Of a DNA stretch of 64,000 nucleotides, positions 1 through 64,000 are shown piece after piece. Source of the DNA: Halothermothrix sp. (GTDB taxonomy: Bacteria > Bacillota > Halanaerobiia > DY22613); NCBI GenBank assembly GCA_016841825.1, contig JAENYK010000001.1:558001-622000 (forward strand), given 5' to 3'. The position numbers and the translations under genes were made by a program. The notes under the pieces were generated by a model. It was not told where the DNA came from and made no database searches. It was given only the letters and a program-made list of their open reading frames with translations. Position 1 is the stretch's first letter; every line of letters starts with the position of its first letter.

Positions 1-651
1 GGAACATAATAGATATACTGAAAAGGGAGATTCTCAGCTATAACTCGCAAAAACCCCGGAAATAGGGCAATGGGGAATATCTGTCCAGATAGAACTCTAA
101 TCACATTCCACAAATTATCACGCAAGGTTAGAATATTCTCAACCCAGAAAGTCAATGACCCAACATAGAAAAACAATGCATACATAATCACCATACCAAA
201 AAAGGCAGATAGTACACTGAGTACTATTCTCAGCACACTCAATTTGATGGTTATTGGAATAATTAATCCGAAAACACTTAAAAAAATGAATCCGGCGGCA
301 AATCCCCAGATAAAATAGCCTATCTTAGTAAAAAAACCATATAAGGGATAGTACAATGGTTTAGACAAATATAGATTCAAACGTCCTTGATTAATATCTG
401 ACCATACCTCATAAGCAGTAATTCCCACCGGCATTATAGCACTCTCGAATATCTTGAGTAGAAAATAATAAGAAACCATATCATTGAATGTATAGTTAGC
501 AATAGCTGCCTTGCTTTGAAAGACGAATTTCCAGATGAAGTAAATAATCAATAATTGGAGTGGTAGATTAACCAATTGCCCAACAAAATTCAAACTATAT
601 TCCTTCCCTTTCCTCAATTCAATCCAGATTAACCGTAAATATTTCTTCATT
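1..651 (-). CDS. ABC-2 type exporter permease (C-terminus cut by window edge)
   Basis: Integral membrane subunit of an ABC exporter, probably COG4587/COG3694-like. The visible 217 codons start with a basic cytoplasmic stretch (MKKYLRLIWIELRKGKEYSL) followed by several hydrophobic helices; the reading frame is still open at base 1. The ATG at 651 is preceded by GGAGGATAAAA, which overlaps the stop of the permease upstream. It is the third gene of an operon with the permease at 653-1447 and the ATPase at 1440-2429, so the transporter probably has two different permeases and one ATPase. The substrate is not evident from the sequence. Confidence 0.8.
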
Positions 652-652
652 T

Positions 653-1447
653 TTATCCTCCATTCGCCTCATACCGTGTTAATCCCATATTCCAGGTCAG
701 TTTAAACAGATAAAGTACTATCGCCGAAAACACAATGAATTTTAGTACAAAGTCCAACTTCAAACTATCTTTGTTCAGGAAAATCACCGCTGGATAATAT
801 GAAATAAAGGCTACAGGTATAATGTAAGTTAACACCAGCTTAATTTTTTCGGGAAATATTGATAGTGGATATTGTTTACTATCAGCTAATCCAAATATTA
901 GCGAACGAAAGACTTCTATCTGTCCTACCCAAAAAGCTAAAAATGTAACAATCCCATATAAACAGTTATAGATGAACACACCCCAAACCAAAATAATTAA
1001 CGAATATAAGACATTCATCGCATTAATTGAGATATCATACCGCAGAACAATAGTTACGATAAGAACTATACTGACGATCAACTCCTCAATAAAGTAAATA
1101 ATTGAGACCCTTTCAAAAAGCACTGCAAAAAGCGTATTAATTGGCCGAACCAGAAATTTGTCAAGACCACCCTGTACTATGGTATATGGCAGATCACGAA
1201 AACCAAAGAATATTCCCCCAATACTTTCCCCCACAAAAGTAATACCTGTATATAGAGCTAATTCTGGAAAACTCCAATCCCCAAAAGATTGAATATGACT
1301 CAACAACGTGTACCAAAATATCAGAACAAAAGAAAAATTAAATATTAAATGCACCAAAGTCATCACAAATTCAAAGTTAAAAGTCTTTATCTTATGCCAG
1401 GAAATAATCATAAACCGATAAAGCAGTTTCGAATAATATTTAACCAT
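653..1447 (-). CDS. ABC-2 type exporter permease
   Basis: Predicted 264-residue integral membrane subunit with about six hydrophobic segments, of the ABC-2 (COG3694/COG4587) type that pairs with COG4586 ATPases. The start was set at the ATG at 1447 because GAGGAGGTTTCCA lies directly upstream; a longer frame to 1477 has no such signal. The ATG lies inside the last codons of the ATPase gene (8-base overlap), which implies translational coupling. The downstream permease begins one base after this stop. The motif LVRPINTLFAVLF near residues 100-115 is typical of the family. Substrate unknown. Confidence 0.85.
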   Translation of the reverse strand: MVKYYSKLLYRFMIISWHKIKTFNFEFVMTLVHLIFNFSFVLIFWYTLLSHIQSFGDWSFPELALYTGITFVGESIGGIFFGFRDLPYTIVQGGLDKFLVRPINTLFAVLFERVSIIYFIEELIVSIVLIVTIVLRYDISINAMNVLYSLIILVWGVFIYNCLYGIVTFLAFWVGQIEVFRSLIFGLADSKQYPLSIFPEKIKLVLTYIIPVAFISYYPAVIFLNKDSLKLDFVLKFIVFSAIVLYLFKLTWNMGLTRYEANGG

Positions 1448-2429
1448 TGGAAACCTCCTCTTTATCAGGTTTCTCATACATATCTCGAATTATCTCTTCT
1501 AAACTAAGGTAATTAATATTTATATCAAAAATCTCATTCCGATTTAACAAATTATTTATTGTAGTTGTGAGCTTGTCTATAGGAACTTTGATCAATGACT
1601 CAAACTTATTTGAGGATAGAGACATAGCATAATTTCGGGGAATGATTTTGCTTATATCAAAATCTTCGTGATGTTTGACCTGAATGATCTTATATTTGTC
1701 TCTACTTTCGATCTGATCTAAATTCCCATCATAACAAACTCTACCTTTATCCAGGATTATGATTCGCTTACATAATCTATCTATATCATTTAGATCATGA
1801 GTTGTCAAAAATATTGTTGTATTTAATTCAGTGTTAAGAAAAGTTAAAAAATCTAATATTTTTTGTTTCGCTATTATATCCAGACCCAATGTTGGTTCAT
1901 CTAAAAATAAAATTTTCGGATTATGTAATAAAGAAGCAACGAATTCACAACGCATTCTCTGACCTAAAGATAACTTTCTAACCGGAATTTTTAAAAGTGA
2001 TTCTAAGTTTAATTTGTCGGATAATAACTGCATCCTTTCCTCAAATTCTTTAGTACTCAATGCATATACATCTTTATAAAACTTCAGCGACTCAATAACA
2101 GGTATATCATAAAAGAGGATCGACTTCTGTCCCATTAATACCCCAATCTCTTTTGTATATTTCCCACGGTCTTGATACGGAATATATCCATTAACCTCAA
2201 CTATACCACTAGTAGGTGTTAAGATACCTGACAACATTTTTATCGTCGTCGTCTTGCCAGCCCCGTTCTGTCCAATGAATCCTACAATCTCACCGTCACT
2301 AATTTCAAAATTAATCCCTTCAACACCTACCTTCTCTTCAGTCGGAGTCCAAATCCAGTTTTTCAGATTCTTCTTATAATTTTGCTTCGGCACTCTATAG
2401 AGCTTAGTTAAGTCCCTTACCTTTATCAA
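1440..2429 (-). CDS. ABC transporter ATP-binding protein (COG4586-like)
   Basis: Cytoplasmic ATPase of the three-gene exporter. Walker A GQNGAGKTT (residues ~53-61), signature LSLGQRMR (~153), Walker B ILFLDEP (~172) and the H-loop TTHD (~209) are all intact. The N-terminal leader YRVPKQNYKKNLKNWIW before the nucleotide-binding fold and a ~90-residue C-terminal extension match the COG4586 group that works with paired ABC-2 permeases. The start is a TTG preceded by AAGGAGGGAACAGAG. It is the first gene of the operon; the 434 bases upstream hold no convincing gene. Confidence 0.9.
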   Translation of the reverse strand: MIKVRDLTKLYRVPKQNYKKNLKNWIWTPTEEKVGVEGINFEISDGEIVGFIGQNGAGKTTTIKMLSGILTPTSGIVEVNGYIPYQDRGKYTKEIGVLMGQKSILFYDIPVIESLKFYKDVYALSTKEFEERMQLLSDKLNLESLLKIPVRKLSLGQRMRCEFVASLLHNPKILFLDEPTLGLDIIAKQKILDFLTFLNTELNTTIFLTTHDLNDIDRLCKRIIILDKGRVCYDGNLDQIESRDKYKIIQVKHHEDFDISKIIPRNYAMSLSSNKFESLIKVPIDKLTTTINNLLNRNEIFDININYLSLEEIIRDMYEKPDKEEVSNG

Positions 2430-2863
2430 CTCTGTTCCCTCCTTCTTATCCCGGACAAATCTGTCATTATCGCCTGCTTCAGGACATAATGTTCTCGTCC
2501 ACTATAGGATTCAAAATTCACATTACTGTTAAACGGATTTATCCCGATCGCGACTTCACCACAATCTATAGCTTATCTTTAGTTATTTTGGTAATATATA
2601 TTTCTACATTAAGGATTTTTACCCTTCAAGAACATAAACTAAAAATAATTACGTTAGTTGTTAAAATTATTATCTAAGATTAAGTTATCTCCATCCAATT
2701 CCAATAGACAGCATAATTTAGCTAATCCGTGCTGCTCCTATTTCAAATTCGATTTTAAATCACCTTCCCATAATAAAACTCCCCTCATCATAAACAGTTA
2801 AATTAGCTTAACTATCTATTATACGGGGAGCATCTTAAGAATATCCAGTCTTTGCACCCAGAT
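2430..2863. other. Gene-free stretch, 434 bases
   Basis: No ORF with an RBS or coding-like composition was found. A 62-codon plus-strand frame at 2489-2677 is Ile/Thr-rich noise. The only recognisable element is the terminator-like hairpin at 2772-2830. The promoter of the ABC exporter should lie at the low-coordinate end but no clear -35/-10 pair was identified. Confidence 0.6.
2772..2830 (-). terminator. Terminator of the lipoprotein gene
   Basis: On the minus strand CTCCCC pairs with GGGGAG, enclosing a second stem AGTTAA/TTAACT, and is followed by TTTTATT. It lies 34 bases after the stop of the gene at 2864-3619. Confidence 0.6.
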
Positions 2864-3619
2864 CTACATATCAAATTTAACACTATCGATCCACAGTTCC
2901 TGCCCACCTATCACAAAATTGCCAACAGTACCATTCAGAGTCATCCTTCCCTGACCATTTCCGTATTCTGTAACAGTTATCAGAATATCATCCACAATCA
3001 GCCCATCAAGCTCACTAATATTCTCAATATTGTAGAAATGCCCATTATTTATTCCGAGATTAACATTCCCGCCATACTCTCCATATAAGAAAGTCAATCT
3101 ATACAATCCATGGACAAAATCAAAATTAGCACAGATGTTGTTGAGGAATAGATCCTGACCCTGACCGCCTGCCGATTGATAATGATCTATTTTCGCACAA
3201 CCACTCTCAATGATCTGATAATCCAGCGAAGTGAATGACTCAAAATTAATCCCTACTGCAGAATCTGTAAAAACATCGCCAACATGATAAACAGTATTCA
3301 CTACCAGATTACTAAAGTCAACATAACTTTTTACAAAATTAGCGGTAACACTCTTGTTTCCATCCATAAGTATCCGGTTCCACTCGTCAATCTCTGAAGA
3401 ATTTGACCCACCCCAATACGCAAAACACCAATCATCATTTTCTGGAGTAGGCTGTAATTTGACAACAGCATTTTTAACAAATCTGCTCCCACTCTTTGGT
3501 GTAACTGAACCCTGTCCATTGATTTTGATAGTTAATTTAAAAATATTAGGAAGACATGCCGCAAGAGAAACCATGACTATCACTACTAAACTGGCCACAA
3601 GTAACTTTTTACGCCTCAT
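2864..3619 (-). CDS. Secreted lipoprotein with bacterial-repeat domain
   Basis: A 251-residue envelope protein. Residues 1-21 form a lipoprotein signal peptide (MRRKKLLVASLVVIV then SLAAC lipobox), so it is likely anchored through Cys21. Residues ~27-95 (KLTIKINGQGSVTPKSGSRF...ANF) resemble the InlB B-repeat/bacterial-repeat domain found in surface proteins. The remaining ~150 residues are Gly/Asn/Asp-rich, beta-like and not recognised. The start is supported by AAAGGAGGTTGATTGA. It is monocistronic, with its own sigma-A promoter at 3769-3797 and a terminator. Function unknown; adhesion or carbohydrate contact would be guesses. Confidence 0.75.
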   Translation of the reverse strand: MRRKKLLVASLVVIVMVSLAACLPNIFKLTIKINGQGSVTPKSGSRFVKNAVVKLQPTPENDDWCFAYWGGSNSSEIDEWNRILMDGNKSVTANFVKSYVDFSNLVVNTVYHVGDVFTDSAVGINFESFTSLDYQIIESGCAKIDHYQSAGGQGQDLFLNNICANFDFVHGLYRLTFLYGEYGGNVNLGINNGHFYNIENISELDGLIVDDILITVTEYGNGQGRMTLNGTVGNFVIGGQELWIDSVKFDM

Positions 3620-3768
3620 TCAATCAACCTCCTTTAGAAGTATGAATTTAAAATATTTCTTATATCCCACCTAACTTATTGAATATTCGAATTCAAAATA
3701 CATTTCCAATTCATTAAAAATACTTCTACTTGTTACTATCTATATTACAAATAATTCCATTCAACTCT

Positions 3769-3797
3769 ATCTTAAACCATTTCCGGTATAATGTCAA
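3769..3797 (-). promoter_or_regulatory. Sigma-A promoter of the lipoprotein gene
   Basis: Minus strand TTGACA (3797-3792), 17-base spacer, TAAGAT (3774-3769). Perfect -35 and 5/6 -10 match. Confidence 0.75.
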
Positions 3798-3853
3798 CTT
3801 ACATCTGGCTTACGCACACCATGAGAATGTACCAACTATATATTAACCATAGA

Positions 3854-3884
3854 TAAAAGGACCATCTCATTTTGAGACAGCCCC
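3854..3884 (-). terminator. Terminator after the nucleotidyltransferase-like gene
   Basis: Minus-strand GGCTGTCTCA-AAA-TGAGATGGTCC, with G-U pairs, followed by TTTTA. Closely related in sequence to the hairpin at 4755-4787. Confidence 0.6.
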
Positions 3885-4008
3885 TCTCTGTGCCATATTA
3901 TATTTAGTCGATGGTTTGACTAACCTTCCATCTGTTTATTGATAAATGAACAGATTTCATTCATACACCAGAACAGTAACCATGTATTTGTCGCCCATAC
4001 CTAACTCC

Positions 4009-4617
4009 TCACCAGGGAACTATTATCAGATCATCCCAGACTGACAGCCAACGCGAAACCTTCTGCTCATATATTTCTCTGGTGATCTGCACTTTATTGG
4101 CGCGGACAACCTTTCCAAATAGATCATTCAACCCATAGGGGGCATAGACGATTAAGTCACCATTCTCCTTTAGCCTGACGCCAATTGATGTTGCAGTTGT
4201 TGGCCATGAATTAATCGCATCCTCCAGAGAAGAGTACGGTTCGATTGGATAACCAAAGTGTTCTGCATACCACAGATGAACTCTGGCCTGATTCTTCACA
4301 TCCATTTTACATGGAATATCAGAAAATAACTGTTGGATCTGTCCGATGACCCTTTCCTCATCCTCACAACTTAGTTTTGTTTGATCATAATAAACAAAAT
4401 CAATATCTTGAATTCCATGATTTAGCGGCTTATTCGTCAGATAATTCCAGACAGTCTGCGCAATACAACCGGCACCAATGTAATAGTTCTTAATTTCTAA
4501 ATCTCGGGATCTAACCAGAAGCTCTTTCAAGATCGGATTTTCAAATAATATCGTCTGTAATGAGGAAATCTGTGAATGTAAATCCATATTTTGCGGATTA
4601 ATTTTTTTACTCAGCAT
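4009..4617 (-). CDS. NTP_transf_6 (DUF925) nucleotidyltransferase-like protein
   Basis: A 202-residue protein similar in layout to COG3575/DUF925, a family with a nucleotidyltransferase fold and unknown substrate. Visible features: GAGCIAQTVWN (residues ~48-58), the acidic DIDFVYYD (~72-79) expected to bind metal, a second acidic position in KMDVK, and the late aromatic block APYGLNDLFGKVVRAN. The usual family length is ~190, so this is complete. The ATG is preceded by GGGAGAGGTAAGCAT. It stands alone between two related terminators, so context gives no clue to its role. Confidence 0.75.
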   Translation of the reverse strand: MLSKKINPQNMDLHSQISSLQTILFENPILKELLVRSRDLEIKNYYIGAGCIAQTVWNYLTNKPLNHGIQDIDFVYYDQTKLSCEDEERVIGQIQQLFSDIPCKMDVKNQARVHLWYAEHFGYPIEPYSSLEDAINSWPTTATSIGVRLKENGDLIVYAPYGLNDLFGKVVRANKVQITREIYEQKVSRWLSVWDDLIIVPW

Positions 4618-4754
4618 ATGCTTACCTCTCCCTAAATTTTTGGACTTTCTTCCCCAGGACAGTCGGTCATAAGATTATCTCAACTGCCCAATCTGCATTT
4701 CAGCTTATTTTGAACACATAAAGCAGCATAATTATGTCAGTCAGATCATTAAGT

Positions 4755-4787
4755 AAGAAGCTGTCTCATTAGAGACAGCCCCTTCTT
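4755..4787 (-). terminator. Terminator of the esterase gene
   Basis: Minus strand AAGGGG-CTGTCTC-TAAT-GAGACAG-CTTCTT: a 7-bp perfect stem extended by AAG/CTT pairs, 18 bases after the stop at 4805. Confidence 0.65.
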
Positions 4788-4804
4788 AGCCTCGCACAGT
4801 CTTC

Positions 4805-6256
4805 TTATTGACCTGAACTCACATGCTGTAAAATCCATTGTGCCATATCTTCTAACACTACAGGTGTGATAGTCTCCTCAATTATTCCATATTCAGTAGG
4901 TGATCCCGTATCTGCAGTCTGGAAGAGATGGTTGAGATTAGGATATTCTTTTATCGTAACATCCTGATTCCCTGCTGCCTTTAAGCTTTTTTCGATACTC
5001 TCCAGATTTGGTTTTGCAGCAACCTGAACGTCTTTTGATCCATTAATCGCCAACACTGGGCATGTGACTTTGCTTAATATTGGCACTGGATCAAATGCCA
5101 GGAAGTAACGATACCAGGGTGTTAAGAATGTAGCAACATTATTTTCTACATAAGCTTCAAGACTTCCCCAACTATCAATTACCGCCTGCTTTTCTTCTTC
5201 ACTGCTTAAGTTCAATATCTCTTCTAATTTCTGCCGCAGTTCTGCTGCACCCTGTTGGTCATCTTTTGCCTCATTAGCAATCTTTATCAGTTCTTTCTGG
5301 TACACGAGAGCTTCCCGAATATCATCTTCACTGACTCCGGCAGCCCTGTTAACATCTTCTAACTGCAAAAGCATTAGTTCATCAATAGGGATACCTGGAG
5401 CTGCCATCAGAACAATAAAAGCAACATCATCTGATTGGTTTTCCACCATTGGGGCAATCATACCACCCTCACTATGACCGATCAGACCGATCTGATCTTT
5501 TCTAATCTCGGGATGGGACTTAAGAAACTCAATACCTGCCAGAACATCTTTAACAAAATCCGCAGATGTAGCTGTAGTAATATTGCCTGTAGAACCACCA
5601 ACACCTCGATCATCCACCCGCAAAACTGCAATTCCGTGACGGGTTAGATAGTCGGCAATTACCAGGAATGGTTTATGTCCCATCAGACTCTCATCACGAT
5701 CCTGGGCACCTGAGCCAGTAATCAACAGCACTGCCGGATATGGTCCCTGCCCTTCCGGAATGGTTAATGTGCCCGCTAAAGTGATTCCATCAATCTCATT
5801 TTCATATGTTACTTCCTCTTCTTTATAAGGATATGGTTTTTTGGGTTCCTGGGGACGATTAATCACAACCGGGCCAGCCTGTTTCTCAACCTTCAGCGGG
5901 AAAGTAACACCTCCCTGTTTCCATACCCCATCAATCTCCTGATTAGTCGCATTCATAGTACCCTCAAAAGATGCAGCAGCCGCAGCAATCTCAAAGATAA
6001 TCTGGTCATCCACAATTTTTACCGCCGAAACCGGAATACCCTGTGCACCCTGATCTGGACTGTCCATAGTCGCTTCATAACCTTCAGAAGTCGCCTCCAC
6101 ATTAAAGACAATTCGCAATTCGATGCCCGATACAGCCAATTTACCTTCCCAGACTCCCCCCAGATCAACCTCTTTAGCATTAGCCTTCTGTGCAATCAGA
6201 AACTGTCCCATTAACACTAAGGCAACTACTAAGCAGCAAATCAAACCTTTTCTCAT
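4805..6256 (-). CDS. Secreted alpha/beta hydrolase (EstD-like esterase/serine aminopeptidase family)
   Basis: A 483-residue exported hydrolase. Residues 1-27 are a cleavable signal peptide ending KANA. Residues ~30-120 form a beta-rich N-terminal domain (DLGGVWEGKL) as in EstD-type proteins. The catalytic domain has the oxyanion block TGSGAQDRDE (~180-189), VLRVDDRGVGGS (~211), nucleophile elbow GHSEGG (Ser262) and late acid and histidine positions (NGSKDVQ and NLNHLF). The Thermotoga EstD family has the same order. It probably hydrolyses esters in the extracytoplasmic space; natural substrate unknown. RBS AAGGAGTGGATAAGG supports the start. Monocistronic. Confidence 0.88.
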   Translation of the reverse strand: MRKGLICCLVVALVLMGQFLIAQKANAKEVDLGGVWEGKLAVSGIELRIVFNVEATSEGYEATMDSPDQGAQGIPVSAVKIVDDQIIFEIAAAAASFEGTMNATNQEIDGVWKQGGVTFPLKVEKQAGPVVINRPQEPKKPYPYKEEEVTYENEIDGITLAGTLTIPEGQGPYPAVLLITGSGAQDRDESLMGHKPFLVIADYLTRHGIAVLRVDDRGVGGSTGNITTATSADFVKDVLAGIEFLKSHPEIRKDQIGLIGHSEGGMIAPMVENQSDDVAFIVLMAAPGIPIDELMLLQLEDVNRAAGVSEDDIREALVYQKELIKIANEAKDDQQGAAELRQKLEEILNLSSEEEKQAVIDSWGSLEAYVENNVATFLTPWYRYFLAFDPVPILSKVTCPVLAINGSKDVQVAAKPNLESIEKSLKAAGNQDVTIKEYPNLNHLFQTADTGSPTEYGIIEETITPVVLEDMAQWILQHVSSGQ

Positions 6257-6318
6257 CCTTATCCACTCCTTCTTATTTTGTCAATTCTTTATTCACAAAT
6301 GTATATTCAACCAGAATG

Positions 6319-6549
6319 TTATTTATTTTTCTCATTTCCCCGTTTAAAATTACCTGTGATCTTCGCCATAATCAATTGTGACTCCAACTTATCTGCGTCT
6401 GCTATTTTAGCCAAAAATCGCTCGCTCTCTTTTCCCTTCAGAATTTTTACTTGTTTTCCATTCCAGAATATAAACACCTTCTTATCTTTAGCAACTCTAT
6501 ATGAAAAAATCTCTGCTTCAAGTCTATTTCGCTTGTCTACATTCCCCAA
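6319..6549 (-). CDS. Conserved small basic protein of unknown function
   Basis: A 76-residue cytoplasmic protein. The block KVFIFWNGKQVKILKGKES, followed by AKITGNFKRGNE at the C-terminus, looks like a small conserved hypothetical family of Bacillota whose members are about this length. A longer frame reaches 6684, but an extended -10 promoter (6623-6631) lies inside that extension and the RBS AAAGGAG lies 7 bases before the TTG at 6549, so the TTG start is preferred. Highly charged, no membrane segment. Function unknown. Confidence 0.6.
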   Translation of the reverse strand: MGNVDKRNRLEAEIFSYRVAKDKKVFIFWNGKQVKILKGKESERFLAKIADADKLESQLIMAKITGNFKRGNEKNK

Positions 6550-6622
6550 AACCATTCTCCTTTCCAAATTATTGTCCCAATTAAGTGAAGATGCTGAGCG
6601 AGCATTCACCCTGATAAAAACC

Positions 6623-6631
6623 AGTATACCA
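6623..6631 (-). promoter_or_regulatory. Extended -10 promoter
   Basis: Minus strand TGGTATACT (TGn-TATACT) about 70 bases before the TTG start at 6549; no good -35 at 17 bases. Confidence 0.4.
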
Positions 6632-6881
6632 TATCTCTTCGTCAAAAAATATTTTTTCCCTTTCCCAAAACTAAAAACTTTCACTAACTAACTGTAGAAA
6701 TAGATAAATACATTCAGAACTAATCATCAATAATTTAATTATATCTATTCTACTTAATCTCACATATTTATTATTTATCATAATCATCACTAAATTAAAC
6801 TTCTATACAAGCAAATTTTTGGTGCTATATTAATATATTCCAGCAGAACGACTTCCAATCCGCATTTTACTATATACCACC

Positions 6882-6930
6882 AAAAGGGACTCTCCTCCGA
6901 GATATTACTCTCGTCAAAAAGAGTCCCTTC
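6882..6930 (-). terminator. Terminator of the SPFH/P-type ATPase operon
   Basis: Minus strand AAGGGACTC paired with GAGTCCCTT across a 28-base loop, then TTTGG. It starts 27 bases after the ATPase stop. Confidence 0.75.
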
Positions 6931-6956
6931 ATCTTCAATCTTTCTCTTTCGAAGAT

Positions 6957-8858
6957 CTACGACACATCAAAACGCAATAACCTGGCACTATTCAACAGCA
7001 CCAACAGTGCACCTATATTATGCAAAAAAGCACCTGCTAACGGAGAGATAAGCCCAATGGCAGCCAGAGTGATCATAATGGCACTCGATAAAGCTGCAAT
7101 AACCATATTTTGATAGATAACATTCCTGGTCTTCCTGGATAATCGGATCAGGAATGGAAGCTTACGCAAATCATCTCCCATCAATGCAATATCCGCGCTC
7201 TGAACTGCAATATCTGATCCCATAGCACCCATAGCTACTCCTACATCCGCTCTGGCTAAAGCAAGTGCATCATTCACTCCATCACCAACGACCATTATCC
7301 GGGTATCCTCATCTCTTTCCTTTTCGACCACATCTAATTTATCAGATGGAAGACATTCAGCGAAGACCTCATCCAGATCCAGACTCTCCTTGATGGTCTG
7401 TGCTACCTGTCTTCTATCTCCAGTCAACAAGATTATCCGCTCGACCTCCAGTTCCCGAATAGATTGAATCATCACTTCCGCTTCTGGACGCAGTGTATCA
7501 GCCAACAGAAGATAGCCCAGAAGTTTCTTCTCTTTCGCTATCCAGACAGTGGAACCAGGATAATCGGTATCATCCGGTACTTCCACTCCTAAAGATTCCA
7601 ACCAGTCCCTCTTCCCCAGAACTATCTGACTATTATCCACATTTGCAGTTACCCCCAGACCTGCTGCTTCTTCAACTACTGCCACCTCTTCCACAGCCAA
7701 ATTCACCGCTGCCCGAACTATAGCCAATGAGACAGGATGACTGGATCCTCTGGCGGCTACAGCTGCAGCCCTGATCAGTTCAGCATCACTGGTTCCATTT
7801 AAAGGTTTCATCTGTGTCACATTCAAATCACCTTTTGTCAGAGTTCCGGTCTTATCAAAGATAATCGTCTTAATATCCCCCAGAGCCTCTAAAAAGCCAG
7901 AACTCTTGATCAAAATTCCATTTCTCGAGGAAACAGCCAGAGCTGCTACCATGGCTGTAGAACTGACAAGAATTTGAGCACAGGGACAACTCACCACCAG
8001 AACGGCTATCACCCGATACAGATCCTGTGTCATAAACAGAACAGCAGCTGCAATCAAGATTACCAATGGTAAATAATATATAGCATACCGCTCAATAAGT
8101 CGCATTGTTGATGTCTTTGACTCTTCCGCTTTTTTAAGTAGTTCAACAATCTTGCTCAGAGAAGTCTTTGCTACCTCTTTGGTTACACTAACTTCCAAAA
8201 GTCCCTGAATATTTACCGTTCCCGCAAAGATCTGATCACCTTCAGAGACATCAATGGGAATACTCTCACCAGTCATTGAACTCTGATCTACAGATGATCT
8301 ACCTTTAATCACATTACCATCTACCGGAAACATATCCCCTGGTCGGATCAAAATTCTATCTCCAGGTTGTAAAGCTTCAGTCGCCACGATCTGTTCCCCT
8401 TCAGAAGTTAGCAGTATCGCTTCTCTGGCCTGCAGGGTCTTCAACCCCTCAATAGCAGCCCGGGCTCCTAAAATACTACGTTCCTCCAAAAAGTGTGAGA
8501 TTGCCATTAATAAAGGGATCAGAATCGCTGTGGTATAATCTCCTCTGGCCAGAGCAGCCAATAGAGCCAAACTCACCAGTTGTTCCATCATTGCCTTCGG
8601 CTCCCGGGAGAAGAATCCCTGTAAAGCTACTCTGAAGATCGAAAAACTGGCTATTAGCGCTCCAATCAACAGAATCAGACCATAGACTACATCCTGATCC
8701 GGAAAATATGCTTCATATAGCTTTCCTGTCACAAGCAGACTCCCCGCCAGAAGAACAGAACCTAACTTTACGATTAACCGATTCTTCTCCTCTCCAGTCA
8801 AGACAGGCTCTAAGGACTGCTGCAATTGTTCTCCTGCAGTACGAACTATTCCACTCAT
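6957..8858 (-). CDS. P1B-type heavy-metal P-type ATPase without N-terminal metal-binding domain
   Basis: A 633-residue ion pump of the inner membrane. Landmarks: actuator TGES (196-199), transmembrane SCPCAQ (290-295; CPC metal site), phosphorylation site DKTGTLT (Asp335), SSHP (~372-375), hinge GDGVNDALAL (~535) and the last-helix HNIGALLVLLNSARLL. The CPC and HP motifs place it among P1B metal pumps; no HMA or His-rich N-terminal domain is present. The metal cannot be assigned from the sequence. It is the last gene of a four-gene operon: its ATGA overlaps the stop of the SPFH gene at 8855-9847. This suggests that the pump works inside or next to an SPFH membrane scaffold. Confidence 0.92.
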   Translation of the reverse strand: MSGIVRTAGEQLQQSLEPVLTGEEKNRLIVKLGSVLLAGSLLVTGKLYEAYFPDQDVVYGLILLIGALIASFSIFRVALQGFFSREPKAMMEQLVSLALLAALARGDYTTAILIPLLMAISHFLEERSILGARAAIEGLKTLQAREAILLTSEGEQIVATEALQPGDRILIRPGDMFPVDGNVIKGRSSVDQSSMTGESIPIDVSEGDQIFAGTVNIQGLLEVSVTKEVAKTSLSKIVELLKKAEESKTSTMRLIERYAIYYLPLVILIAAAVLFMTQDLYRVIAVLVVSCPCAQILVSSTAMVAALAVSSRNGILIKSSGFLEALGDIKTIIFDKTGTLTKGDLNVTQMKPLNGTSDAELIRAAAVAARGSSHPVSLAIVRAAVNLAVEEVAVVEEAAGLGVTANVDNSQIVLGKRDWLESLGVEVPDDTDYPGSTVWIAKEKKLLGYLLLADTLRPEAEVMIQSIRELEVERIILLTGDRRQVAQTIKESLDLDEVFAECLPSDKLDVVEKERDEDTRIMVVGDGVNDALALARADVGVAMGAMGSDIAVQSADIALMGDDLRKLPFLIRLSRKTRNVIYQNMVIAALSSAIMITLAAIGLISPLAGAFLHNIGALLVLLNSARLLRFDVS

Positions 8859-9847
8859 TCCCCTTCATCCCTTCCATACCCTTCATTCACATCCAAAGGC
8901 AAAATGATTTTTCCTCCTGTTTCATCAATCGGCAGCAGAGTCTGTCCACCAACTTTCGAAAGAATCTCATCCATTTTTTCATAAAAAATACGTTGATGCA
9001 CAATCTCTGGATTTTTGACGTACTCATCCAACACTCCATAAAATTCAGCAACTTCCGCCCTGGCCTGAGATATCCTGGCCAGTCTATAAGCTTCAGCTTC
9101 ACGGATTATCTGATCCCTCAATGCTTTAGCCTCCGGGATCTTTTGCTCACTATAACTGCGCGCTTCCCGCAGCAGAGTCTCTTTTTCAACATAGGCACTG
9201 GTCACTTCATCAAAATCTCCTTTTACTTCTATCGGAGGCTGGATTGCCATGAACTCAAGGGTCATAATCTGAACTCCCAGATCAATTGCATCCACACTCT
9301 CCTGCACTAATCTTCGCACATTCTTAGCAGTCTCTTCTTTCCCCTCAAGTAAGATATAATCTACCGGTACTCCTGCCACTATCTGGGTCAAAACACCTCT
9401 TGCTATCTCACGCACAACCTTTTGCGGTTCTTCAACATACAATCCGTAACTTATTGGATTGGTGATCTGATATTTCAGATTGGCTCTGACATTGATAATG
9501 TTTTCATCTCCAGTAAGCAAAAAACCATAACCTTGTCTCGTTATATCCCCTACCCTGGTTGGTGGGTAGAGATCCTCAAGATTAACTTCCTGTATCCGCT
9601 TAATCGGGATTTTAATTACACTATCAATTAGATAAGGGAATGCAAATAATAATCCCGGTTGATGTATCTGTTCAGCAGGTGTATCTCCGACCAATTCTCC
9701 AAAGCGAATAATTAAAGCCACTTCATCGGGCTGCACAAAAGTTACTCCTGATAGGAAAATGCCAATTACCACTACCAATGCAAACCAGCGCATAAAGGCA
9801 ATTGCTGTATTAACACTGTTAATAATCGAAGAGTTAACCTGACTCAT
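8855..9847 (-). CDS. SPFH/Band 7 protein, HflK-like
   Basis: A 330-residue protein with one N-terminal transmembrane helix (~19-40) and an SPFH domain: VQPDEVALIIRFGELVG (~43-60), LLTGDENIINVRANLKYQI (~110-128), then a coiled-coil rich in Ala/Glu (SEQKIPEAKALRDQIIREAEAYR). Family members assemble large membrane cages and in proteobacteria HflKC modulates FtsH. Here it lies in an operon with two more SPFH proteins and a metal ATPase, with no protease nearby. RBS GGAGGGAAAATA; its start overlaps the upstream stop by one base (TAATG). Confidence 0.88.
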   Translation of the reverse strand: MSQVNSSIINSVNTAIAFMRWFALVVVIGIFLSGVTFVQPDEVALIIRFGELVGDTPAEQIHQPGLLFAFPYLIDSVIKIPIKRIQEVNLEDLYPPTRVGDITRQGYGFLLTGDENIINVRANLKYQITNPISYGLYVEEPQKVVREIARGVLTQIVAGVPVDYILLEGKEETAKNVRRLVQESVDAIDLGVQIMTLEFMAIQPPIEVKGDFDEVTSAYVEKETLLREARSYSEQKIPEAKALRDQIIREAEAYRLARISQARAEVAEFYGVLDEYVKNPEIVHQRIFYEKMDEILSKVGGQTLLPIDETGGKIILPLDVNEGYGRDEGE

Positions 9848-10740
9848 TATTTTCCCTCCTTAAAATGTTCATTAAGAACATTAAAAGGTGAACTATCTGC
9901 TCTAAAAATTAAAGTTGAGTTCTCACCAAGAATATTATTCATAGACTCCAATCTGCGTAAGAATGTAAATAGTTCAGAGTTTTCAGCATAAGCCTCGGCA
10001 TATATTTTCGACACCTCTGCCTCAGTCGCTCCTCTAATTTTGGCCGCTTCCTCGATACCTTCTGCCCGTAATTGAGCTACCAGAACATCGGTCTCATTTC
10101 GAATCTGATTCGCATTCAGCTGACCTTCTGCCCGATATCTGGTCGCAAATTGGTATCTTTCTGTTCTCATCTGTTCCAGGACAGCTCCCAGGTTAGCCTC
10201 CGGAAAGCCAAATCTTTTTAACCCTACCTGATGGATCTTTACTCCATAACGCTCTTCAGCCAGATTCTCAATATCCTTTTGAATCTCCTGTTCAATCTCC
10301 GCAATCTTTAATTCATCCTGATCTGTTGATACCAAAGCAGAAATCTCATACTTACCCAGAATACCATTCTTGGCATTAGTAATTAAACTATTTAAATGCA
10401 GTTCAGCAATCTCACGACCACCTGTACTCTGCAAAAACTTGAGAGGTTGTGCAATCGACCAGACCAGATAGGTTTGTAAGATAACATTCCGTTTATCCCG
10501 GGTCAAAGATTCCGAGAAACTCGAATCCAGAAATTGACGTCTCCCATCCAGAATAAATACTTTTTCAAAAGGCCAGGGTATCTTCCAATAAAGGCCAGCT
10601 TCCGTCAACTCTGCTCGTGGAGCACCAAATCTTGTCACGACCGCAATATTACCTTCATCCAGAATGAAGGTGAAACCATAAATGGTAATCACTAACAAAA
10701 CCAGACATCCCACTAGCCAGCGTAACCACAGTTTACTCAT
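9847..10740 (-). CDS. SPFH/Band 7 protein, HflC-like
   Basis: A 297-residue protein with one N-terminal membrane helix and an SPFH domain of HflC type: LDEGNIAVVTRFGAPR, LYWKIPWPFEKVFILDGR, SLTRDKRNVILQTYLVWSI, and the long helix RAEGQLNANQIRNETDVLV. The spacing matches HflC, which normally pairs with HflK in a cytoplasmic- or periplasmic-facing cage. The ATG at 10740 or the TTG one codon earlier could both be the start; GGAG lies 7-10 bases upstream. It is coupled to the HflK-like gene downstream by a TAATG overlap. Confidence 0.87.
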   Translation of the reverse strand: MSKLWLRWLVGCLVLLVITIYGFTFILDEGNIAVVTRFGAPRAELTEAGLYWKIPWPFEKVFILDGRRQFLDSSFSESLTRDKRNVILQTYLVWSIAQPLKFLQSTGGREIAELHLNSLITNAKNGILGKYEISALVSTDQDELKIAEIEQEIQKDIENLAEERYGVKIHQVGLKRFGFPEANLGAVLEQMRTERYQFATRYRAEGQLNANQIRNETDVLVAQLRAEGIEEAAKIRGATEAEVSKIYAEAYAENSELFTFLRRLESMNNILGENSTLIFRADSSPFNVLNEHFKEGK

Positions 10741-10760
10741 CAATTCTCAACTCCAATACT

Positions 10761-12530
10761 TTAGTTTCTAAAATCCAGCCAGATCTCTCCCCGTTGAACA
10801 TCCGATTCTTCGTCCAACAAATATATTTTCTTTCCGGTGATAGCTCCTTCTAACTTTTCCAGCCATCTCCACTCCAGATATAATTCCGGTTCTAAAGAAT
10901 ACGCTGCCCTTTGATATGTAAATTGAGTGACCTCACTATTAATCTCACTCCGGCGATTCAAAGCACTGATGTTGGCATCCGTAATCAGATTGGCTCTCTC
11001 TTTTTCAGCATTAGGTAAACTGGCCTCTCTCTCAACTATTGCCCGTTTAATAATTATCTGTTTTTGAATCTGTGTACTCACAATATTTTGATACTCATTG
11101 GCTATATCGATTGGAGGATGAATACTGGCTAAAGCAATATTCACAACTTCCAGACCGAACTCCTCTTCATCGCTAATCTTCTGCAATCTTTCCCTGAAAA
11201 GCCGGGCAAAAGATTCACGGTTAATGCTTAGAAAAGTATCCAAATCTGTATTGGCAATCTCCTGCAGTAGAATTCTGTAAGCTCTTGCCTGCAATTCTTG
11301 TTCCGGTTTCTGATAATTCAATGCATAATCGAAAATATCATCAATCTTATAAAATACTTTCATATTAATCGCGACTAATTCTCTTCCATTCCCCAGAACC
11401 AATGGATATTCCTCACCACCATGACCTCTGGACCATAGAAAATCATTGTTCGCTAATTCTGACTCCTCATAGCCAACTGTAAAATGATTGATTCGATAAG
11501 CAGCAAACTTTTTTATAGTCTCAATAGGCCAGGGCCATTTCCAATAGATACCCGCTTCCAGAGGTTTCGCGTTTATAATTCTGCCCAAATTATAGATGAT
11601 CCCCTGCTCATCATAACCGATCTGCACCACTCCTGTCATTCCCCAGAATAGCAGGATAATAATTAATAGCAGGGGACCAATAGAGTGTCTGACAATATTA
11701 ATCGCCCATAAAGAGCGCAGAGATATCCCCATGTTATCTTCGATAGAATTCATAATATTGGTGACAGGATTGCTTCCACTTAAAAAAGCAGGTACGAAAT
11801 ATAATCTGACGCTTACCCCTTCATCCCTGACTCCCAGGAACAATCTTACAACTGCACATACCACCGTTTCTAAAAAAATCAAAGTCGTACTAAAAAAAAT
11901 AAAGATAACCAGATAATATTCAACCATTGAAAATCCTAAACCCTTAATAATTATTGCTAATCCACAGAAGAGAGCAAACCATTGTACACCCCGATAGTAT
12001 ATCCCCAACACTGTTATGTTCTCTAAATCCTTACCTTCTCCTACAATCCAATTGGCTGCCAACATGTACACAAAAGCAATCAGAAACGAACCCATTCCGA
12101 CCAAAATAGCCAGATTCCCCTTAAGGGGGGTATCAAAACTACGATCATAGATGTATTTCTCACTAAAAAAACCTAATATTGAAAAAACACAGAGCAGCAT
12201 TAAAAAACCATACCGCAGGTAAAACTTAGACAATCTCTGAACGACTAATTTAAACTTACTCCTGATAACTGGTGGGACGTCTTTTTCGTAGATTTCTCCC
12301 CTACCCAGCGAATTTAAAGGATTATCTTCTCCCTTTAAAAACCCCATAACCCCAAACATTACCGCCGTCACCAGCAAGCAGAATATTTGGAAAATACCTA
12401 CTTGCATCAAACTATGTAATTGTAAAGAAGAGCCCAGAAAATAAGCAGAGCCGGCTAAAACCCCCATCACTAGCAAACTACCAAAAAACAAAGGAAAATA
12501 TCTCTTTCTTTGACTTTGTAGTCTGGACAT
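10761..12530 (-). CDS. Polytopic membrane protein fused to SPFH domain (long HflK-like)
   Basis: A 589-residue protein. The N-terminal ~300 residues hold six or seven hydrophobic helices, much more than the single helix of classical HflK. The C-terminal half is an SPFH domain: VQIGYDEQGIIYNLGRI, IYWKWPWPIETIKKF, RELVAINMKVFYKIDD and the helix QIQKQIIIKRAIVEREAS. The start was set at 12530 because GGAGGTGGTCTT precedes it; the longer frame to 12584 has no RBS. First gene of the four-gene operon, 20 bases before the HflC-like gene. The polytopic part could be a transporter-like or scaffold module; it is not recognised. Confidence 0.85.
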   Translation of the reverse strand: MSRLQSQRKRYFPLFFGSLLVMGVLAGSAYFLGSSLQLHSLMQVGIFQIFCLLVTAVMFGVMGFLKGEDNPLNSLGRGEIYEKDVPPVIRSKFKLVVQRLSKFYLRYGFLMLLCVFSILGFFSEKYIYDRSFDTPLKGNLAILVGMGSFLIAFVYMLAANWIVGEGKDLENITVLGIYYRGVQWFALFCGLAIIIKGLGFSMVEYYLVIFIFFSTTLIFLETVVCAVVRLFLGVRDEGVSVRLYFVPAFLSGSNPVTNIMNSIEDNMGISLRSLWAINIVRHSIGPLLLIIILLFWGMTGVVQIGYDEQGIIYNLGRIINAKPLEAGIYWKWPWPIETIKKFAAYRINHFTVGYEESELANNDFLWSRGHGGEEYPLVLGNGRELVAINMKVFYKIDDIFDYALNYQKPEQELQARAYRILLQEIANTDLDTFLSINRESFARLFRERLQKISDEEEFGLEVVNIALASIHPPIDIANEYQNIVSTQIQKQIIIKRAIVEREASLPNAEKERANLITDANISALNRRSEINSEVTQFTYQRAAYSLEPELYLEWRWLEKLEGAITGKKIYLLDEESDVQRGEIWLDFRN

Positions 12531-12732
12531 AAGACCACCTCCAGTACTTAATCTACTACCTATTATTCGATATATATTCTCCAAAACACCCTATAATCCT
12601 TTAGAAATACTACAAATAGATGAGACTAATGTGCATTATTTACTTTACATCAACAATTACCCACGGCATTTTACAAAATTATTACAGTAAAATTTATTTG
12701 CTCAATAGATCGTATTACACCAACATAATCTC

Positions 12733-12761
12733 TTGAAATTAGGCAAAATTTGTTTTATAAT
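12733..12761 (+). promoter_or_regulatory. Sigma-A promoter of the TPR-like gene
   Basis: TTGAAA (12733-12738), 17-base spacer, TATAAT (12756-12761), about 35 bases before the start codon. Confidence 0.8.
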
Positions 12762-12798
12762 TAGGACAAGACACTTATCTTTTTGAGGAGGGATAAAT

Positions 12799-13251
12799 TT
12801 GAGTATGACGCTTACAGTACAGGAATGGCATAAGCGGGAAGCTGTCACTAATTTTAACGAGACCTGGAGTTTGATCGACAAAACTGATAGAACAGAAGAA
12901 GAGACTTTGAGCATGATCCATAAAGCACACGCATCCCGTTATCATTGGGCGCAGATTGGAACTCCACTGGAATTGGCCAGAGGTGAATGGCAAGTCTCTA
13001 GAGTTTACTCTTTAATAGGATTGGGGGAAAGTGCCCTTCACCACGCCTGGGCAAGTCTGAAATATTGTCAGGATAATAATTATGGCGACTTTGACCTCGC
13101 TTTTGCTTACGAAGCGATCGCCCGTGCTTATAAGGTTCTCGATAATGATCTTGAGAAAGAAAAATATCTTGAACTTGCCAGACAAGCTGCCGAACAGATT
13201 GCTGAAGACGATAATCAGACATATTTTCTGTCCGAACTCAGCACGATTTAA
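12799..13251 (+). CDS. Small TPR-like protein of unknown function
   Basis: A 150-residue cytoplasmic protein, all-helical by composition. Residues ~45-140 read like tandem helix-turn-helix repeats (GEWQVSRVYSLIGLGESALHH, DFDLAFAYEAIARAYKVLD), in the style of a TPR fold. The N-terminal block SMIHKAHASRYHWAQIGTP is the most distinctive part. The start is probably the TTG at 12799, six bases after GAGGAGGG; an ATG two codons later is possible. Own promoter and strong hairpin downstream make it a single-gene unit. Partner unknown. Confidence 0.7.
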   Translation: MSMTLTVQEWHKREAVTNFNETWSLIDKTDRTEEETLSMIHKAHASRYHWAQIGTPLELARGEWQVSRVYSLIGLGESALHHAWASLKYCQDNNYGDFDLAFAYEAIARAYKVLDNDLEKEKYLELARQAAEQIAEDDNQTYFLSELSTI

Positions 13252-13318
13252 TATATCAATATTATTTACTTCCTAATTTTTTAGAACTAACAACCATACA
13301 ACTTACATACAATTATGC

Positions 13319-13356
13319 TAACGGCGATGTTTCGGTTTCCTGAGACATCGCCGTTA
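13319..13356 (+). terminator. Strong 12-bp hairpin, probable terminator
   Basis: TAACGGCGATGT (13319-13330) pairs perfectly with ACATCGCCGTTA (13345-13356). There is no U-run on either strand right after it, so it may be a processing or stability element rather than an intrinsic terminator. Confidence 0.5.
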
Positions 13357-13439
13357 AAAGTATTACCATTTTATGCATCTGGACAGATACTAGGCCACTA
13401 TAGTCAGGTTATGAATTTACATGTTTAAACCATCTTTTA

Positions 13440-13469
13440 ATGACATTCTACTTTTGCCAGACATATTAT
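13440..13469 (+). promoter_or_regulatory. Promoter of the LysM gene
   Basis: ATGACA (13440-13445), 18-base spacer, TATTAT (13464-13469). Reasonable sigma-A match. Confidence 0.5.
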
Positions 13470-13502
13470 AAACTATCATTAACCTGAAAGGATGATTTAA
13501 AC

Positions 13503-14198
13503 ATGAGACAGTCAAACCGACAATGTCCCGGATTTATATACACAATAAAATCAGGAGATACTCTTTATTCATTAGCAAATCGTTATAATACTACCGTTAG
13601 GGCTATATTGCAAAACAACCCTGAACTTAATCCCAATAACCTGGTGGTTGGACAGCAAATTTGTCTTCCTTCAAAAGCTACTCCAGGGTCTTGCCCGGGT
13701 GGTTTCCTTCATACAGTAACAATTAATGATACATTTTACAGTATCGCCCGTAGATATAACATCTCCCTGACCAGTTTACTGAATGCAAATCCAGGTATTG
13801 ACCCTGATACCCTGCAGATTGGCCAGCGAATCTGTATCCCGACTACACCACCTCCGGCACAAGAATGTCCCGGACGTTTGTATACAATTCAGGCAGGTGA
13901 TACGTTTATCAGTCTGGCAAGACGTTTCGGCTATACTCTTGATGCATTGATAGCAGCAAATCCACAGGTCAATCCCTCAAACTTACAGATAGGGCAGCAG
14001 ATCTGCCTACCACCTGCTCCGGGAGGTGGCCCCTTCGCCTGCTATGGCGGTTCCATTTACCGGGTTAAACCGGGAGATACTTTGTATAGCATAGCCTCCA
14101 GATTTGGAATTTCCTATAATCGTCTTGTGCAGGCCAATCCTCAAATAGAAAATCCGGCTAATATATCAATAGGGGAACCCATCTGTATCCCTGGATAA
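13503..14198 (+). CDS. Protein of four LysM domains
   Basis: A 231-residue protein made almost entirely of four LysM modules, each with the YTIKSGDTLYSLANRY-type start and ending in GQQICLP or GQRICIP. Repeat starts are at about residues 12, 68, 125 and 184. LysM binds N-acetylglucosamine polymers such as peptidoglycan. No signal peptide is visible: the N-terminus is MRQSNRQCPG. That is also the case for spore-coat and cortex LysM proteins of spore formers, so export may depend on the mother cell or on another route. Paired Cys residues near each repeat may form disulfides. Strong RBS AAAGGATGATTTAAAC; own promoter and terminator. Confidence 0.9.
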   Translation: MRQSNRQCPGFIYTIKSGDTLYSLANRYNTTVRAILQNNPELNPNNLVVGQQICLPSKATPGSCPGGFLHTVTINDTFYSIARRYNISLTSLLNANPGIDPDTLQIGQRICIPTTPPPAQECPGRLYTIQAGDTFISLARRFGYTLDALIAANPQVNPSNLQIGQQICLPPAPGGGPFACYGGSIYRVKPGDTLYSIASRFGISYNRLVQANPQIENPANISIGEPICIPG

Positions 14199-14228
14199 CA
14201 CCAGATTATTATCAATTATACCAGAAAT

Positions 14229-14266
14229 GAAGGGGATGCCTCATTGAGGTAACCCCTTCTCTTTTA
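14229..14266 (+). terminator. Terminator of the LysM gene
   Basis: GAAGGGG (14229-14235) pairs with CCCCTTC (14253-14259) around an inner TGCCTCA/TGAGGTA stem, then TCTTTTATT. Confidence 0.8.
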
Positions 14267-14392
14267 TTCTACACTCCTCACCTACATTAACCCTCCCTCC
14301 TTTTATCTTCATTGGCAAAATTTCCTGTGAAGTAATATGATCAAAATTCACTTCAGCAGTTATCATCATCACAAAATACACATTATCGCACC

Positions 14393-14421
14393 TTGCAGGA
14401 AGAAGTAACATATGGTAAGAT
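14393..14421 (+). promoter_or_regulatory. Sigma-A promoter of map
   Basis: TTGCAG (14393-14398), 17-base spacer, TAAGAT (14416-14421). Confidence 0.6.
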
Positions 14422-14447
14422 ATGTATATCAAAAGGAGTGATGAACT

Positions 14448-15191
14448 ATGGTTATTGAATCAGAACATGATTTAACTGCTCTTAAAAAGATTGGGGAAAT
14501 TGTTGCCATGGCAAGAGAAGAGATGGCTAAATCAATCAGACCAGGAATCAGTACTGCTGAGCTTGACGAAATAGGAGCAAAGTTTCTTTCCAAAAATGGA
14601 GCCAGATCTGCGCCTAAATCTGAATATAACTTTCCGGGCACGACCTGTATTAGTTTAAACGATGTTGCAGCTCACGGCATCCCAAACTCCCGTCTGATTG
14701 AGGAAGGTGATATTGTCAATATAGATATATCTGCTGAATTGGATGGATATTTCGCCGATACTGGAATAACCCTTCCCGTTGGTTCAATATCCCCACTTAA
14801 AAGAAAGCTTCTGGATTGCTCACTAACAGCCCTAAAAAAGGCTATTCAAATAGCCAGAGCCGGTGTGAAGATTAATCAACTGGGGAAAACGATTTACAAT
14901 GAAGCGACCAGTAATGGTTTTACCATAATTAGCAATTTATCTGGACACGGCATTGGACGGAAACTTCATGACGAACCATATGATATCGTCAACTATTATG
15001 ATAAATGGGATGATCGTATTCTTACTAACGGGGTAGTTCTGGCTATTGAGACTTTTATCTCCAATGGTGGGACATATGTGATTGAAGAGGATGATGGTTG
15101 GTCTTTACGAACTCCAAATAACAAATTAGTAGCTCAATTTGAGCATACCATTGTGGTGACCAAATCTCAACCCATTATTACTACACTATAG
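14448..15191 (+). CDS. map: Methionine aminopeptidase, type I
   Basis: Removes the N-terminal Met from new proteins in the cytoplasm. Length 247 residues, as usual for type I. All five metal ligands of the family are visible: Asp in NIDISAELDG, Asp in YFADTG, His in GHGIGRKLHDEP, Glu in LAIETFIS and Glu in AQFEHTIVV. The pita-bread fold order is intact. It does not sit in a ribosomal-protein cluster with adk/secY, so it may be a second, stand-alone Map copy of this genome. RBS AAAAGGAGTGATGAACT; own promoter. Confidence 0.92.
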   Translation: MVIESEHDLTALKKIGEIVAMAREEMAKSIRPGISTAELDEIGAKFLSKNGARSAPKSEYNFPGTTCISLNDVAAHGIPNSRLIEEGDIVNIDISAELDGYFADTGITLPVGSISPLKRKLLDCSLTALKKAIQIARAGVKINQLGKTIYNEATSNGFTIISNLSGHGIGRKLHDEPYDIVNYYDKWDDRILTNGVVLAIETFISNGGTYVIEEDDGWSLRTPNNKLVAQFEHTIVVTKSQPIITTL

Positions 15192-15233
15192 CTCAACTGC
15201 GTCTAGTCTAATGATCTGCATAATTAAAATAAA

Positions 15234-15263
15234 TTGACAAAATCTTGGTTCTAATGGTACAAT
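15234..15263 (+). promoter_or_regulatory. Sigma-A promoter of the GNAT gene
   Basis: TTGACA (15234-15239), 18-base spacer, TACAAT (15258-15263). It excludes the upstream codons of the longer ORF and fixes the start at or after ~15270. Confidence 0.7.
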
Positions 15264-15298
15264 ATTCTCAACTCAGCAGAGAGAGGGGACCAATTAAT

Positions 15299-16180
15299 GT
15301 GAATGACTCAAATCAAGATGGCTTAAACCTCTGTGCAGGTCTAAGTCCGAATGAATTGACGGCTATCCAGGAATTAGCCGCAGCATGTGACCAATATGAA
15401 GGATTAATCATGAGACTTAATTGGGATGACTTAAGAGCCAGACCTACTAATGTGATTACTGATTTTCTATATTATCAAGATGGTCTGTTGATCGGTTTTC
15501 TGGGAATGTATATCTTTAATAAATATGAAACCGAAATCAGTGGTATGATGCATCCTGACTATCGCTTGAATGGCATATTTAGTCAACTATTGGCAGCTGC
15601 TAAAGATGAATGTATCAGGAGAAATTTTCAAAGATTATTATTAATGTGTGAAAAAAGCTCACCATCTGGTCAGAATTGCCTGAAACAGATTGGAGCCAGA
15701 TATTCCTTTACTGAATACAAAATGCGATTAGACCCTACCAGAACAATACCAACCAGTGAAAAACAGCTTACATTACGCAAAGCTGGAATTGAAGATATAA
15801 AAATTCGGGCAGAGATCTTTTCCCAATGTCATGACAGACCTTTAGATAATCTGGAAGAATTCTATTCTTTTGCAGATGAAGAAAACTCTTTTATCTATGT
15901 TGCAGAATTAGCTGGCGAAGTTATCGGGCATATTAGTGCTTCCAATGTAGATGGTGAGATAGTTATTTTTGGTTTTGGTATTTTATCCGCATACAGGGGA
16001 CGCGGCTACGGTAGAGAGATACTAAATTCCTTTGTCGAATTGTTAAAGACGATTCCTCATACCTCTATTAACCTGGAAGTGGCCAGCGAAAATGACAGAG
16101 CTCTCAACCTGTATAAAAGTTGTGGATTTACAGCATACACAGCCTATGACTATTATGAGATTTTGTTATTTAAAGAATAA
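15299..16180 (+). CDS. Tandem GNAT-family N-acetyltransferase
   Basis: A 293-residue protein with two GNAT acetyltransferase folds. N-terminal domain: MHPDYRLNGIFSQLLAAAK (a degenerate acetyl-CoA loop without the RGxG pattern). C-terminal domain: LSAYRGRGYGREILNSFVEL (canonical Q/RxxGxG/A-type loop, RGRGYG) followed by NLEVASENDRALNLYKSCGF, the standard GNAT ending. The C-terminal half is probably the active one. The longest frame begins at 15245, upstream of the promoter; the GTG at 15299 follows GAGAGGGG and is preferred. Substrate unknown. Confidence 0.85.
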   Translation: MNDSNQDGLNLCAGLSPNELTAIQELAAACDQYEGLIMRLNWDDLRARPTNVITDFLYYQDGLLIGFLGMYIFNKYETEISGMMHPDYRLNGIFSQLLAAAKDECIRRNFQRLLLMCEKSSPSGQNCLKQIGARYSFTEYKMRLDPTRTIPTSEKQLTLRKAGIEDIKIRAEIFSQCHDRPLDNLEEFYSFADEENSFIYVAELAGEVIGHISASNVDGEIVIFGFGILSAYRGRGYGREILNSFVELLKTIPHTSINLEVASENDRALNLYKSCGFTAYTAYDYYEILLFKE

Positions 16181-16197
16181 TAAATCGCAAATAAGGA

Positions 16198-16227
16198 TTG
16201 CTTTAACTTCCCATCCTATGCTATAAT
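16198..16227 (+). promoter_or_regulatory. Promoter of the queT-queF leader
   Basis: TTGCTT (16198-16203), 18-base spacer, TATAAT (16222-16227). It places the transcript start about 10 bases before the preQ1 aptamer. Confidence 0.65.
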
Positions 16228-16245
16228 AGATTGTACAACAAAATA

Positions 16246-16285
16246 AGACAGTTCGCAACCATCCTGTCTCTAAACAAAACTATGG
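16246..16285 (+). promoter_or_regulatory. preQ1-I riboswitch aptamer
   Basis: P1: AGACAG (16246-16251) pairs with CTGTCT (16264-16269). The loop CCAT (16259-16262) pairs with ATGG (16282-16285) to make the H-type pseudoknot. The linker is the A-rich CTAAACAAAACT typical of the class; the loop TTCGCAACC resembles the Thermoanaerobacter aptamer. Placement before queT and queF fits perfectly. A hairpin GACT-TTAAG/CTTAA-T-AGTC and the terminator at 16322-16343 form the downstream platform. Confidence 0.85.
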
Positions 16286-16321
16286 ACTTTAAGACTTACT
16301 TAATAGTCTTGTTGTAAATAG

Positions 16322-16343
16322 AGGGCGGTTTATGCCCTTTTTT
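16322..16343 (+). terminator. First terminator of the preQ1 leader
   Basis: AGGGC (16322-16326), 7-base loop, GCCCT, then TTTTTT. Likely regulated by the aptamer upstream. Confidence 0.75.
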
Positions 16344-16382
16344 ATTTTCCAACAGCAGACTGGTCTTTTAGTCATAGTATTT

Positions 16383-16412
16383 AGGGGCAGATGAGAATTC
16401 TGGCCCTTTTTG
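16383..16412 (+). terminator. Second terminator of the preQ1 leader
   Basis: AGGGGCAGA (16383-16391) pairs with TTCTGGCCCT (one G-G mismatch), then TTTTTGTTT. It lies 28 bases before the RBS of queT. Confidence 0.7.
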
Positions 16413-16457
16413 TTTATCTCACAAATGCAAGGAGGTCCCCAAGGAGGTCATGTTATA

Positions 16458-16973
16458 ATGTTAGAAAATGAACACTACATCGGCAAAACTAAAACAAACA
16501 TCTCCAATGGTACAAAGAAAATAGCTATCTCAGGACTGGTGATCGCATTATATGTATTAATAATGTTTTTCACTCAAAGTTTTGCTTTTGGTCAATATCA
16601 GATTAGAGTCGCCACATCACTGTATGCCCTAAGTGCCATCTATCCCTTTCTAATCATCCCAATGGGACTAAGTAATCTGTTGAGTAATACTCTGATGGGT
16701 GGACTTGGAATCTTTGATATTATGGGCGGCATGTTAGTAGGGATGATTACCTCTTCTACGGTCTATCTGATCAAAAAATCCAGATTGAATGACTGGTTTA
16801 TCGCACTGCCGATCATCTTTGGACCAGGACTTCTCGTCCCCATATGGCTATCTTTTTTAATCAATGTACCGTATAAAATACTGGCAGTTAGCGTTACTAT
16901 CGGTCAGATTATTCCGGGAATTCTTGGTGTCTTAATCGTAAAACAACTACAAAACGGAAAGAGGTTTTTATAA
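16458..16973 (+). CDS. queT: QueT-family queuosine precursor transporter (predicted)
   Basis: A 171-residue membrane protein with five or six helices, of the QueT (PF06177/COG4708) family of ECF-type substrate-binding proteins that import preQ1 or preQ0. Key stretches: [39 protein letters not shown] and [18 protein letters not shown]. The start was placed at the ATG at 16458, which follows AAGGAGG; the longer frame to 16410 overlaps the second terminator. It sits directly upstream of queF (1-base overlap) and behind a preQ1 riboswitch, both of which support the substrate. The general ECF module would have to be encoded elsewhere. Confidence 0.88.
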
Positions 16974-17461
16974 TGCAAGGTAGAACAAAAAAAGAATTGG
17001 CAGGTATTACACTGTTGGGTAATCAGGGAACAGAGTATGTTGATCAATATGACCCTTCCATCTTAGAAAGTTTTGCAAATAAGCATCCTGATAACAATTA
17101 TTTTGTAAATTTTCATTGTCCAGAATTCACCAGTTTATGTCCAATTACCGGACAGCCCGATTTCGCCACCATCTATATCTCCTACATTCCGGATCAATTA
17201 TTGGTGGAGAGCAAATCATTGAAACTCTATTTATTCAGTTTCCGTAATCATGGGGATTTTCACGAAGATTGTGTGAATATTATTATGAAAGATCTAATTG
17301 TACTACTCAATCCTAAATATATTGAAGTTAAAGGTAACTTCACTCCCCGGGGTGGTATTTCTATCAATCCCTATTGTAATTATGGAAAGAAAGAGCCCCG
17401 CTGGAGTGAGATGGCAGAAAAAAGACTGCAATTCCACGATATGTATCCTGATATGGGATAG
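16973..17461 (+). CDS. queF: NADPH-dependent 7-cyano-7-deazaguanine reductase (preQ1 synthase)
   Basis: Reduces preQ0 to preQ1, the last step before the base is inserted into tRNA for queuosine. 162 residues: the short unimodular form. Catalytic Cys in [15 protein letters not shown], the QueF motif with [15 protein letters not shown], and the C-terminal [16 protein letters not shown]. The ATG overlaps the queT stop by one base (TAATG) and follows AAAGAGG. Co-transcribed with queT under the preQ1-I riboswitch. Confidence 0.93.
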
Positions 17462-17471
17462 AGTTAATCAC

Positions 17472-17515
17472 AAAAAAAGTTTGGTCTTAATCTTTGATGA
17501 CCAAACTTTTTTCTT
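17472..17515. terminator. Bidirectional terminator between queF and the antiporter gene
   Basis: AAAAAAAGTTTGGTC (17472-17486) pairs with GACCAAACTTTTTT (17499-17512); T-runs on both strands serve the convergent genes. Confidence 0.85.
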
Positions 17516-17543
17516 CTTATGGCAAAATAAACTTTTCTACTCT

Positions 17544-18743
17544 CTATCCCGGTAATTTCTCCCGATCACTGCTTAGCCACCTATTACCTGCCAGCTTAAT
17601 TCCCGCTGCTCCCAATGGAGCAGTAATCATAATCGCCAACACTGCAATCGCCAGAATTATATCACCTGAAGGCACACCTACCGCCAGAGGAGTTGCCCCA
17701 ATAGCTGCCTGAACGGTAGCTTTGGGTGTGTAGGCAATGACACAAAACAGTCGTTCTTTCCAGGTCAATTCCGAATTAATTAATGAGATGATAACTCCTA
17801 TACTTCTGGCCAGCAACCCAACAAAGATGATCACTAATCCCAACAATCCCGAATTAATAGCAACATGAACATTAACCTCTGCTCCAACCAGAACAAATAG
17901 GATCAACTCCGCAAAAACCCAGATTTTATTAAACTTTGAGGCTAAGCGTTGAGCTACAACTTCATATTTTTCGAGCATTATAAAACCAATTACCATAACT
18001 CCTACCAGACTGGCAATAGGTATGATATTTTTCAGAAAATCCTCCAGACCAGTCAAAATTATAGAAAGACTCAAGATCAAAAGGGCTTTTTTCGTATCTC
18101 TAATATGATATTTTTTGAAAAAATGGATCAGACCTAAAGCCACTACTATCCCCAATAATACCCCTAACACTATAGAAATTGGTATATTTAAAATCTTCCA
18201 AGTCAGATTGATATTCTGCCCGGAGTAAAACCCCAAAAATGTCGAGAAAAACGTGATTGCAAACACATCATCTATAGATGCACCCGCAAGAATCAGAGTA
18301 GGAATACCTTTTAATATACCTTTATTTCTCTCGATCAAATCCAGCATCTGTGGTACGACAACTGCAGGTGAAACTGCAGCGATAATAAATCCTAACATCC
18401 CTGACTCTACCAGAGGAATCCGCAGCAGATAGCTACCAATGACGGTTATTGTCAATCCTTCTAACAGGACCGGGATAACACTCATCTTAAGTGCAGGTAT
18501 TCCCACCTTCTGCAGTGTCTCTTTCTTTATCCCTAAACCTGCCCTTAACAGGATCACAATTAATGCTATCCTTCGTAAATCAGGCGAGATTCGCAAAATA
18601 TCCTCATTAATCAGATTAATTCCATACGGTCCGATTAATATTCCCAACAACAACATCCCCAATAACCCAGGAAGTCTCAATTGATCAAAAGCTTTGTTAA
18701 AAGCTAAACCTAAAATAATAATTAGTGCAAGACTCAGTGCCAT
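17544..18743 (-). CDS. Monovalent cation/proton antiporter (CPA), controlled by a fluoride riboswitch
   Basis: A 399-residue membrane protein with about 12 helices, of the sodium/hydrogen exchanger (CPA) family. Landmarks: GMLLLGILIGPYGINLI (helix 2-3), ALIVILLRAGLGIK (the conserved RAGL motif), AAVSPAVVVPQML and LAGASIDDVFAITFFSTFLG (acidic pair in the ion site region). Antiporters of this type are a known class of gene under fluoride riboswitches, so the likely job is to relieve fluoride stress, by fluoride or proton/cation movement. The mechanism is inference. The ATG follows AGGAGGTTTTTGTT. The gene stands alone. Confidence 0.88.
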   Translation of the reverse strand: MALSLALIIILGLAFNKAFDQLRLPGLLGMLLLGILIGPYGINLINEDILRISPDLRRIALIVILLRAGLGIKKETLQKVGIPALKMSVIPVLLEGLTITVIGSYLLRIPLVESGMLGFIIAAVSPAVVVPQMLDLIERNKGILKGIPTLILAGASIDDVFAITFFSTFLGFYSGQNINLTWKILNIPISIVLGVLLGIVVALGLIHFFKKYHIRDTKKALLILSLSIILTGLEDFLKNIIPIASLVGVMVIGFIMLEKYEVVAQRLASKFNKIWVFAELILFVLVGAEVNVHVAINSGLLGLVIIFVGLLARSIGVIISLINSELTWKERLFCVIAYTPKATVQAAIGATPLAVGVPSGDIILAIAVLAIMITAPLGAAGIKLAGNRWLSSDREKLPG

Positions 18744-18771
18744 AACAAAAACCTCCTATATTCTTATTAAC

Positions 18772-18823
18772 ATAAAATTAGCTCCTACCTGGATATACGT
18801 ATTCCCTATATCCAAGTAGGAGC
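18772..18823 (-). terminator. Regulated terminator of the fluoride riboswitch
   Basis: Minus strand GCTCCTACTTGGATATA pairs with TATATCCAGGTAGGAGC, then TAATTTTATG. Its 5' arm (GCTCCTAC) is also the 3' end of the fluoride aptamer, so the two folds exclude each other. Confidence 0.85.
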
Positions 18824-18873
18824 CATTAATTGCTTCTCATAAAGCAATGATTGTCGGTGAGCTCCATCACCTT
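18816..18873 (-). promoter_or_regulatory. Fluoride (crcB-type) riboswitch aptamer
   Basis: Minus strand, 5' to 3': GGTGATGGAGCTCACC (P1: GGTGA/TCACC), the ACAA junction, a P3 stem ATTGCTT/AAGCAAT, then TAATGGCTCCTAC. The loop GGAGC pairs with GCTCC for the pseudoknot. These are the conserved blocks of the fluoride riboswitch. Terminator overlap implies that fluoride turns the antiporter gene on. Confidence 0.92.
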
Positions 18874-18877
18874 ATTT

Positions 18878-18905
18878 AGTATAGCCAATAATATCATGTT
18901 CTAAA
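18878..18905 (-). promoter_or_regulatory. Promoter of the fluoride-regulated antiporter gene
   Basis: Minus strand TTTAGA (18905-18900), 16-base spacer, TATACT (18883-18878); the start would fall right before the aptamer. Confidence 0.5.
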
Positions 18906-19102
18906 TATATTCTTTATACAGAACACAATCAATATGCTGTGAATACTAAAAATTTATCACACATATTCAATATACTTTCTGTATTAATCTCCTATTCTCC
19001 TTCTAACTAAATAAATTTTTTTCAACTCACTCCAAATTTTCTTTAATTTTAATCTAAAATTGATAAACAGGGCATAATACAACCTGTCCAGAATCTCTCA
19101 GA

Positions 19103-20410
19103 TCATTTACTTATCTCCACCGACGTCTCTCTAGTTCGATCAATGGTCACTTTATCATCTTCACACAGTTTGATTCTCGCTCCCAATGAACTAAATGCTG
19201 CCACAATATCTTCATAGCCACGTTCAACATGTTCGACACCGGTTATATATGTAGTTCCTTCCGCCACTAAACCTGCCAGTAGAAGACAAATACCAGCCCG
19301 AACATCGGTGGCATGCACCCAGGCTCCATGTAAAGATCTGCTGCCAGAGATAAATATACTCCCACTATCTTGAATCTCAATATAGGCACCCATCCGATTT
19401 AATTGAATACAATGTTTGATTCTCTCAGGAAAAATTTTGTCAACAATCATACTGTTACCCTCTATGCGGGTCAAGAGAGTGGTTAATGGTTGTTGATAAT
19501 CTGTCCCAAATCTGGGATACATTCCAGTGACAACTTTGATGGGTTGAAGTCCATTCGGTGCAGAAGAGGTGATATAAGTATCGCCAATCTCAAATTCAAA
19601 ACCCGCTTCCTGCAGTTTGGTTGTACAGGATTGTAAGTGTTCTGGAATAATTCCCTTCACTGTAATCTTTCCACCAGTAGTACCCGCACCAATCAAAAAT
19701 GCTCCGGCTATTAATCTATCGGGGATGGCTCGATGAGTACAACCTTTGAGGGAATCTACTCCGTCTATAATAATTTTATCTGTACCAGCTCCTTTAATCT
19801 TCGCCCCCATCTTACTTAATAAGATAGCCACGTCTACCACTTCAGGATCACGAGCTGCATTGTACAAAATAGTCCTACCTTCGGCTCTAACTGACGCCAG
19901 TAATAGATTAATGGTTGCTCCCATGGTAACCATATCAAAATATATTTCGGTTCCCTTCAGTCTCTTCGCTTCTACTGTATAATAACCTTGATAAAAATTC
20001 ACTTTAGCTCCCAAAGCTTTAAATCCTTTGATATGTTGGTCTATAGGTCTGGAACCGAAATTATCGCCTCCAGGATATCCAATCGAAACTTTTTTAAACT
20101 TACTGAGCAAGCCACCGATAAAATAATATGATGCCCGATACGCCGAAGCCTTTTTCGGGTCTATATCTGCATTGGTAATTCCGGTGGCATCCAAAACCAA
20201 ACGTGAACCTTCTTTCTCAATAGTTAATCCAATATCATCTGCAATCTCACAGATAACCCGGAAATCCTGAATATTAGGAATATTATCCAGTATTACAGGC
20301 TCATCTGCCAGACAACAGGCTGCTAACAACCCAAGTGAGCTATTCTTTGACCCAGGTACAGTTATAGTCCCCTGTAAAGGTAAACTTTTCTTGACTTCTA
20401 ACCATTTCAT
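19103..20410 (-). CDS. murA: UDP-N-acetylglucosamine 1-carboxyvinyltransferase (MurA), Cys-to-Asp type
   Basis: Transfers enolpyruvate from PEP to UDP-GlcNAc, the first committed step of peptidoglycan synthesis. 435 residues, EPSP-synthase fold. Lys22 in VPGSKNSS, RASYYFIGGLLS, and the catalytic Asp in FGTDYQQPL are in place. The PEP-loop reads GYPGGDNFGSRPID: the usual catalytic Cys after PGG (Cys115 in E. coli) is Asp116. Asp there is known from fosfomycin-insensitive MurA enzymes. The protein is rather divergent and could be a second MurA. The start is uncertain: ATG at 20410 fits the family N-terminus, but the only GGAGG lies 27 bases upstream; a TTG at 20422 is the alternative. Confidence 0.87.
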   Translation of the reverse strand: MKWLEVKKSLPLQGTITVPGSKNSSLGLLAACCLADEPVILDNIPNIQDFRVICEIADDIGLTIEKEGSRLVLDATGITNADIDPKKASAYRASYYFIGGLLSKFKKVSIGYPGGDNFGSRPIDQHIKGFKALGAKVNFYQGYYTVEAKRLKGTEIYFDMVTMGATINLLLASVRAEGRTILYNAARDPEVVDVAILLSKMGAKIKGAGTDKIIIDGVDSLKGCTHRAIPDRLIAGAFLIGAGTTGGKITVKGIIPEHLQSCTTKLQEAGFEFEIGDTYITSSAPNGLQPIKVVTGMYPRFGTDYQQPLTTLLTRIEGNSMIVDKIFPERIKHCIQLNRMGAYIEIQDSGSIFISGSRSLHGAWVHATDVRAGICLLLAGLVAEGTTYITGVEHVERGYEDIVAAFSSLGARIKLCEDDKVTIDRTRETSVEISK

Positions 20411-20473
20411 ATATTCAACCAACTTTCTTGTATTTTTCCTCCATGTGCTTTAGTCAGCTCTGTTAATGCCTGG

Positions 20474-20586
20474 ATTTAACGATTCAGAAATGGATATGTA
20501 CCTCCACTGAAGGAATCACTACTTAGCTGCATTTATACTCCCACCAATAGAGTCTGGAAGGCTTCCCTGCTGAAATATCGTTAAAT
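20474..20586 (-). ncRNA. Candidate structured RNA leader of murA
   Basis: Minus strand: ATTTAACGATATTTCAG at the 5' end pairs with CTGAATCGTTAAAT at the 3' end (9 + 5 bp with a 3-base bulge), enclosing about 80 bases with smaller hairpins (ACTC/GAGT, CCT/AGG, GGATAT/ATATCC-like). No known riboswitch consensus was recognised. A short MITE-like inverted repeat is the alternative. Confidence 0.4.
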
Positions 20587-20723
20587 GACATCCTCCTCCT
20601 CACTTTCTACCTTCTACTGACTAAATACTGTTAATGGTATATTTAGACAAAAACAGCTAAAATCCTTTAAATTTAAGCGATTTTTTTACAAAACGAATCC
20701 ATTAGAGCACCTACTGATTACAA

Positions 20724-20752
20724 GAAAAAATCCCCTCTTTTCCAGAGGAGAT
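20724..20752 (-). terminator. Terminator of the hypothetical gene at 20770
   Basis: Minus strand ATCTCCTCT-GGAA-AGAGGGGAT then TTTTTTC. Confidence 0.85.
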
Positions 20753-20769
20753 CCCATCCGATAAATAAT

Positions 20770-21294
20770 TTAAATTTTACCAGACATTTTATCAAAATAA
20801 CGTTCTGAATTACCAGTAATTATGTGTTTAACAAAATATTCGTCTACTTTATCAAACTCTTTTTTCCGAACCCAACCCTTATCCTTTTCCCATTGAACCC
20901 AACCAGGCTCAGAACCAAGAAGATACACCATTTCTTCAGGATTGACCAAAAATATCCCCAATTTTTCAACCTTTCTCAACTCATAGGTTCTCTTACTTGA
21001 TAATAATTCCAATATTATTCTATCTTTTATTCTGGGAGAAGTGATCTTTAGAACTTCCATTCCTTCCCCTTCCTCTTCTGCTCCACAATCACAGATACCA
21101 TATTGCCAGGCTATTTGGTTGGCATCATCCCGATCAAGTTCTGGTTCAGTAAATAACCAATCGAATAATGCTTTACGTTCTTTCTCAAAACAACACTGCC
21201 AGATCTCTTTTCCCTCACCACGATCAACAAAAATCAGGTTGCGCTTCACATCGACAAAAACCTGACCAAAAGAAAATTCCTTTTCTAAATACAT
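20770..21294 (-). CDS. Hypothetical acidic cytoplasmic protein
   Basis: A 174-residue protein that I do not recognise. It is charged and soluble, with aromatic blocks EIWQCCFEKERKALFDWLF and GSEPGWVQWEKDKGWVRKK. A CDCGAEEEGEG stretch near residue 80 has two close Cys. The start at 21294 is set by GGGAGGTTTTTA; the longest frame reaches 21345. Own terminator. It faces in the same direction as the 128-residue gene at 21501-21887 but is 206 bases away, so co-transcription is possible, not shown. Confidence 0.6.
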   Translation of the reverse strand: MYLEKEFSFGQVFVDVKRNLIFVDRGEGKEIWQCCFEKERKALFDWLFTEPELDRDDANQIAWQYGICDCGAEEEGEGMEVLKITSPRIKDRIILELLSSKRTYELRKVEKLGIFLVNPEEMVYLLGSEPGWVQWEKDKGWVRKKEFDKVDEYFVKHIITGNSERYFDKMSGKI

Positions 21295-21500
21295 TAAAAA
21301 CCTCCCTTCCCTATCACTGTAGATTGAAACCAATTTGACTAACAACTTATGTTTATTTTACCTCTTTAACTATATTATAATTACAATAGATTTTCTGTGC
21401 TATGTTAAATCTCATAGTTGGTAAATTTTCATAAATCCCGAAAATCAGATTCAGCGGTTTCACACAAGCAGCTTCCGGAAAAAGAAAGGTTTTTGTTCGA

Positions 21501-21887
21501 CTATTCCACCTCTGTTGATCCCATTTTACTACGCAACCTGGCGATCTCTTCCTGAGAGAACAACTCTTCTTCCGCCACCTCAGTGGAGGTTATTAACTTA
21601 ACCTTTAATGCTCTGGTAGTAAGCCATTCTTTACCCATTGACATGTTGGAGTCAGGATGTGGATACACATCTTCCTCAGTTATCTTTTCATCTATAAGAT
21701 AAAGATAACCGTTCAATTCTCCATTATGTTTGATTCTCCCATCATCAAAATCAGCAACTATCTCTGGCTTATGGGAAAACACCTCAGCCAGATGACGGTC
21801 CTGCGTAATAGTGCTCCGTTTGTAAATATATTCTAACTCAAAGGGAGAACCATGATACCATATCTGTGAATAATCCCAACCTTTCAT
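21501..21887 (-). CDS. Small protein with WYHGSP motif, possible ART-like fold
   Basis: A 128-residue protein. It opens with WYHGSPFELEYI, then STITQDRHLAEVFSHKP, GELNGYLYLIDE and DVYPHPDSN. The YHGSP...TITQ...A..FS pattern resembles the start of ADP-ribosyltransferase/RNA 2'-phosphotransferase-like folds, in which His and a following Thr/Tyr line the NAD site. A catalytic Glu cannot be assigned with confidence. RBS AAGGAGGAGTCAGAA gives a firm start. No antitoxin-like partner lies next to it. Function unproven. Confidence 0.6.
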   Translation of the reverse strand: MKGWDYSQIWYHGSPFELEYIYKRSTITQDRHLAEVFSHKPEIVADFDDGRIKHNGELNGYLYLIDEKITEEDVYPHPDSNMSMGKEWLTTRALKVKLITSTEVAEEELFSQEEIARLRSKMGSTEVE

Positions 21888-21953
21888 TTCTGACTCCTCC
21901 TTTATCTACTTTATTATATAACATAATAGATAATCTAAGCCAATCATGAGTAA

Positions 21954-21980
21954 ACCCTTTCCACCACAGTTAGAAAGGGT
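21954..21980 (-). terminator. Hairpin after the MATE gene, probable terminator
   Basis: Minus strand ACCCTTTC, 11-base loop, GAAAGGGT, then TTACTC; weak U-tail. Confidence 0.45.
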
Positions 21981-22063
21981 CCCATAAAGTTTTGTTTGTA
22001 AATAAGCAAATTTCATAATTTTTAACTATATATTCTTTATTCTGATCCTAATGCCTATCTCAC

Positions 22064-23500
22064 CTATACCTTAATATATTTCCAGTGACCACTCTTAAAC
22101 CTAAAGAATAAGAGACTTCCTCTAATTATCAGGTCAATAGTCATCGCCACCCAGGCACCAATCAACCCATATCCCAGAACAATAGCGAATAGATAAGCCA
22201 GACTTAATCTTACTCCCCAGATACCGATCATTGTGACAAGCAATACCCGCCTGGTATCTCCTGCCCCCCTAAGACCTCCGGCAAACCCCATAACTCCTGC
22301 CAGAAATGGTTGTGAAAGTGCCACAATTCTCAAACACCAGACAGCGTTATCCAGAATCTGTGGGTCATTAGTGAAAATCCGTAAAAATATTTGGGGCCAG
22401 AAAAAGAAGAATATCCCCACTGTAGCCATAAAGGCCGCCCCCATCTTAACAGAGCTAAAACCACTTTTCTCGGCTAAATCTGGCCTTTCCGCACCCAGAT
22501 ACTGTCCAACCAGAGTAGTAGCAGCCAGAGCGAAGCCAAAGCCTACGTTAAAAGAGATGGATTCTGCCGTAAGCGTAATCCGATGGGCGGCAAACATCAC
22601 AGTACCCAGGCTGGCAACAACTCTACTATATAACAATTGTCCAAAGCGCATGAGAAATTGCTCAATGGCTGCCGGAATTCCTATATTGAAGATTCTTTTA
22701 ATGATTACCAAATCGATCCGAAACTTTTCTTTAAAGTTAATCTTAACACCCACATTACCTTTTAGCAAAAGACAGAGAATTATCACTCCTGCCAATGATC
22801 TGGAAAAAGTGGTAGAGATCGCCGCTCCCTGCACTCCCAGACCAGCTCCCGGAATAAATAGGGATATCTGTTTCCCAAAAAGCGTGAAATCCCAAACTCT
22901 ACTTTGAAAGATCATAAAAAAATTCCCGATAATATTAATAATGTTAGACATCCCGTTGATGTACATCGGAGTTTTGGTATCTCCACTCCCCCGTAAGACT
23001 CCAGACATAATAATTGTGATAATCATAAATGGCAATCCAAGACAGACAGTTTTGAAATAACCAGTAGACAACGGTATAACTTCTGGTTCTGCACCCATCA
23101 ACACGATAATTGATCTGGCGACAATTAATCCCAAAGTTGTGAATACAAAAGCCATCAAAACACTAATAATTAAGGATTGTTTTGCAATACTATTAGCTTC
23201 CGCTGGTTTACCCGCTCCAATAGCTCTGGCGATCAAAGCTGTGGTACCCACACTTATTGCTGCAAAAACAGATGTAGCAGTCATCATTGGCATATCACTA
23301 AGACCAACTGCTGCTATGGACGCTGCTCCCAGGGAACCTACCATCGCCATATCCGCAAAACCCAACATCGTTTGTAAGAGCATCTCACCAATAGCAGGCA
23401 ATGCCAGCTTAAAAGTGGCTTTACCAAGGTTCTCTGCAGCTAAATAGGTGGGAAGTTCTTTATCAGGTTGCTGGGCAACCACTTTAAGATCTGTTGACAT
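22064..23500 (-). CDS. MATE family efflux transporter
   Basis: A 478-residue membrane protein with 12 predicted helices in two halves, of the MATE (NorM/DinF-like) family; exports organic cations or drugs in exchange for sodium or protons. Landmarks: LALPAIGEMLLQTMLGFADM (N-half), SGVLRGSGDTKTPMYI, and the C-half counterpart GFAGGLRGAGDTRRVLL. The start at 23500 follows GAGGAGGATTTATTTAAA; the longest frame extends 23 codons further without RBS. Stand-alone gene; substrate unknown. Confidence 0.92.
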   Translation of the reverse strand: MSTDLKVVAQQPDKELPTYLAAENLGKATFKLALPAIGEMLLQTMLGFADMAMVGSLGAASIAAVGLSDMPMMTATSVFAAISVGTTALIARAIGAGKPAEANSIAKQSLIISVLMAFVFTTLGLIVARSIIVLMGAEPEVIPLSTGYFKTVCLGLPFMIITIIMSGVLRGSGDTKTPMYINGMSNIINIIGNFFMIFQSRVWDFTLFGKQISLFIPGAGLGVQGAAISTTFSRSLAGVIILCLLLKGNVGVKINFKEKFRIDLVIIKRIFNIGIPAAIEQFLMRFGQLLYSRVVASLGTVMFAAHRITLTAESISFNVGFGFALAATTLVGQYLGAERPDLAEKSGFSSVKMGAAFMATVGIFFFFWPQIFLRIFTNDPQILDNAVWCLRIVALSQPFLAGVMGFAGGLRGAGDTRRVLLVTMIGIWGVRLSLAYLFAIVLGYGLIGAWVAMTIDLIIRGSLLFFRFKSGHWKYIKV

Positions 23501-23677
23501 TTTAAATAAATCCTCCTCTTCTCTAGCACCTGTTTGCGTCACTACTGGCGTAAACAAAATTAACTTCACTGCGAATATTTCGCTATACTAAATAACATTT
23601 TACTCTACTACTATCTAATAGTCAAGAGATTTAGGATCTATTTAATAAAAATTTTGCTTACCAACAAAAAAACAGAA

Positions 23678-23959
23678 CTAATCCACAAAGATTCGCTCTG
23701 CTTTAAACCGCTCATGAATTTGACGATGAGTTTCATAGTTGAGATAATTATATCTTCGCTGGATCTCTTCCTCAGAATCAAAGTGAACAATAACATATTC
23801 CCCCATAAAAGCCAGAGTTTCAGCAACCTTTTCTGCCTTTACTTCCATGGTATCTTTGCCTCTAACTACCCTTAAAAAAGCATTGAGTCTCTCAAACAGT
23901 TCTTTATGTTGATCATCAACCTCCTGGACACCAATCTTATAACTGTCTTTCCAAATCAT
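23678..23959 (-). CDS. Truncated hemerythrin-like protein
   Basis: A 93-residue bacteriohemerythrin lacking its fourth helix. Ligands seen: His in VDDQHKELF, His and Glu in VIVHFDSEEE, and two His in ETHRQIHERF. The family continues with a WLxxHIxxxD helix that gives the last His and Asp; here the frame ends in RFKAERIFVD and a TAG, and no other frame restores the helix. Complete members are ~130 residues. It may bind a damaged di-iron site or none. Good RBS AAGGGGTGATTTG argues that it is still translated. Confidence 0.75.
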   Translation of the reverse strand: MIWKDSYKIGVQEVDDQHKELFERLNAFLRVVRGKDTMEVKAEKVAETLAFMGEYVIVHFDSEEEIQRRYNYLNYETHRQIHERFKAERIFVD

Positions 23960-24024
23960 CAAATCACCCCTTTAACCAATCGTCTATCCTCCTATTTCAA
24001 TATAAATAATATACAACCCTTTAT

Positions 24025-24483
24025 TTATTCAGTAAGAAATGTTCTTCCTTCAATCCCCTGTTCTTTGCTAACCAGATGAAGTAAGTTATTCAGATCAGGA
24101 CGATACATAGAATAATAGAGGTGACTATTACACTTACAGTCACTGGCGCCAAATCCGGGGATTGGTACTTGCATTGCCGGAAACCGTGTCAGATATGCAC
24201 CAAGCAAGCATTCCATCTCCCGCTCTCCAGGCCAAAGATAAACCTGTAAGATCTGACTATACTCTAACAGATAGTCAATATGCCAGCGTAACTTCTTCTC
24301 TTTACGCAGATGCCGATTAATTCTGTGCAATAAATTACTCTGTGCTGTCCCTGCATAATAATAATAACCTGGCAGCATATCGAAAATACCCAATTTGCCC
24401 ACTTTAAGTTCGATAGCATCAGATAAGTGTATCTCCAATACATAAACTCCACTCGTCAGATTTGCCTCTGTCATTATAATCAA
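24025..24483 (-). CDS. DUF123 / GIY-YIG-like protein
   Basis: A 152-residue protein of the DUF123 family (PF01986, COG1833), which is distantly related to GIY-YIG nucleases. Landmarks: GVYVLEIHL (~11), GYYYYAGTAQSNLLHRINRH (~40-59, containing the GIY-YIG-like Tyr and Arg), LRWHIDYLL (~66) and the late GASDCKCNSHLYY with two Cys and a His. In some archaea the domain is fused to endonuclease III. DNA cleavage or repair is plausible, not shown. TTG at 24483 follows GAAAGGAGTAACA; ATG three codons later is an alternative. Confidence 0.8.
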   Translation of the reverse strand: MIIMTEANLTSGVYVLEIHLSDAIELKVGKLGIFDMLPGYYYYAGTAQSNLLHRINRHLRKEKKLRWHIDYLLEYSQILQVYLWPGEREMECLLGAYLTRFPAMQVPIPGFGASDCKCNSHLYYSMYRPDLNNLLHLVSKEQGIEGRTFLTE

Positions 24484-24610
24484 TGTTACTCCTTTCTTAA
24501 AAATCTTGATTCAGGCTCAAGTATTTTAGATTAATTCTCTATCTTAAGTTCTATTCTCCAGATCAAACAAATAAAATATAGATAATAATAGTATACGGGT
24601 TGGTGAGATA

Positions 24611-25132
24611 ATGAAAAAAATCAATTACCGCTTCACACCCAGAAAAATTTATCTAATCATCGCATTAACCCTCGTGTGTTTTGTACTTCCCAATTTGTTA
24701 ACACCTGAATTTGAAGAACCCATATTCGTATCTTATCCTTTCACTGAACAGATTTTAACAACACCATCAGGGGAAGAGATTCAGATTCAAAAAACTTTTC
24801 CCACTCAAGATTATCTAATCACATTTATCAACGAATCCTCACCTACGTCCTTAAGACAGGTAGCCGAGATCAGTCAAATAGCAGACCAATTACCTGATAA
24901 TCTGGCAATAATCTTTATTCACTGCGGTCGAATGGCTCAACAGATTGAAGGATTACAAAACTCACAATTTCACCTATACCTGGACCCAGATCTCAAACTA
25001 ACCCGGGAAATGCAGGTATACACAATTCCCACCCTTTACCTTTTAACTAATGCTCAAAAACAGATCTTTTATAGCAAAAAATTCGTCTCATCTGAGGAAC
25101 TTTATCCCAATATCCAACGTCTAAAAAATTAA
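24611..25132 (+). CDS. Membrane-anchored thioredoxin-fold protein without CXXC
   Basis: A 173-residue protein with one N-terminal membrane helix (~13-30), then an extracytoplasmic domain with a TlpA/thioredoxin-like layout: DYLITFINESSPTSLRQVAE replaces the usual WCPPC segment, IIFIHCG follows the central strand, and VYTIPTLYLL has the cis-Pro. The catalytic Cys pair is absent, so it is probably not a redox enzyme; a heme- or ligand-binding role is possible. RBS GGTGAGATA. The next gene, also exported, is 119 bases downstream on the same strand. Confidence 0.65.
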   Translation: MKKINYRFTPRKIYLIIALTLVCFVLPNLLTPEFEEPIFVSYPFTEQILTTPSGEEIQIQKTFPTQDYLITFINESSPTSLRQVAEISQIADQLPDNLAIIFIHCGRMAQQIEGLQNSQFHLYLDPDLKLTREMQVYTIPTLYLLTNAQKQIFYSKKFVSSEELYPNIQRLKN

Positions 25133-25251
25133 ATTGCTGCACTGATGTCATGCTCACCTTTGCGGTAATTGCTATCCTGAGAATCCAGAAGCAGAATTAA
25201 CCTTCTCAGTTGATAGCCCCACAAAAATTTATTACTTAGGGAGGGAACCAC

Positions 25252-25752
25252 ATGAAAAAAATAATCGTATTAACTCTGATCTGTCTAATAACAGCTGTTA
25301 GTCTTCCAGTTTTAGCCGGAGAAAAAATACTTGAAAAAGATCCACCATTCCATGACGACAATAAAACTACTTATGATATTAATATCAACTTTAATCGTCC
25401 GTATCATAATCACCATCACTTTATCGTTGATTGGTACAAATATCAGCACAACCATGCTTTCGGATTAAAATTTCAAATGATACCCGATTACTATGCTACT
25501 TTCAACTGTGAATTCGAGAATATGGAAAATGACTTACTTTTAAGCGTAGGTGCCCAATACCGGATTCCAAAAGAGATTATCCTGTGGCATTTTTATCTGG
25601 GAGGAGAGTACACCTTTTCGAGAAACGATCTCTCTGGCACTCCATATATCATATTCGGTACCGATTTTCTCTTCTTCTTCGGTGAGACAAAATTACCACT
25701 AACTCAGATTGGAAATCCTGAATCCAGGGGTGGTTTCAGAATTAACTTTTAA
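25252..25752 (+). CDS. Exported beta-rich protein, possible outer-membrane barrel
   Basis: A 166-residue protein with a signal peptide (MKKIIVLTLICLITAVSLPV to VLAG). The rest alternates polar and aromatic residues (HHHFIVDWYKYQHNHAFGLKF is part of a His-rich stretch at ~50-70; LLLSVGAQYRI; WHFYLGGEYTF) and ends in GGFRINF, with a C-terminal Phe as in beta-barrel proteins of diderm bacteria. If the host is a diderm Bacillota, a small outer-membrane barrel is plausible. RBS GGGAGGGAACCAC. No homologue recognised. Confidence 0.65.
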   Translation: MKKIIVLTLICLITAVSLPVLAGEKILEKDPPFHDDNKTTYDININFNRPYHNHHHFIVDWYKYQHNHAFGLKFQMIPDYYATFNCEFENMENDLLLSVGAQYRIPKEIILWHFYLGGEYTFSRNDLSGTPYIIFGTDFLFFFGETKLPLTQIGNPESRGGFRINF

Positions 25753-25756
25753 CGAT

Positions 25757-25896
25757 ACTTCCGAAGGGAAGTCTCCCAACCCCTGTAAGTGGGGGTATAA
25801 AGAACTTAAACAGTGTTTACTTCAGTGAACACACATCCCCTTCTGAAGTCATTAAAGTTAAGGCATTAACAGCTTGCTGCTAATGCGACTTTAACT
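25757..25896. ncRNA. Run of four hairpins of unknown function
   Basis: Four consecutive inverted repeats fill this 140-base gap: ACTTCC/GGAAGT (25757-25772), ACCCC/GGGGT (25779-25796), GTGTTTAC/GTGAACAC (25813-25832), and AGTTAA..GCATTA/TAATGC..TTAACT (25856-25896). The last ends right before the RBS AAAGGAG of the next gene. Could be a structured leader or a small non-autonomous mobile element with palindromic ends (IS200/IS605-like). No consensus recognised. Confidence 0.45.
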
Positions 25897-25913
25897 AGAA
25901 AGGAGTATCTTCC

Positions 25914-26432
25914 ATGAAGCGAAACAATAGCCTATTTGGTGTGTTTCTTATTCTGGCCGGCATTTTTCTGCTTCTGGAACGGTTTCAGATCATTGATGGA
26001 GATATATTCCTACTACTTTTAGGAAGCACATTTATTGCAGCATATTTTCTCAAAGGTCGAATTTTGGGACTTTTGATACCAGGCGCCTTTTTGACCTGGT
26101 TAGGCTTATATACTATTGCCATTGAACAGACCTATTATCCTATTCTGGCTGATTACTCTGGCGGTTTACTCTTTTTAGCACTGGGTCTAGCTTTTTGTAC
26201 TATCTTTATTCATACTTTTGTACATAATAAGAGTGTAACTCGCTACTGGCCGCTTTACCCAGCTTTAAGTTTGATCATTTTTGCTTTAGTTGTAGAATTT
26301 GACTTCAGATTCATTCCACAAATTTATCTTGACTATCTGAGGCATTACTGGCCAGCAGTCTTAATTATTCTGGGTGTTATCATTCTTTTGGCTGCACCCC
26401 GCGATAATGATAAAAAAGATGAAGCAGAATAA
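25914..26432 (+). CDS. Integral membrane protein, LiaI/DUF5668-like
   Basis: A 172-residue protein with about six hydrophobic helices and a short acidic tail (PRDNDKKDEAE). The repeated pattern GVFLILAGIFLLLERF and YWPAVLIILGVIILL is typical of LiaI/LiaF-type transmembrane (DUF5668-like) modules seen near envelope-stress systems. The start ATG follows AAAGGAGTATCTTCC. It converges with the VanZ-like gene, overlapping by 53 bases at the 3' ends. Function unknown. Confidence 0.7.
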   Translation: MKRNNSLFGVFLILAGIFLLLERFQIIDGDIFLLLLGSTFIAAYFLKGRILGLLIPGAFLTWLGLYTIAIEQTYYPILADYSGGLLFLALGLAFCTIFIHTFVHNKSVTRYWPLYPALSLIIFALVVEFDFRFIPQIYLDYLRHYWPAVLIILGVIILLAAPRDNDKKDEAE

Positions 26433-26784
26433 TCAAGCCCAGTTGAAAGAGAATTGCCCCGACCAGGTCAGCCAGAATATCGTGCCAATCGGGAGTCCGT
26501 CCGGGAACAAAAGATTGATGAAATTCATCCAGCAATCCATAAAAACTAGTTAAAATAGTACTAATGATCATACTTTTTAATAAATTAACCTTATCTTTCT
26601 GCGTATGAATCAGTATATTGGCCATAAATAAGACACTCAACCCTCCAAAAGCCAGAGCATGTAAGATATAATCTGGCGTTTGGATAGTAATCTCTGTACC
26701 GGGAATTGAAGATAGATAAAAAAGTAACCCCATATACCCCGGAAGAGCTAAACCCAGAAAAATCTTCAAAATTTTCGTCAACAT
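26380..26784 (-). CDS. VanZ-like family protein
   Basis: A 134-residue membrane protein with four helices. The signature YGLLDEFHQSFVPGRTPDWH followed by DILADLVGA is the VanZ-like family core. VanZ of enterococci gives low-level teicoplanin resistance; chromosomal relatives are of unclear function and are not by themselves resistance genes. Starts at ATG 26784 (weak GGGTG upstream); a GTG four codons earlier is possible. Convergent overlap with the gene at 25914-26432. Confidence 0.85.
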   Translation of the reverse strand: MLTKILKIFLGLALPGYMGLLFYLSSIPGTEITIQTPDYILHALAFGGLSVLFMANILIHTQKDKVNLLKSMIISTILTSFYGLLDEFHQSFVPGRTPDWHDILADLVGAILFQLGLIILLHLFYHYRGVQPKE

Positions 26785-26893
26785 ATTCACACCCACTTTT
26801 TAAATATTTAGTTCATTGATGAGGTTTGATTCTAATCTCCAGAAGAAGGAGATATTCCCTTTTGCGTACGACTATCTATTAAGGAGGATTATC

Positions 26894-27223
26894 ATGAAAA
26901 GGTATGAATTAATTAAAATAGATATCCTGAGTGCTGCCAGAATCTATCTAGTATTTGGCCTGGTCATCGGCTTAATTTTCACTATTCCAACTCTACTCTT
27001 TCTCCCTCTGGATGCTCACAATACCTTGATTTCAATTTTCGGCTTCTTTTTCTTTCTTTCCCTCTATGCTTTATTGGGAGCAGGGACACTGTCCCTGCTT
27101 ATCTGGCTCTATAATTTTGTAGCCAATAGAGTTGGTGGCGTAGTCATTTATACTAAAGAAGAGACCTATATTACTCCCGGGCCAGCAGAAAAAACATCCA
27201 GAGATGATCCTAAATTAAAATAA
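26894..27223 (+). CDS. Small two-helix membrane protein (DUF3566-like)
   Basis: A 109-residue protein: MKRYELIKIDILSAARIYLV, helix ~18-40, helix ~50-75 (LSLYALLGAGTLSLLIWLY), then NFVANRVGGVVIYTKEET. The Asn-x-x-Ala-x-x-x-GG(V/I) end after the second helix is common in small Bacillota membrane proteins of DUF3566 type. The start is fixed by AAGGAGGATTATC; the longer frame to 26816 has none. Function unknown. It directly precedes the tRNA-Pro promoter. Confidence 0.65.
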   Translation: MKRYELIKIDILSAARIYLVFGLVIGLIFTIPTLLFLPLDAHNTLISIFGFFFFLSLYALLGAGTLSLLIWLYNFVANRVGGVVIYTKEETYITPGPAEKTSRDDPKLK

Positions 27224-27229
27224 TTCTCC

Positions 27230-27258
27230 TTGACAATATCCTCTATTTGCGTTAAAAT
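27230..27258 (+). promoter_or_regulatory. Sigma-A promoter of tRNA-Pro
   Basis: TTGACA (27230-27235), 17-base spacer, TAAAAT (27253-27258), ~11 bases before the tRNA. Confidence 0.85.
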
Positions 27259-27269
27259 ATCAATGGTAT

Positions 27270-27346
27270 CCGGCTGTAGCGCAGCTTGGTAGCGCGCTTG
27301 CTTCGGGAGCAAGAGGCCCCGGGTTCAAATCCCGGCAGCCGGACCA
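27270..27346 (+). tRNA. tRNA-Pro (anticodon CGG)
   Basis: 77 nt with encoded CCA. Acceptor stem CCGGCTG/CAGCCGG; D-arm GCGC...GCGC; anticodon stem CTTGC/GCAAG with loop TTCGGGA, anticodon CGG reading CCG; T-arm CCGGG-TTCAAAT-CCCGG. Discriminator A. Stems are fully paired. Confidence 0.97.
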
Positions 27347-27362
27347 TTTATCAGATCCTTAT

Positions 27363-27418
27363 CGGGATTGTTTAAAGTGGTTTTCTACAGACCATTGAGA
27401 GCAGTCCCGTTTATTTTT
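27363..27418 (+). terminator. Terminator of tRNA-Pro
   Basis: CGGGATTG (27363-27370) pairs with CAGTCCCG (27402-27409) around an inner TGGT/ACCA stem, then TTTATTTTT. Confidence 0.75.
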
Positions 27419-27511
27419 CTCCGATTACTTTTCTCCCATATATTAATTTTCCACCAGGAATAGATTTCTTTGAACTCTCCTCTGGTATTTTTTAAAAACT
27501 GTTCCCTTTCT

Positions 27512-28093
27512 CTATTCAGGACAGCTAGTCAGACTCTGCATAATCAACTCCGTCATGTACTGCAGCAGCTCAGGAAAATATTCAAGTCCGATCTCTTCTT
27601 TGTGTGTATCCACATTGATGATTGCTGCAAAAATCATCATAATCATTTTACTATCAATATCTTTTCTCATCTTCCCCTGAATTTGCCACTGTTTAATAAG
27701 ACCATGAAAGCTATCATACAAAAAATCGACTGCTGCAATTCCATTTTTCTCCCGGTATGTCTGTTCAATTTTTTCAAATACGCTTCGATTATACCATTCC
27801 TTAAGTATGGGGTTAGCCTTCATCTCCACAACATTTAAGCCCAGCATCTGCCTTATTATCTCCAGAGGATTCTGATCAAAATCGAAGGACTGCAAGCATT
27901 TTTCTTTAAGCTTTGCATTCTCTTCCAGAAAAATATCCATAAATAACTCTTCTTTTGAAGAATAATGGTTATAAAACGTGCCTACAGCTATTCCAGCCTT
28001 TTTTGTTATCTCAGATATATTCGTATCCTTAAATCCTTTAACACTAAATAATTCCTTTGCACAATTATAGATCAGTATTTTTTTATCTTCCAC
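27512..28093 (-). CDS. TetR/AcrR family transcriptional regulator
   Basis: A 193-residue repressor-type protein. N-terminal HTH: NCAKELFSVKGFKDTNISEI then TKKAGIAVGTFYNHYSSKEEL, a canonical TetR motif; the C-terminal ~130 residues are the ligand-binding helical domain. The start is taken as the GTG at 28093, 8 bases after GGAGG; the ATG at 28126 lacks an RBS. A perfect sigma-A promoter (28181-28209) has a palindrome just downstream (28155-28178), so self-repression is likely. No efflux pump or enzyme sits divergently, so its other targets are unknown. Confidence 0.9.
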   Translation of the reverse strand: MEDKKILIYNCAKELFSVKGFKDTNISEITKKAGIAVGTFYNHYSSKEELFMDIFLEENAKLKEKCLQSFDFDQNPLEIIRQMLGLNVVEMKANPILKEWYNRSVFEKIEQTYREKNGIAAVDFLYDSFHGLIKQWQIQGKMRKDIDSKMIMMIFAAIINVDTHKEEIGLEYFPELLQYMTELIMQSLTSCPE

Positions 28094-28154
28094 GATAATT
28101 GCCTCCAATATGTCAGCTTTTTTCATCCCTTACAGCAAGTGCCTCCAATAATAC

Positions 28155-28178
28155 GAATGAATATCTAAATATTCGTTC
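28155..28178. promoter_or_regulatory. Palindromic operator of the TetR gene
   Basis: GAATGAATAT (28155-28164), CTAA, ATATTCGTTC (28169-28178): 10-base arms with one mismatch, covering the predicted transcript start. Confidence 0.7.
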
Positions 28179-28180
28179 AT

Positions 28181-28209
28181 ATTATAATATGTAACATTTA
28201 CTTTGTCAA
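28181..28209 (-). promoter_or_regulatory. Sigma-A promoter of the TetR gene
   Basis: Minus strand TTGACA (28209-28204), 17-base spacer, TATAAT (28186-28181): consensus at both boxes. Confidence 0.9.
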
Positions 28210-28258
28210 CACGCCTCTAAGAATTTGTGTAATAGATATATTAGTTGTCTCATTCAGC

Positions 28259-28672
28259 TCATTTAATCAAACCCTTAGCTAGCATTATCTCATACAATTC
28301 TGGTTTAGCTTTTTTCACCGATATGGGTCTCCCCTCACGATTGATAAAACAATGTACTGTCTTTCCCTCTGCCAGAAGTTCCTCACCGCGAAAAGCCCTA
28401 TACCCAAAAGCCCATTTTAGCCTTTCTACGATAATAAGTTCGGTTTCCAATGTGATTAGATCATCATACTTCGCTGAAGATATATATCGACATTGGGTTT
28501 CTATAACCGGAGAGAGAATACCCTGTGCTTCCAAAGATTTGTACTCCATGCCCATCTCTCTTAAGAGCTCAGTTCTTCCCATCTCAAACCAGACATAATA
28601 ATTAGCATGATGTACAACAGCCATGGCATCTGTCTCAGCATAACGTACGCGGAATTGAATCTTCCCCTGCAT
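28259..28672 (-). CDS. Hotdog-fold acyl-CoA thioesterase (YbgC/4HBT family)
   Basis: A 137-residue thioesterase. The block RVRYAETDAMAVVHHANYYVW has the Asp of the 4-hydroxybenzoyl-CoA thioesterase family (ETDAMAVVHH) and is followed by the FEMGRTELLREMG helix. Strands ETQCRYISSAKYDD and WAFGYRAFRGEELLAEGKTV complete the hotdog fold. It likely hydrolyses short acyl-CoA thioesters in the cytoplasm; the in vivo substrate is unknown. RBS GAGAGGTGATGATAAG. Stand-alone gene. Confidence 0.9.
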   Translation of the reverse strand: MQGKIQFRVRYAETDAMAVVHHANYYVWFEMGRTELLREMGMEYKSLEAQGILSPVIETQCRYISSAKYDDLITLETELIIVERLKWAFGYRAFRGEELLAEGKTVHCFINREGRPISVKKAKPELYEIMLAKGLIK

Positions 28673-28793
28673 CTTATCATCACCTCTCTACTAAACTATA
28701 CAATATCTATATATTTTTCTGGATTGACGCCAAATATCCTTTACACCAATAAAAAGTTTCCTTTAGCAAAATATATCATACTCTCCCGAACAC

Positions 28794-28827
28794 CAAAAAA
28801 CTGGCTTACCCATCAGCAAGCCAGTTC
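28794..28827 (-). terminator. Terminator of the ECF/envelope operon
   Basis: Minus strand AACTGGCTT, 10-base loop, AAGCCAGTT, then TTTTGG. It ends the six-gene operon that starts at 33182. Confidence 0.85.
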
Positions 28828-28833
28828 TTCAAA

Positions 28834-29175
28834 TTATTCATCATTTTTCTCTTCTTCATCGGGAATATCTTCCCAGTCATCTACATCAACAGGAGTAATC
28901 TCTTCCTCCTCATCCCATGTATCCTGCTTTCGTGGGTCTTTTTTAATATCAGGAGGATAATTTTGTGATGTACGATGTCTTTTATCATCTCCCCGAACAA
29001 TCATTACTATAAAACCAATTACCAGAGCCAGAATAGCCAGGGGCACGATAAAAACCAGTGCTGGTATAATCAATGCAACAACACCAATGATCGGCCCAAC
29101 TACTCCAAAGACAAGGCTAATGACCAATCCAACTGCTCCAAATATTAGTCCAATAATTGAACCCAGACAACCCAT
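28834..29175 (-). CDS. Small membrane protein with acidic tail, last gene of ECF operon
   Basis: A 113-residue protein. Residues ~1-60 form two or three Gly/Val/Ile-rich membrane helices (GLIFGAVGLVISLVFGVVG...). Residues ~62-113 are highly polar and acidic (DEEEEITPVDVDDWEDIPDE) and should face the cytoplasm. It lies 12 bases after the bactofilin-like gene at 29188 and is closed by the terminator, so it belongs to the sigma/anti-sigma operon. RBS AAGGAGGTGTACTA. No known family recognised. Confidence 0.75.
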   Translation of the reverse strand: MGCLGSIIGLIFGAVGLVISLVFGVVGPIIGVVALIIPALVFIVPLAILALVIGFIVMIVRGDDKRHRTSQNYPPDIKKDPRKQDTWDEEEEITPVDVDDWEDIPDEEEKNDE

Positions 29176-29187
29176 TAGTACACCTCC

Positions 29188-30108
29188 TTACTTAATCCAC
29201 GGCTTACCAGTACCGAATTTGGTTACCAATACACCACCCAGTGCCAATAAACTCACCAATAACTTAATCAATCCTCCCACAGCCAAAGGCAGCACTCCTA
29301 ATATACTAAAGATTACAGAACCGATCACTCCCTGTACATATACAGTAGGATTCTCCAATTTTAAATTCTCTGCAACCTGTTTTCCAACCAGAAGATAGAT
29401 TGCTGCCAGACCAATCATCGTGGCTATCCAATTGGCTATTCCCAAAATTATAGATATAGGAATGCCAATTATAGTAATCGCCAACAAAATAGAAACTATA
29501 ATTATAACCAGGATTCCTAACAGACCTTTCAGACCCACTCTCACCGGATCCTTCTGGATAGCTCCCTGAATCTTCTCCAGGTTAGGTAACATAAAATGGA
29601 TCAGAACCAGCGTCATCAGAATCGAAAGCAGCATCCTCCCAAACCAACCAGAAAATTTCCAAATAAAGAAATTGTTAGTTGAAAAATGTACAGGAATACG
29701 TCGGGTTACTTCAGCAAAAACCATATTTGGGGCTACACTGGTAACTTCCCCTGAGACTATAGCATCATCAAACCGCTCAATCTCACCCATTACACCAATA
29801 GCGTCCCCTGCAACAATTGCGTTTTCACGTAAGATAACATCACCAAAGACAGAAACCACATCGCCCTGAACACTACCCCCAACCATTTCTACATCTCCAA
29901 AGACTGCAATAACATCACCATTTACTCTGCCCATAATCGTCTGACTACCGAAAATTGTCACTGTATCTCCATTAACCGCCTCATCATCAGATACAATCAG
30001 GTCATCACCTAACCGGATTCGATCTCCATACTCAAAAGCCAATCCCGGTATACACAGGGACAATAACAGAATGCTTGTCATCAGAACTATTAAATATATC
30101 CTTTTCAT
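29188..30108 (-). CDS. Exported bactofilin-like beta-helix protein with C-terminal membrane domain
   Basis: A 306-residue protein with a signal peptide (~1-24, ending GLAF). Residues ~25-130 are short turns with repeating G-D-V/x-V-x-x-F/V-G-D (VNGDTVTIFGSQTIMGRVNG, GDVIAVFGDVEMVGGSVQGD), the pattern of bactofilin/polymer-forming beta-helices. The last ~150 residues hold four hydrophobic helices. Thus a beta-helix outside and a membrane anchor. A paralogue with the same design is at 31060-32013. RBS GGAGGATAATTA; start overlaps the upstream stop by one base. Confidence 0.8.
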   Translation of the reverse strand: MKRIYLIVLMTSILLLSLCIPGLAFEYGDRIRLGDDLIVSDDEAVNGDTVTIFGSQTIMGRVNGDVIAVFGDVEMVGGSVQGDVVSVFGDVILRENAIVAGDAIGVMGEIERFDDAIVSGEVTSVAPNMVFAEVTRRIPVHFSTNNFFIWKFSGWFGRMLLSILMTLVLIHFMLPNLEKIQGAIQKDPVRVGLKGLLGILVIIIVSILLAITIIGIPISIILGIANWIATMIGLAAIYLLVGKQVAENLKLENPTVYVQGVIGSVIFSILGVLPLAVGGLIKLLVSLLALGGVLVTKFGTGKPWIK

Positions 30109-31070
30109 TAATTATCCTCCATCTTGTGAAGTTTGATATTACCATTTGAAGTACTGAGGGTCAAGGTGGTTCCACCACCGCCAATCTGACCATACAGATG
30201 ATTACTATTATAAGATCCGGCAATTTCGATTGGGAATGTGAACTCCACCCGTCCATTACTGGTTTTAGCATTCAAATCATATCCCAGACTCTCATCAATC
30301 CAGATCTGAATAGAACCATTGGATGTATCCATCTCATAGTGATTCCCCTCAACCATTTTTCCCCGAAATTCAATGGAAGAATTTGAAGTATCCAGATATG
30401 CACCCAAAACCACATCCGTAGTATCCACTCTAATTCTACCATTAGAAGAATCTGCTTTAATTGATCCGGCTATATTTGTCAATTCAATAGCAGCATTCGA
30501 TGTATTAAGATCAAAGTTACCCTGAGAGCCATCTATCTGAATAGAACCATTACTGCTGGTTCCAATCACATCACCAGTATGATCTTTGACAACCAGACTG
30601 CCGTTACTGGTACGCATCTTTAAATTCCCGCGTAATCCAGATATCATAATATTAGCATTAGAAGAACGGATATCTGTAATAGTTTCAACCGGCAGATATA
30701 TCCGAAAATCTACTTTCATAGATGAAACACCTGAAGGTCGCGGTCTGAGTTGATCTGTTCGAATAACCAATTGGCTGGCACTATAATCCATATCTACTGT
30801 AACTTCGTCCACAATTTCTCTTAATCTCTCTTCAGAAAAACCTCTGAGAACTTTAACCGCCTGGATCTTAATCTTACCATCAATAGAAGGTTCGATCAGA
30901 ACAGTACCCGCAAAATTATCCAGAACAAATGAATCACTGGGTTCAAAGGTTTCCTCAATATACTCTTTATACTCTACAGATCCGTCTGGCTGGATTGATA
31001 TCTCTACACAACCGGCAAATAAAAAGAGCATACTTAATACTATCAAAACCAGAGACATTTTACGTATCAT
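30108..31070 (-). CDS. DUF4097-type beta-strand repeat lipoprotein
   Basis: A 320-residue envelope lipoprotein. Lipobox LFAGC near residue 20 (M10 of the longest frame taken as start). Residues ~140-320 are repeats of the S/T-S-N-G/A-x-I/V type (MRTSNGSLVV, GTSSNGSIQI, LNTSNAAIEL, DTSNGSIQIW, STSNGNIKL), the beta-helix of DUF4097 proteins. The start ATG at 31070 follows AAAAGGAGTGATGAAA and overlaps the previous gene by 11 bases, indicating coupling. It joins two bactofilin-like proteins in the ECF operon, all predicted to lie at the outer face of the cytoplasmic membrane. Confidence 0.85.
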   Translation of the reverse strand: MIRKMSLVLIVLSMLFLFAGCVEISIQPDGSVEYKEYIEETFEPSDSFVLDNFAGTVLIEPSIDGKIKIQAVKVLRGFSEERLREIVDEVTVDMDYSASQLVIRTDQLRPRPSGVSSMKVDFRIYLPVETITDIRSSNANIMISGLRGNLKMRTSNGSLVVKDHTGDVIGTSSNGSIQIDGSQGNFDLNTSNAAIELTNIAGSIKADSSNGRIRVDTTDVVLGAYLDTSNSSIEFRGKMVEGNHYEMDTSNGSIQIWIDESLGYDLNAKTSNGRVEFTFPIEIAGSYNSNHLYGQIGGGGTTLTLSTSNGNIKLHKMEDN

Positions 31071-32013
31071 TTTCATCACTCCTTTTCTCGATGCCAAATC
31101 GATTTTTCAATGCTACCCCAAACCCTATACATAAACTAATGAAGAAAAAGACCAGTCCGACTATTGGAATCAATGTGATCAAAAACATTGAGACAATTCC
31201 GACCAATACCCTGGCCATCTCAGTGTTATAATGTAGCCCAAACATTTCCTTCACTTTATTACCAATTACTCTCGCTACAGCCAGTTGCCCAAAGAGAGCC
31301 CCAAAGATAACCGCCAGAATGGCAACCGGAATTAATGGGATACCTACAATAGTGATCGCCAACACCACTATCAAAAATGGAGAGAGCAGAAACCCGAGAA
31401 ATCCGATAAGGAAGTAATAACCTGGTCGTTCCATTACAGAACCGGCCAACCGTTGGATCTGAGTAGCAAATAAGAACATAATCAATGCTCCCAGGGCCAG
31501 CCAACTAATTAGTCCAGTAACTCCTCCCCAAAACTTTATGTACCACGGTATTCCATTAATCCTAAAATTCCCGTGGCTAAACTCCAATCCATCAATATTC
31601 CAGGACATATTACCATGTCTTCCTCCGGAGAGTTCAGTTATCTTTCCGGTTATCACACTTCCCTCATCCTGATAAACTCGCCCTGCCATGGCGATTACAT
31701 CACCACTAACTTCTGCCTTATTTCTGAGATAAATGCTGCCAGCCATACTCTGGACATTACCATTAACCTTATTGTAAATAGTAACATCACCTGCCATAGC
31801 TGTCACATTACCATTAACCGTGCCATAGATATTGATATTTCCGGCCATTGAGTCCACATCACCGTTGATTATTTTATCTTCAGGAACGGTAATATCACCG
31901 CTCATCTGAAAGATGCCACCATCTGCTAAAACAAAACCGCTTCCCATCAATGTCAGAATACTGATTAGTACAGTAACCCAAAATATTCTTCTTATTAATA
32001 ATCCATTCTTCAT
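31060..32013 (-). CDS. Exported bactofilin-like beta-helix protein with C-terminal membrane domain
   Basis: A 317-residue protein with an N-terminal signal/anchor (~8-30), then ~100 residues of regular beta turns with the repeated cadence NGDVDSMAGNINIYGTVNG, NVTAMAGDVTIYNKVNG and NVQSMAGSIYLRN. The C-terminal half has four membrane helices (~165-290). It is a paralogue of the protein at 29188-30108. Such repeats form beta-helices that can polymerise (bactofilins), which is inference here. RBS AGGAGGTTTAATGA; 15 bases after the anti-sigma gene. Confidence 0.8.
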   Translation of the reverse strand: MKNGLLIRRIFWVTVLISILTLMGSGFVLADGGIFQMSGDITVPEDKIINGDVDSMAGNINIYGTVNGNVTAMAGDVTIYNKVNGNVQSMAGSIYLRNKAEVSGDVIAMAGRVYQDEGSVITGKITELSGGRHGNMSWNIDGLEFSHGNFRINGIPWYIKFWGGVTGLISWLALGALIMFLFATQIQRLAGSVMERPGYYFLIGFLGFLLSPFLIVVLAITIVGIPLIPVAILAVIFGALFGQLAVARVIGNKVKEMFGLHYNTEMARVLVGIVSMFLITLIPIVGLVFFFISLCIGFGVALKNRFGIEKRSDENDT

Positions 32014-32028
32014 TCATTAAACCTCCTT

Positions 32029-32601
32029 TTAATCGATTTTACCCTCATATTTAAGTAGGCCGAATAAACTCAAAGCCAAAAATATTGTAATTCCACCAAA
32101 CGGAATCAAAAAACTCCAGGGAATTAGGTCTGATATTGACATATAGACTAACTTTAAAGCCTTAGCTATGTGACGTCCAACCAGCGAATATCGACCAAAC
32201 ATCTGACCAAAGATGTGAATATTCACTACCTTATTCACAGAACTCCTGAACACCCAGGTATAAGGTATTAATCTGGATACAAATAATATTGCATTAAGCA
32301 AAGCCACCATCACCAATATTCCAACACCTTTTTTCTTTTGGGGAATCGCTGGCGATTTTTCAACAGCTGCCTCCCACTCCATTCCCATAATCTCTTCCAT
32401 CACCAATTCCTTTAATTCTACGGGTGGGTCAACTATGACCGTTTGATCAAAAATCTGAGCCATCTCTCTAAAGGCGGCGTAATCATCGGCACAGGCAGGA
32501 CAAATAGCCAGATGCTTGTGTAACATCTTTTCTTCAATCTCGCTTAACTCATCATCTAATTGTTTGTGCATTAAATCAATATATTTGCTACATTCTTTCA
32601 T
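32029..32601 (-). CDS. Anti-sigma factor with zinc-finger (ZAS) domain
   Basis: A 190-residue membrane protein. N-terminal ZAS-type zinc finger: Cys4, HKQLDDELSEIEEKMLHKHL then CPAC (His-x3-Cys-x2-Cys). Membrane helices at ~95-112 and ~160-182. Such proteins bind their cognate ECF sigma on the cytoplasmic side and release it on an envelope signal. The ATG overlaps the sigma gene's stop by four bases (ATGA), the usual arrangement. Partner: the sigma at 32598-33182. Confidence 0.92.
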   Translation of the reverse strand: MKECSKYIDLMHKQLDDELSEIEEKMLHKHLAICPACADDYAAFREMAQIFDQTVIVDPPVELKELVMEEIMGMEWEAAVEKSPAIPQKKKGVGILVMVALLNAILFVSRLIPYTWVFRSSVNKVVNIHIFGQMFGRYSLVGRHIAKALKLVYMSISDLIPWSFLIPFGGITIFLALSLFGLLKYEGKID

Positions 32602-33182
32602 CTGCTTTCTCCCTCCTCATAACTCAGATTTTTTTTAAAATTTTTTTTTAATATTTCCCTTCCTCTAAAAATCCAGGTTTTTACCGTTCCCGGAGGAATC
32701 TCCAGAACTTCTCCAATCTGCTCATATGTATAATGATGGATATGTCGCAAGATTAATGGAGTGCGATATTTTTCCGGAAGACCTACCAACGCCTTTAATA
32801 ATTCATTCTGAGATTCTCTAACTACAGCCTGTTCGGCTGGTTCGGGACCAGTATCAGCAATCTGTCTCTCCCGCTCTACACCATCATCTGAGATTACCAA
32901 AGGAACCAATTTCAGCTTTTTTTTGCGTAATTGGTTAATACACAGATTAGTGGCAATTCGATGTATCCAGGGCGAAAAAGGACGGTTTTGATCATATGAG
33001 TTCAAACTCTTAAACGTCCTGAGAAAAGTCTCCTGGGCTATATCCAGTGCATCTTCCCGATTTCCCAACATTCGATAGGCCAGATTATAGATCGAACGCT
33101 GATATCTGTCGATAACCTGACTGAAAAGTTGTTTTTCACCGGCCAGTATTTTTTTGATTAATTTTATCTCAGACATATCCAT
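32598..33182 (-). CDS. ECF RNA polymerase sigma factor
   Basis: A 194-residue sigma-70-type ECF factor. Region 2: NLAYRMLGNREDALDIAQET then FLRTFKSLNSYD; region 2.4: FSPWIHRIATNLCINQLRK; region 4: LPEKYRTPLILRHIHHYTYE then IPPGTVKTWIFRGREIL. The start at 33182 is set by the promoter position (33217-33244), which excludes the longer frame to 33245. It is the first gene of the six-gene envelope operon and its promoter has the TGAAAC-type -35 of ECF sigmas, so autoregulation is likely. Confidence 0.93.
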   Translation of the reverse strand: MDMSEIKLIKKILAGEKQLFSQVIDRYQRSIYNLAYRMLGNREDALDIAQETFLRTFKSLNSYDQNRPFSPWIHRIATNLCINQLRKKKLKLVPLVISDDGVERERQIADTGPEPAEQAVVRESQNELLKALVGLPEKYRTPLILRHIHHYTYEQIGEVLEIPPGTVKTWIFRGREILKKNFKKNLSYEEGESR

Positions 33183-33216
33183 TGCTCTCGACCCTCTTTC
33201 CTGCCTTCTATCTTTT

Positions 33217-33244
33217 AATACAACCACCCCAGAGAAAAGTTTCA
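33217..33244 (-). promoter_or_regulatory. ECF-type (sigma-W-like) promoter
   Basis: Minus strand TGAAAC (33244-33239), 16-base spacer, TGTATT (33222-33217). TGAAAC is the sigma-W-type -35; TGTATT is close to CGTATA. Suggests autoregulation of the sigma operon. Confidence 0.6.
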
Positions 33245-33374
33245 CTGATTTGAAATTTTTTTTGCAAATATTCTTGTAACCTTTCTTACATAATTATATT
33301 ATAAAGAGTTATCTCTGCATTCTCAAGATGATACTCAAACCTAATTTTCCCATACACCTAAAATTAAGTACCCC

Positions 33375-33422
33375 CAAAAATAAATCCTGAGAAAACCACT
33401 AACTATGGTCTTATCAGGATTT
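33375..33422 (-). terminator. Terminator of the MFS gene
   Basis: Minus strand AAATCCTGA, inner ACCA/TGGT stem, TCAGGATTT, then ATTTTTGG. Confidence 0.8.
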
Positions 33423-33436
33423 CTGATGAATCAAGC

Positions 33437-34681
33437 TTAGATATTCAGGCTGCCCGGGGAAGTACGTTCATCTATCTTCCGAAAAAAGAAGTAGTAGCTT
33501 AAAGCAGAACCAAGGTAGAACAACATTGCCAGATAAAAAATATAGCTATAACCATAAGCAGTAATAATCAGACCACTTATCGGTCCCATGACAGCCCACC
33601 CCAATTGAAATGCCATCTGACTAAAACTATTGGCAATACCTTTTACATTCTCCCCGACCTCTTCCATCATCAAATTTGAGGTTAAAGGATTAGCCGAGTT
33701 CATAAAAGTTGTGCGTAAAAGTAAAGCAGCTGTTGCAAAGATCAGGTTAGAGGTCGTAGCCATGACCAACAGGAAAGGTAATGACACCAACTGAAAAGCA
33801 AGTATCGACTTAACTTTCCCTAAATATTTAACCGCCAGAGGAACCAGTAAAGTTGAAACAGCAGTAGTCACTTGGCTCAAAGCTAAAATAAATCCGATCA
33901 ACGACGAGGACATACTAAACTCATTTGCCAGATAGAGATTAGTATAGGGGACAAAAAGACCTGCCCCAAAACCCACCAGAGCCGATGGCAAAAGAAATTT
34001 CCCAATCGTCAATAATTCCTGTTTCTCTGTTAATACCTGCAAAATATCTGCAAATCTCCGTTCTTCTCTGGCCCTGGGCTCCCGAATCTTAAATAAAGGA
34101 ATGGCTGCCAATAAAATAATAATTGAGCAGATAAAAAGTGTGATTTTCATGGCAGTCAACAGGGGAAACCAGGTATGTAACACGTCAGGTAGCCATCCTC
34201 CCAAAATATTACCCAACATCCAGGCTCCCATTGTCAAAGCTGAATTTATACTAAACAGGTGCATTCTCTCCCGTGGAGAAGTGTTCTCCATCATAAAAGG
34301 AGATTGAGCTACCATAAAAAAAGCGTTAAATAGCCCATTAAGAAAAATAAATGTCAGAATAATATTGCCACTTTGAAAGATGCTCAACAACACATAGACT
34401 ACACCCGATGTTAAAGCACCTGTAATCATCGCTTTACGTCTACCCAATTTATCGCTAAAAATCCCTGCCGGAATTAGAACCAGAACTGCAGCCAGCGCTT
34501 TCAATGAGATTGTCTGTCCGACAAAAGCTTCATCATACTGTAATTCCTTCAAATATAAATTATACAATACCTGAAACATCCCCACACCAATGGAGTTAAA
34601 AGCTAAAGCCAACAGATACAGTTTTACATTCGCCGAAAACTGACTCATTCTATTCTGATAATCTTTGAATAGTTCAAACAT
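33437..34681 (-). CDS. Major facilitator superfamily transporter
   Basis: A 414-residue permease with 12 predicted helices. Motif A in the loop after helix 2 is GIFSDKLGRRKAM. ASLL-like second half with TSNLMMEEVGENVKGIAN (motif A-like repeat in the second half) and GWAVMGPISGLIITAYGY. Sequence suggests a drug/metabolite exporter, but the substrate cannot be inferred. RBS GGTGGAGAAAAT. Single gene with its own terminator. Confidence 0.88.
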   Translation of the reverse strand: MFELFKDYQNRMSQFSANVKLYLLALAFNSIGVGMFQVLYNLYLKELQYDEAFVGQTISLKALAAVLVLIPAGIFSDKLGRRKAMITGALTSGVVYVLLSIFQSGNIILTFIFLNGLFNAFFMVAQSPFMMENTSPRERMHLFSINSALTMGAWMLGNILGGWLPDVLHTWFPLLTAMKITLFICSIIILLAAIPLFKIREPRAREERRFADILQVLTEKQELLTIGKFLLPSALVGFGAGLFVPYTNLYLANEFSMSSSLIGFILALSQVTTAVSTLLVPLAVKYLGKVKSILAFQLVSLPFLLVMATTSNLIFATAALLLRTTFMNSANPLTSNLMMEEVGENVKGIANSFSQMAFQLGWAVMGPISGLIITAYGYSYIFYLAMLFYLGSALSYYFFFRKIDERTSPGSLNI

Positions 34682-34783
34682 ATTTTCTCCACCTTTTTAA
34701 TTATCAATTTTCCATATTTCAGCTTATTCTGCTAAGACTCATTCAAAAACTGCTAATTTATTTAGTCACACAAAATATGTTAC

Positions 34784-34817
34784 TAAAAGAGACGCCAGCT
34801 GTAGGCTGGCATCTCTC
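34784..34817 (-). terminator. Terminator of the FAD oxidoreductase operon
   Basis: Minus strand AGAGATGCCAGC-CTACA-GCTGGCGTCTCT then TTTAG, a 12-bp stem. Confidence 0.85.
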
Positions 34818-34832
34818 AAATAGCAAATTAGA

Positions 34833-36227
34833 TTAGCTCTCTTTGCGAATAATATCCTCAGCAATAACCATACCAGATACAGATGCCTGCATCAAACCAC
34901 GGGTTATCCCCGCTCCATCTCCACCAGTGTATAGATTATCAATCTGAGTCATTAGATTTTGATTCACTTTCAGACGGGATGAATAGAACTTAACTTCTAC
35001 ACCATACAGCAGAGTATCCCGATCATAGACACCTGGAGCCATTTTATCTAACGCCTGTAGCATCTCCACAATGGCTTCCAGATGACGATAAGGGAAGACC
35101 AGGCTTAGATCACCGGGAGTTGCATCTTTCAACGTAGGTTCAGTTAAGCCTTTTTTAATCCGCTCAGTAGTGGAACGACGCCCCGATAAAAGATCACCTA
35201 GCTTTTGAACGATGATACCACCACTTAACAGATTGGCCAGAGTTGCAATATATCGTCCATAAGTGATCGGTTCTCTAAAAGGTTCAGTAAAGGTCTTACT
35301 GACTAATAGCGCAAAGTTAGTATTTTTGGTCTTAATATGGGCATGACTATGACCATTTACCGTAATCAAACCCTGATTATTCTCCTGCACAACCTCACCA
35401 TTAGGACACATACAGAACGTCCTCACCTTATCTTCAAACTTCTTGCTGTAGAAGACCAATTTAGATTCATATATATCGTCTGTTAGTTCTTTCATCACAA
35501 TAGAAGGTAATTCTACACGAACACCAATATCTACGGGATTTATACTCATATCCAGATCCAGTCGCTGAGCTTCTTTGCTTAACCATTCAGCATTCTCTCG
35601 CCCAGGCGCGACTGCAACATATCTGGAATCGAGGTAATCCCCATTCTCCAGACCTACTCCCTTTATCTTACCATTCTCAGGTATTAATTCAACAACCCGG
35701 GTACGTAAAGCTACTTCCACACCCTGTTCGATCAGATAATCCATCATCGCCTGGAGAACTGTCATGCTGTATCCTGTACCTAAATGACGCAAATGAGCAG
35801 GAATAAATTTGAGACCAGCCATTATCGCTTGATCTCCAATCTCCTCAGCTCTCTGAGCTTCTACACCAAAAATCTTATCTCTGGCTCCAAAGCGTAGGTA
35901 TAGTTCATCAGCTTTTTTAATTCTCTTCATCAATGCTTCATGCCCAATATATTCAGGCATGTGACCACCAATTTCAGTGGATAAAGTCAACTTACCATCG
36001 CTGAAAGCACCAGCTCCACCCCAGCCACTGACAATACCGCAATGTTTACATTTAATACAGCTAGTGTTCCTGGTCTTCATTGGGCAGGACCGTTCTTTAA
36101 GGCTTAAACCCTTTTCAATGATCAGAATATCCAGATTTTTGTCACTGTTCACCAGTTCCAATGCAGTAAAGATACCTGATGGTCCTGCTCCGATAATTAT
36201 AACATCATAACTATTCTTCTTTGGCAT
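34833..36227 (-). CDS. FAD-dependent oxidoreductase (COG2509 family)
   Basis: A 464-residue flavoprotein. N-terminal dinucleotide motif VIIIGAGPSGIFTALEL, then IIEKG (Glu of the FAD site), and a Cys-rich segment CPMKTRNTSCIKCKHCGIVS (~48-67) that could bind metal or an Fe-S/Zn site. GGWGGAGAFSDGKLTLS resembles the family's flavin loop. C-terminal GGDGAGITRGLMQASVSG closes the FAD site. The family (FAD-dependent dehydrogenase COG2509) is of unknown substrate. The start lies inside the DUF3842 gene's end (17-base overlap), so the two are co-translated. Confidence 0.85.
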   Translation of the reverse strand: MPKKNSYDVIIIGAGPSGIFTALELVNSDKNLDILIIEKGLSLKERSCPMKTRNTSCIKCKHCGIVSGWGGAGAFSDGKLTLSTEIGGHMPEYIGHEALMKRIKKADELYLRFGARDKIFGVEAQRAEEIGDQAIMAGLKFIPAHLRHLGTGYSMTVLQAMMDYLIEQGVEVALRTRVVELIPENGKIKGVGLENGDYLDSRYVAVAPGRENAEWLSKEAQRLDLDMSINPVDIGVRVELPSIVMKELTDDIYESKLVFYSKKFEDKVRTFCMCPNGEVVQENNQGLITVNGHSHAHIKTKNTNFALLVSKTFTEPFREPITYGRYIATLANLLSGGIIVQKLGDLLSGRRSTTERIKKGLTEPTLKDATPGDLSLVFPYRHLEAIVEMLQALDKMAPGVYDRDTLLYGVEVKFYSSRLKVNQNLMTQIDNLYTGGDGAGITRGLMQASVSGMVIAEDIIRKES

Positions 36228-36657
36228 TTGCTTTCACTTCCTCCTCAATCAGGAATATCAATTGGTCTACCATATCTGTCATCGGCCTAATTGGCAAACC
36301 TACAAGGTGGAAATGAGATTGATTAACCGGAAGCAAGATCTTCTTACCTTTAGCCAGACCTATCCATTCTGCCATTCTGGGAGTAATCTCACCCAGTAGA
36401 GCATTTGGCATCATTATTCCCAGAGGTCCAATGATTAAATCAGCATCTCCAATATTAACCCGAATAGCATTCTCACCTGTAGCACCTTTCTGTGCACCAC
36501 TATGCATCATTCGACTAGTAGCCATGGCATTAGTTCCTAATGCCGTAATCTCGATTAATGAGTCCAACTTCTCTTTGAGTCGAGAGATAATCTGACTACC
36601 CAGACCACCTCCCATACCATCTATTACTGTAACTTTCATCTTTTGCTTTCCGTTCAT
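36211..36657 (-). CDS. DUF3842 family protein
   Basis: A 148-residue protein: KVTVIDGMGGGLGSQIISRL at the N-terminus (a Rossmann-like glycine loop), TALGTNAMATSRMMHSGAQK in the middle, and a His-containing HFHLVGLPIRPMTDMV. This matches DUF3842, a Bacillota family often found beside COG2509 oxidoreductases. Start ATG at 36657 follows GGAGGGATGGGGA; the longer frame to 36672 has no RBS. It overlaps the downstream FAD gene by 17 bases. Likely a partner or regulator of that enzyme. Confidence 0.8.
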   Translation of the reverse strand: MNGKQKMKVTVIDGMGGGLGSQIISRLKEKLDSLIEITALGTNAMATSRMMHSGAQKGATGENAIRVNIGDADLIIGPLGIMMPNALLGEITPRMAEWIGLAKGKKILLPVNQSHFHLVGLPIRPMTDMVDQLIFLIEEEVKANAKEE

Positions 36658-36722
36658 TCCCCATCCCTCCAACTTAGATAGTTCGACTTTTTCACTGTAA
36701 AATCCTTTTAATTATCCTGAAA

Positions 36723-37391
36723 TTATTTAAATGGAGAAATGTGCTCAGCCCTTTTGATTAATCGGGCAAGATAAATTTGCAGCAGCAAAACCAAAAACAT
36801 TGTTACAAAAAAGTTTATAAATCCAGATATCACAAGAAAATCATAAACACCATGCAGCAAACTTCCCCAGAGAAGACCGTATAAAATGTAAAACTTACTC
36901 TTTTCAGGATTACACCTGGCCATTCCAAAAAAGAATCCCACAACACCCGAGAAACCTGCATGAGCTAAGCTGGTTACTACTGCTCTGATAACCCCAACTT
37001 TATAACCAAACATCGTGGTATACATCAAATTTTCCGCAGCCGCAAAACCCAATCCAGCTGTGACCACATAAATAATCCCATCCATGACTTCATTAAACTC
37101 CTTGTTTCGATAAACAGAGAAATATGCCGCCAAAAACTTAACTGTCTCCTCAGTCACACCAACGACCACAATCGTTACAAGTAACAATCCCAATAAGTTG
37201 TTTGGCCTGGACAGTTCACTAGCATAAGGTCTTTCAATTATCCCTGCGGGAATTACTGACAAAACCCCAACGATAAATGACTTCAAAATCAAACCCCAGG
37301 GTTCAGGATCTAAATAGTCTTGACGATAAAAATACCAGACCCAAAATACCCCTGGCAAAATTGAAACAGCAAATAAACCAACCAGTGTCAT
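36723..37391 (-). CDS. PrsW-type intramembrane metalloprotease
   Basis: A 222-residue membrane protein with about eight helices of the PrsW/CPBP-like protease family. Motifs: VTEETVKFLAAY (EExxK), GLGFAAAENLMY (FxxxE), SLAHAGFSG (His) and SLLHGVYDF (HxxxD). In B. subtilis PrsW cuts the anti-sigma RsiW, so a link to the ECF module 3.5 kb away is worth noting but not shown. The start at 37391 follows GGAGGTGGAAGG; the ORF to 37445 has no signal. Confidence 0.9.
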   Translation of the reverse strand: MTLVGLFAVSILPGVFWVWYFYRQDYLDPEPWGLILKSFIVGVLSVIPAGIIERPYASELSRPNNLLGLLLVTIVVVGVTEETVKFLAAYFSVYRNKEFNEVMDGIIYVVTAGLGFAAAENLMYTTMFGYKVGVIRAVVTSLAHAGFSGVVGFFFGMARCNPEKSKFYILYGLLWGSLLHGVYDFLVISGFINFFVTMFLVLLLQIYLARLIKRAEHISPFK

Positions 37392-37488
37392 CCTTCCACC
37401 TCCTGTTTGTATACTCTCAATATGCCCTACTTGGATTCTGGTCATTCAACAGTAATCAAATACCAATCTACCAGCATCGACAATAATC

Positions 37489-37530
37489 AAAAAAACCCAG
37501 GCAACTCACTCTATCGTGAATCACCCAGGC
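37489..37530 (-). terminator. Terminator after the flippase gene
   Basis: Minus strand GCCTGGGTGATTCAC-GATA-GAGTGAGTTGCCTGGG then TTTTTTT; the stem uses several G-U pairs. Confidence 0.7.
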
Positions 37531-37633
37531 ATTTGCTTATAATTTGTCGAAATATGTACTTCTAAAAGACATTATAACAAATTTATCTTCCCAGGTCAAT
37601 AGTCCTAATCAAATTTCTTATATACTAGGCATA

Positions 37634-39181
37634 TTACCTTTTATTTCCAAACAAGCGATCGAGTAGTAAAAGACTTTTAATCTCTTTCCAGGTTATCCCT
37701 CCCAGGAAGAGCAATAGAAGAAAATAACTGACTACACCAGCCAGGACTGTCACTCCCACTTGCTGCACCAGAGGTAACTGACATATCCCTACCCAATATC
37801 TGGCTATGTACACTATCAACCCCATTCCTGCTGTCGCAAAAATGGTTGGCAGAGATATACGCCAAACCTGACGGAAGCCAGTTAACTGGCCCAGGTCACG
37901 TAAATTTCCCAACAAACTTACTAAATATCCACCAATGGTTCCCATAGCAGCTCCTCTGATCCCCAAAATCGGTGTTAACAGATAATTGATAATACCGTTG
38001 AAAATACCTCCAATTAAAAGATGCCTGGCAGGTAGATAGGTTTTCCCCAATCCCTGAATAATTCCCGTCGTCACCCCCTGCAGTGAGATTAAAATTACTG
38101 ACCAACTCAAAACCTGTAATGGTAAAATAGCCATTTTTGTTGCAAAAACCAAAATTGATAACGGTTCAGCCAATAAAAACAACCCTACTGATGCCGGAAA
38201 ACTCACAATTCCTCCCCATCTCACTGCTTGACCAATCCGATACCTTGTTAACTCCGGTGCTGAAACACTGGTTTTGGCGATAGCAGGAATCAGATTAACC
38301 GAGATAGCAGTTGAGAGAATTGTCGGAAAGGTCACCAGTGAGTTAGCCATTCCAAAACCACCAAAAAAATTATTAGCCTGCTCTCTGGTAAAACCCATCG
38401 AAACCAATCGTAAAGGAATGATTGTAGCATCTAAAAACTGCATTAGAGAGATAGCCAGAGCTCCAATTGTGACAGGAATAGCCAATTTCAACACTCGTTT
38501 GACTATCCCGGGTTGAATCCACCCACCTCCCGGTTTAGCTAAAAAACCAGTTTTTCTCCAGCGAAGATAATACCCCACCAGAACCATCCAACCAGCAAAT
38601 CCCCCTGCCCCTGCAGCAAGTGTCACTCCCATTGCTCCATAACCAGGGCCAGCTTCGATCAACACCATCACCAATGCCAGACCGCCACCAACTCTGATAA
38701 TCTGCTCCACAATCTGCGAGACAGCAGTCGGCATCATCTGCTGCAGCCCTTGATAATATCCCCGGAAAACCGCCAACATAGCAGCAAAAAAAATTGCCGG
38801 GGCGATTCCCATAAGTGGGAGAATAGTCTGAGCATCCCCCAAAAGCAATAATCCCAGAGGTCTGGCTGCCAGAACAAAAAGTCCTGCCAGAAGAAAACCG
38901 AAAAAGGCGTTAAATGCCAACATGGTAGTAAAAATCCCCGTATTGGCTGCACCATTCTTACCCCTTTCTTCCGCCGATATCTGGGAGATAGCTACCGGAA
39001 TTCCTGAGACAAATAACATTAAAATCGGACCATACACCGAATAAGAAATATTATAAATAGCAAATCCTTCTTCTTTAAGAACTCTTGCCAAAACAATCTT
39101 AAAAATAAACCCGATCAATTTGATTACCAGCCCTGATGCTGCCATGATCAAGGTTCCCTTCATCAAAGATCCCTTACTCAT
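37634..39181 (-). CDS. SpoVB/MurJ-like polysaccharide flippase
   Basis: A 515-residue membrane protein with 14 helices, of the MVF/MOP superfamily (SpoVB in spore formers, MurJ-like). Start MSKGSLMKGTLIMAASGLVI; GPILMLFVSGIPVAISQISA; AAMLAVFRGYYQGLQQMMPT (the family's loop with basic residues); SVILISLQGVTTGIIQGLGK. It would flip undecaprenyl-linked glycan precursors or lipid II. It is not next to the glycosyltransferase island 10 kb away. RBS GGGAGGATTATTAT. Confidence 0.9.
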   Translation of the reverse strand: MSKGSLMKGTLIMAASGLVIKLIGFIFKIVLARVLKEEGFAIYNISYSVYGPILMLFVSGIPVAISQISAEERGKNGAANTGIFTTMLAFNAFFGFLLAGLFVLAARPLGLLLLGDAQTILPLMGIAPAIFFAAMLAVFRGYYQGLQQMMPTAVSQIVEQIIRVGGGLALVMVLIEAGPGYGAMGVTLAAGAGGFAGWMVLVGYYLRWRKTGFLAKPGGGWIQPGIVKRVLKLAIPVTIGALAISLMQFLDATIIPLRLVSMGFTREQANNFFGGFGMANSLVTFPTILSTAISVNLIPAIAKTSVSAPELTRYRIGQAVRWGGIVSFPASVGLFLLAEPLSILVFATKMAILPLQVLSWSVILISLQGVTTGIIQGLGKTYLPARHLLIGGIFNGIINYLLTPILGIRGAAMGTIGGYLVSLLGNLRDLGQLTGFRQVWRISLPTIFATAGMGLIVYIARYWVGICQLPLVQQVGVTVLAGVVSYFLLLLFLGGITWKEIKSLLLLDRLFGNKR

Positions 39182-39309
39182 ATAATAATCCTCCCTCTAA
39201 AATGCACACTCCCTATTCTATCCTTAACGATAAAATATAAACTCCAGTAACACCCCCTTTTTCGAATGAATACCATAATACACGTAATCCTGAGAGAGGA
39301 GGTGAGGGT

Positions 39310-39993
39310 TTGAGAAAACTAATTGTTACAGTCTGCTTCTTGCTGATGATTACTTCTATAACTTATGCCAGTGTATGCGTTGAGTATGATGATATCTATT
39401 ACTACAAAGATCGTGTTGCGCACTGGATCCAAAAAGATCTCAACAACACCGGTGTCTCCGATAATAATGTATATCGTTATATTATCCGAAGCATTAATAA
39501 CTCTTTGAATAGCTACTCATCTTTCCCCATGTATATTTATCTAGATGATGATGGTGATATAGTTTATGCCACTTTTAGTCCATCTGATGACATATTTTCC
39601 GCAGCTAGTATCAAATTTATCACAGTCCAAAGTAAAGCAACCTTCCTACGAACAATTTACAAATCAATGAATAGCCTGGATTTATCTAGTATTGAAAGGC
39701 CAGACTATCTGCAGATATTAATGCAGAATAATGATAAAGAAAATATCTATATATTAGAAGTTAATCTTAGCTCCTATCCTACCCACAAATTGGAAGACGA
39801 ATGCTCCAGGTGTCTACAAAACCTGTATTATTATGAAAGCTTTTTTGACACTGCTATAGATAACTCCCATCTACAATTAGTTATTACTACATATGTAGAG
39901 GAAAATGATGAATTAATAATAAATATCCTCTATACCGATTATTTAGGATCCGTATTTGCCGAAGCCATTCTAATTAGAGATAACGTATTTTAG
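39310..39993 (+). CDS. Secreted hypothetical protein
   Basis: A 227-residue protein with a signal peptide (MRKLIVTVCFLLMITSITYAS). The mature part is rich in Ser, Asn, Tyr and Asp (YIYLDDDGDIVYATFSPSDD; NVYRYIIRSINNSLNSYSSF) with Cys in CVEYDD and ECSRCLQ. No conserved family recognised. The start is TTG, 6 bases after GAGGAGGTGAGGGT. Single gene with a hairpin at 40038-40070 downstream. Base composition is like its neighbours. Function unknown. Confidence 0.6.
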   Translation: MRKLIVTVCFLLMITSITYASVCVEYDDIYYYKDRVAHWIQKDLNNTGVSDNNVYRYIIRSINNSLNSYSSFPMYIYLDDDGDIVYATFSPSDDIFSAASIKFITVQSKATFLRTIYKSMNSLDLSSIERPDYLQILMQNNDKENIYILEVNLSSYPTHKLEDECSRCLQNLYYYESFFDTAIDNSHLQLVITTYVEENDELIINILYTDYLGSVFAEAILIRDNVF

Positions 39994-40037
39994 ACATCAT
40001 ACTGCATAATTATTCCAATATAAATTTTGAGCATAAT

Positions 40038-40070
40038 CAAAAACAAACACCCTAGATGGGGTGTTTGATT
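40038..40070. terminator. Bidirectional terminator
   Basis: CAAACACCC (40044-40052), TAGATG, GGGTGTTTG (40059-40067); a T5 tail on the minus strand serves the glycosyltransferase gene, and ATTATCTT on the plus strand serves the secreted gene. Confidence 0.75.
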
Positions 40071-40104
40071 ATCTTCAGGCAGAGCTAAATATACAAATTC
40101 AACC

Positions 40105-41262
40105 TTAATAATTCTCTTTCACAGTCTCATATATATGAATCAACTCTTCATAAAATCTCTCTGCAGAGAATTCATCTGAGATCTCCAGAGATTTTCGCCC
40201 CAAATCTTTTCGCAATTCAGTATTATTCATCAGCTCTCTGACTCTGTTAAGATAGTCTTTTTTCGAAACAAAGAGATATCCATTAACTCCATCCTTAACC
40301 ATTGGGTGAAAAGATTCATCATTAACCGCCACTATTGGCAGACCGGTAGCCATAGCCTCCACCACTACCAATCCCTGAGTTTCAGAAGTAGATGCTATCA
40401 CAAAACAATCAGCCATATTATAAAAATAAGGTAATTCAACATAATCTTTCTTACCCGCAAAGATCACAGATTCCCGTAAATTTCTTTCTACAACTATTCC
40501 TTTTAGGCAATCTAGATGGTCACCTGAACCCACAATAAACAATTTATATGTTGGATCAGCTTTAACCAATTCCTGATGGTATTCAATCAGTGCTTCAATA
40601 TTTTTCTCTTGAGCAATTCTTCCAATAAAGATCAGAACTTTATCGTCAGCACTTAGTCCATATTCCCGTCTCATCCGCAGCCTATCCTCAACAGAAAAAT
40701 GACAGCGAAAGTTAGCCAGGTCAATTCCTGTCGGTAAGACAAACATGGGTTTTGATACCCCATAAGCTGTTAATTTATCATAAACTTTAGGAGTAGGAAC
40801 AATAACACCATCTACCATATTACAGAAGATTTTGGAATACTTTTGAGCAAACTGTTCAGGAATGAACTTATGCATTTTTAAATAATGAATATAATCTTCC
40901 AACATAGTATGATATGTGTGGACTTCCGGAATCTTTAATCGCATAGCTGTAATATGTCCAAAAATTCCCAGAGAAAAAGGTGCATGAGAATGGATGATCT
41001 CGATACCCAGGTTTTTGGCTTTCCTACTGGCAAAGGGAGAATAGATCATCCCGATCCGATGCTCATCATTTCCCCAAAATTTAAAAGACGAAACCCTGAT
41101 TACATAATCGGGATCCTGTTCCGGATTCACCTCAGGATGCGAAATTGTAAAAATATATGGTTCATGTCCGTGTTTTCTGAGCACTTTCTCCATTAAAGCT
41201 ATCGATGTAACCACTCCATTAATCTGTGGTTTATATGTATCTGTGAAAATTCCCACTTTCAT
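40105..41262 (-). CDS. GT4 glycosyltransferase, diacylglycerol-glucosyltransferase-like
   Basis: A 385-residue GT-B enzyme. N-terminal KVGIFTDTYKPQINGVVTSI and HSHAPFSLGIFGHITA are typical of diacylglycerol glucosyl- and related lipid glycosyltransferases; the C-terminal motif SETQGLVVVEAMATGLPIVA is the EX7E UDP-sugar site (Glu residues in ETQGLVVVEA). VFAGKKDYVELPYFYNMADC precedes it. It probably builds glycolipids on the cytoplasmic face of the membrane. RBS AAGGGGGCGACCAAG. Stand-alone gene. Confidence 0.87.
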   Translation of the reverse strand: MKVGIFTDTYKPQINGVVTSIALMEKVLRKHGHEPYIFTISHPEVNPEQDPDYVIRVSSFKFWGNDEHRIGMIYSPFASRKAKNLGIEIIHSHAPFSLGIFGHITAMRLKIPEVHTYHTMLEDYIHYLKMHKFIPEQFAQKYSKIFCNMVDGVIVPTPKVYDKLTAYGVSKPMFVLPTGIDLANFRCHFSVEDRLRMRREYGLSADDKVLIFIGRIAQEKNIEALIEYHQELVKADPTYKLFIVGSGDHLDCLKGIVVERNLRESVIFAGKKDYVELPYFYNMADCFVIASTSETQGLVVVEAMATGLPIVAVNDESFHPMVKDGVNGYLFVSKKDYLNRVRELMNNTELRKDLGRKSLEISDEFSAERFYEELIHIYETVKENY

Positions 41263-41414
41263 CTTGGTCGCCCCCTTAACAGGTTTAGTTTATCTAAGTG
41301 GTATTAAATTTATAGCATAACCGACAGTCCTTAATTAAGTTTCTCCAAAATTTACGAAAGTCCTCTTAAATTTTTGCTATGGTCTGTTAACAAAAGATTA
41401 CCTAAAGGTCGCCA

Positions 41415-41453
41415 AAATATGAAAACCAGTTGACATATCCCAACTGGTTTTTC
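41415..41453 (-). terminator. Terminator of the 2-oxoacid oxidoreductase operon
   Basis: Minus strand AAAACCAGTT, 10-base loop, AACTGGTTTT, then CATATTTTGG. Confidence 0.75.
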
Positions 41454-41496
41454 AAACAATTCTATTCACTTAGTCGATTGACCAGATCAAAAATAT

Positions 41497-42039
41497 CTAT
41501 ACCGACAATTCAAATCCAGTCTGAATAGCTTTTTTATTCATCTCCAAAATCTGCTGTCGTCCTGCAGGAATAATCTCAGCCAAAGCACTATGCACGTCTT
41601 CTATTTTCACTATATCTGTCTCTTTGAGTAAAGTACCCAGAATTACCATATTAGCAATCTTCACACTTCCCAGGTCATGTGCCAGATCATTGGCAGAAAC
41701 CTGAAGAACTTTACACTGCGAAAATACAGGAACATCTTTGACAATGGAAGAATTAACAATAATCACACCATCTGATCTGACCGCCTGGCCAAATTTATCT
41801 AAAGATGGCTGGTTCATCGCCACCAATATGTCAGGACGATTCACAATAGGAGAAGCAATCTCTTCATCAGAGATTACCACTGAACAATTTGCAGTTCCTC
41901 CACGCATCTCAGGACCATATGATGGAATCCAGGATACCTGTTTATCTAGCAGCATACCAGTATAGGCCAATACCTTTCCCATAAATAAAAGTCCTTGACC
42001 TCCAAAACCGGCAAACAACATTCTAGTTTCCATAGCCAT
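41497..42039 (-). CDS. 2-oxoacid:ferredoxin oxidoreductase, gamma subunit
   Basis: A 180-residue subunit (KorC/VorC-type). FAGFGGQGLLFMGKVLAY at the N-terminus and SYGPEMRGGTANCSVVIS are the gamma-subunit signatures. The enzyme couples 2-oxoacid decarboxylation and acyl-CoA formation to ferredoxin. Gene order delta-alpha-beta-gamma on one strand. The gap to the beta gene is 10 bases. RBS GAGGAGGAATGGCT. Substrate (2-oxoglutarate versus branched-chain 2-oxoacids) cannot be told from the gamma subunit. Confidence 0.92.
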   Translation of the reverse strand: MAMETRMLFAGFGGQGLLFMGKVLAYTGMLLDKQVSWIPSYGPEMRGGTANCSVVISDEEIASPIVNRPDILVAMNQPSLDKFGQAVRSDGVIIVNSSIVKDVPVFSQCKVLQVSANDLAHDLGSVKIANMVILGTLLKETDIVKIEDVHSALAEIIPAGRQQILEMNKKAIQTGFELSV

Positions 42040-42049
42040 TCCTCCTCTC

Positions 42050-42787
42050 TTATTTCCAGGTTTTCAACTCACCCAGGGTATAATATGGTATCATATTTTC
42101 CTGCAGCCAGTTGATAGCGTCCCTCGGAGACAAACCCCAGTTGGTTGGACAGGTGGACAACAGGCTCACAAAACTAAACCCTTTACCAGCAAGCTGAGTA
42201 TCAAAGGCTTTTTCAATATATTTTTTGGCCTGAATTATACTCTTTGGGGAATCCACAGAACCAGAAGCTATATACGCAGCCCCTTCAATCTGAGACAAAA
42301 TCTTTGGCATATCCAGAGGGAAACCGGCTTTTTCGATAGAACGTCCATGAGGTGAGGTACTGGTCTTCTGTTCCGGTAATGTAGTCGGAGCCATCTGACC
42401 ACCAGTCATTCCATAGATCGCATTATTAACAAAGATAACAGTAATTAATTCACCTCTGGCAGCAGAATGAATAGCCTCGGCAGTACCGATAGAAGCAAGA
42501 TCCCCATCACCCTGATAAGTGAAAACCACCTTATCAGATAAAGAACGCTTGACACCTGTAGCTACTGCAGAAGCCCGTCCATGAGCAGCACCTACCATAT
42601 CACAGTTAAAATACCGCTCAGCAAATCCGGCACAACCAACAGGCGTAACCCCGATAGTCTGACCCAGGAGGTTCTTCTCTTCTAAAATCTCACCAATAAT
42701 TCGATGAATGATTCCATGGGTACATCCTGGACAATAGTGGGTCTTAACATCAGTTAACCCCTTTGTCTTATCAAATACCTTGTTCAT
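42050..42787 (-). CDS. 2-oxoacid:ferredoxin oxidoreductase, beta subunit (TPP-binding)
   Basis: A 245-residue subunit that binds thiamine diphosphate. YCPGCTHGIIHRIIGEIL (N-terminal CxxC), GVTPVGCAGFAERYFNCDMV, GDGDLASIGTAEAIHSAARG (the GDG thiamine-diphosphate motif), and NNAIYGMTGGQMAPTT. Acts with the alpha subunit in the catalytic core and passes electrons to Fe-S clusters and ferredoxin. RBS GGGAGGGATCAGAGG. The start of beta is 21 bases after alpha's stop. Confidence 0.93.
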   Translation of the reverse strand: MNKVFDKTKGLTDVKTHYCPGCTHGIIHRIIGEILEEKNLLGQTIGVTPVGCAGFAERYFNCDMVGAAHGRASAVATGVKRSLSDKVVFTYQGDGDLASIGTAEAIHSAARGELITVIFVNNAIYGMTGGQMAPTTLPEQKTSTSPHGRSIEKAGFPLDMPKILSQIEGAAYIASGSVDSPKSIIQAKKYIEKAFDTQLAGKGFSFVSLLSTCPTNWGLSPRDAINWLQENMIPYYTLGELKTWK

Positions 42788-42808
42788 CCTCTGATCCCTC
42801 CCTTATCT

Positions 42809-43867
42809 CTATTTTAAGTCAAATTTTTCTTTAACCTGTTCTAACAACTCTTCTGGAGTTGGTACCATACCTCCCTGGCGACCATAAAACTCTACAGGAG
42901 TTGTGTCCCCAACAGCCAGCTTTACATCTTCAATCATCTGTCCTAAACTCAACTCCACAGTCAAATAACCTTTGACATCTTTAGCAAAAGCCTCGACCGG
43001 GAAAGGCCACAGACTGATTGGACGGATTACCCCTAATTTGATACCTTCTTTTCGGGCCATCTGGACTGTACTTTTAGCAATCCGACCACAAGTACCAAAA
43101 CCGACAATCAAATATTCTGCATCATCGGTCAGATACTCTTCCCAGCGTTGTTCCGCTTTTTGAATTTGAGCATACTTTTCGCCCAGATGCTTGACAAACT
43201 TCTCAAACTTTTCTGAATCTAAATAATAACTGGTAACAATCCGTCTTTGACCATCCGCATGTTCAGCTGAACCCTTGACAGCCCAATCTTTAACTGGCAG
43301 TTCTCGTTGTGTACCAGATTTGAACTGGACTACTTCCATCATCTGACCCAGGATGCCGTCAGTCAAAACCATCACCGGATTGCAATATAAATCGGCTAAA
43401 TCAAAAGCTTCCATTACTAAATCAGCAGCTTCCTGTACAGTAGATGGTGCTAACACAATGGTCCGATAATCTCCATGTCCACCACCCTTAACCGCCTGAA
43501 AATAATCTCCCTGAGCAGGACCTAAACCACCCAGACCTGGGCCACCACGTTGAACATTTATCAGAACACATGGTAACTCGTTAGCAGCAATATAGGAGAT
43601 ACCTTCTTGCTTTAAACTCATCCCCGGACTGGAAGTCCCAGTCATAGTCCGAACTCCACAGGCAGCAGATCCCTGAACCATATTAATTGCAGCAACCTCA
43701 CTCTCTGCCTGGACAAATTCACCCCCGGCTTCGGATAAACGCCAGGACAGATATTCGATGACCTCGCTAGCAGGAGTTATGGGATATCCAAAATATGTCT
43801 TACACCCAGCCTGGACTGCTGCTTCAGCAATAGCTTCATTGCCTTTCATCAGTTGCTTTTTACCCAT
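42809..43867 (-). CDS. 2-oxoacid:ferredoxin oxidoreductase, alpha subunit
   Basis: A 352-residue subunit. MGKKQLMKGNEAIAEAAVQA and GCKTYFGYPITPASEVIEYL are the pyrimidine-domain start (GYPITPASE motif); TGTSSPGMSLKQEGISYIAA and NVQRGGPGLGGLGPAQGDYF follow. The start at 43867 follows AAAGGGGGAATTAGT; the longer frame to 43906 overlaps the ferredoxin gene. Subunit order and single Cys-rich delta subunit suit the KGOR/VOR four-subunit class. Confidence 0.93.
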   Translation of the reverse strand: MGKKQLMKGNEAIAEAAVQAGCKTYFGYPITPASEVIEYLSWRLSEAGGEFVQAESEVAAINMVQGSAACGVRTMTGTSSPGMSLKQEGISYIAANELPCVLINVQRGGPGLGGLGPAQGDYFQAVKGGGHGDYRTIVLAPSTVQEAADLVMEAFDLADLYCNPVMVLTDGILGQMMEVVQFKSGTQRELPVKDWAVKGSAEHADGQRRIVTSYYLDSEKFEKFVKHLGEKYAQIQKAEQRWEEYLTDDAEYLIVGFGTCGRIAKSTVQMARKEGIKLGVIRPISLWPFPVEAFAKDVKGYLTVELSLGQMIEDVKLAVGDTTPVEFYGRQGGMVPTPEELLEQVKEKFDLK

Positions 43868-43880
43868 ACTAATTCCCCCT

Positions 43881-44084
43881 TTACTTATACACTTCAATCG
43901 CAACATCTGGACAGATTAATGCACACATAGAACAACCAAGACATTTACTCTCGTCCAGCAAAACTGCAGGATAATATCCGTGACTATTGGCATTCTCCTC
44001 AATACCAATAATCTTCTTCGGACACTCATCAAGACATAATCTGCATCCTTTACAGACCTCACGTTTAACAACAATCTTAGCCAT
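43881..44084 (-). CDS. 2-oxoacid:ferredoxin oxidoreductase, delta subunit (2[4Fe-4S] ferredoxin)
   Basis: A 67-residue ferredoxin-like subunit with two CxxCxxCxxxC-type sites: CKGCRLCLDECPKK (residues ~10-23) and CLGCSMCALICPD (~48-60). It carries electrons between the active site and free ferredoxin. It is the first gene of the operon, with the strong RBS GGGGAGGTGACAATAG. The intergenic region to the phosphorylase gene (44085-44355) holds both promoters. Confidence 0.95.
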   Translation of the reverse strand: MAKIVVKREVCKGCRLCLDECPKKIIGIEENANSHGYYPAVLLDESKCLGCSMCALICPDVAIEVYK

Positions 44085-44259
44085 CTATTGTCACCTCCCC
44101 GAAATTATTCGACAGGTTTCATAATTACATGACATTTATCCAGCGACAACCTTTATATATTTCCACATATAATAACAAACTCCTCCCTGTTACTCTAATT
44201 CACGTCCAATTCCTATATATGTAAGTTTAACAAGTAGTAGAATTTTTTCTGAGAATTTG

Positions 44260-44273
44260 TGCAAACGTTTTCG
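44260..44273. promoter_or_regulatory. cre-like palindrome
   Basis: TGCAAACGTTTTCG, near-palindromic around a central CG, similar to CcpA cre boxes (two departures from the consensus). It lies between the oxidoreductase and glucan phosphorylase genes. Could be a carbon-catabolite operator. Confidence 0.35.
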
Positions 44274-44355
44274 CTTTCTGGCAGGGATACTCCTTTTCAT
44301 GTAGAAATACACATTAGAAGATGGAAAAAAGTATATTTTGATAGGAGGAAATTGC

Positions 44356-45966
44356 ATGAAGAGTACTAAAACCTTACCACGTGTAGCCTATTTTTGTATG
44401 GAATATGGTTTGCATCAAGAATTTCATTTATATGCAGGTGGCTTAGGAATTCTCGCCGGTGACCATCTAAAGGCTGCCCATGACGCAGAGGTGCCTTTAA
44501 TCGGTATCGGTTTACTCTGGAAACAAGGTTATACCCGCCAGCTAATTGGAGAAGATGGCAGACCATATGATTCTTATCCAATGTATGACTATGAATTCTT
44601 AAAAGATACTGGAGTTACCGTTAAAGTCAAGATTCGTGGTGCTGAAATTGCAGCAAAAGTCTGGAAAGTTGACAAATATGGCAACGCTCCACTGTACCTA
44701 TTAGATACCTTCCTACCAGACAATCCTGGTAAATGGATTACTGGTCAGCTTTACGGTTGGTTTGGTGAAGAACGAGTTGCTCAGGAGATGATTCTAGGTA
44801 TTGGTGGCATCCGTGCCCTTAGAGCCTTAGGCCATCAAATAGACGTCTATCATTTTAATGAAGGTCATGCCGTTTTAGCTGCCCTTGAACTTATCCGTGA
44901 AAAGATGGAAACTGGTTATTCCTTTACCAAAGCCTATGATTTGACTAAGGCAGAGGTTGTTTTTACCACCCATACACCAATCAAAGCCGGTAATGAAGAA
45001 CACTCACTGGAGACTTTGTTGTATATGGGTGCTAACAATGGATTGACCCTGGATCAGATGGTTAAAATCGGGGGAGTTCCTTTTAATATGACTGTAGCCA
45101 GTCTTCATCTCTCCAGAGGTGCCAATGCTGTCGCCCAGTTACATGGACTGACTGCCCGCAAGATGTGGAATCATGTGGAAGGGGCTCCTCCGATCATTGC
45201 TATCACCAATGGTGTACATCAGGGTACCTGGGCTGACCCGCGGATTAAGACCAATATGGATGACAATACTGCCCTGTGGAATGCTCACCTGGAGATCAAA
45301 AAAGAATGTATCGAATTTGTTAAAGAGCGAACAGGAGTTGAACTTGATCCTAATGCACTGCTGATCGGTTTTGCCCGTCGGGCGGCTCCATATAAGCGAA
45401 GCGACTTCATCTTTACAGATACTGAGATTATTGAACCTTTATTAAAAGAAGGCAAAGTCCAGATCATCTTCTCAGGTAAAGCTCATCCGATGGATGACAC
45501 AGGAAAGGCTATCGTCGCAAATTTGGTTAAGATGATGAAAAAATACCCCAATAGTGTAGTATTCCTGGAAAACTATGACATCTCCATCGGCCGCATGTTA
45601 ACTAGAGGTACCGATGTCTGGTTAAATAATCCTCGCCGTCCGTTGGAAGCATCCGGAACCTCCGGTATGAAAGCTGCCATGAATGGTATCTTAAACCTTT
45701 CAACTTTAGACGGCTGGTGGCCAGAAGCTTGTGAACACAGTGTAAATGGCTGGCAATTTGGCGACGGATTCGAGGGAGAAGAACAAGATGAACACGATCT
45801 AAAAGAATTATACAAAGTTCTCCTTGAAGAAGTAATCCCTACTTATTACGATAACCGTACCAAATGGATTAAGATGATGAGAGCCAGTATTAACTCAACT
45901 TTTGAACAGTTCTCTGCAATGCGGATGATTAAAGAATATTATGCACTATTGTATTCTGGGGAATAA
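44356..45966 (+). CDS. Alpha-glucan phosphorylase (GT35, short type)
   Basis: Phosphorolyses glycogen or maltodextrin to glucose 1-phosphate in the cytoplasm, with PLP as cofactor. 536 residues: the short (Thermotoga/archaeal) form rather than the ~800-residue GlgP. Landmarks: GLHQEFHLYAGGLGILAGDH (N-terminal glucan site), THTPIKAGNEEHSLE, and the PLP region EASGTSGMKAAMNGILNL with the Lys in SGMKAAMNG. The start ATG at 44356 follows GATAGGAGGAAATTGC; the longer frame starts 6 codons earlier. Strong terminator at 45985-46016. Confidence 0.92.
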   Translation: MKSTKTLPRVAYFCMEYGLHQEFHLYAGGLGILAGDHLKAAHDAEVPLIGIGLLWKQGYTRQLIGEDGRPYDSYPMYDYEFLKDTGVTVKVKIRGAEIAAKVWKVDKYGNAPLYLLDTFLPDNPGKWITGQLYGWFGEERVAQEMILGIGGIRALRALGHQIDVYHFNEGHAVLAALELIREKMETGYSFTKAYDLTKAEVVFTTHTPIKAGNEEHSLETLLYMGANNGLTLDQMVKIGGVPFNMTVASLHLSRGANAVAQLHGLTARKMWNHVEGAPPIIAITNGVHQGTWADPRIKTNMDDNTALWNAHLEIKKECIEFVKERTGVELDPNALLIGFARRAAPYKRSDFIFTDTEIIEPLLKEGKVQIIFSGKAHPMDDTGKAIVANLVKMMKKYPNSVVFLENYDISIGRMLTRGTDVWLNNPRRPLEASGTSGMKAAMNGILNLSTLDGWWPEACEHSVNGWQFGDGFEGEEQDEHDLKELYKVLLEEVIPTYYDNRTKWIKMMRASINSTFEQFSAMRMIKEYYALLYSGE

Positions 45967-45984
45967 AAGCATACTTATCATGAT

Positions 45985-46016
45985 AAGGGACTTAGATGCA
46001 AGTCCCTTATTTTTTG
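45985..46016 (+). terminator. Terminator of the glucan phosphorylase gene
   Basis: AAGGGACTT (45985-45993), AGATGC, AAGTCCCTT (46000-46008), then ATTTTTTGC. Confidence 0.9.
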
Positions 46017-46210
46017 CATAAATTCTCAAATAGGTTAGAGGAAAATCATTACTTATCGAATATCTTTGCTCTATAGGCAAGATATTTTCAATATATTTCC
46101 CTTTAATTACTTTTTCTACTATAATTCGGATCATTCAAAGGACTTTTAGTTAGATTACCGAATAATTATAGTAATACTATTTTATTCAATTACGCTCAGG
46201 AGGTCTCAAT

Positions 46211-47695
46211 ATGAATTCAGCAGTATGCCTTGTTGTTTTGCAACCACCAGCATCTATAGCAGACAAACGTTCATTTGAACATATGGGTGTGGCTTATTTA
46301 GCAGCTGCTTTACGTCAGGAGAATATTCCAACGACGATCATTGACCAGAATTTAACAGGTCAATCATTGAGCCAGATCACCACTGAGATTATTCGTCTTA
46401 ACCCTGCAGTAATCGGCATCTCCTGTTATCAGACCGCATTTCAACCTTTACAGCAGCTGGTATCTGAGTTAAAAGCACAACTTCCGGACACCCATCTTAC
46501 ACTGGGTGGAGTCTTTGCAACCAACAGTACCCGGATGATTCTGCAGGATATTTCTGAACTCGATTCATTGATTCTAGGTGAAGGTGAATCTGCTCTTGTG
46601 CGACTAACTAAAGCTATTTTGAATCATCAAAATTGGCAGGAGATTGAAAATATAACATTCACTAATGACCCACATTTTGCATCCAAAAAGCCCTGCTATG
46701 AACCAGACCTGGATCAACTGGCTCCTCCTACCCGTGACACACTCCCCCTGACATTGAAGAAAGGATTATACCCCTTGATTTCAACCAGTCGGGGATGTTA
46801 CGGCAGATGTACCTACTGCTCGATTGCTGCTCAGGGACGTCCAAGACGTACCAGAGACCCAGAATTGGTTATCGAAGAGATGGTCAGGTTACAGAGAGCT
46901 TATGCTACCGACTATTTTTACATCATCGATGATACATTTATCGGAATTAGCCAGAAAGATTACCGGCGAATTGAAGACTTTGCTCGCCAGTTGATCAAAG
47001 CCAATACTAAAATCAGCTTCTCCTTTGAATGCCGGGCCAATGAAGTCCAACCTGAACTAATGCAACTTTTGAAAGAAGCTGGATTGAAACAGGTATTTTT
47101 AGGATTAGAATCAGGTTATCAACCCACTCTTGATCTCTTTCGTAAAGGTTTAAGAGTAGAAGACAATCTTCGGGCTGTTCAGATTCTACAGCAGCTGCAG
47201 ATCAAGTATCTAATTGGCTTTATTATGTTTCATCCCTATACAGATCTGGCAGAAGTCCAGGCCAATCTGCAGTTTCTTTTAAAAACTGATAGGTTTAACC
47301 TGCTTAATAGTTTAAAAAATAAACTTGTTGTCTTTCACAATACTCCAATTGCCCAACAATTAACAGCAGACGGTCTAGCCCCTACAGTCTGGTATGATAC
47401 CCATTGCTCCTTCGTTAATCCGGATATTGAACCATTGTATCAGTTCACCAGACACTTTGATGCAGTAATCAAACCTAAACTAGATCAGCTTCCCATGATT
47501 CTCAAAAAGCTAAATTCCCAGGAAACTCGATCTGACTTAAACCGTCTGCTGCGCACAGTAGGCTCTACATACATTCAAACTATCACTAACTATATCCAAC
47601 AACCAGATTCAAAGATACTAGAAGAGTCTCTGGACCACTTAAACCAACTGTGTACTACACAATTGAACCATTATATTACAATCTATGAAAAATAA
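46211..47695 (+). CDS. Cobalamin-type radical SAM protein, likely RiPP-modifying
   Basis: A 494-residue enzyme. N-terminal ~140 residues have a B12-binding-like Rossmann layout (GVAYLAAALRQENIPTTIID; VIGISCYQTAF; LTLGGVFA; LILGEGESALV). The radical SAM core starts at Cys196 in RGCYGRCTYCS (C-x3-C-x2-C, 196/200/203), with LGLESGYQPTLDLFRKG later. Such enzymes methylate unactivated carbons, make C-C bonds or rearrange. RBS CAGGAGGTCTCAAT. It is followed within 45 bases by a 39-residue peptide gene, and then by a radical SAM/SPASM gene, on the same strand. Substrate probably that peptide. Confidence 0.85.
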   Translation: MNSAVCLVVLQPPASIADKRSFEHMGVAYLAAALRQENIPTTIIDQNLTGQSLSQITTEIIRLNPAVIGISCYQTAFQPLQQLVSELKAQLPDTHLTLGGVFATNSTRMILQDISELDSLILGEGESALVRLTKAILNHQNWQEIENITFTNDPHFASKKPCYEPDLDQLAPPTRDTLPLTLKKGLYPLISTSRGCYGRCTYCSIAAQGRPRRTRDPELVIEEMVRLQRAYATDYFYIIDDTFIGISQKDYRRIEDFARQLIKANTKISFSFECRANEVQPELMQLLKEAGLKQVFLGLESGYQPTLDLFRKGLRVEDNLRAVQILQQLQIKYLIGFIMFHPYTDLAEVQANLQFLLKTDRFNLLNSLKNKLVVFHNTPIAQQLTADGLAPTVWYDTHCSFVNPDIEPLYQFTRHFDAVIKPKLDQLPMILKKLNSQETRSDLNRLLRTVGSTYIQTITNYIQQPDSKILEESLDHLNQLCTTQLNHYITIYEK

Positions 47696-47740
47696 AACAT
47701 TGGAAATGAAGGGAAATTTAACATAAAGGAGGTGTTATAG

Positions 47741-47860
47741 ATGATCGATAAAATGTGGGAGCTTGACAACCTGGATTTTGGTGATTTAATTGTTGGTCCA
47801 ATGCCACCTTATGGTTCTGTAACAATCATTGAACCTATTCAACCTATTGTAAAAGCATAA
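47741..47860 (+). CDS. Putative RiPP precursor peptide
   Basis: A 39-residue peptide gene, too short for the usual ORF cutoffs. Strong RBS AAAGGAGGTGTTATAG before ATG. Residues 1-15 MIDKMWELDNLDFGD look like an acidic leader with one Trp; residues 16-26 LIVGPMPPYGS hold the motif GPMPPYG (Tyr24); residues 27-39 VTIIEPIQPIVKA are hydrophobic with Pro. No Cys, so no sactipeptide or lanthionine. No signal peptide. Flanked by two radical SAM genes at 45 and 94 bases. Precursor role is inference; it could also be a small coupled regulatory peptide. Confidence 0.7.
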   Translation: MIDKMWELDNLDFGDLIVGPMPPYGSVTIIEPIQPIVKA

Positions 47861-47954
47861 GCATTATTTAAATAGTACATATACCCTATTATATCCCTTC
47901 ATTTCCAAACAATTTTCTATATATAAACCCTAATACCCCAGAGGAGGTACCCAT

Positions 47955-49025
47955 ATGAATTTTCAGTTACATACAGCAGTTTGGGAGCTTACCAATGCCT
48001 GTAACGCCAATTGTATCCATTGTGGCTCCAAATCCGGTAAGCAGCGTAGCAATGAACTAACCGAAGAAGAGGCCTTAAAATTGTGTGATGAATTACACGA
48101 ACTGGGCTGCGTTAATTTGAGTTTGATTGGGGGAGAGATTTTTTTAAGCCCCTATTGGGAAAAGGTCTGTCAACGTTTAATTCAACACAAAATCAAAGTC
48201 GCACCATTGACCAACGGGTTACTGGTTAATCAGACCAATCTGGATAAGTTACGTAATGCAGGAATCAATAACATCTCTTTTAGCATTGATGGTCTGGCTC
48301 CTATTCATGACTATATTCGAGGTGTACCAGGTATTTTTGATAAGATGATCGCCAACATCAAATTAGCTCAACAAAATGATTTTATCGTCGGAGTAAATAC
48401 AGCTGTCTCAGCTTTAAACTTAGATCAGCTGCCAGCTCTATATAACCTTCTGCACCAACTAGAGATTAAACTCTGGCAGTTTCAGATCGTCGAAGACATG
48501 GGGAATGCAGTCAATAATCCTGAATTAAAAATGACTGTAGCCGATCTCTATCAGATTGTAAAACAGATCGCTAAATTTCGTCAGAACACTGATATGACTA
48601 TCGTTCTCACTCATAACATAGGATGGTTCTGCTCTTTTGAACCGTTAATCAGAGACCATCCCTTTACTGGCTGTCTGGCAGGAAGGAATGTCATCGGAAT
48701 CCATTCCAATGGTAATATTCGCGGCTGTCTATCGCTAATGAGTGGAGATTCTACCGATAATGTAGAGGGGAATATTCGCCAACGCTCTTTAACTGAGATC
48801 TGGAATGATCCTGAAAGTTTTAAACCCTTCCGTAATCGAACCATTGAAGGTTTGACTGGTTTTTGTGCCAATTGCAAGTATAATCGACTCTGTCGTGGTG
48901 GTTGTTCCTCTGTCGCTTATTCCCTAACAGGTTCTTTCAGTGATAACCCGTTCTGTCTTTATCGTTATGAAGTTGAAAGTGGGGTTAAGATAGAAGATCC
49001 ACTCAATAACATTTCGGCACGATAA
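47955..49025 (+). CDS. Radical SAM/SPASM protein, likely RiPP maturase
   Basis: A 356-residue enzyme. Radical SAM core: ELTNACNANCIHCGSKSG with Cys16/20/23 (C-x3-C-x2-C), GGEIFL for SAM binding (~58-63). C-terminal SPASM domain with about seven Cys: GCLAGRNVIGIHSNGNIRGC, GFCANCKYNRLCRGGCSS and a late NPFC. SPASM enzymes carry auxiliary Fe-S clusters and mostly act on ribosomal peptides (PqqE, MftC type). No RRE (peptide-binding) domain is evident at the N-terminus. RBS AGAGGAGGTACCCAT. Co-oriented with the peptide gene and the first radical SAM. Confidence 0.88.
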   Translation: MNFQLHTAVWELTNACNANCIHCGSKSGKQRSNELTEEEALKLCDELHELGCVNLSLIGGEIFLSPYWEKVCQRLIQHKIKVAPLTNGLLVNQTNLDKLRNAGINNISFSIDGLAPIHDYIRGVPGIFDKMIANIKLAQQNDFIVGVNTAVSALNLDQLPALYNLLHQLEIKLWQFQIVEDMGNAVNNPELKMTVADLYQIVKQIAKFRQNTDMTIVLTHNIGWFCSFEPLIRDHPFTGCLAGRNVIGIHSNGNIRGCLSLMSGDSTDNVEGNIRQRSLTEIWNDPESFKPFRNRTIEGLTGFCANCKYNRLCRGGCSSVAYSLTGSFSDNPFCLYRYEVESGVKIEDPLNNISAR

Positions 49026-49078
49026 ACTATATTATCTATAACCGTTTCAGCAAACTAATTAAGAACATAAGTATCAAT

Positions 49079-49170
49079 GAAAAACGACCTTAAATTAACC
49101 TGATTCCTACTCAAAAGAAGCTCAGATATCAAATCTTCTGAACTTACATTTAAGGTCGTTTTTTATTTTT
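49079..49170. terminator. Long bidirectional terminator
   Basis: AAACGACCTTAAAT (49082-49095) pairs with ATTTAAGGTCGTTT (49148-49161) over a ~52-base loop with an inner AGAAG/CTTCT stem, then TTTTATTTTT on the plus strand and TTTTTCATTG on the minus strand. Confidence 0.7.
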
Positions 49171-49225
49171 AAAACTTCCCCAAATAATTTATTATAATTG
49201 ATAAGTTGTGTTTTATAATATTCCT

Positions 49226-51670
49226 CTATTCGCTAATGTTTTCACATTCCTCCTTCTTGTGAATCAGCTTTCGCATCTTGCCTAAAAGACTCTGTTGAGT
49301 TAAAACAGATTTTGTTTTCCCCACTGCTTTAAGAATTATCCGCACCCGATTATGCCAATCATTACCTTCCACAGCCCGTAGTCTTTTTGGCCTCTCCAGA
49401 TTCTGATTCGAATCGTCTATCTGTTTTAAATAAAATAAGAATTCTTCATAATCCCCGGCAATATACACTACATCTTCAAATTGCCTAATCTCTGGCAAAT
49501 CAACACTAACCACAGGTTTACCAGCAGCCAAATATTCATACAATTTTACAGGATTTGTTGAAAAAGATAATTGATTTTTCTTAAAAGGAATAATCGCAAT
49601 CTTAAAAAGCTGTAAATAGTCGGGCAGCTCAGCATACGACTTTTCTCCCAAAAAATACACATTTGCCTTACGCCTCAAATGTTCCACATCCACCGTCGAC
49701 ATTCCGATAAACACAAAGGAATGGTCTGGCATCTCTTCTGTCAAATAATCAATCAGCTCCAAATCCATCCATTCAGCTATTGCACCATAATAGCCAATAA
49801 TCGGCTGTGTTATACCAACTAAATCTAGAGGAATTTTCCAATTTTTCCAATAAGCAAAATGATTCACATCCACACCATTGGGTACACAAATGACATTATC
49901 TGTGTATTTCAACAGTTTCTCCTGTAAAGGTTGAGAACTGGCCAAAACAATATCAGCAATCTCACACAGTTGTTGTTCCAATATTTCCAGATCCGGACAA
50001 AACTCCTGGATATCCGAAAAATCAGTATAAGAGTCCATACAATTATACACAATCATCTCCCGGTCGAAGTGTTCCATCACTTCTGTCCAGTATGGAACAT
50101 CTACCCAGAGAATTGGTTTATATATCTTTAACCGAGCCAGTACCTCATAGATCGAGTTCAGTATTTTTCGCTGTTGAGTCACAGATAAATTATTATATAC
50201 GACCCCATCTCCCTCAACTGTCAAAACATACAGGTTGTCATGTAATTTTTCTAAAGAACTTTGTGACTGACAAACATTATTTATATATAGAATTCGATAA
50301 TCCTGGCCGGCCAACCGACTGCAGATCTGTTGAGGCCGCTGATAGCGAAAGTTCCAGGGGATAATTCCAAAGACTACAATATCCCGAGTACCTTCACGCC
50401 TCACTGCACCTTCCAACACATCTCTCCATTTATCTACAAACCGCTGCTGACTGGTCTCAAAATACCGATTTCTCACAAATCGTTCCCCAGGTTTTTCTTT
50501 ATCAATACTCCCTTCATGATAATGAATTATCTTAACATCAGGAGTGTAAACTACCCGATATCCTTTCTCCAACATTCTTAAAGATAGATCAGTCTCTTCA
50601 AAATAGAAGAAATAATTCTCGTCAAATACTCCAACTTTTCTTAATGCCTGACGCCGGATTAGATAACAGGCTCCTCCCACTGTATAGCAATCTTCTAGCT
50701 GATCAAAAAGATCGGGTCGATCCTTCTCTCCCAGTCCACGAGATGAACAAAACTGATTCAAACTGGTAACACCAGCACCAATAATCTGATTTTTTTCATT
50801 AACCATCTTAGGACCAACAACACCAATCATTTCATCACTTTTTGCCGTTTGAACCAGAGCCGCCAACCACCCTGAACTAACCTTAATATCACTATTTAAA
50901 ATTACTACAAACTCTCCCTCCCCAGCCATAATCCCCTGATTACAGGCTCTGGCAAAACCTAGATTCTCTTTGTTGATAATCAAAGTAATCTCCCGAAACT
51001 GTGCCAGGTATTTTACGCTTCCATCATTACTACCATTGTCAACAACGATTAGGTTATATGGATAGCTAGTATTTCTTTGAATGGAAGCAATGCATTCTTT
51101 CAGATATCCCAATGTATTATAATTTATTATCACCAAATCAACTTTTGAAGCTCCTTCCCATTTGACACTAGTCGTATTGGTAATTAGTTGACGAGCATCC
51201 TCGCTGTCTGTCTTGTTTTCCCACACAAAATTATCTAAACTATATTCTATCTGCTCGAACAAAATTCGCCTAATCAATACCAATAATTTATCATGATGCA
51301 GATAGGAGTAAGTCATATTACTAATTTTAGGCAAATATTTTTTGCATTTTTCAACCAATTTGGTTTCTAAAATTTGCGGCACATCCATTTCAGTTAAAAA
51401 TCTAATAAATTTCATATCCTGATGATTAATATGATCAATCAACACAAGAGTGCTGCGAATTTTATCTTCTTCCCATAAAGTTCTCAAATTTTCCGTTATT
51501 TTAATATGTTGAACATGTTCACTCTGATCCGTCGGACTAATATTTGACCAGATGACAATTTCCATGTTTGGATATTTTTCTTTAAATTTATTCAATGATT
51601 TTATAGTCTGGTCAATCCTCCGCTGATGACTGTTTCGGGCCAATATCAATATCTTTAGATCTTTTGTCAT
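49226..51670 (-). CDS. Multidomain glycosyltransferase: unknown N-domain + GT2 + GT4
   Basis: An 814-residue protein. Residues ~1-150 are an unrecognised domain starting KDLKILILARNSHQRRI. Residues ~175-410 are a GT2 domain (VDLVIINYNTLGYLKEC; VVILNSDIKVSSGW; EETDLSLRMLEKGYRVVYTP). Residues ~430-790 are a GT4 domain (FGIIPWNFRYQRPQQICSRL; CVPNGVDVNHFAYW; PVKLYEYLAAGKPVVSVDLP). The ATG at 51670 follows AAAGGTGGTGTTTTG. A close paralogue of the same design is at 58023-60482. Likely builds a surface polysaccharide. Confidence 0.85.
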   Translation of the reverse strand: MTKDLKILILARNSHQRRIDQTIKSLNKFKEKYPNMEIVIWSNISPTDQSEHVQHIKITENLRTLWEEDKIRSTLVLIDHINHQDMKFIRFLTEMDVPQILETKLVEKCKKYLPKISNMTYSYLHHDKLLVLIRRILFEQIEYSLDNFVWENKTDSEDARQLITNTTSVKWEGASKVDLVIINYNTLGYLKECIASIQRNTSYPYNLIVVDNGSNDGSVKYLAQFREITLIINKENLGFARACNQGIMAGEGEFVVILNSDIKVSSGWLAALVQTAKSDEMIGVVGPKMVNEKNQIIGAGVTSLNQFCSSRGLGEKDRPDLFDQLEDCYTVGGACYLIRRQALRKVGVFDENYFFYFEETDLSLRMLEKGYRVVYTPDVKIIHYHEGSIDKEKPGERFVRNRYFETSQQRFVDKWRDVLEGAVRREGTRDIVVFGIIPWNFRYQRPQQICSRLAGQDYRILYINNVCQSQSSLEKLHDNLYVLTVEGDGVVYNNLSVTQQRKILNSIYEVLARLKIYKPILWVDVPYWTEVMEHFDREMIVYNCMDSYTDFSDIQEFCPDLEILEQQLCEIADIVLASSQPLQEKLLKYTDNVICVPNGVDVNHFAYWKNWKIPLDLVGITQPIIGYYGAIAEWMDLELIDYLTEEMPDHSFVFIGMSTVDVEHLRRKANVYFLGEKSYAELPDYLQLFKIAIIPFKKNQLSFSTNPVKLYEYLAAGKPVVSVDLPEIRQFEDVVYIAGDYEEFLFYLKQIDDSNQNLERPKRLRAVEGNDWHNRVRIILKAVGKTKSVLTQQSLLGKMRKLIHKKEECENISE

Positions 51671-51800
51671 CAAAACACCACCTTTATCCCAGAATTGTTT
51701 TATCATGTGGCAGAGAAAATTTACAGCAAAAGAACAAAACATCATGGTATAACTCTCCGGTCGATTCACTAACCCTTATCTCTCCCGGGCAGACTAGGTC

Positions 51801-51830
51801 TAATAAATAGAGCTTGCAGATGCAAGCTCC
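51801..51830 (-). terminator. Terminator of the GT operon segment
   Basis: Minus strand GAGCTTGC-ATCT-GCAAGCTC then TATTTATT, between the genes at 49226 and 51897. Confidence 0.6.
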
Positions 51831-51896
51831 TCACATTTTATCAACATATCCTTACAAATTATAGAAATAAACTTCAGCACAAGAATACATGTTTGT

Positions 51897-52925
51897 TTAG
51901 TTCCGTTTCTCATTCAAACATTGCAAAAGAAACTCTTCAAATTCTCTGGCTCTCTTCTCAATATCATATTCTTTGACAACTTTGTTATGGGCATTTTTGC
52001 CCAAATTATTTTTCAAAGTCGGATTATCCATTAAGAGCATAATCTTATCCGCAAATTCCTCACCACTGTCTGCCAATAAACCGGTTACCCCCTCTTCTAT
52101 TACCTCCTTATATATACCATATCTTGAACACACCAGAGGGATCGCATAAAGTCCAGCTTCCATAAACTTAGCCTCAGCTTTTCCCAGACTCAAATTGTCA
52201 TAAGGGACACGACAGATTACAGCATCTATAGCCAGATTAGAAATAGTCATATAATATCTTGCTTCATCATAAAAAGGAATAAATGCCAGATTGTCAATGC
52301 TAATAAATGGCAAACTAGATATAGTATTTGCAAAATCTGCAGGTTTGCCAAAACAAATCAAATGGACACCTCTTTTACGGTTTGATAAGATCGTCATGAC
52401 CTCGATAATTGAGTTAAAAAAAATTGATGTTTTGTGAGCACAACCCCCAAGCCAGGCTAATCGAAAATTCCCTGTATTAACCTGATTTTCCGATTTATAT
52501 GGAAGAAGTTTTTTTACTGGTATTCCATCACGTTTAACATAAAAAGATTTATTAATTCCACTACTCTCGTATAATTGTCGTAAAAGAGGAGTCGAAGTAA
52601 CTACATAATCAACCTTATTCATTAGATAAACAATATTTGGACCATATTCCTGTTCAAGTAAAAAGTCATCAATTAAATAACAGGTTACTTTATTCAAAGA
52701 ATTAGCCAAATCAATAGCAGAATTCGTCTGACTAATTAACCGATAGTAGACTATAACATCATATTCAGGAATGAGCGGAGATAAATCCTGATGACCACAA
52801 TCTATATGATCAACCTGAAATACCCCTCGTTCCTCCATTGCTTCAGTAATCCAACCTATATTCATCCTAAATAACACTATATCACAACCACCAGTGACAA
52901 AAAGTAATCGTTTTTTCACAATCAT
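51897..52925 (-). CDS. GT-B glycosyltransferase (GT4-like)
   Basis: A 342-residue glycosyltransferase. KKRLLFVTGGCDIVLFRMNI starts the N-domain; the C-domain has FRLAWLGGCAHKTSIFFNSI, VICRVPYDNLSLGKAEAKFM and EAGLYAIPLVCSRYGIYKEV. No DXD in the usual place; the late Glu-rich EAKFMEAGLYAIP resembles the EX7E region of GT4. RBS AAGGAGTGAA. Eight bases after the stop of the GT2 gene at 52934, so the two are co-transcribed. Substrate unknown. Confidence 0.75.
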   Translation of the reverse strand: MIVKKRLLFVTGGCDIVLFRMNIGWITEAMEERGVFQVDHIDCGHQDLSPLIPEYDVIVYYRLISQTNSAIDLANSLNKVTCYLIDDFLLEQEYGPNIVYLMNKVDYVVTSTPLLRQLYESSGINKSFYVKRDGIPVKKLLPYKSENQVNTGNFRLAWLGGCAHKTSIFFNSIIEVMTILSNRKRGVHLICFGKPADFANTISSLPFISIDNLAFIPFYDEARYYMTISNLAIDAVICRVPYDNLSLGKAEAKFMEAGLYAIPLVCSRYGIYKEVIEEGVTGLLADSGEEFADKIMLLMDNPTLKNNLGKNAHNKVVKEYDIEKRAREFEEFLLQCLNEKRN

Positions 52926-52933
52926 TTCACTCC

Positions 52934-53872
52934 TTAAAACAGAGGTGCTCCATCAGGAATACTATTTAGATATTCTTGAGATACATAGGCTATATTAGCC
53001 CAACTGAATCCAAGACCTAAAAATCGCTCCTCATTGGGGAACAAATGTTTATAACCAGCTAATACCAGGTATACTCCTGGTCCATCTGATTTAATTAATT
53101 GTCCCTGATGCAAAATACTGGGATCTCTTAATTGTGCCGGAGTAAAAGGCTGTGATACCAGACTTCTCAAATATACCCGACGATTTTGATTCATTCTTTG
53201 CAGAACAAATGCTTCATCATAACCCACTGAATTCATCATAGAGTCAGGAAGAAACCAGGTATTTATGCTAGTAACATGATTAATTCTTAATATTTCGTAT
53301 CCCACAGACCTTAATCGTCTCCACAAATCCCAATCACACACTCTTCTCATTCTTGGATCTTCATCATATCCTCCAACATCTATAATAGCAGCTTTACGAA
53401 TCAATACTGCCTGGTTACCGATACAATTACCCTCAAATATTCTTTGAGGTGAGTAATCTGCCCCGAGAATTGTTACCGATTGGTCCTGGGCATTTATTGA
53501 GTGGGTTAGTGCAAAAACCATTGCATAATTATTTCCTAAATTATTCAAATGATTTACAGTAGACTCTAAATGATATGGTAACCATTGATCATCATCAAAC
53601 ATAAATGCCAGATATTCACCTCTGGATAATCTAATACCCTCATTAACTCTTACTGCAGGTATTCCACAGTTATCCTCATGTCTCACATATCTAATCCGTG
53701 GATCTGCATAACTTCTTACTATCTGCTGGGTACTGTCACGAGAGCCATCATCAATAATGATAAATTCAAAATTATTAAAAACCTGAGTTAATACACTATC
53801 CATCGCTCTCCTAAGGTAACCATTATCTCCCCGACGAAATGTCGGCATAATTACACTAACTTTAGGGCTCAT
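52934..53872 (-). CDS. GT2 glycosyltransferase with shared C-terminal domain
   Basis: A 312-residue protein. GT2 domain: SVIMPTFRRGDNGYLRRAMD; FEFIIIDDGSRDSTQQIVRS; YLAFMFDDDQW (acidic metal site). After residue ~255 a ~55-residue domain follows (QLIKSDGPGVYLVLAGYKHL, LGFSWANIAYVSQ, SIPDGAPLF). The same tail ends four other glycosyltransferases in this window. RBS AAAAGGAGGATTTTAG. Paralogue of the protein at 60602-61537. Confidence 0.85.
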   Translation of the reverse strand: MSPKVSVIMPTFRRGDNGYLRRAMDSVLTQVFNNFEFIIIDDGSRDSTQQIVRSYADPRIRYVRHEDNCGIPAVRVNEGIRLSRGEYLAFMFDDDQWLPYHLESTVNHLNNLGNNYAMVFALTHSINAQDQSVTILGADYSPQRIFEGNCIGNQAVLIRKAAIIDVGGYDEDPRMRRVCDWDLWRRLRSVGYEILRINHVTSINTWFLPDSMMNSVGYDEAFVLQRMNQNRRVYLRSLVSQPFTPAQLRDPSILHQGQLIKSDGPGVYLVLAGYKHLFPNEERFLGLGFSWANIAYVSQEYLNSIPDGAPLF

Positions 53873-54014
53873 CTAAAATCCTCCTTTTTTTATTGTTATT
53901 CTTCAGTATATTCTACAAGGAAAATTTTTGTTAACCAATAGAATGGTAATTTTCAAAGACACATAGTACTCAAGAACAATTATTTGATTAACATAGGAAG
54001 CATAAATCTGAATT

Positions 54015-55211
54015 TTAAAGCGGATGGCCCTCGCGAAATTGATTAATAATCTCTTCCCCTACAACCAGAACATTCTCCCAACAAAATCCTAAATTGTATA
54101 ACATCTCTTCACTTGAAATCGCATATTTGTAACCATTTAAAACCCAATATACCCCCGGAGAAGTGACCCCTTTATACAATTTTCCAGCCCTTAGTAACTC
54201 TGGAGTAACAACCAACTGCCTCGCCTTTGTAGTCTCATATCTAACAATATTAAACATTGTCTCTAGAGAATTTTCTAAGCGATACCGATTTATCGTCTTA
54301 TAATAGGCATTATAAGCAACATTTTCTCGTTCACCTGCATTGCGCAGGTAATAATCAATCTTATTAACAAGATCAGGCAAATTAGCGTAGGTTATTACTT
54401 CAGATGACAAATTAAAGAAATCCTGAAGTCCTTTACGTTCAGTTGATAATTGGAACTTTTTACAGGCAGCAATGTCAAAAGTTCTGACATTAGGAGTAGT
54501 TGCTTCAATTCCACGACAGTTTAACGTTCCTCCGTCCAAAGTCTCATCACTTTTCCGATACACATTTAACACAATTCGACTACCATTATAAAATTTTCGT
54601 ATCTCATCAGGAGAAACTACTTTATCAACGATATCAGCCCGACCATTAAAATAATTCGTCCAACCAGGTCCGACCAATTTAAAATGCACATTAGTTAAAA
54701 GTCTGATCAGATAATCAATCATCTCAATTCGACTACCGAAAGGTGAACCGATCAAACAAATATCAGATTCATAACCTGGTTCTGGCGATTCAGGATAATA
54801 AAATTGAGTTTGCGTACCAAACATAACAAAACATACATCTCCCTGATTCAAAGATTGATAAAGCGGAATACATTGATTTTCTGTAGTAAATATATAGTCA
54901 TAACCGTTAACTCTAGGGAGAGAATTATCAACATCATAAGGGTCATCAACACACCAGATACCTGTACTTACACCCATCTGTTTAATTCGACTAAGATGAT
55001 AATTGTTCATATATTCACCATGGATTGTAAAAACAAAATTCGGACGAAAACTTTTTATCGCACTTAATAATTTGGGAAACCAATTATCGTTAGGATTTAA
55101 TTCAAAAATATAACTCTGCTTTTGCAAATTCTGTATTGCCCTGGTGATAAAAGTATTCAAATTACCATGAGGATAAAAATAATGTCCGGAGGTAATATAC
55201 ATAATCTTCAT
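54015..55211 (-). CDS. CgeB-like glycosyltransferase with shared C-terminal domain
   Basis: A 398-residue protein resembling CgeB of B. subtilis (spore crust maturation): KIMYITSGHYFYPHGNLNTF, FVFTIHGEY, GIWCVDDPYDVDN, CLIGSPFGSR, FKLVGPGWTN, IVLNVYRK, TFDIAACKKFQLS. A C-terminal domain of ~55 residues (LYKGVTSPGVYWVLNGYKYA, LGFCWENVLVVG, REGHPL) is shared with other proteins of the cluster. RBS AAAAAGGAGATAATTTTA. Paralogue at 55306-56511. Confidence 0.8.
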   Translation of the reverse strand: MKIMYITSGHYFYPHGNLNTFITRAIQNLQKQSYIFELNPNDNWFPKLLSAIKSFRPNFVFTIHGEYMNNYHLSRIKQMGVSTGIWCVDDPYDVDNSLPRVNGYDYIFTTENQCIPLYQSLNQGDVCFVMFGTQTQFYYPESPEPGYESDICLIGSPFGSRIEMIDYLIRLLTNVHFKLVGPGWTNYFNGRADIVDKVVSPDEIRKFYNGSRIVLNVYRKSDETLDGGTLNCRGIEATTPNVRTFDIAACKKFQLSTERKGLQDFFNLSSEVITYANLPDLVNKIDYYLRNAGERENVAYNAYYKTINRYRLENSLETMFNIVRYETTKARQLVVTPELLRAGKLYKGVTSPGVYWVLNGYKYAISSEEMLYNLGFCWENVLVVGEEIINQFREGHPL

Positions 55212-55305
55212 TAAAATTATCTCCTTTTTCCAAAGTCTAAAAATTTAAAAACATTCTCAACAGATCTACTCGACCTGACACAACTTAATCCTCTAAATCT
55301 AGAGA

Positions 55306-56511
55306 CTATTCAATCTCCAGAGGCAACCCCTTTAATATGCTTTTTAAAGCCCAATCATCGACTTCTTGCATATCTTCCCAACGTAATTTCAAGCGATCAA
55401 AAACATCTTCCGACGGGATTAGATGCTTCCGATTCTGATAGACAAAATATACAGCTGGACCTTTGGCTTTTATGATCTTCCCCTGTTGTAACACATCCGG
55501 TGTAACTATCTTACTAACCTCTTCTATTATAATCTCTTTGGCCCATCCTATCATCTTAAGCAACCGCTGCCGAAAACAGTGTTTTTCAATCACTTTATAA
55601 TAAATTTTTTTTGCTATCTGATTACATTTATCAGGATTTTGTAAATAATAATTTATCTTCTCTAATAAATCCCGTTCATTTTCAAAAGTGATTAACTCAG
55701 TCTCCAAATCAAAAATTTTACCCAATCCTAATCGAATATCACTTAATTGAAAAGCTTTGCAAATACCTATATCAAATGTTCGATTATTGGGTGAATTAGC
55801 AGGAATTTTTTCTGTATTTACCTGATAATTAGGGATTACATGTTCATCATCATTCCGATAGATATTTAAATTAATCTTTGCCCCGTTATAAAATCTTCTA
55901 ATCTCATGATAATTAACATATCTATTGATTAATTCCTTCCTCCCAGGGAAATATTCATACCAATATGGACCAACGATTTTTAAAGTATCCTTCGGTAGAT
56001 TATCCAGCAGATATTTAACAATTTCCACCCTTCTCGGATATGGGGAACCTACAATGCACACCTGGGATTGATAGATTCCCTCCACAATCTCAGGATAATA
56101 GAATTCCGGAAGTGTTCCCAAAGAAAGATAATAAGCCCGATACCCATAACCTTGATAAACGCTTACGCAGGACTCCTCATTAGTGAATACCAGATCATAG
56201 TCATGAAGTTTTCCTACACTCTCATCAATATCATACGGATCATCAATGAACCAAATTCCCATTATTGTTCCCAGACTTTTCAACCTTTGCACTAGTTCTT
56301 GTGTAAGAACCCCCCCATGAATAGTAAATACATAATCTGGCTCATAATTTTGAACTAATGCAACTAGCTCATTATCCCAACTTTTACTACTATCAATGTG
56401 ATACACCTGTGTTTCATCCATTAAGCTATTCAAGGCTGTTTCAATAGAATGATCAATCAATCGATGAGGATACAGTTGTTTAACTCCCGAGGTAATATAG
56501 AGAATTCTCAT
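55306..56511 (-). CDS. CgeB-like glycosyltransferase with shared C-terminal domain (paralogue)
   Basis: A 401-residue paralogue of the previous protein: ILYITSGVKQLYPHRLIDHS, FTIHGGVLTQ, GIWFIDDPYDIDE, CIVGSPYPRR, LKIVGPYWYEYFPGRKELI, KINLNIYRN, TFDIGICKAFQLS. Ends in the shared tail (IIKAKGPAVYFVYQNRKHLI, LRWEDMQEVD, KGLPLEIE). The start ATG at 56511 follows TAGGAGTGAGATCA; the codon at 56520 is a GTG with no RBS. Tandem duplication of a CgeB-like gene. Confidence 0.8.
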   Translation of the reverse strand: MRILYITSGVKQLYPHRLIDHSIETALNSLMDETQVYHIDSSKSWDNELVALVQNYEPDYVFTIHGGVLTQELVQRLKSLGTIMGIWFIDDPYDIDESVGKLHDYDLVFTNEESCVSVYQGYGYRAYYLSLGTLPEFYYPEIVEGIYQSQVCIVGSPYPRRVEIVKYLLDNLPKDTLKIVGPYWYEYFPGRKELINRYVNYHEIRRFYNGAKINLNIYRNDDEHVIPNYQVNTEKIPANSPNNRTFDIGICKAFQLSDIRLGLGKIFDLETELITFENERDLLEKINYYLQNPDKCNQIAKKIYYKVIEKHCFRQRLLKMIGWAKEIIIEEVSKIVTPDVLQQGKIIKAKGPAVYFVYQNRKHLIPSEDVFDRLKLRWEDMQEVDDWALKSILKGLPLEIE

Positions 56512-56535
56512 TGATCTCACTCCTACCCATCCACT

Positions 56536-57300
56536 CTACTCCTCTATTACATTTCTACGTTTACGAATTTCAAAAAACTTTTTATCCTCATCTAGTAAGA
56601 ACTCGACTCCAAAATCATTGAGCTTTTGCAAAATTTCCATCCGATGATCCCCATATTCTGTATATCTTTTTGACAAAGAACATGTTGGATGATCAATATG
56701 GGTCCCAGTCGCGTGTTTAATCTGACCAATCACGTACCCTAACTTCCGTGCGTTATTACAATATAAAGAGTCTTCAGCAAAAGCCACATTAGGAAAAGGA
56801 CCCAATTCCTGATAAGTCTTTCTAGTAAATGCCATATTGCAGCCGCCAATGTCACATTCTTTCACAATAACTCCATTGACCTGATTTACCTCAGTAAAAT
56901 TTACATCTATCCCATCTTCAATCAACTCACCAAAAACTGCTACCTGGAGGATTGATCTAGGAACTCGCTCCAGTGCTCTGATCAAGGAGGTCAACCATCC
57001 CTGATTATATACCATATCATTATCACTACGAATCAGGAACTCTCCTCTAGCCTTTTTTAGCCCTATATTCAATGCATGGGCAACCCCATAATTTCTATCC
57101 AGCAAAACTAACTCCTGAATCTGTTTTCTCTTTTTTAAATTTATTAACCATGCTACAGTATCATCAGTAGAGTGATTGTCAACAACAATCAATTCATAGT
57201 TTGGATATTCCGTTTTATTTAAAATTGATTGAACACATAATTTAGAATACTCTAACCGATTCCACGTAGTAATTATAATACTGGCCAATTTATCCCTCAC
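56536..57300 (-). CDS. GT2 glycosyltransferase
   Basis: A 254-residue family-2 glycosyltransferase: SIIITTWNRLEYSKLCVQSI, YELIVVDNHSTDDTVAWLIN, RGEFLIRSDNDMVYNQGW (DND metal site) and DIGGCNMAFTRKTYQELGPF. Ends without the shared tail. The GTG at 57300 follows GGGAGGGAGTATTC and overlaps the upstream gene by 11 bases, so translation is coupled. Short lysine/arginine-rich end (KKFFEIRKRRNVIEE). Confidence 0.85.
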   Translation of the reverse strand: MRDKLASIIITTWNRLEYSKLCVQSILNKTEYPNYELIVVDNHSTDDTVAWLINLKKRKQIQELVLLDRNYGVAHALNIGLKKARGEFLIRSDNDMVYNQGWLTSLIRALERVPRSILQVAVFGELIEDGIDVNFTEVNQVNGVIVKECDIGGCNMAFTRKTYQELGPFPNVAFAEDSLYCNNARKLGYVIGQIKHATGTHIDHPTCSLSKRYTEYGDHRMEILQKLNDFGVEFLLDEDKKFFEIRKRRNVIEE

Positions 57301-58030
57301 GAATACTCCCTCCCCACTTCTGCTCAAACAGTTTTCTACTTCTCATATGCAATGTTTGTCGCTTTTGGTCACTGATTGGTGAACCATCTTTATAATGAAT
57401 AATGGTGACCGGACAATATACAACCCGAAATCCCTTTTCCCTTGCACGGTAAGAATAATCTGTCTCTTCAGCATACATGAAAAATCTCTCATCAAAAAGT
57501 CCGATTTTCTGAATAATGCTTCGTTTAATCAGATAACAAGCACCACAAACATCTACACAATCCCAAACCTGATTATATTTATTTGAATCATTCTGCTCAC
57601 CGTACCCACGATAAACCAGAGTACCATTCTCATATACTACTCCCGCATGAATTATGCGGCCATACTCGTTAACTTGCTTATTACCAACTACTGCGATTTG
57701 TGAGTCTGACTCTGCGCATTCAACCATTGAAGTCAACCATCCGGAATTTACAATCGTATCAGGATTTAAAAACAAAATATATTTTCCTTTACTCATCTTG
57801 ATCCCCTGATTCCAGGCTTTTGCACATCCAAGATTTTGCCCATTAAGAATAACAGACACATCTCCCTGATTTAGACTCTTCAAAAAAGCTTTACTTCCAT
57901 CCTGACTATTATTATCAATGATCAACAATCTATATGGATAAGTTGTCTGAGTTTTGATACTTTCCAGACAATTTTTCAAATATTTAAGAGTATTATAATT
58001 CACAATGATGATGTCTACATAATTATTCAT
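57290..58030 (-). CDS. GT2 glycosyltransferase
   Basis: A 246-residue family-2 glycosyltransferase: VDIIIVNYNTLKYLKNCLES, YRLLIIDNNSQDGSKAFLKS, GKYILFLNPDTIVNSGW, DVCGACYLIKRSIIQKIGLF and EETDYSYRAREKGFRVVYCP. Very like the GT2 module of the 814- and 819-residue fusions. The ATG at 58030 follows AAGGGGGATCAGA and overlaps the stop of the fusion gene upstream by 8 bases. Confidence 0.87.
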   Translation of the reverse strand: MNNYVDIIIVNYNTLKYLKNCLESIKTQTTYPYRLLIIDNNSQDGSKAFLKSLNQGDVSVILNGQNLGCAKAWNQGIKMSKGKYILFLNPDTIVNSGWLTSMVECAESDSQIAVVGNKQVNEYGRIIHAGVVYENGTLVYRGYGEQNDSNKYNQVWDCVDVCGACYLIKRSIIQKIGLFDERFFMYAEETDYSYRAREKGFRVVYCPVTIIHYKDGSPISDQKRQTLHMRSRKLFEQKWGGSIREG

Positions 58031-60482
58031 TCTGATCCCCCTTTTCCCCGGCCAACATCTTTTGCATATCTCCAAACAGATTCTTCTGGATCAGTTCACG
58101 CCTTCTTGTCTCAATAATATTAAGAATATCCTTAACCCGATCATCCCAATCGTTACCTTCTACCGCCTGTAATCTTTTGTTTCTCTCGATAACAATCTCG
58201 TCATCTCCTACCTGCTGCAATAAGAATAAAAACTGATCATAATTCTCGGCAATATATACCACATTAGAAAACTTCCTGATCTCTGGCAAATCAACACTTA
58301 CCACTGGCTTTCCCCCAGCCAAATATTCATATAGTTTCACCGGATTTGTTGACAAAGATAGACGATTTTTCTTAAAAGGAATAATCGTTGTTTTGAAATA
58401 ATACAAATAATTTGGCAGCTCATGATATGGTTTTTCACCCAAAAAATAAATATTAGATATACTGGTCAATTCACTAATATTAACTGTCGGCTGTCCGATA
58501 AATACAAAAGAATGATCACCCATCTTTTCAGCGATATACTTGATCAACTCTAAATCCATCCACTCAGCTATCGCCCCATAATAACCAATTATTGGTTGGG
58601 GAATTTCAATCAAATCTTTTGGTTTTTCTTGTATCTGAACCTGGGCAAAATGACTCAGATCCACACCATTAGGCACACATACAACATTATCATTATATTT
58701 ATGCATCTTCTCTTCAAGCAGCAAAGCGCTGGTAATTATCAGATCGGCAGATTGTGATAAGATCTCTTCTTTTTGCTCCAAATTAGGACAAAATTTTTGC
58801 AGGTCTGTGAAATCTGTGTACGAATCCATGCAATTATACACCAACATCTCCCGCTCAAAATTTTCAATTACATCGCCCCAATAAGGCACATCTACCCAGA
58901 GAATTGGATTACTAATACTCAGTTGATCAAAAAAGCGATAGATTGAGTTGATTAGCTCCCTCTGCTGATGAAAACCCAGATTATTATAGACAACTCCATT
59001 TCCTGTAGAACTTGCAACATAAAGATTGTCATTTATCTTTTTCAATGAACCACCTATTTGATGGGTGCAGGTATTATTAATATAGAGAATACGATATCCC
59101 TGAGCAGCCAATCTGGTACAAAACTGTTGAGGTCTTTGAAAACGAAAATCCCAGGGTATAATACCAAAAACCACAATATCTCTGGTAAATTCACGAATTG
59201 TTGCACCATTCAATATTTCAATCCATTTTTTTGTAAATTTTTGTTGACTCTCAAAAAAATAATGATTTCGTAGAGACCTTTCCTGAGGTCTGGTTACATC
59301 CATGCTACCTTCCTGAAAATGAGTAATTCTTGCTTCTGGAGAATAAACTACCCGATAACCCTTCTCCAACATTCTCAAGGATAGGTCAGTCTCTTCGTAA
59401 TAGAAAAAATAACTTTCGTCAAACCTTCCCACTTTCCGTAGTGCCTCTCTATTAATTAGATAACAAGCCCCTCCAACGCTATAGCAATCTTCTGTTTTAT
59501 CAAAGAGACCTACCTGGTCAACCAACCCTGTTCCTCTAGATGAACAAAACTGATTAAGTTTAGTTACTCCAGCTCCTACCAGCTTATTACGCTCATCAAC
59601 CATTTTTGGTCCGACCACCCCAATTTGCTTATCACTTTTAGCAATATTAACCATTGAAGTTAACCATCCAGGACTAACGATGATATCACTATTTAATATA
59701 ACTACAAATTCTCCCTCTCCCACCATTATTCCCTGGTTGCATGCTCTAGCATAACCCTGATTCTCCTGATTAGTGATTAAAGTTATCCCTTTTAAACGCT
59801 TAAGAAATTGAACACTTCCATCATTGCTTCCATTATCCACAACGATAATATTAAATGGATATTGAGTATTTTTCTTAATTGAAACAATGCACTCCTTTAA
59901 GTATTTCAGGGTATTATAATTAATAATTACCAAATCTGCTCTTGATGTGCCTTCCCAATTAAACTGAATATCTGACAAAAACTCTTCATTCCTGATAATC
60001 TCACTCTCTTCCGAATAATCTGTTCTGATATTAACATAATTAGTCTGGCAATACCCCTGGTCTCGAATTATTTTGGGTATTACTACTTCTAATTTTCCCG
60101 GATGCAAATAGGAATAACTGAGACATTTTCGCTGAACTCTTTTCAGATTATTTTCTAACTTTCTCAGTATTTTTTCCTCAATAATCAAAGGAATCTCTTT
60201 TTCTACTAACTGATTCACATAATATATATCTTTGCGATCAATTTGATCAATCAAAACAATTGAATTATGCAATATACCTTTTCCCCATAAAGCTAAAAGA
60301 TCGGTTTGGGCTTTTATATGCTCAATTCCCAAAGCAAGCTCACCAGGGTTAATATATGACCAGATAATAATTTTAATATCACTATATTTAACCTTAATTC
60401 TTTCTAAAGAATTAATAATTTGCCTTATTCTTTTCTGATGACTATTTCGGGCTATGACCCATATTTTTACACCTGTATTCAT
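58023..60482 (-). CDS. Multidomain glycosyltransferase: unknown N-domain + GT2 + GT4 (paralogue)
   Basis: An 819-residue protein of the same design as the one at 49226-51670: N-domain NTGVKIWVIARNSHQKRIRQ, GT2 (ADLVIINYNTLKYLKECIVS; VVILNSDIIVSPGW), GT4 (FGIIPWDFRFQRPQQFCTRL; CVPNGVDLSHFAQ; KLYEYLAGGKPVVSVDLPEI). Both genes share the leader GATAAAGGTGGTGT before the ATG, so the pair arose by duplication including the RBS. First gene of the run to 56536. Product: surface glycan, inferred. Confidence 0.85.
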   Translation of the reverse strand: MNTGVKIWVIARNSHQKRIRQIINSLERIKVKYSDIKIIIWSYINPGELALGIEHIKAQTDLLALWGKGILHNSIVLIDQIDRKDIYYVNQLVEKEIPLIIEEKILRKLENNLKRVQRKCLSYSYLHPGKLEVVIPKIIRDQGYCQTNYVNIRTDYSEESEIIRNEEFLSDIQFNWEGTSRADLVIINYNTLKYLKECIVSIKKNTQYPFNIIVVDNGSNDGSVQFLKRLKGITLITNQENQGYARACNQGIMVGEGEFVVILNSDIIVSPGWLTSMVNIAKSDKQIGVVGPKMVDERNKLVGAGVTKLNQFCSSRGTGLVDQVGLFDKTEDCYSVGGACYLINREALRKVGRFDESYFFYYEETDLSLRMLEKGYRVVYSPEARITHFQEGSMDVTRPQERSLRNHYFFESQQKFTKKWIEILNGATIREFTRDIVVFGIIPWDFRFQRPQQFCTRLAAQGYRILYINNTCTHQIGGSLKKINDNLYVASSTGNGVVYNNLGFHQQRELINSIYRFFDQLSISNPILWVDVPYWGDVIENFEREMLVYNCMDSYTDFTDLQKFCPNLEQKEEILSQSADLIITSALLLEEKMHKYNDNVVCVPNGVDLSHFAQVQIQEKPKDLIEIPQPIIGYYGAIAEWMDLELIKYIAEKMGDHSFVFIGQPTVNISELTSISNIYFLGEKPYHELPNYLYYFKTTIIPFKKNRLSLSTNPVKLYEYLAGGKPVVSVDLPEIRKFSNVVYIAENYDQFLFLLQQVGDDEIVIERNKRLQAVEGNDWDDRVKDILNIIETRRRELIQKNLFGDMQKMLAGEKGDQNE

Positions 60483-60601
60483 CCAGACACCACCTTTATC
60501 ATCCACATTTTATTTATTATATGAATCATTTTCTCCGAAGTTGTTAACCCTTTTGCTAAAGTGAGTTAGAAAAATCATAAACAGAGAATACCTTACAGAT
60601 T

Positions 60602-61537
60602 TTAAACTTTCAAAACTCCCCCATCAGGGATTGCATTTACCTCTCCCTGGGGAATTAACCCCACATTATCCCAACTAAATTGTAGTCTATTAAATTCTTC
60701 AATACTTGGAATAAGATACCTACGTCCGTGGAATATAAAGTAAACAGCTGGTTCCAGATCACCTTTTATCAGGTGTCCCGCCTGAAGATTTATACAAGCA
60801 CTATTATTTCGGTCAGGTTGAATAAGGCTTCGTAAATAATCTAAACGATTCTCAGCTATTCGTCTATAAACAAAATCCATATCAATTGGAACTGTAAGCC
60901 TAATTGAATCAGGCAAAGCAAATTCGTTAATAGATGTAACTATAGGTATTTTATAGATTTTATAACCTCCATTTATTACTCTAAGCCATAAATCCCAATC
61001 GCATAATCTAATAATTCCCGGATGCTCATCATAACCACCCACATCATATAACACAGCTTTTCGAACTAGTACACCCTGATTTCCTAAACAATTCCCAACT
61101 CTTAACCGTCCAGGGTTGTATTCATCTCCCAATAATTCAATCTCCCTGGTTTGAGCATTAATACATAGAGAATACCCAAAAGCCATTCCATATTCTTGTG
61201 AACATCTCATAAAATGAGTGACCAATGTCCTAAGATGATCTGGCAGCCAATAATCATCATCAAACATAAATGAAATGTACTCACCCCGGGATAACCCAAT
61301 TCCCTCATTTAATCGCCTTGCATGAAGCCCACAATTGGCATCATGTCTAATATTTCTAATTCGTCCATCATTGTAGCTACTAATAACTCTTTGTGTACTG
61401 TCTTTAGAACCATCATCAATGATAATTAACTCAAAATTAGGATAACTCTGCATCATAATACTTTGTATAGCCCTATTTAAATATCCATTATCCCCCCTGC
61501 GAAATGTCGGTAGAATAATACTAACTAAAGGTTCCAT
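60602..61537 (-). CDS. GT2 glycosyltransferase with shared C-terminal domain (paralogue)
   Basis: A 311-residue GT2 protein: SIILPTFRRGDNGYLNRAIQ, FELIIIDDGSKDSTQRVISS, YISFMFDDDYWLPDHLR. Closely related to the protein at 52934-53872, including the C-terminal tail (HLIKGDLEPAVYFIFHGRRY, LQFSWDNVGLIPQ, NAIPDGGVLKV). RBS AGGAGGAATTTTGATCA. It diverges from the plus-strand GT2 gene at 61764; the 226 bases between hold both promoters. Confidence 0.85.
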   Translation of the reverse strand: MEPLVSIILPTFRRGDNGYLNRAIQSIMMQSYPNFELIIIDDGSKDSTQRVISSYNDGRIRNIRHDANCGLHARRLNEGIGLSRGEYISFMFDDDYWLPDHLRTLVTHFMRCSQEYGMAFGYSLCINAQTREIELLGDEYNPGRLRVGNCLGNQGVLVRKAVLYDVGGYDEHPGIIRLCDWDLWLRVINGGYKIYKIPIVTSINEFALPDSIRLTVPIDMDFVYRRIAENRLDYLRSLIQPDRNNSACINLQAGHLIKGDLEPAVYFIFHGRRYLIPSIEEFNRLQFSWDNVGLIPQGEVNAIPDGGVLKV

Positions 61538-61763
61538 TGATCAAAATTCCTCCTTATAATAAAGACTTACTTTATACAATATATGTGCACTAAATCAAAT
61601 AAGTTAATGCCATTTTTACATTAAAATTATCTTGAGATATTTACATTCCTATCTTTTTATATATCCATTAAGGCAGATTATTTTCTATACGAACAATCAT
61701 TACTTTCCTCCACTGCATACTATACTACATAAGCAAAACATTAATATTTAAGGAGAGATGTTT

Positions 61764-62738
61764 ATGAATGAATTAGCATCAATTATAATCGTAACTTTCA
61801 ATCGTTTACCCTTCACCAAATTGGTTTTACAATCTATTTTGCATAATACCACCTATCCTAACTATGAACTCATTATTCTAGATAACAAAAGTACTGACGG
61901 TACTATAGAATACCTCAAACAATTACAAAGTCAGCATAAAGAAATATCACAGGTTATTTATCATCAGACTAATATTGGAAAAGGTAAAGCTGCAAACAAA
62001 GGCTTTGCCCTGGCCAAAGGCCAATACATTATTGGATTAGACAATGATGTTCTTGTTCCCCGGAATTGGTTAACAGAATTAGTTAAAGCTCTAAACACAG
62101 TACCCAATATTGGCTGGCTCTGCATCAACTTAAGTAATTTAGAGAAGGATAAAGACTATTTTAAGCCGGATTATGAAAGAAGATATGGGGATATAGTAAT
62201 CCAGGAAACTCCCGGCGTTGGAGGACAGTGTGTCGCCATGAAAAGCTCTACCTATAACAAATTAGGTGGCTATTATGACGATATCTACTACGGTTTAGAA
62301 GATGCTGAATATAACATGCGTTTTCGGAATCAAGGACTTTTAACCGGTTATCTAATGAATGTCGTCGGATACCACCTTGGCGGCACTCCCGAAGAGAAAC
62401 ATTTATTCCCTAATTATCAACAATACAAAATAGATATTATTAATGGAATTAATCAGGGTGATTTTACCCTGGCATACACTGATTTTTATAACCTCTCTGA
62501 CGGACAGTGGATAAAACCAGAATTGACCGCGGAACAAATTCAGTCACCGGAAATTATCCGCGAAGGTAAGCTAATCAAGGGAATTAAACCGAGTGTATTC
62601 TTTTTCTATGGTGGCTATAAATATGAAATACCTTCGATTCAGGTATTTGAAACACTCAACTTCCACTGGGAAGATGTACAAATTATTGATCAACAACTTA
62701 TTGACATTCTACCTGCTGCAAACCCACTGTTCATCTGA
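61764..62738 (+). CDS. GT2 glycosyltransferase with shared C-terminal domain
   Basis: A 324-residue family-2 glycosyltransferase: SIIIVTFNRLPFTKLVLQSI, YELIILDNKSTDGTIEYLKQ, IGLDNDVLVPRNW (acidic metal site), GVGGQCVAMKSSTYNKLGGY. The tail from ~265 on (KLIKGIKPSVFFFYGGYKYE, LNFHWEDVQIID, ILPAANPLFI) is the shared domain. The ATG at 61764 lies 8 bases after AAGGAG; the ATG at 61758 is too close. It is followed by the DegT-type aminotransferase gene on the same strand. Confidence 0.85.
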   Translation: MNELASIIIVTFNRLPFTKLVLQSILHNTTYPNYELIILDNKSTDGTIEYLKQLQSQHKEISQVIYHQTNIGKGKAANKGFALAKGQYIIGLDNDVLVPRNWLTELVKALNTVPNIGWLCINLSNLEKDKDYFKPDYERRYGDIVIQETPGVGGQCVAMKSSTYNKLGGYYDDIYYGLEDAEYNMRFRNQGLLTGYLMNVVGYHLGGTPEEKHLFPNYQQYKIDIINGINQGDFTLAYTDFYNLSDGQWIKPELTAEQIQSPEIIREGKLIKGIKPSVFFFYGGYKYEIPSIQVFETLNFHWEDVQIIDQQLIDILPAANPLFI

Positions 62739-62828
62739 GTCTATCCATTATTTAACACATTAATCTATCATTCATCATACTATATTGAGAGAGTATATCT
62801 ACTCAATAAAGTTAAGGAGGTTAAACAA

Positions 62829-63965
62829 ATGTCAATTCCCGTTTTACGACCATCTATCACTGAAGAAGAAATAAAGGAAGTTAAAAAAGTTTTAGAATCA
62901 GGATGGTTAGGATTAGGTCCCAAAACCCATGAATTTGAAAAGCGGTTTAGTGAATATATTGGTTCTCCATTTACAGTCGGGTTAAACTCAGGAACAGCTG
63001 CCCTTCACCTGGCTGTGGAAAGTCTCCAAATTGAAGAGGGAGATGAAATTATTGTCACTCCGATGACATTTATATCAAGTGTTCATGCTATTTCTTACGC
63101 TGGTGGTATTCCTGTTTTTGCAGATGTTGATCCCCAGCATATGAATATTGATGTTATCGACATTGAGAGAAAAATCACTAAACGCACAAAAGCAATCATT
63201 GTAGTTCACCTGGGAGGTCATCCATGTGAAATGGATGAGATAAATGCCCTGGCCAAAAATTATGGCTTATCAGTAATTGAAGACGCAGCCCATGCCTGTG
63301 GTGCAGAATATAAAGGTCACAAAATTGGTAAGAGTGATAATCTGGTCTGCTTCAGCTTCCACGCTGTGAAAAATCTTACCTGTGGTGAAGGAGGAGCTAT
63401 TACCTGTAATAATGAATGGTATGACCGCTTTTTCCGGGAAATGCGCTGGGTAGGAATCTCTAAGGACACCTGGATAAGAACCGATAAATCTCAGGTATAC
63501 GCTTGGCAATACTGGGTTGATAAACTAGGTTATAAATATCATATGAGTGATATCAACGCAGCTATCGGAATTGTTCAGTTAAGACGGTTGGAGTGTTTGA
63601 ATGCAAAACGACGTGAAATTGTCCAAAAATATATTGACTGTCTACGAGATCTTCCCTGGATTGAGTTGCCTTGTAAGAAGGATCATGTAAAGTGTTCATG
63701 GCATCTATTTCAGATCAAAGTTCCTGATAAGCACAATCGTGATCGACTAATTGATTACCTTTGTGACAATGGTATTGCCACTGGAGTTCACTATCTACCG
63801 GCAAACCTTCATCCATTTTATAAAAACCTCAAATCCAGAGTGCCAGTAGCCTGTGAGATCTGGAAAAGAATTCTGACTCTACCACTGTTCCCTGATCTTA
63901 CCAATGAAGAAACAGACTATATTATTGATACCCTACGCCAATTTAAACCAACTGGTAAATGCTAA
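62829..63965 (+). CDS. DegT/DnrJ/EryC1/StrS-type sugar aminotransferase
   Basis: A 378-residue PLP-dependent aminotransferase that acts on nucleotide-linked keto-sugars. LGPKTHEFEKRFSEYIGSPF, GLNSGTAALHLAVESLQIEE (PLP phosphate site), VIEDAAHACGAEYKGHKIG, SFHAVKNLTCGEGGAITCNN (internal PLP Lys in HAVKN). Family of ArnB/PseC/SpsC enzymes that make amino sugars for surface glycans. RBS AAGGAGGTTAAACAA. It ends 35 bases before the window edge and fits the glycosyltransferase island. Confidence 0.92.
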   Translation: MSIPVLRPSITEEEIKEVKKVLESGWLGLGPKTHEFEKRFSEYIGSPFTVGLNSGTAALHLAVESLQIEEGDEIIVTPMTFISSVHAISYAGGIPVFADVDPQHMNIDVIDIERKITKRTKAIIVVHLGGHPCEMDEINALAKNYGLSVIEDAAHACGAEYKGHKIGKSDNLVCFSFHAVKNLTCGEGGAITCNNEWYDRFFREMRWVGISKDTWIRTDKSQVYAWQYWVDKLGYKYHMSDINAAIGIVQLRRLECLNAKRREIVQKYIDCLRDLPWIELPCKKDHVKCSWHLFQIKVPDKHNRDRLIDYLCDNGIATGVHYLPANLHPFYKNLKSRVPVACEIWKRILTLPLFPDLTNEETDYIIDTLRQFKPTGKC

Positions 63966-64000
63966 TGCAAATTAGCAGAGTAAAATTAAGGCCTATCACA

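Follow-up and report, generated by a model that had tools for sequence, protein, structure and literature searches.

Two radical SAM enzymes encoded on either side of a 39-residue peptide raise the question of what such enzymes would do to so short a substrate. The locus lies in a 64,000-nucleotide stretch of a Halothermothrix sp. contig (hereafter, the window), and a sequence-only reading had taken it for a RiPP locus in which a short peptide is modified by a pair of radical SAM enzymes. The present analysis supported this reading in part, including the RiPP assignment.

The locus and its precursor family

The three-gene layout of that reading was borne out, with all three open reading frames (ORFs) on the + strand where it had placed them. 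The first gene encodes a radical SAM enzyme with a cobalamin-binding domain (B12-rSAM; 46211..47695, 494 aa, PF02310 and PF04055), the second, supported by a family profile, encodes the precursor MIDKMWELDNLDFGDLIVGPMPPYGSVTIIEPIQPIVKA (47741..47860, 39 residues), and the third encodes a radical SAM/SPASM protein predicted to be a splicease-type maturase (47955..49025, 356 aa). The strong ribosome binding site (RBS) reported for the 39-codon gene was confirmed as the Shine-Dalgarno sequence AAAGGAGGTG at 47725..47734 (+), and the SPASM gene has the RBS AGAGGAGGT at 47940-47948 (+). Inspection of ORFs indicated that no other likely gene separates the three ORFs or directly follows the SPASM gene. 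A terminator scan scored no compact intrinsic terminator after the SPASM gene; what had been called a terminator there was only a long-loop inverted repeat ending in T-runs (49076..49167, + strand, 20-nt arms, 52-nt loop), which is possibly the end of the operon. As had already been pointed out, no RRE, protease, or exporter gene adjoins the locus, and genes for leader removal or export were not found nearby. PqqD-type RREs are encoded elsewhere in the same genome.

The window peptide contains a single Tyr and no Cys, as originally described, and matched no family in Pfam or NCBIfam. When the genome was searched with the family profile, 17 precursor members were detected, one of which had been absent from profile building. 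The peptide is considered to be beyond chance because its 16 relatives in the same genome share its leader, M(I/L)(N/D)xxW(N/D/E)L (the 'WNL' leader), and a strong RBS; a site similar to that of the window precedes nearly all 17 precursors. A chance small ORF was rejected on the same grounds, together with the member found by the profile only. Fifteen of the 16 relatives adjoin a SPASM paralog or the B12-rSAM partner of such a paralog, and the seventeenth peptide is an orphan next to an NRPS. Each SPASM paralog locus has 1-4 peptides of 28-41 residues. The peptide, for which conservation had been anticipated, was conserved as 17 copies in one genome, and the B12-rSAM/SPASM pair was not seen without such a peptide in its three occurrences; both results favour the sequence-only reading, which would have been refuted by the opposite outcomes. 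The multiplicity of the system in this genome (seven enzyme loci and 17 precursors) had been overlooked in the sequence-only reading.

The core Tyr was located at residue 20-26 in all 17 precursors, and Y[GSCM] was observed in 17/17 cores versus 3.4 expected from shuffled cores. In the window peptide, PPYG occupies residues 22-25, with Pro23-Tyr24-Gly25 as the predicted splice site, and GDL occurs at residues 14-16 in a context unlike that of the TIGR03913 systems. Among the seven enzyme loci, Gly follows Tyr in three (the window locus, L038, and L040) and is replaced by Ser, Cys, or Met in the others, and residues +2/+3 vary freely (SV, AG, AA, VE, AK, TL, CP, PS, and PV). CYG and YCCP cores are present among other members, so that the window peptide can be called 'Cys-free' but the family cannot. 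A sactipeptide or ranthipeptide was rejected for the window, whose peptide has no Cys. On the basis of these sequence features, we regard the window locus as a real RiPP operon.

The two radical SAM enzymes and their predicted reactions

Pattern matching located CxxxCxxC at residues 16-23 of the SPASM enzyme, and its C-terminus, previously described as Cys-rich, contained the full seven-Cys SPASM pattern (C240-X12-G-X4-C258, C304-X2-C-X5-C-X3-C317, and C334). The enzyme matched PF04055 and PF13186 in Pfam, and its radical SAM barrel begins at the N-terminus. The best NCBIfam matches were TIGR03913 (260.5 bits) and TIGR04103 (224.5-225.5 bits), far under the curated cut-offs of 591.75 and 725 bits, respectively. 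The AlphaFold model (pLDDT 91) was nearest to SuiB, SkfB, anSME, and PqqE in a fold search, and no solved structure of a close relative was found. Because the model aligned with SuiB only from SuiB residue 101 onward, no RRE was recognized within the enzyme.

The same genome encodes six further SPASM enzyme paralogs, with identities of 55-71%. In the phylogenetic tree, the window enzyme, these six paralogs, and an enzyme from a SAR324 MAG formed one clade (100/99), which was grouped with the TIGR04103/TIGR03913, archaeal MYG, and KYG lineages, and four of five other SPASM families were placed outside this splicease grouping at 100/99. The order of the deep splits was moderately supported (88/77), and the root is uncertain because one long-branch outgroup, TIGR04133, falls inside. 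Q175, Q177, G248, and N331 are shared by every splicease-grouped lineage and are different in 5/5 outgroups, and the family-specific WQxQ...N motif is present in the window enzyme. The tree and these signature residues disfavoured a mycofactocin-type or heme-type SPASM identity. Within the wider PlpX 'splicease' family, the SPASM enzyme represents a new clade; the wholly new RiPP type proposed earlier was not upheld, since the enzyme belongs to this family. It is presumed to work like a splicease without being PlpX itself, because it scored under both model cut-offs and has no adjacent PlpY.

Splicease-family enzymes cut the side-chain unit of tyrosine out of the peptide backbone, and PlpX acts together with PlpY. 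Relatives of the SPASM enzyme in many phyla adjoin substrates rich in x-Tyr-Gly sites; a significantly Y[GA]-enriched neighbouring ORF was found at 51/77 homologous loci versus 0/398 distant ORFs on the same contigs. A TIGR04103 enzyme of Nostoc (853 bits, over the cut-off), 33% identical to the window enzyme, adjoins a Nif11 precursor with a terminal IALYGLPPELF, and TIGR03913-type loci encode DUF1843 proteins with KPYG, RPYG, QPYG, or LYG near the N-terminus. A splicease-type reading is also supported by PMC11002830.

The SPASM enzyme probably acts at Pro-Tyr24-Gly, where removal of a tyramine unit would leave a prolyl alpha-ketoamide. It would bind the WNL leader directly, given the lack of an RRE in the enzyme and of a PlpY-like gene next to it. 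A 5'-deoxyadenosyl radical would be generated at the CxxxCxxC cluster, the tyramine part of Tyr24 would be cut from Pro23-Tyr24-Gly25 (net -C8H9NO, -135.07 Da), and the Tyr carbonyl would be rejoined to Pro23 as an alpha-keto amide. The resulting prolyl ketoamide would be a reactive, serine-protease-inhibitor-like group. Among the targets suggested previously (Pro, Tyr, Met, or aliphatic carbons), Tyr is likely, but the suggestion was too vague, as the splicease family points to tyramine excision at x-Tyr-Gly.

The chemistry at Tyr could differ because Ser, Cys, or Met follows it at the enzyme loci that lack Gly there. Residue cross-linking is the activity of SuiB and some other SPASM enzymes, and a cross-link of the same Tyr via its side chain (a cyclophane or similar, -2 Da), with no tyramine excision, would agree with the fold nearest to SuiB and with these departures from XYG. 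Such a cross-link is nevertheless quite improbable: the freely varying +2 and +3 positions offer no conserved partner residue, and the phylogeny and the WQxQ...N signature tie the enzyme to the XYG-associated family. A triceptide-like cyclophane was rejected, likewise for the missing conserved partner. Alternatively, the YS, YC, and YM loci may have moved to another reaction at Tyr, with the PYG and CYG loci, including the window, still splicing. The sub-clades track the core type, with PYG and PYS together and two YMP loci paired at 100/99, and the YC locus also has a Clo7bot-like SPASM maturase (252 bits). However, the sister families also have Ala, Met, or Gln after Tyr within the same precursor sets (MYMATM, LYAAG, YAAP, and LYQAP), and we consider this division of chemistry somewhat unlikely.

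The cobalamin-binding-like N-domain claimed for the other enzyme is genuine, as the B12-rSAM scored 62.4 bits against PF02310 (cut-off 32) and 72.6 bits against PF04055. It has CxxxCxxC at 196-203, and the RBS AGGAGGT lies just upstream of its gene; the AlphaFold model, from a shallow alignment, had a pLDDT of 56 and was not used. Judging from its domain content and gene neighbourhood, the B12-rSAM probably methylates the precursor, which is a weaker conclusion; it would add a further change to the peptide core, most likely C-methylation. It could instead be a mere neighbour with its own small-molecule substrate outside the peptide pathway, given that copies occur at just three of the seven SPASM loci and that the nearest homologs from the rest of the phylum sample (35-39% identical) have no splicease nearby. 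This role is rather unlikely: each of the three close copies in this genome, including the two 48-49% identical paralogs, directly adjoins a SPASM paralog and a precursor, and in Desulfoluna, Desulfobacterales, and Aegiribacteria a different B12-rSAM is encoded next to a YAAP substrate protein and a splicease homolog.

Inverted repeat around the precursor gene

The peptide gene and its Shine-Dalgarno site are bracketed by an 18-nt inverted repeat, which had been overlooked in the earlier reading. The upstream arm (TTGGAAATGAAGGGAAAT, 47700..47717, + strand, perfect 15-bp part at 47700-47714) and the downstream arm (ATATCCCTTCATTTCCAA, 47891..47908, + strand, perfect part at 47894-47908) are 94% complementary, with 173 nt between them. 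None of 200 shuffles matched this repeat in quality, and the arms closed the fold of the peptide cistron in the predicted RNA structure. An Rfam search gave nothing relevant. Equivalent inverted repeats were found at all eight precursor loci, each bracketing at least one precursor.

The arms have a common motif, GGARATRGNGRG, as expected of a recombinase site, and the repeats might accordingly be DNA elements, such as the ends of an invertible cassette or a mobile unit, with no RNA stem. We regard such elements as quite unlikely, since the arm sequences diverge among loci while the pairing persists (7/13 pairs changed on both sides), 8/10 non-Watson-Crick cells read as G-U in the transcript of the coding strand, and arrays of 1-4 precursors are enclosed at differing lengths. 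Given this covariation and the predominance of G-U among the non-Watson-Crick pairs, the precursor cistron appears to lie within a conserved RNA stem. This stem would probably protect the cistron or free it as its own short mRNA, with the consequence that the substrate exceeds the enzyme. At distant splicease loci, the enclosing stem was mostly absent, with one clear case (L062). SCIFF precursors, sought in the class for a wider test of the stem, were not found, and a literature search for precursor-enclosing stems yielded nothing.

Comparison with known systems

It is possible, although doubtful, that the locus represents a hybrid RiPP class, in which backbone splicing at x-Tyr-(Gly/Ser/Cys/Met) and a cobalamin-rSAM (in another copy, a Clo7bot-type SPASM) act without an RRE on a single short peptide and a conserved, covarying RNA stem around each precursor cistron or array releases or stabilises it as a mini-mRNA. 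Few known peptide modifications are as strange as backbone tyramine splicing, which yields protease-inhibiting ketoamides. A clade that apparently splices 28-41-residue precursors without PlpY, at varied sites and through seven pairs of enzyme and substrate in one genome, would offer a compact natural set for testing the requirements of the enzyme and may supply shorter splice tags. If active at the RNA level, the enclosing stem would suggest one route to far more precursor than enzyme from one operon.

The PlpX/PlpY spliceotide system of Pleurocapsa, which we take to be the TIGR04103 'nif11-class maturase 3' family, shares with the window locus the wider enzyme family, the WQxQ...N signature, and an XYG site in the precursor. 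In contrast, the window enzyme, at 225 of 725 bits on TIGR04103, forms a separate clade; PlpY, a truncated RRE, is encoded with PlpX, whereas no PlpY is adjacent to the window enzyme. The window precursor has a length of just 39 aa and carries a WNL leader instead of the Nif11/nitrile-hydratase leader, and the partner is a cobalamin-rSAM rather than a PoyD-type epimerase. The TIGR03913 'GDL motif peptide-associated' maturases (Azospirillum, with a homolog in Aureibacter) are the best NCBIfam match, and their substrates carry PYG, LYG, and MYM sites, as the window peptide carries PYG; however, their site is N-terminal in a DUF1843 protein, and the maturase carries additional regions at both its N- and C-termini. 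The enzymes of the KYG/LYG repeat systems (Clostridia, Fibrobacter, and others) are 33-36% identical, with the same signature and xYG substrates, but they have a C-terminal extension and a length of approximately 480-515 aa, usually have many sites per substrate, use chagasin-like or GG-leader substrates, and are without a close cobalamin-rSAM homolog. The window B12-rSAM, like the cobalamin-dependent RiPP C-methyltransferases of the TIGR03975 type, has B12-binding and radical SAM domains and is encoded beside a RiPP precursor, whereas its score on TIGR03975 (88.4 bits) is under the cut-off of 281.85, and methyl transfer is only predicted here.

The window operon and its precursor family

The three genes noted in the sequence-only reading were confirmed. 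In order along the plus strand they are a cobalamin-binding radical SAM gene (B12-rSAM, 46211-47695), a 39-codon peptide gene (47741-47860), and, at 47955-49025, a gene that encodes a radical SAM/SPASM protein; all three are preceded by good ribosome-binding sites. The terminator that the sequence-only reading had placed after them was not borne out; only an inverted repeat with a long loop is present there. In the SPASM protein, all seven cysteines of the SPASM sequence pattern are present, and the peptide matched no Pfam or NCBIfam family. We conclude that the locus is a real RiPP operon of the splicease type; spliceases such as PlpX are SPASM enzymes that excise the tyramine unit of Tyr at XYG.

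Six more SPASM paralogs, with 55-71% identity to the window enzyme, are encoded in the same 5.08 Mb genome, after which the next-best protein is only 28% identical. The clade was absent from relatives of this genome (best match 35% over 50 genomes). Each paralog is accompanied by one to four short precursor genes, and a close B12-rSAM neighbour (48-49%) is also located beside two of them. At one locus (L041:6536-9805, minus strand), precursors with a YCxP core lie on either side of a splicease-type enzyme and a Clo7bot-like SPASM maturase (252 bits), possibly a splice-plus-thioether hybrid. Because this locus has the Clo7bot-like enzyme instead of a B12-rSAM, secondary enzymes appear to be exchanged among the paralogous loci.

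A precursor profile was built from 17 peptides, 16 of this genome and the tail of a SAR324 precursor. The genome search recovered all 16 and one orphan outside the profile, MINKWNLENLSYESATEPPYMDYMPSEPPYDEHFNIA (E 1.7e-8). Immediately upstream of this orphan (L165:6808-6921 = G000:C2:115808-115921, minus strand) is a gene for a 1736-aa NRPS; the orphan has its own enclosing inverted repeat, with no maturase nearby. The family shares the leader M(I/L/V)(N/D)xxW(N/D/E)Lxx(Y/L/F/M)x(Y/W/F), in which Trp and Leu are invariant, the Leu being encoded by five different codons. In all 17 precursors, the residue after a core Tyr at position 20-26 is Gly, Ser, Cys, or Met, whereas shuffled cores gave 3.4 on average and 10 at most; the significance is somewhat overstated because the residue set was picked after inspection.

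Inverted repeats enclosing the precursor genes

The window peptide gene is bracketed by an inverted repeat with 18-nt arms (47700-47908), whose upstream arm is 4 nt past the B12-rSAM stop codon and whose downstream arm lies within the gap preceding the SPASM gene. Repeats with the arm motif GGARATRGNGRG bracket precursors at the paralog loci (L038:5131-5317; L039:6883-7120; L040:6500-7111; L041:8164-8486; L042:7417-7972 and 9100-9289; L043:10215-10441) and at the orphan (L165:6759-6959). At least one precursor was bracketed at 8/8 precursor loci, with equally good shuffles in 0-1 of 200; two single precursors of L041 and some single units of L042 had only weak brackets. Genome-wide, inverted pairs of GGARATRGNGRG within 600 nt were found at precursor loci only. 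The precursor-level score was reached by 1/109 control small ORFs of the same sequences and by 3/139 control ORFs of at least 100 aa. The single small control (L039:4945-5118, minus strand) encodes an unrelated RiPP-like peptide of 57 aa that contains Cys; a perfect 14-bp inverted repeat encloses it at -26/+26, and a 485-aa radical SAM gene adjoins it.

RNA folding indicated that the repeat closes the window peptide cistron. Total fold energy was exceptional at L039 (z -3.8) and not at the window (z -1.45) or the orphan (z -0.8). Across nine aligned stems 98% of pairs were standard, a value high by construction because the arms were chosen for complementarity. Both sides had changed in 7/13 pairs, the covariation score was 0.545 versus 0.262 (sd 0.033) for shuffles, and 8/10 non-Watson-Crick cells were G-U in the sense transcript. 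The informative evidence is the position, the shared motif, the changed-but-paired sequences, and the rarity around control ORFs. At the RNA level, the repeats probably pair into a stem enclosing the precursor cistron, and we infer that this stem processes or protects the precursor RNA.

At distant splicease loci the bracket was mostly missing. In Pseudobacteroides cellulosolvens, a 20-nt inverted repeat (L062:5606-5884) encloses a precursor that has six YG sites, which suggests that enclosing stems also exist outside the window's genome. Another RiPP-like system (L047:7589-9713, minus strand), whose four peptides of 33-36 aa share an FxDLNP motif close to the N-terminus and adjoin radical SAM genes, had no enclosing stem.

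Relatives of the SPASM enzyme and their substrates

Among NCBIfam models, the window enzyme scored best with TIGR03913 (260 bits) and with TIGR04103 (225 bits), and both scores fall far short of the cut-off. PlpX is a member of TIGR04103. PlpX has been assigned to the SPASM subclass IPR026482 (PMC11002830). When GTDB genomes were scanned with the window enzyme alone as the query, 79 loci were obtained; they belong to Bacillota, Desulfobacterota, Zixibacteria, Fibrobacterota, Spirochaetes, Bacteroidota, and Heimdallarchaeota. An ORF adjoining the enzyme was significantly rich in Tyr-Gly or Tyr-Ala at 51 of 77 of these loci, compared with 0/398 more distant ORFs on the same contigs. Typical cores were KYGIKPVAKYGVKP, LYGIEPPVRPLYGIEP, and KYGYPCGVQDA repeats on proteins judged chagasin-like by eye. 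On a Nostoc plasmid, a true TIGR04103 member (853 bits) adjoins a Nif11 precursor ending in IALYGLPPELF; a 71-aa ORF follows in the position of PlpY, the PlpX partner, which it resembles by size and place only. Azospirillum TIGR03913 members and an Aureibacter homolog are located behind DUF1843 proteins carrying KPYG, RPYG, QPYG, LYG, or MYM near the N-terminus. In Heimdallarchaeota (L068:5763-7062, L075:2346-3639), a splicease homolog immediately follows small membrane-like proteins that carry MYGVFIRK close to the C-terminus, possibly a case of archaeal splicing of a membrane protein.

In a maximum-likelihood tree of 51 proteins, a single clade supported at 100/99 held the seven paralogs together with an enzyme from a SAR324 MAG; the latter is 54% identical, and its AYG precursor also has the WNL motif. 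The wider group comprised this clade, TIGR04103/03913, and the archaeal and KYG lineages; TIGR04133, on a very long branch, was placed inside with low support. MftC, NirJ, TIGR04053, and a further SPASM protein encoded in the window's genome fell outside at 100/99. Q175, Q177, G248, and N331 were conserved across the family and different in 5/5 outgroups. The tree and these signature positions support, short of proof, a shared chemistry at Tyr.

The AlphaFold model of the window enzyme was good (pLDDT 91), and its nearest solved folds were SuiB, SkfB, anSME, and PqqE; no close sequence relative was found among solved structures. SuiB aligned only from its residue 101 on; therefore, the window enzyme lacks the N-terminal leader-binding domain of SuiB.

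Proposed chemistry and comparison with named families

By homology, the window enzyme should target Pro23-Tyr24-Gly25 and would yield a prolyl ketoamide. No counterpart of PlpY adjoins its gene. Ketoamide residues are reported to give protease inhibition (PMC10373908). In sister families, Ala, Met, or Gln also occurs after Tyr.

The least certain element of the mechanism is the B12-rSAM, whose predicted model was too poor for use. All three close copies are within these splicease-type loci; relatives elsewhere (35-39%) are outside such loci. In Desulfoluna and elsewhere, splicease homologs that have YAAP substrates are paired with a more distant B12-rSAM. The Desulfoluna, Desulfobacterales, and Aegiribacteria loci (L057:3373-7530, L059, L060, L058) combine a different B12-rSAM, a chagasin-like many-YAAP protein, and a splicease homolog. 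Our best guess, a tentative one, is that the window B12-rSAM C-methylates the core.

The window operon belongs to a clade outside the named models and has a cobalamin radical SAM partner and an unusual precursor-enclosing stem.
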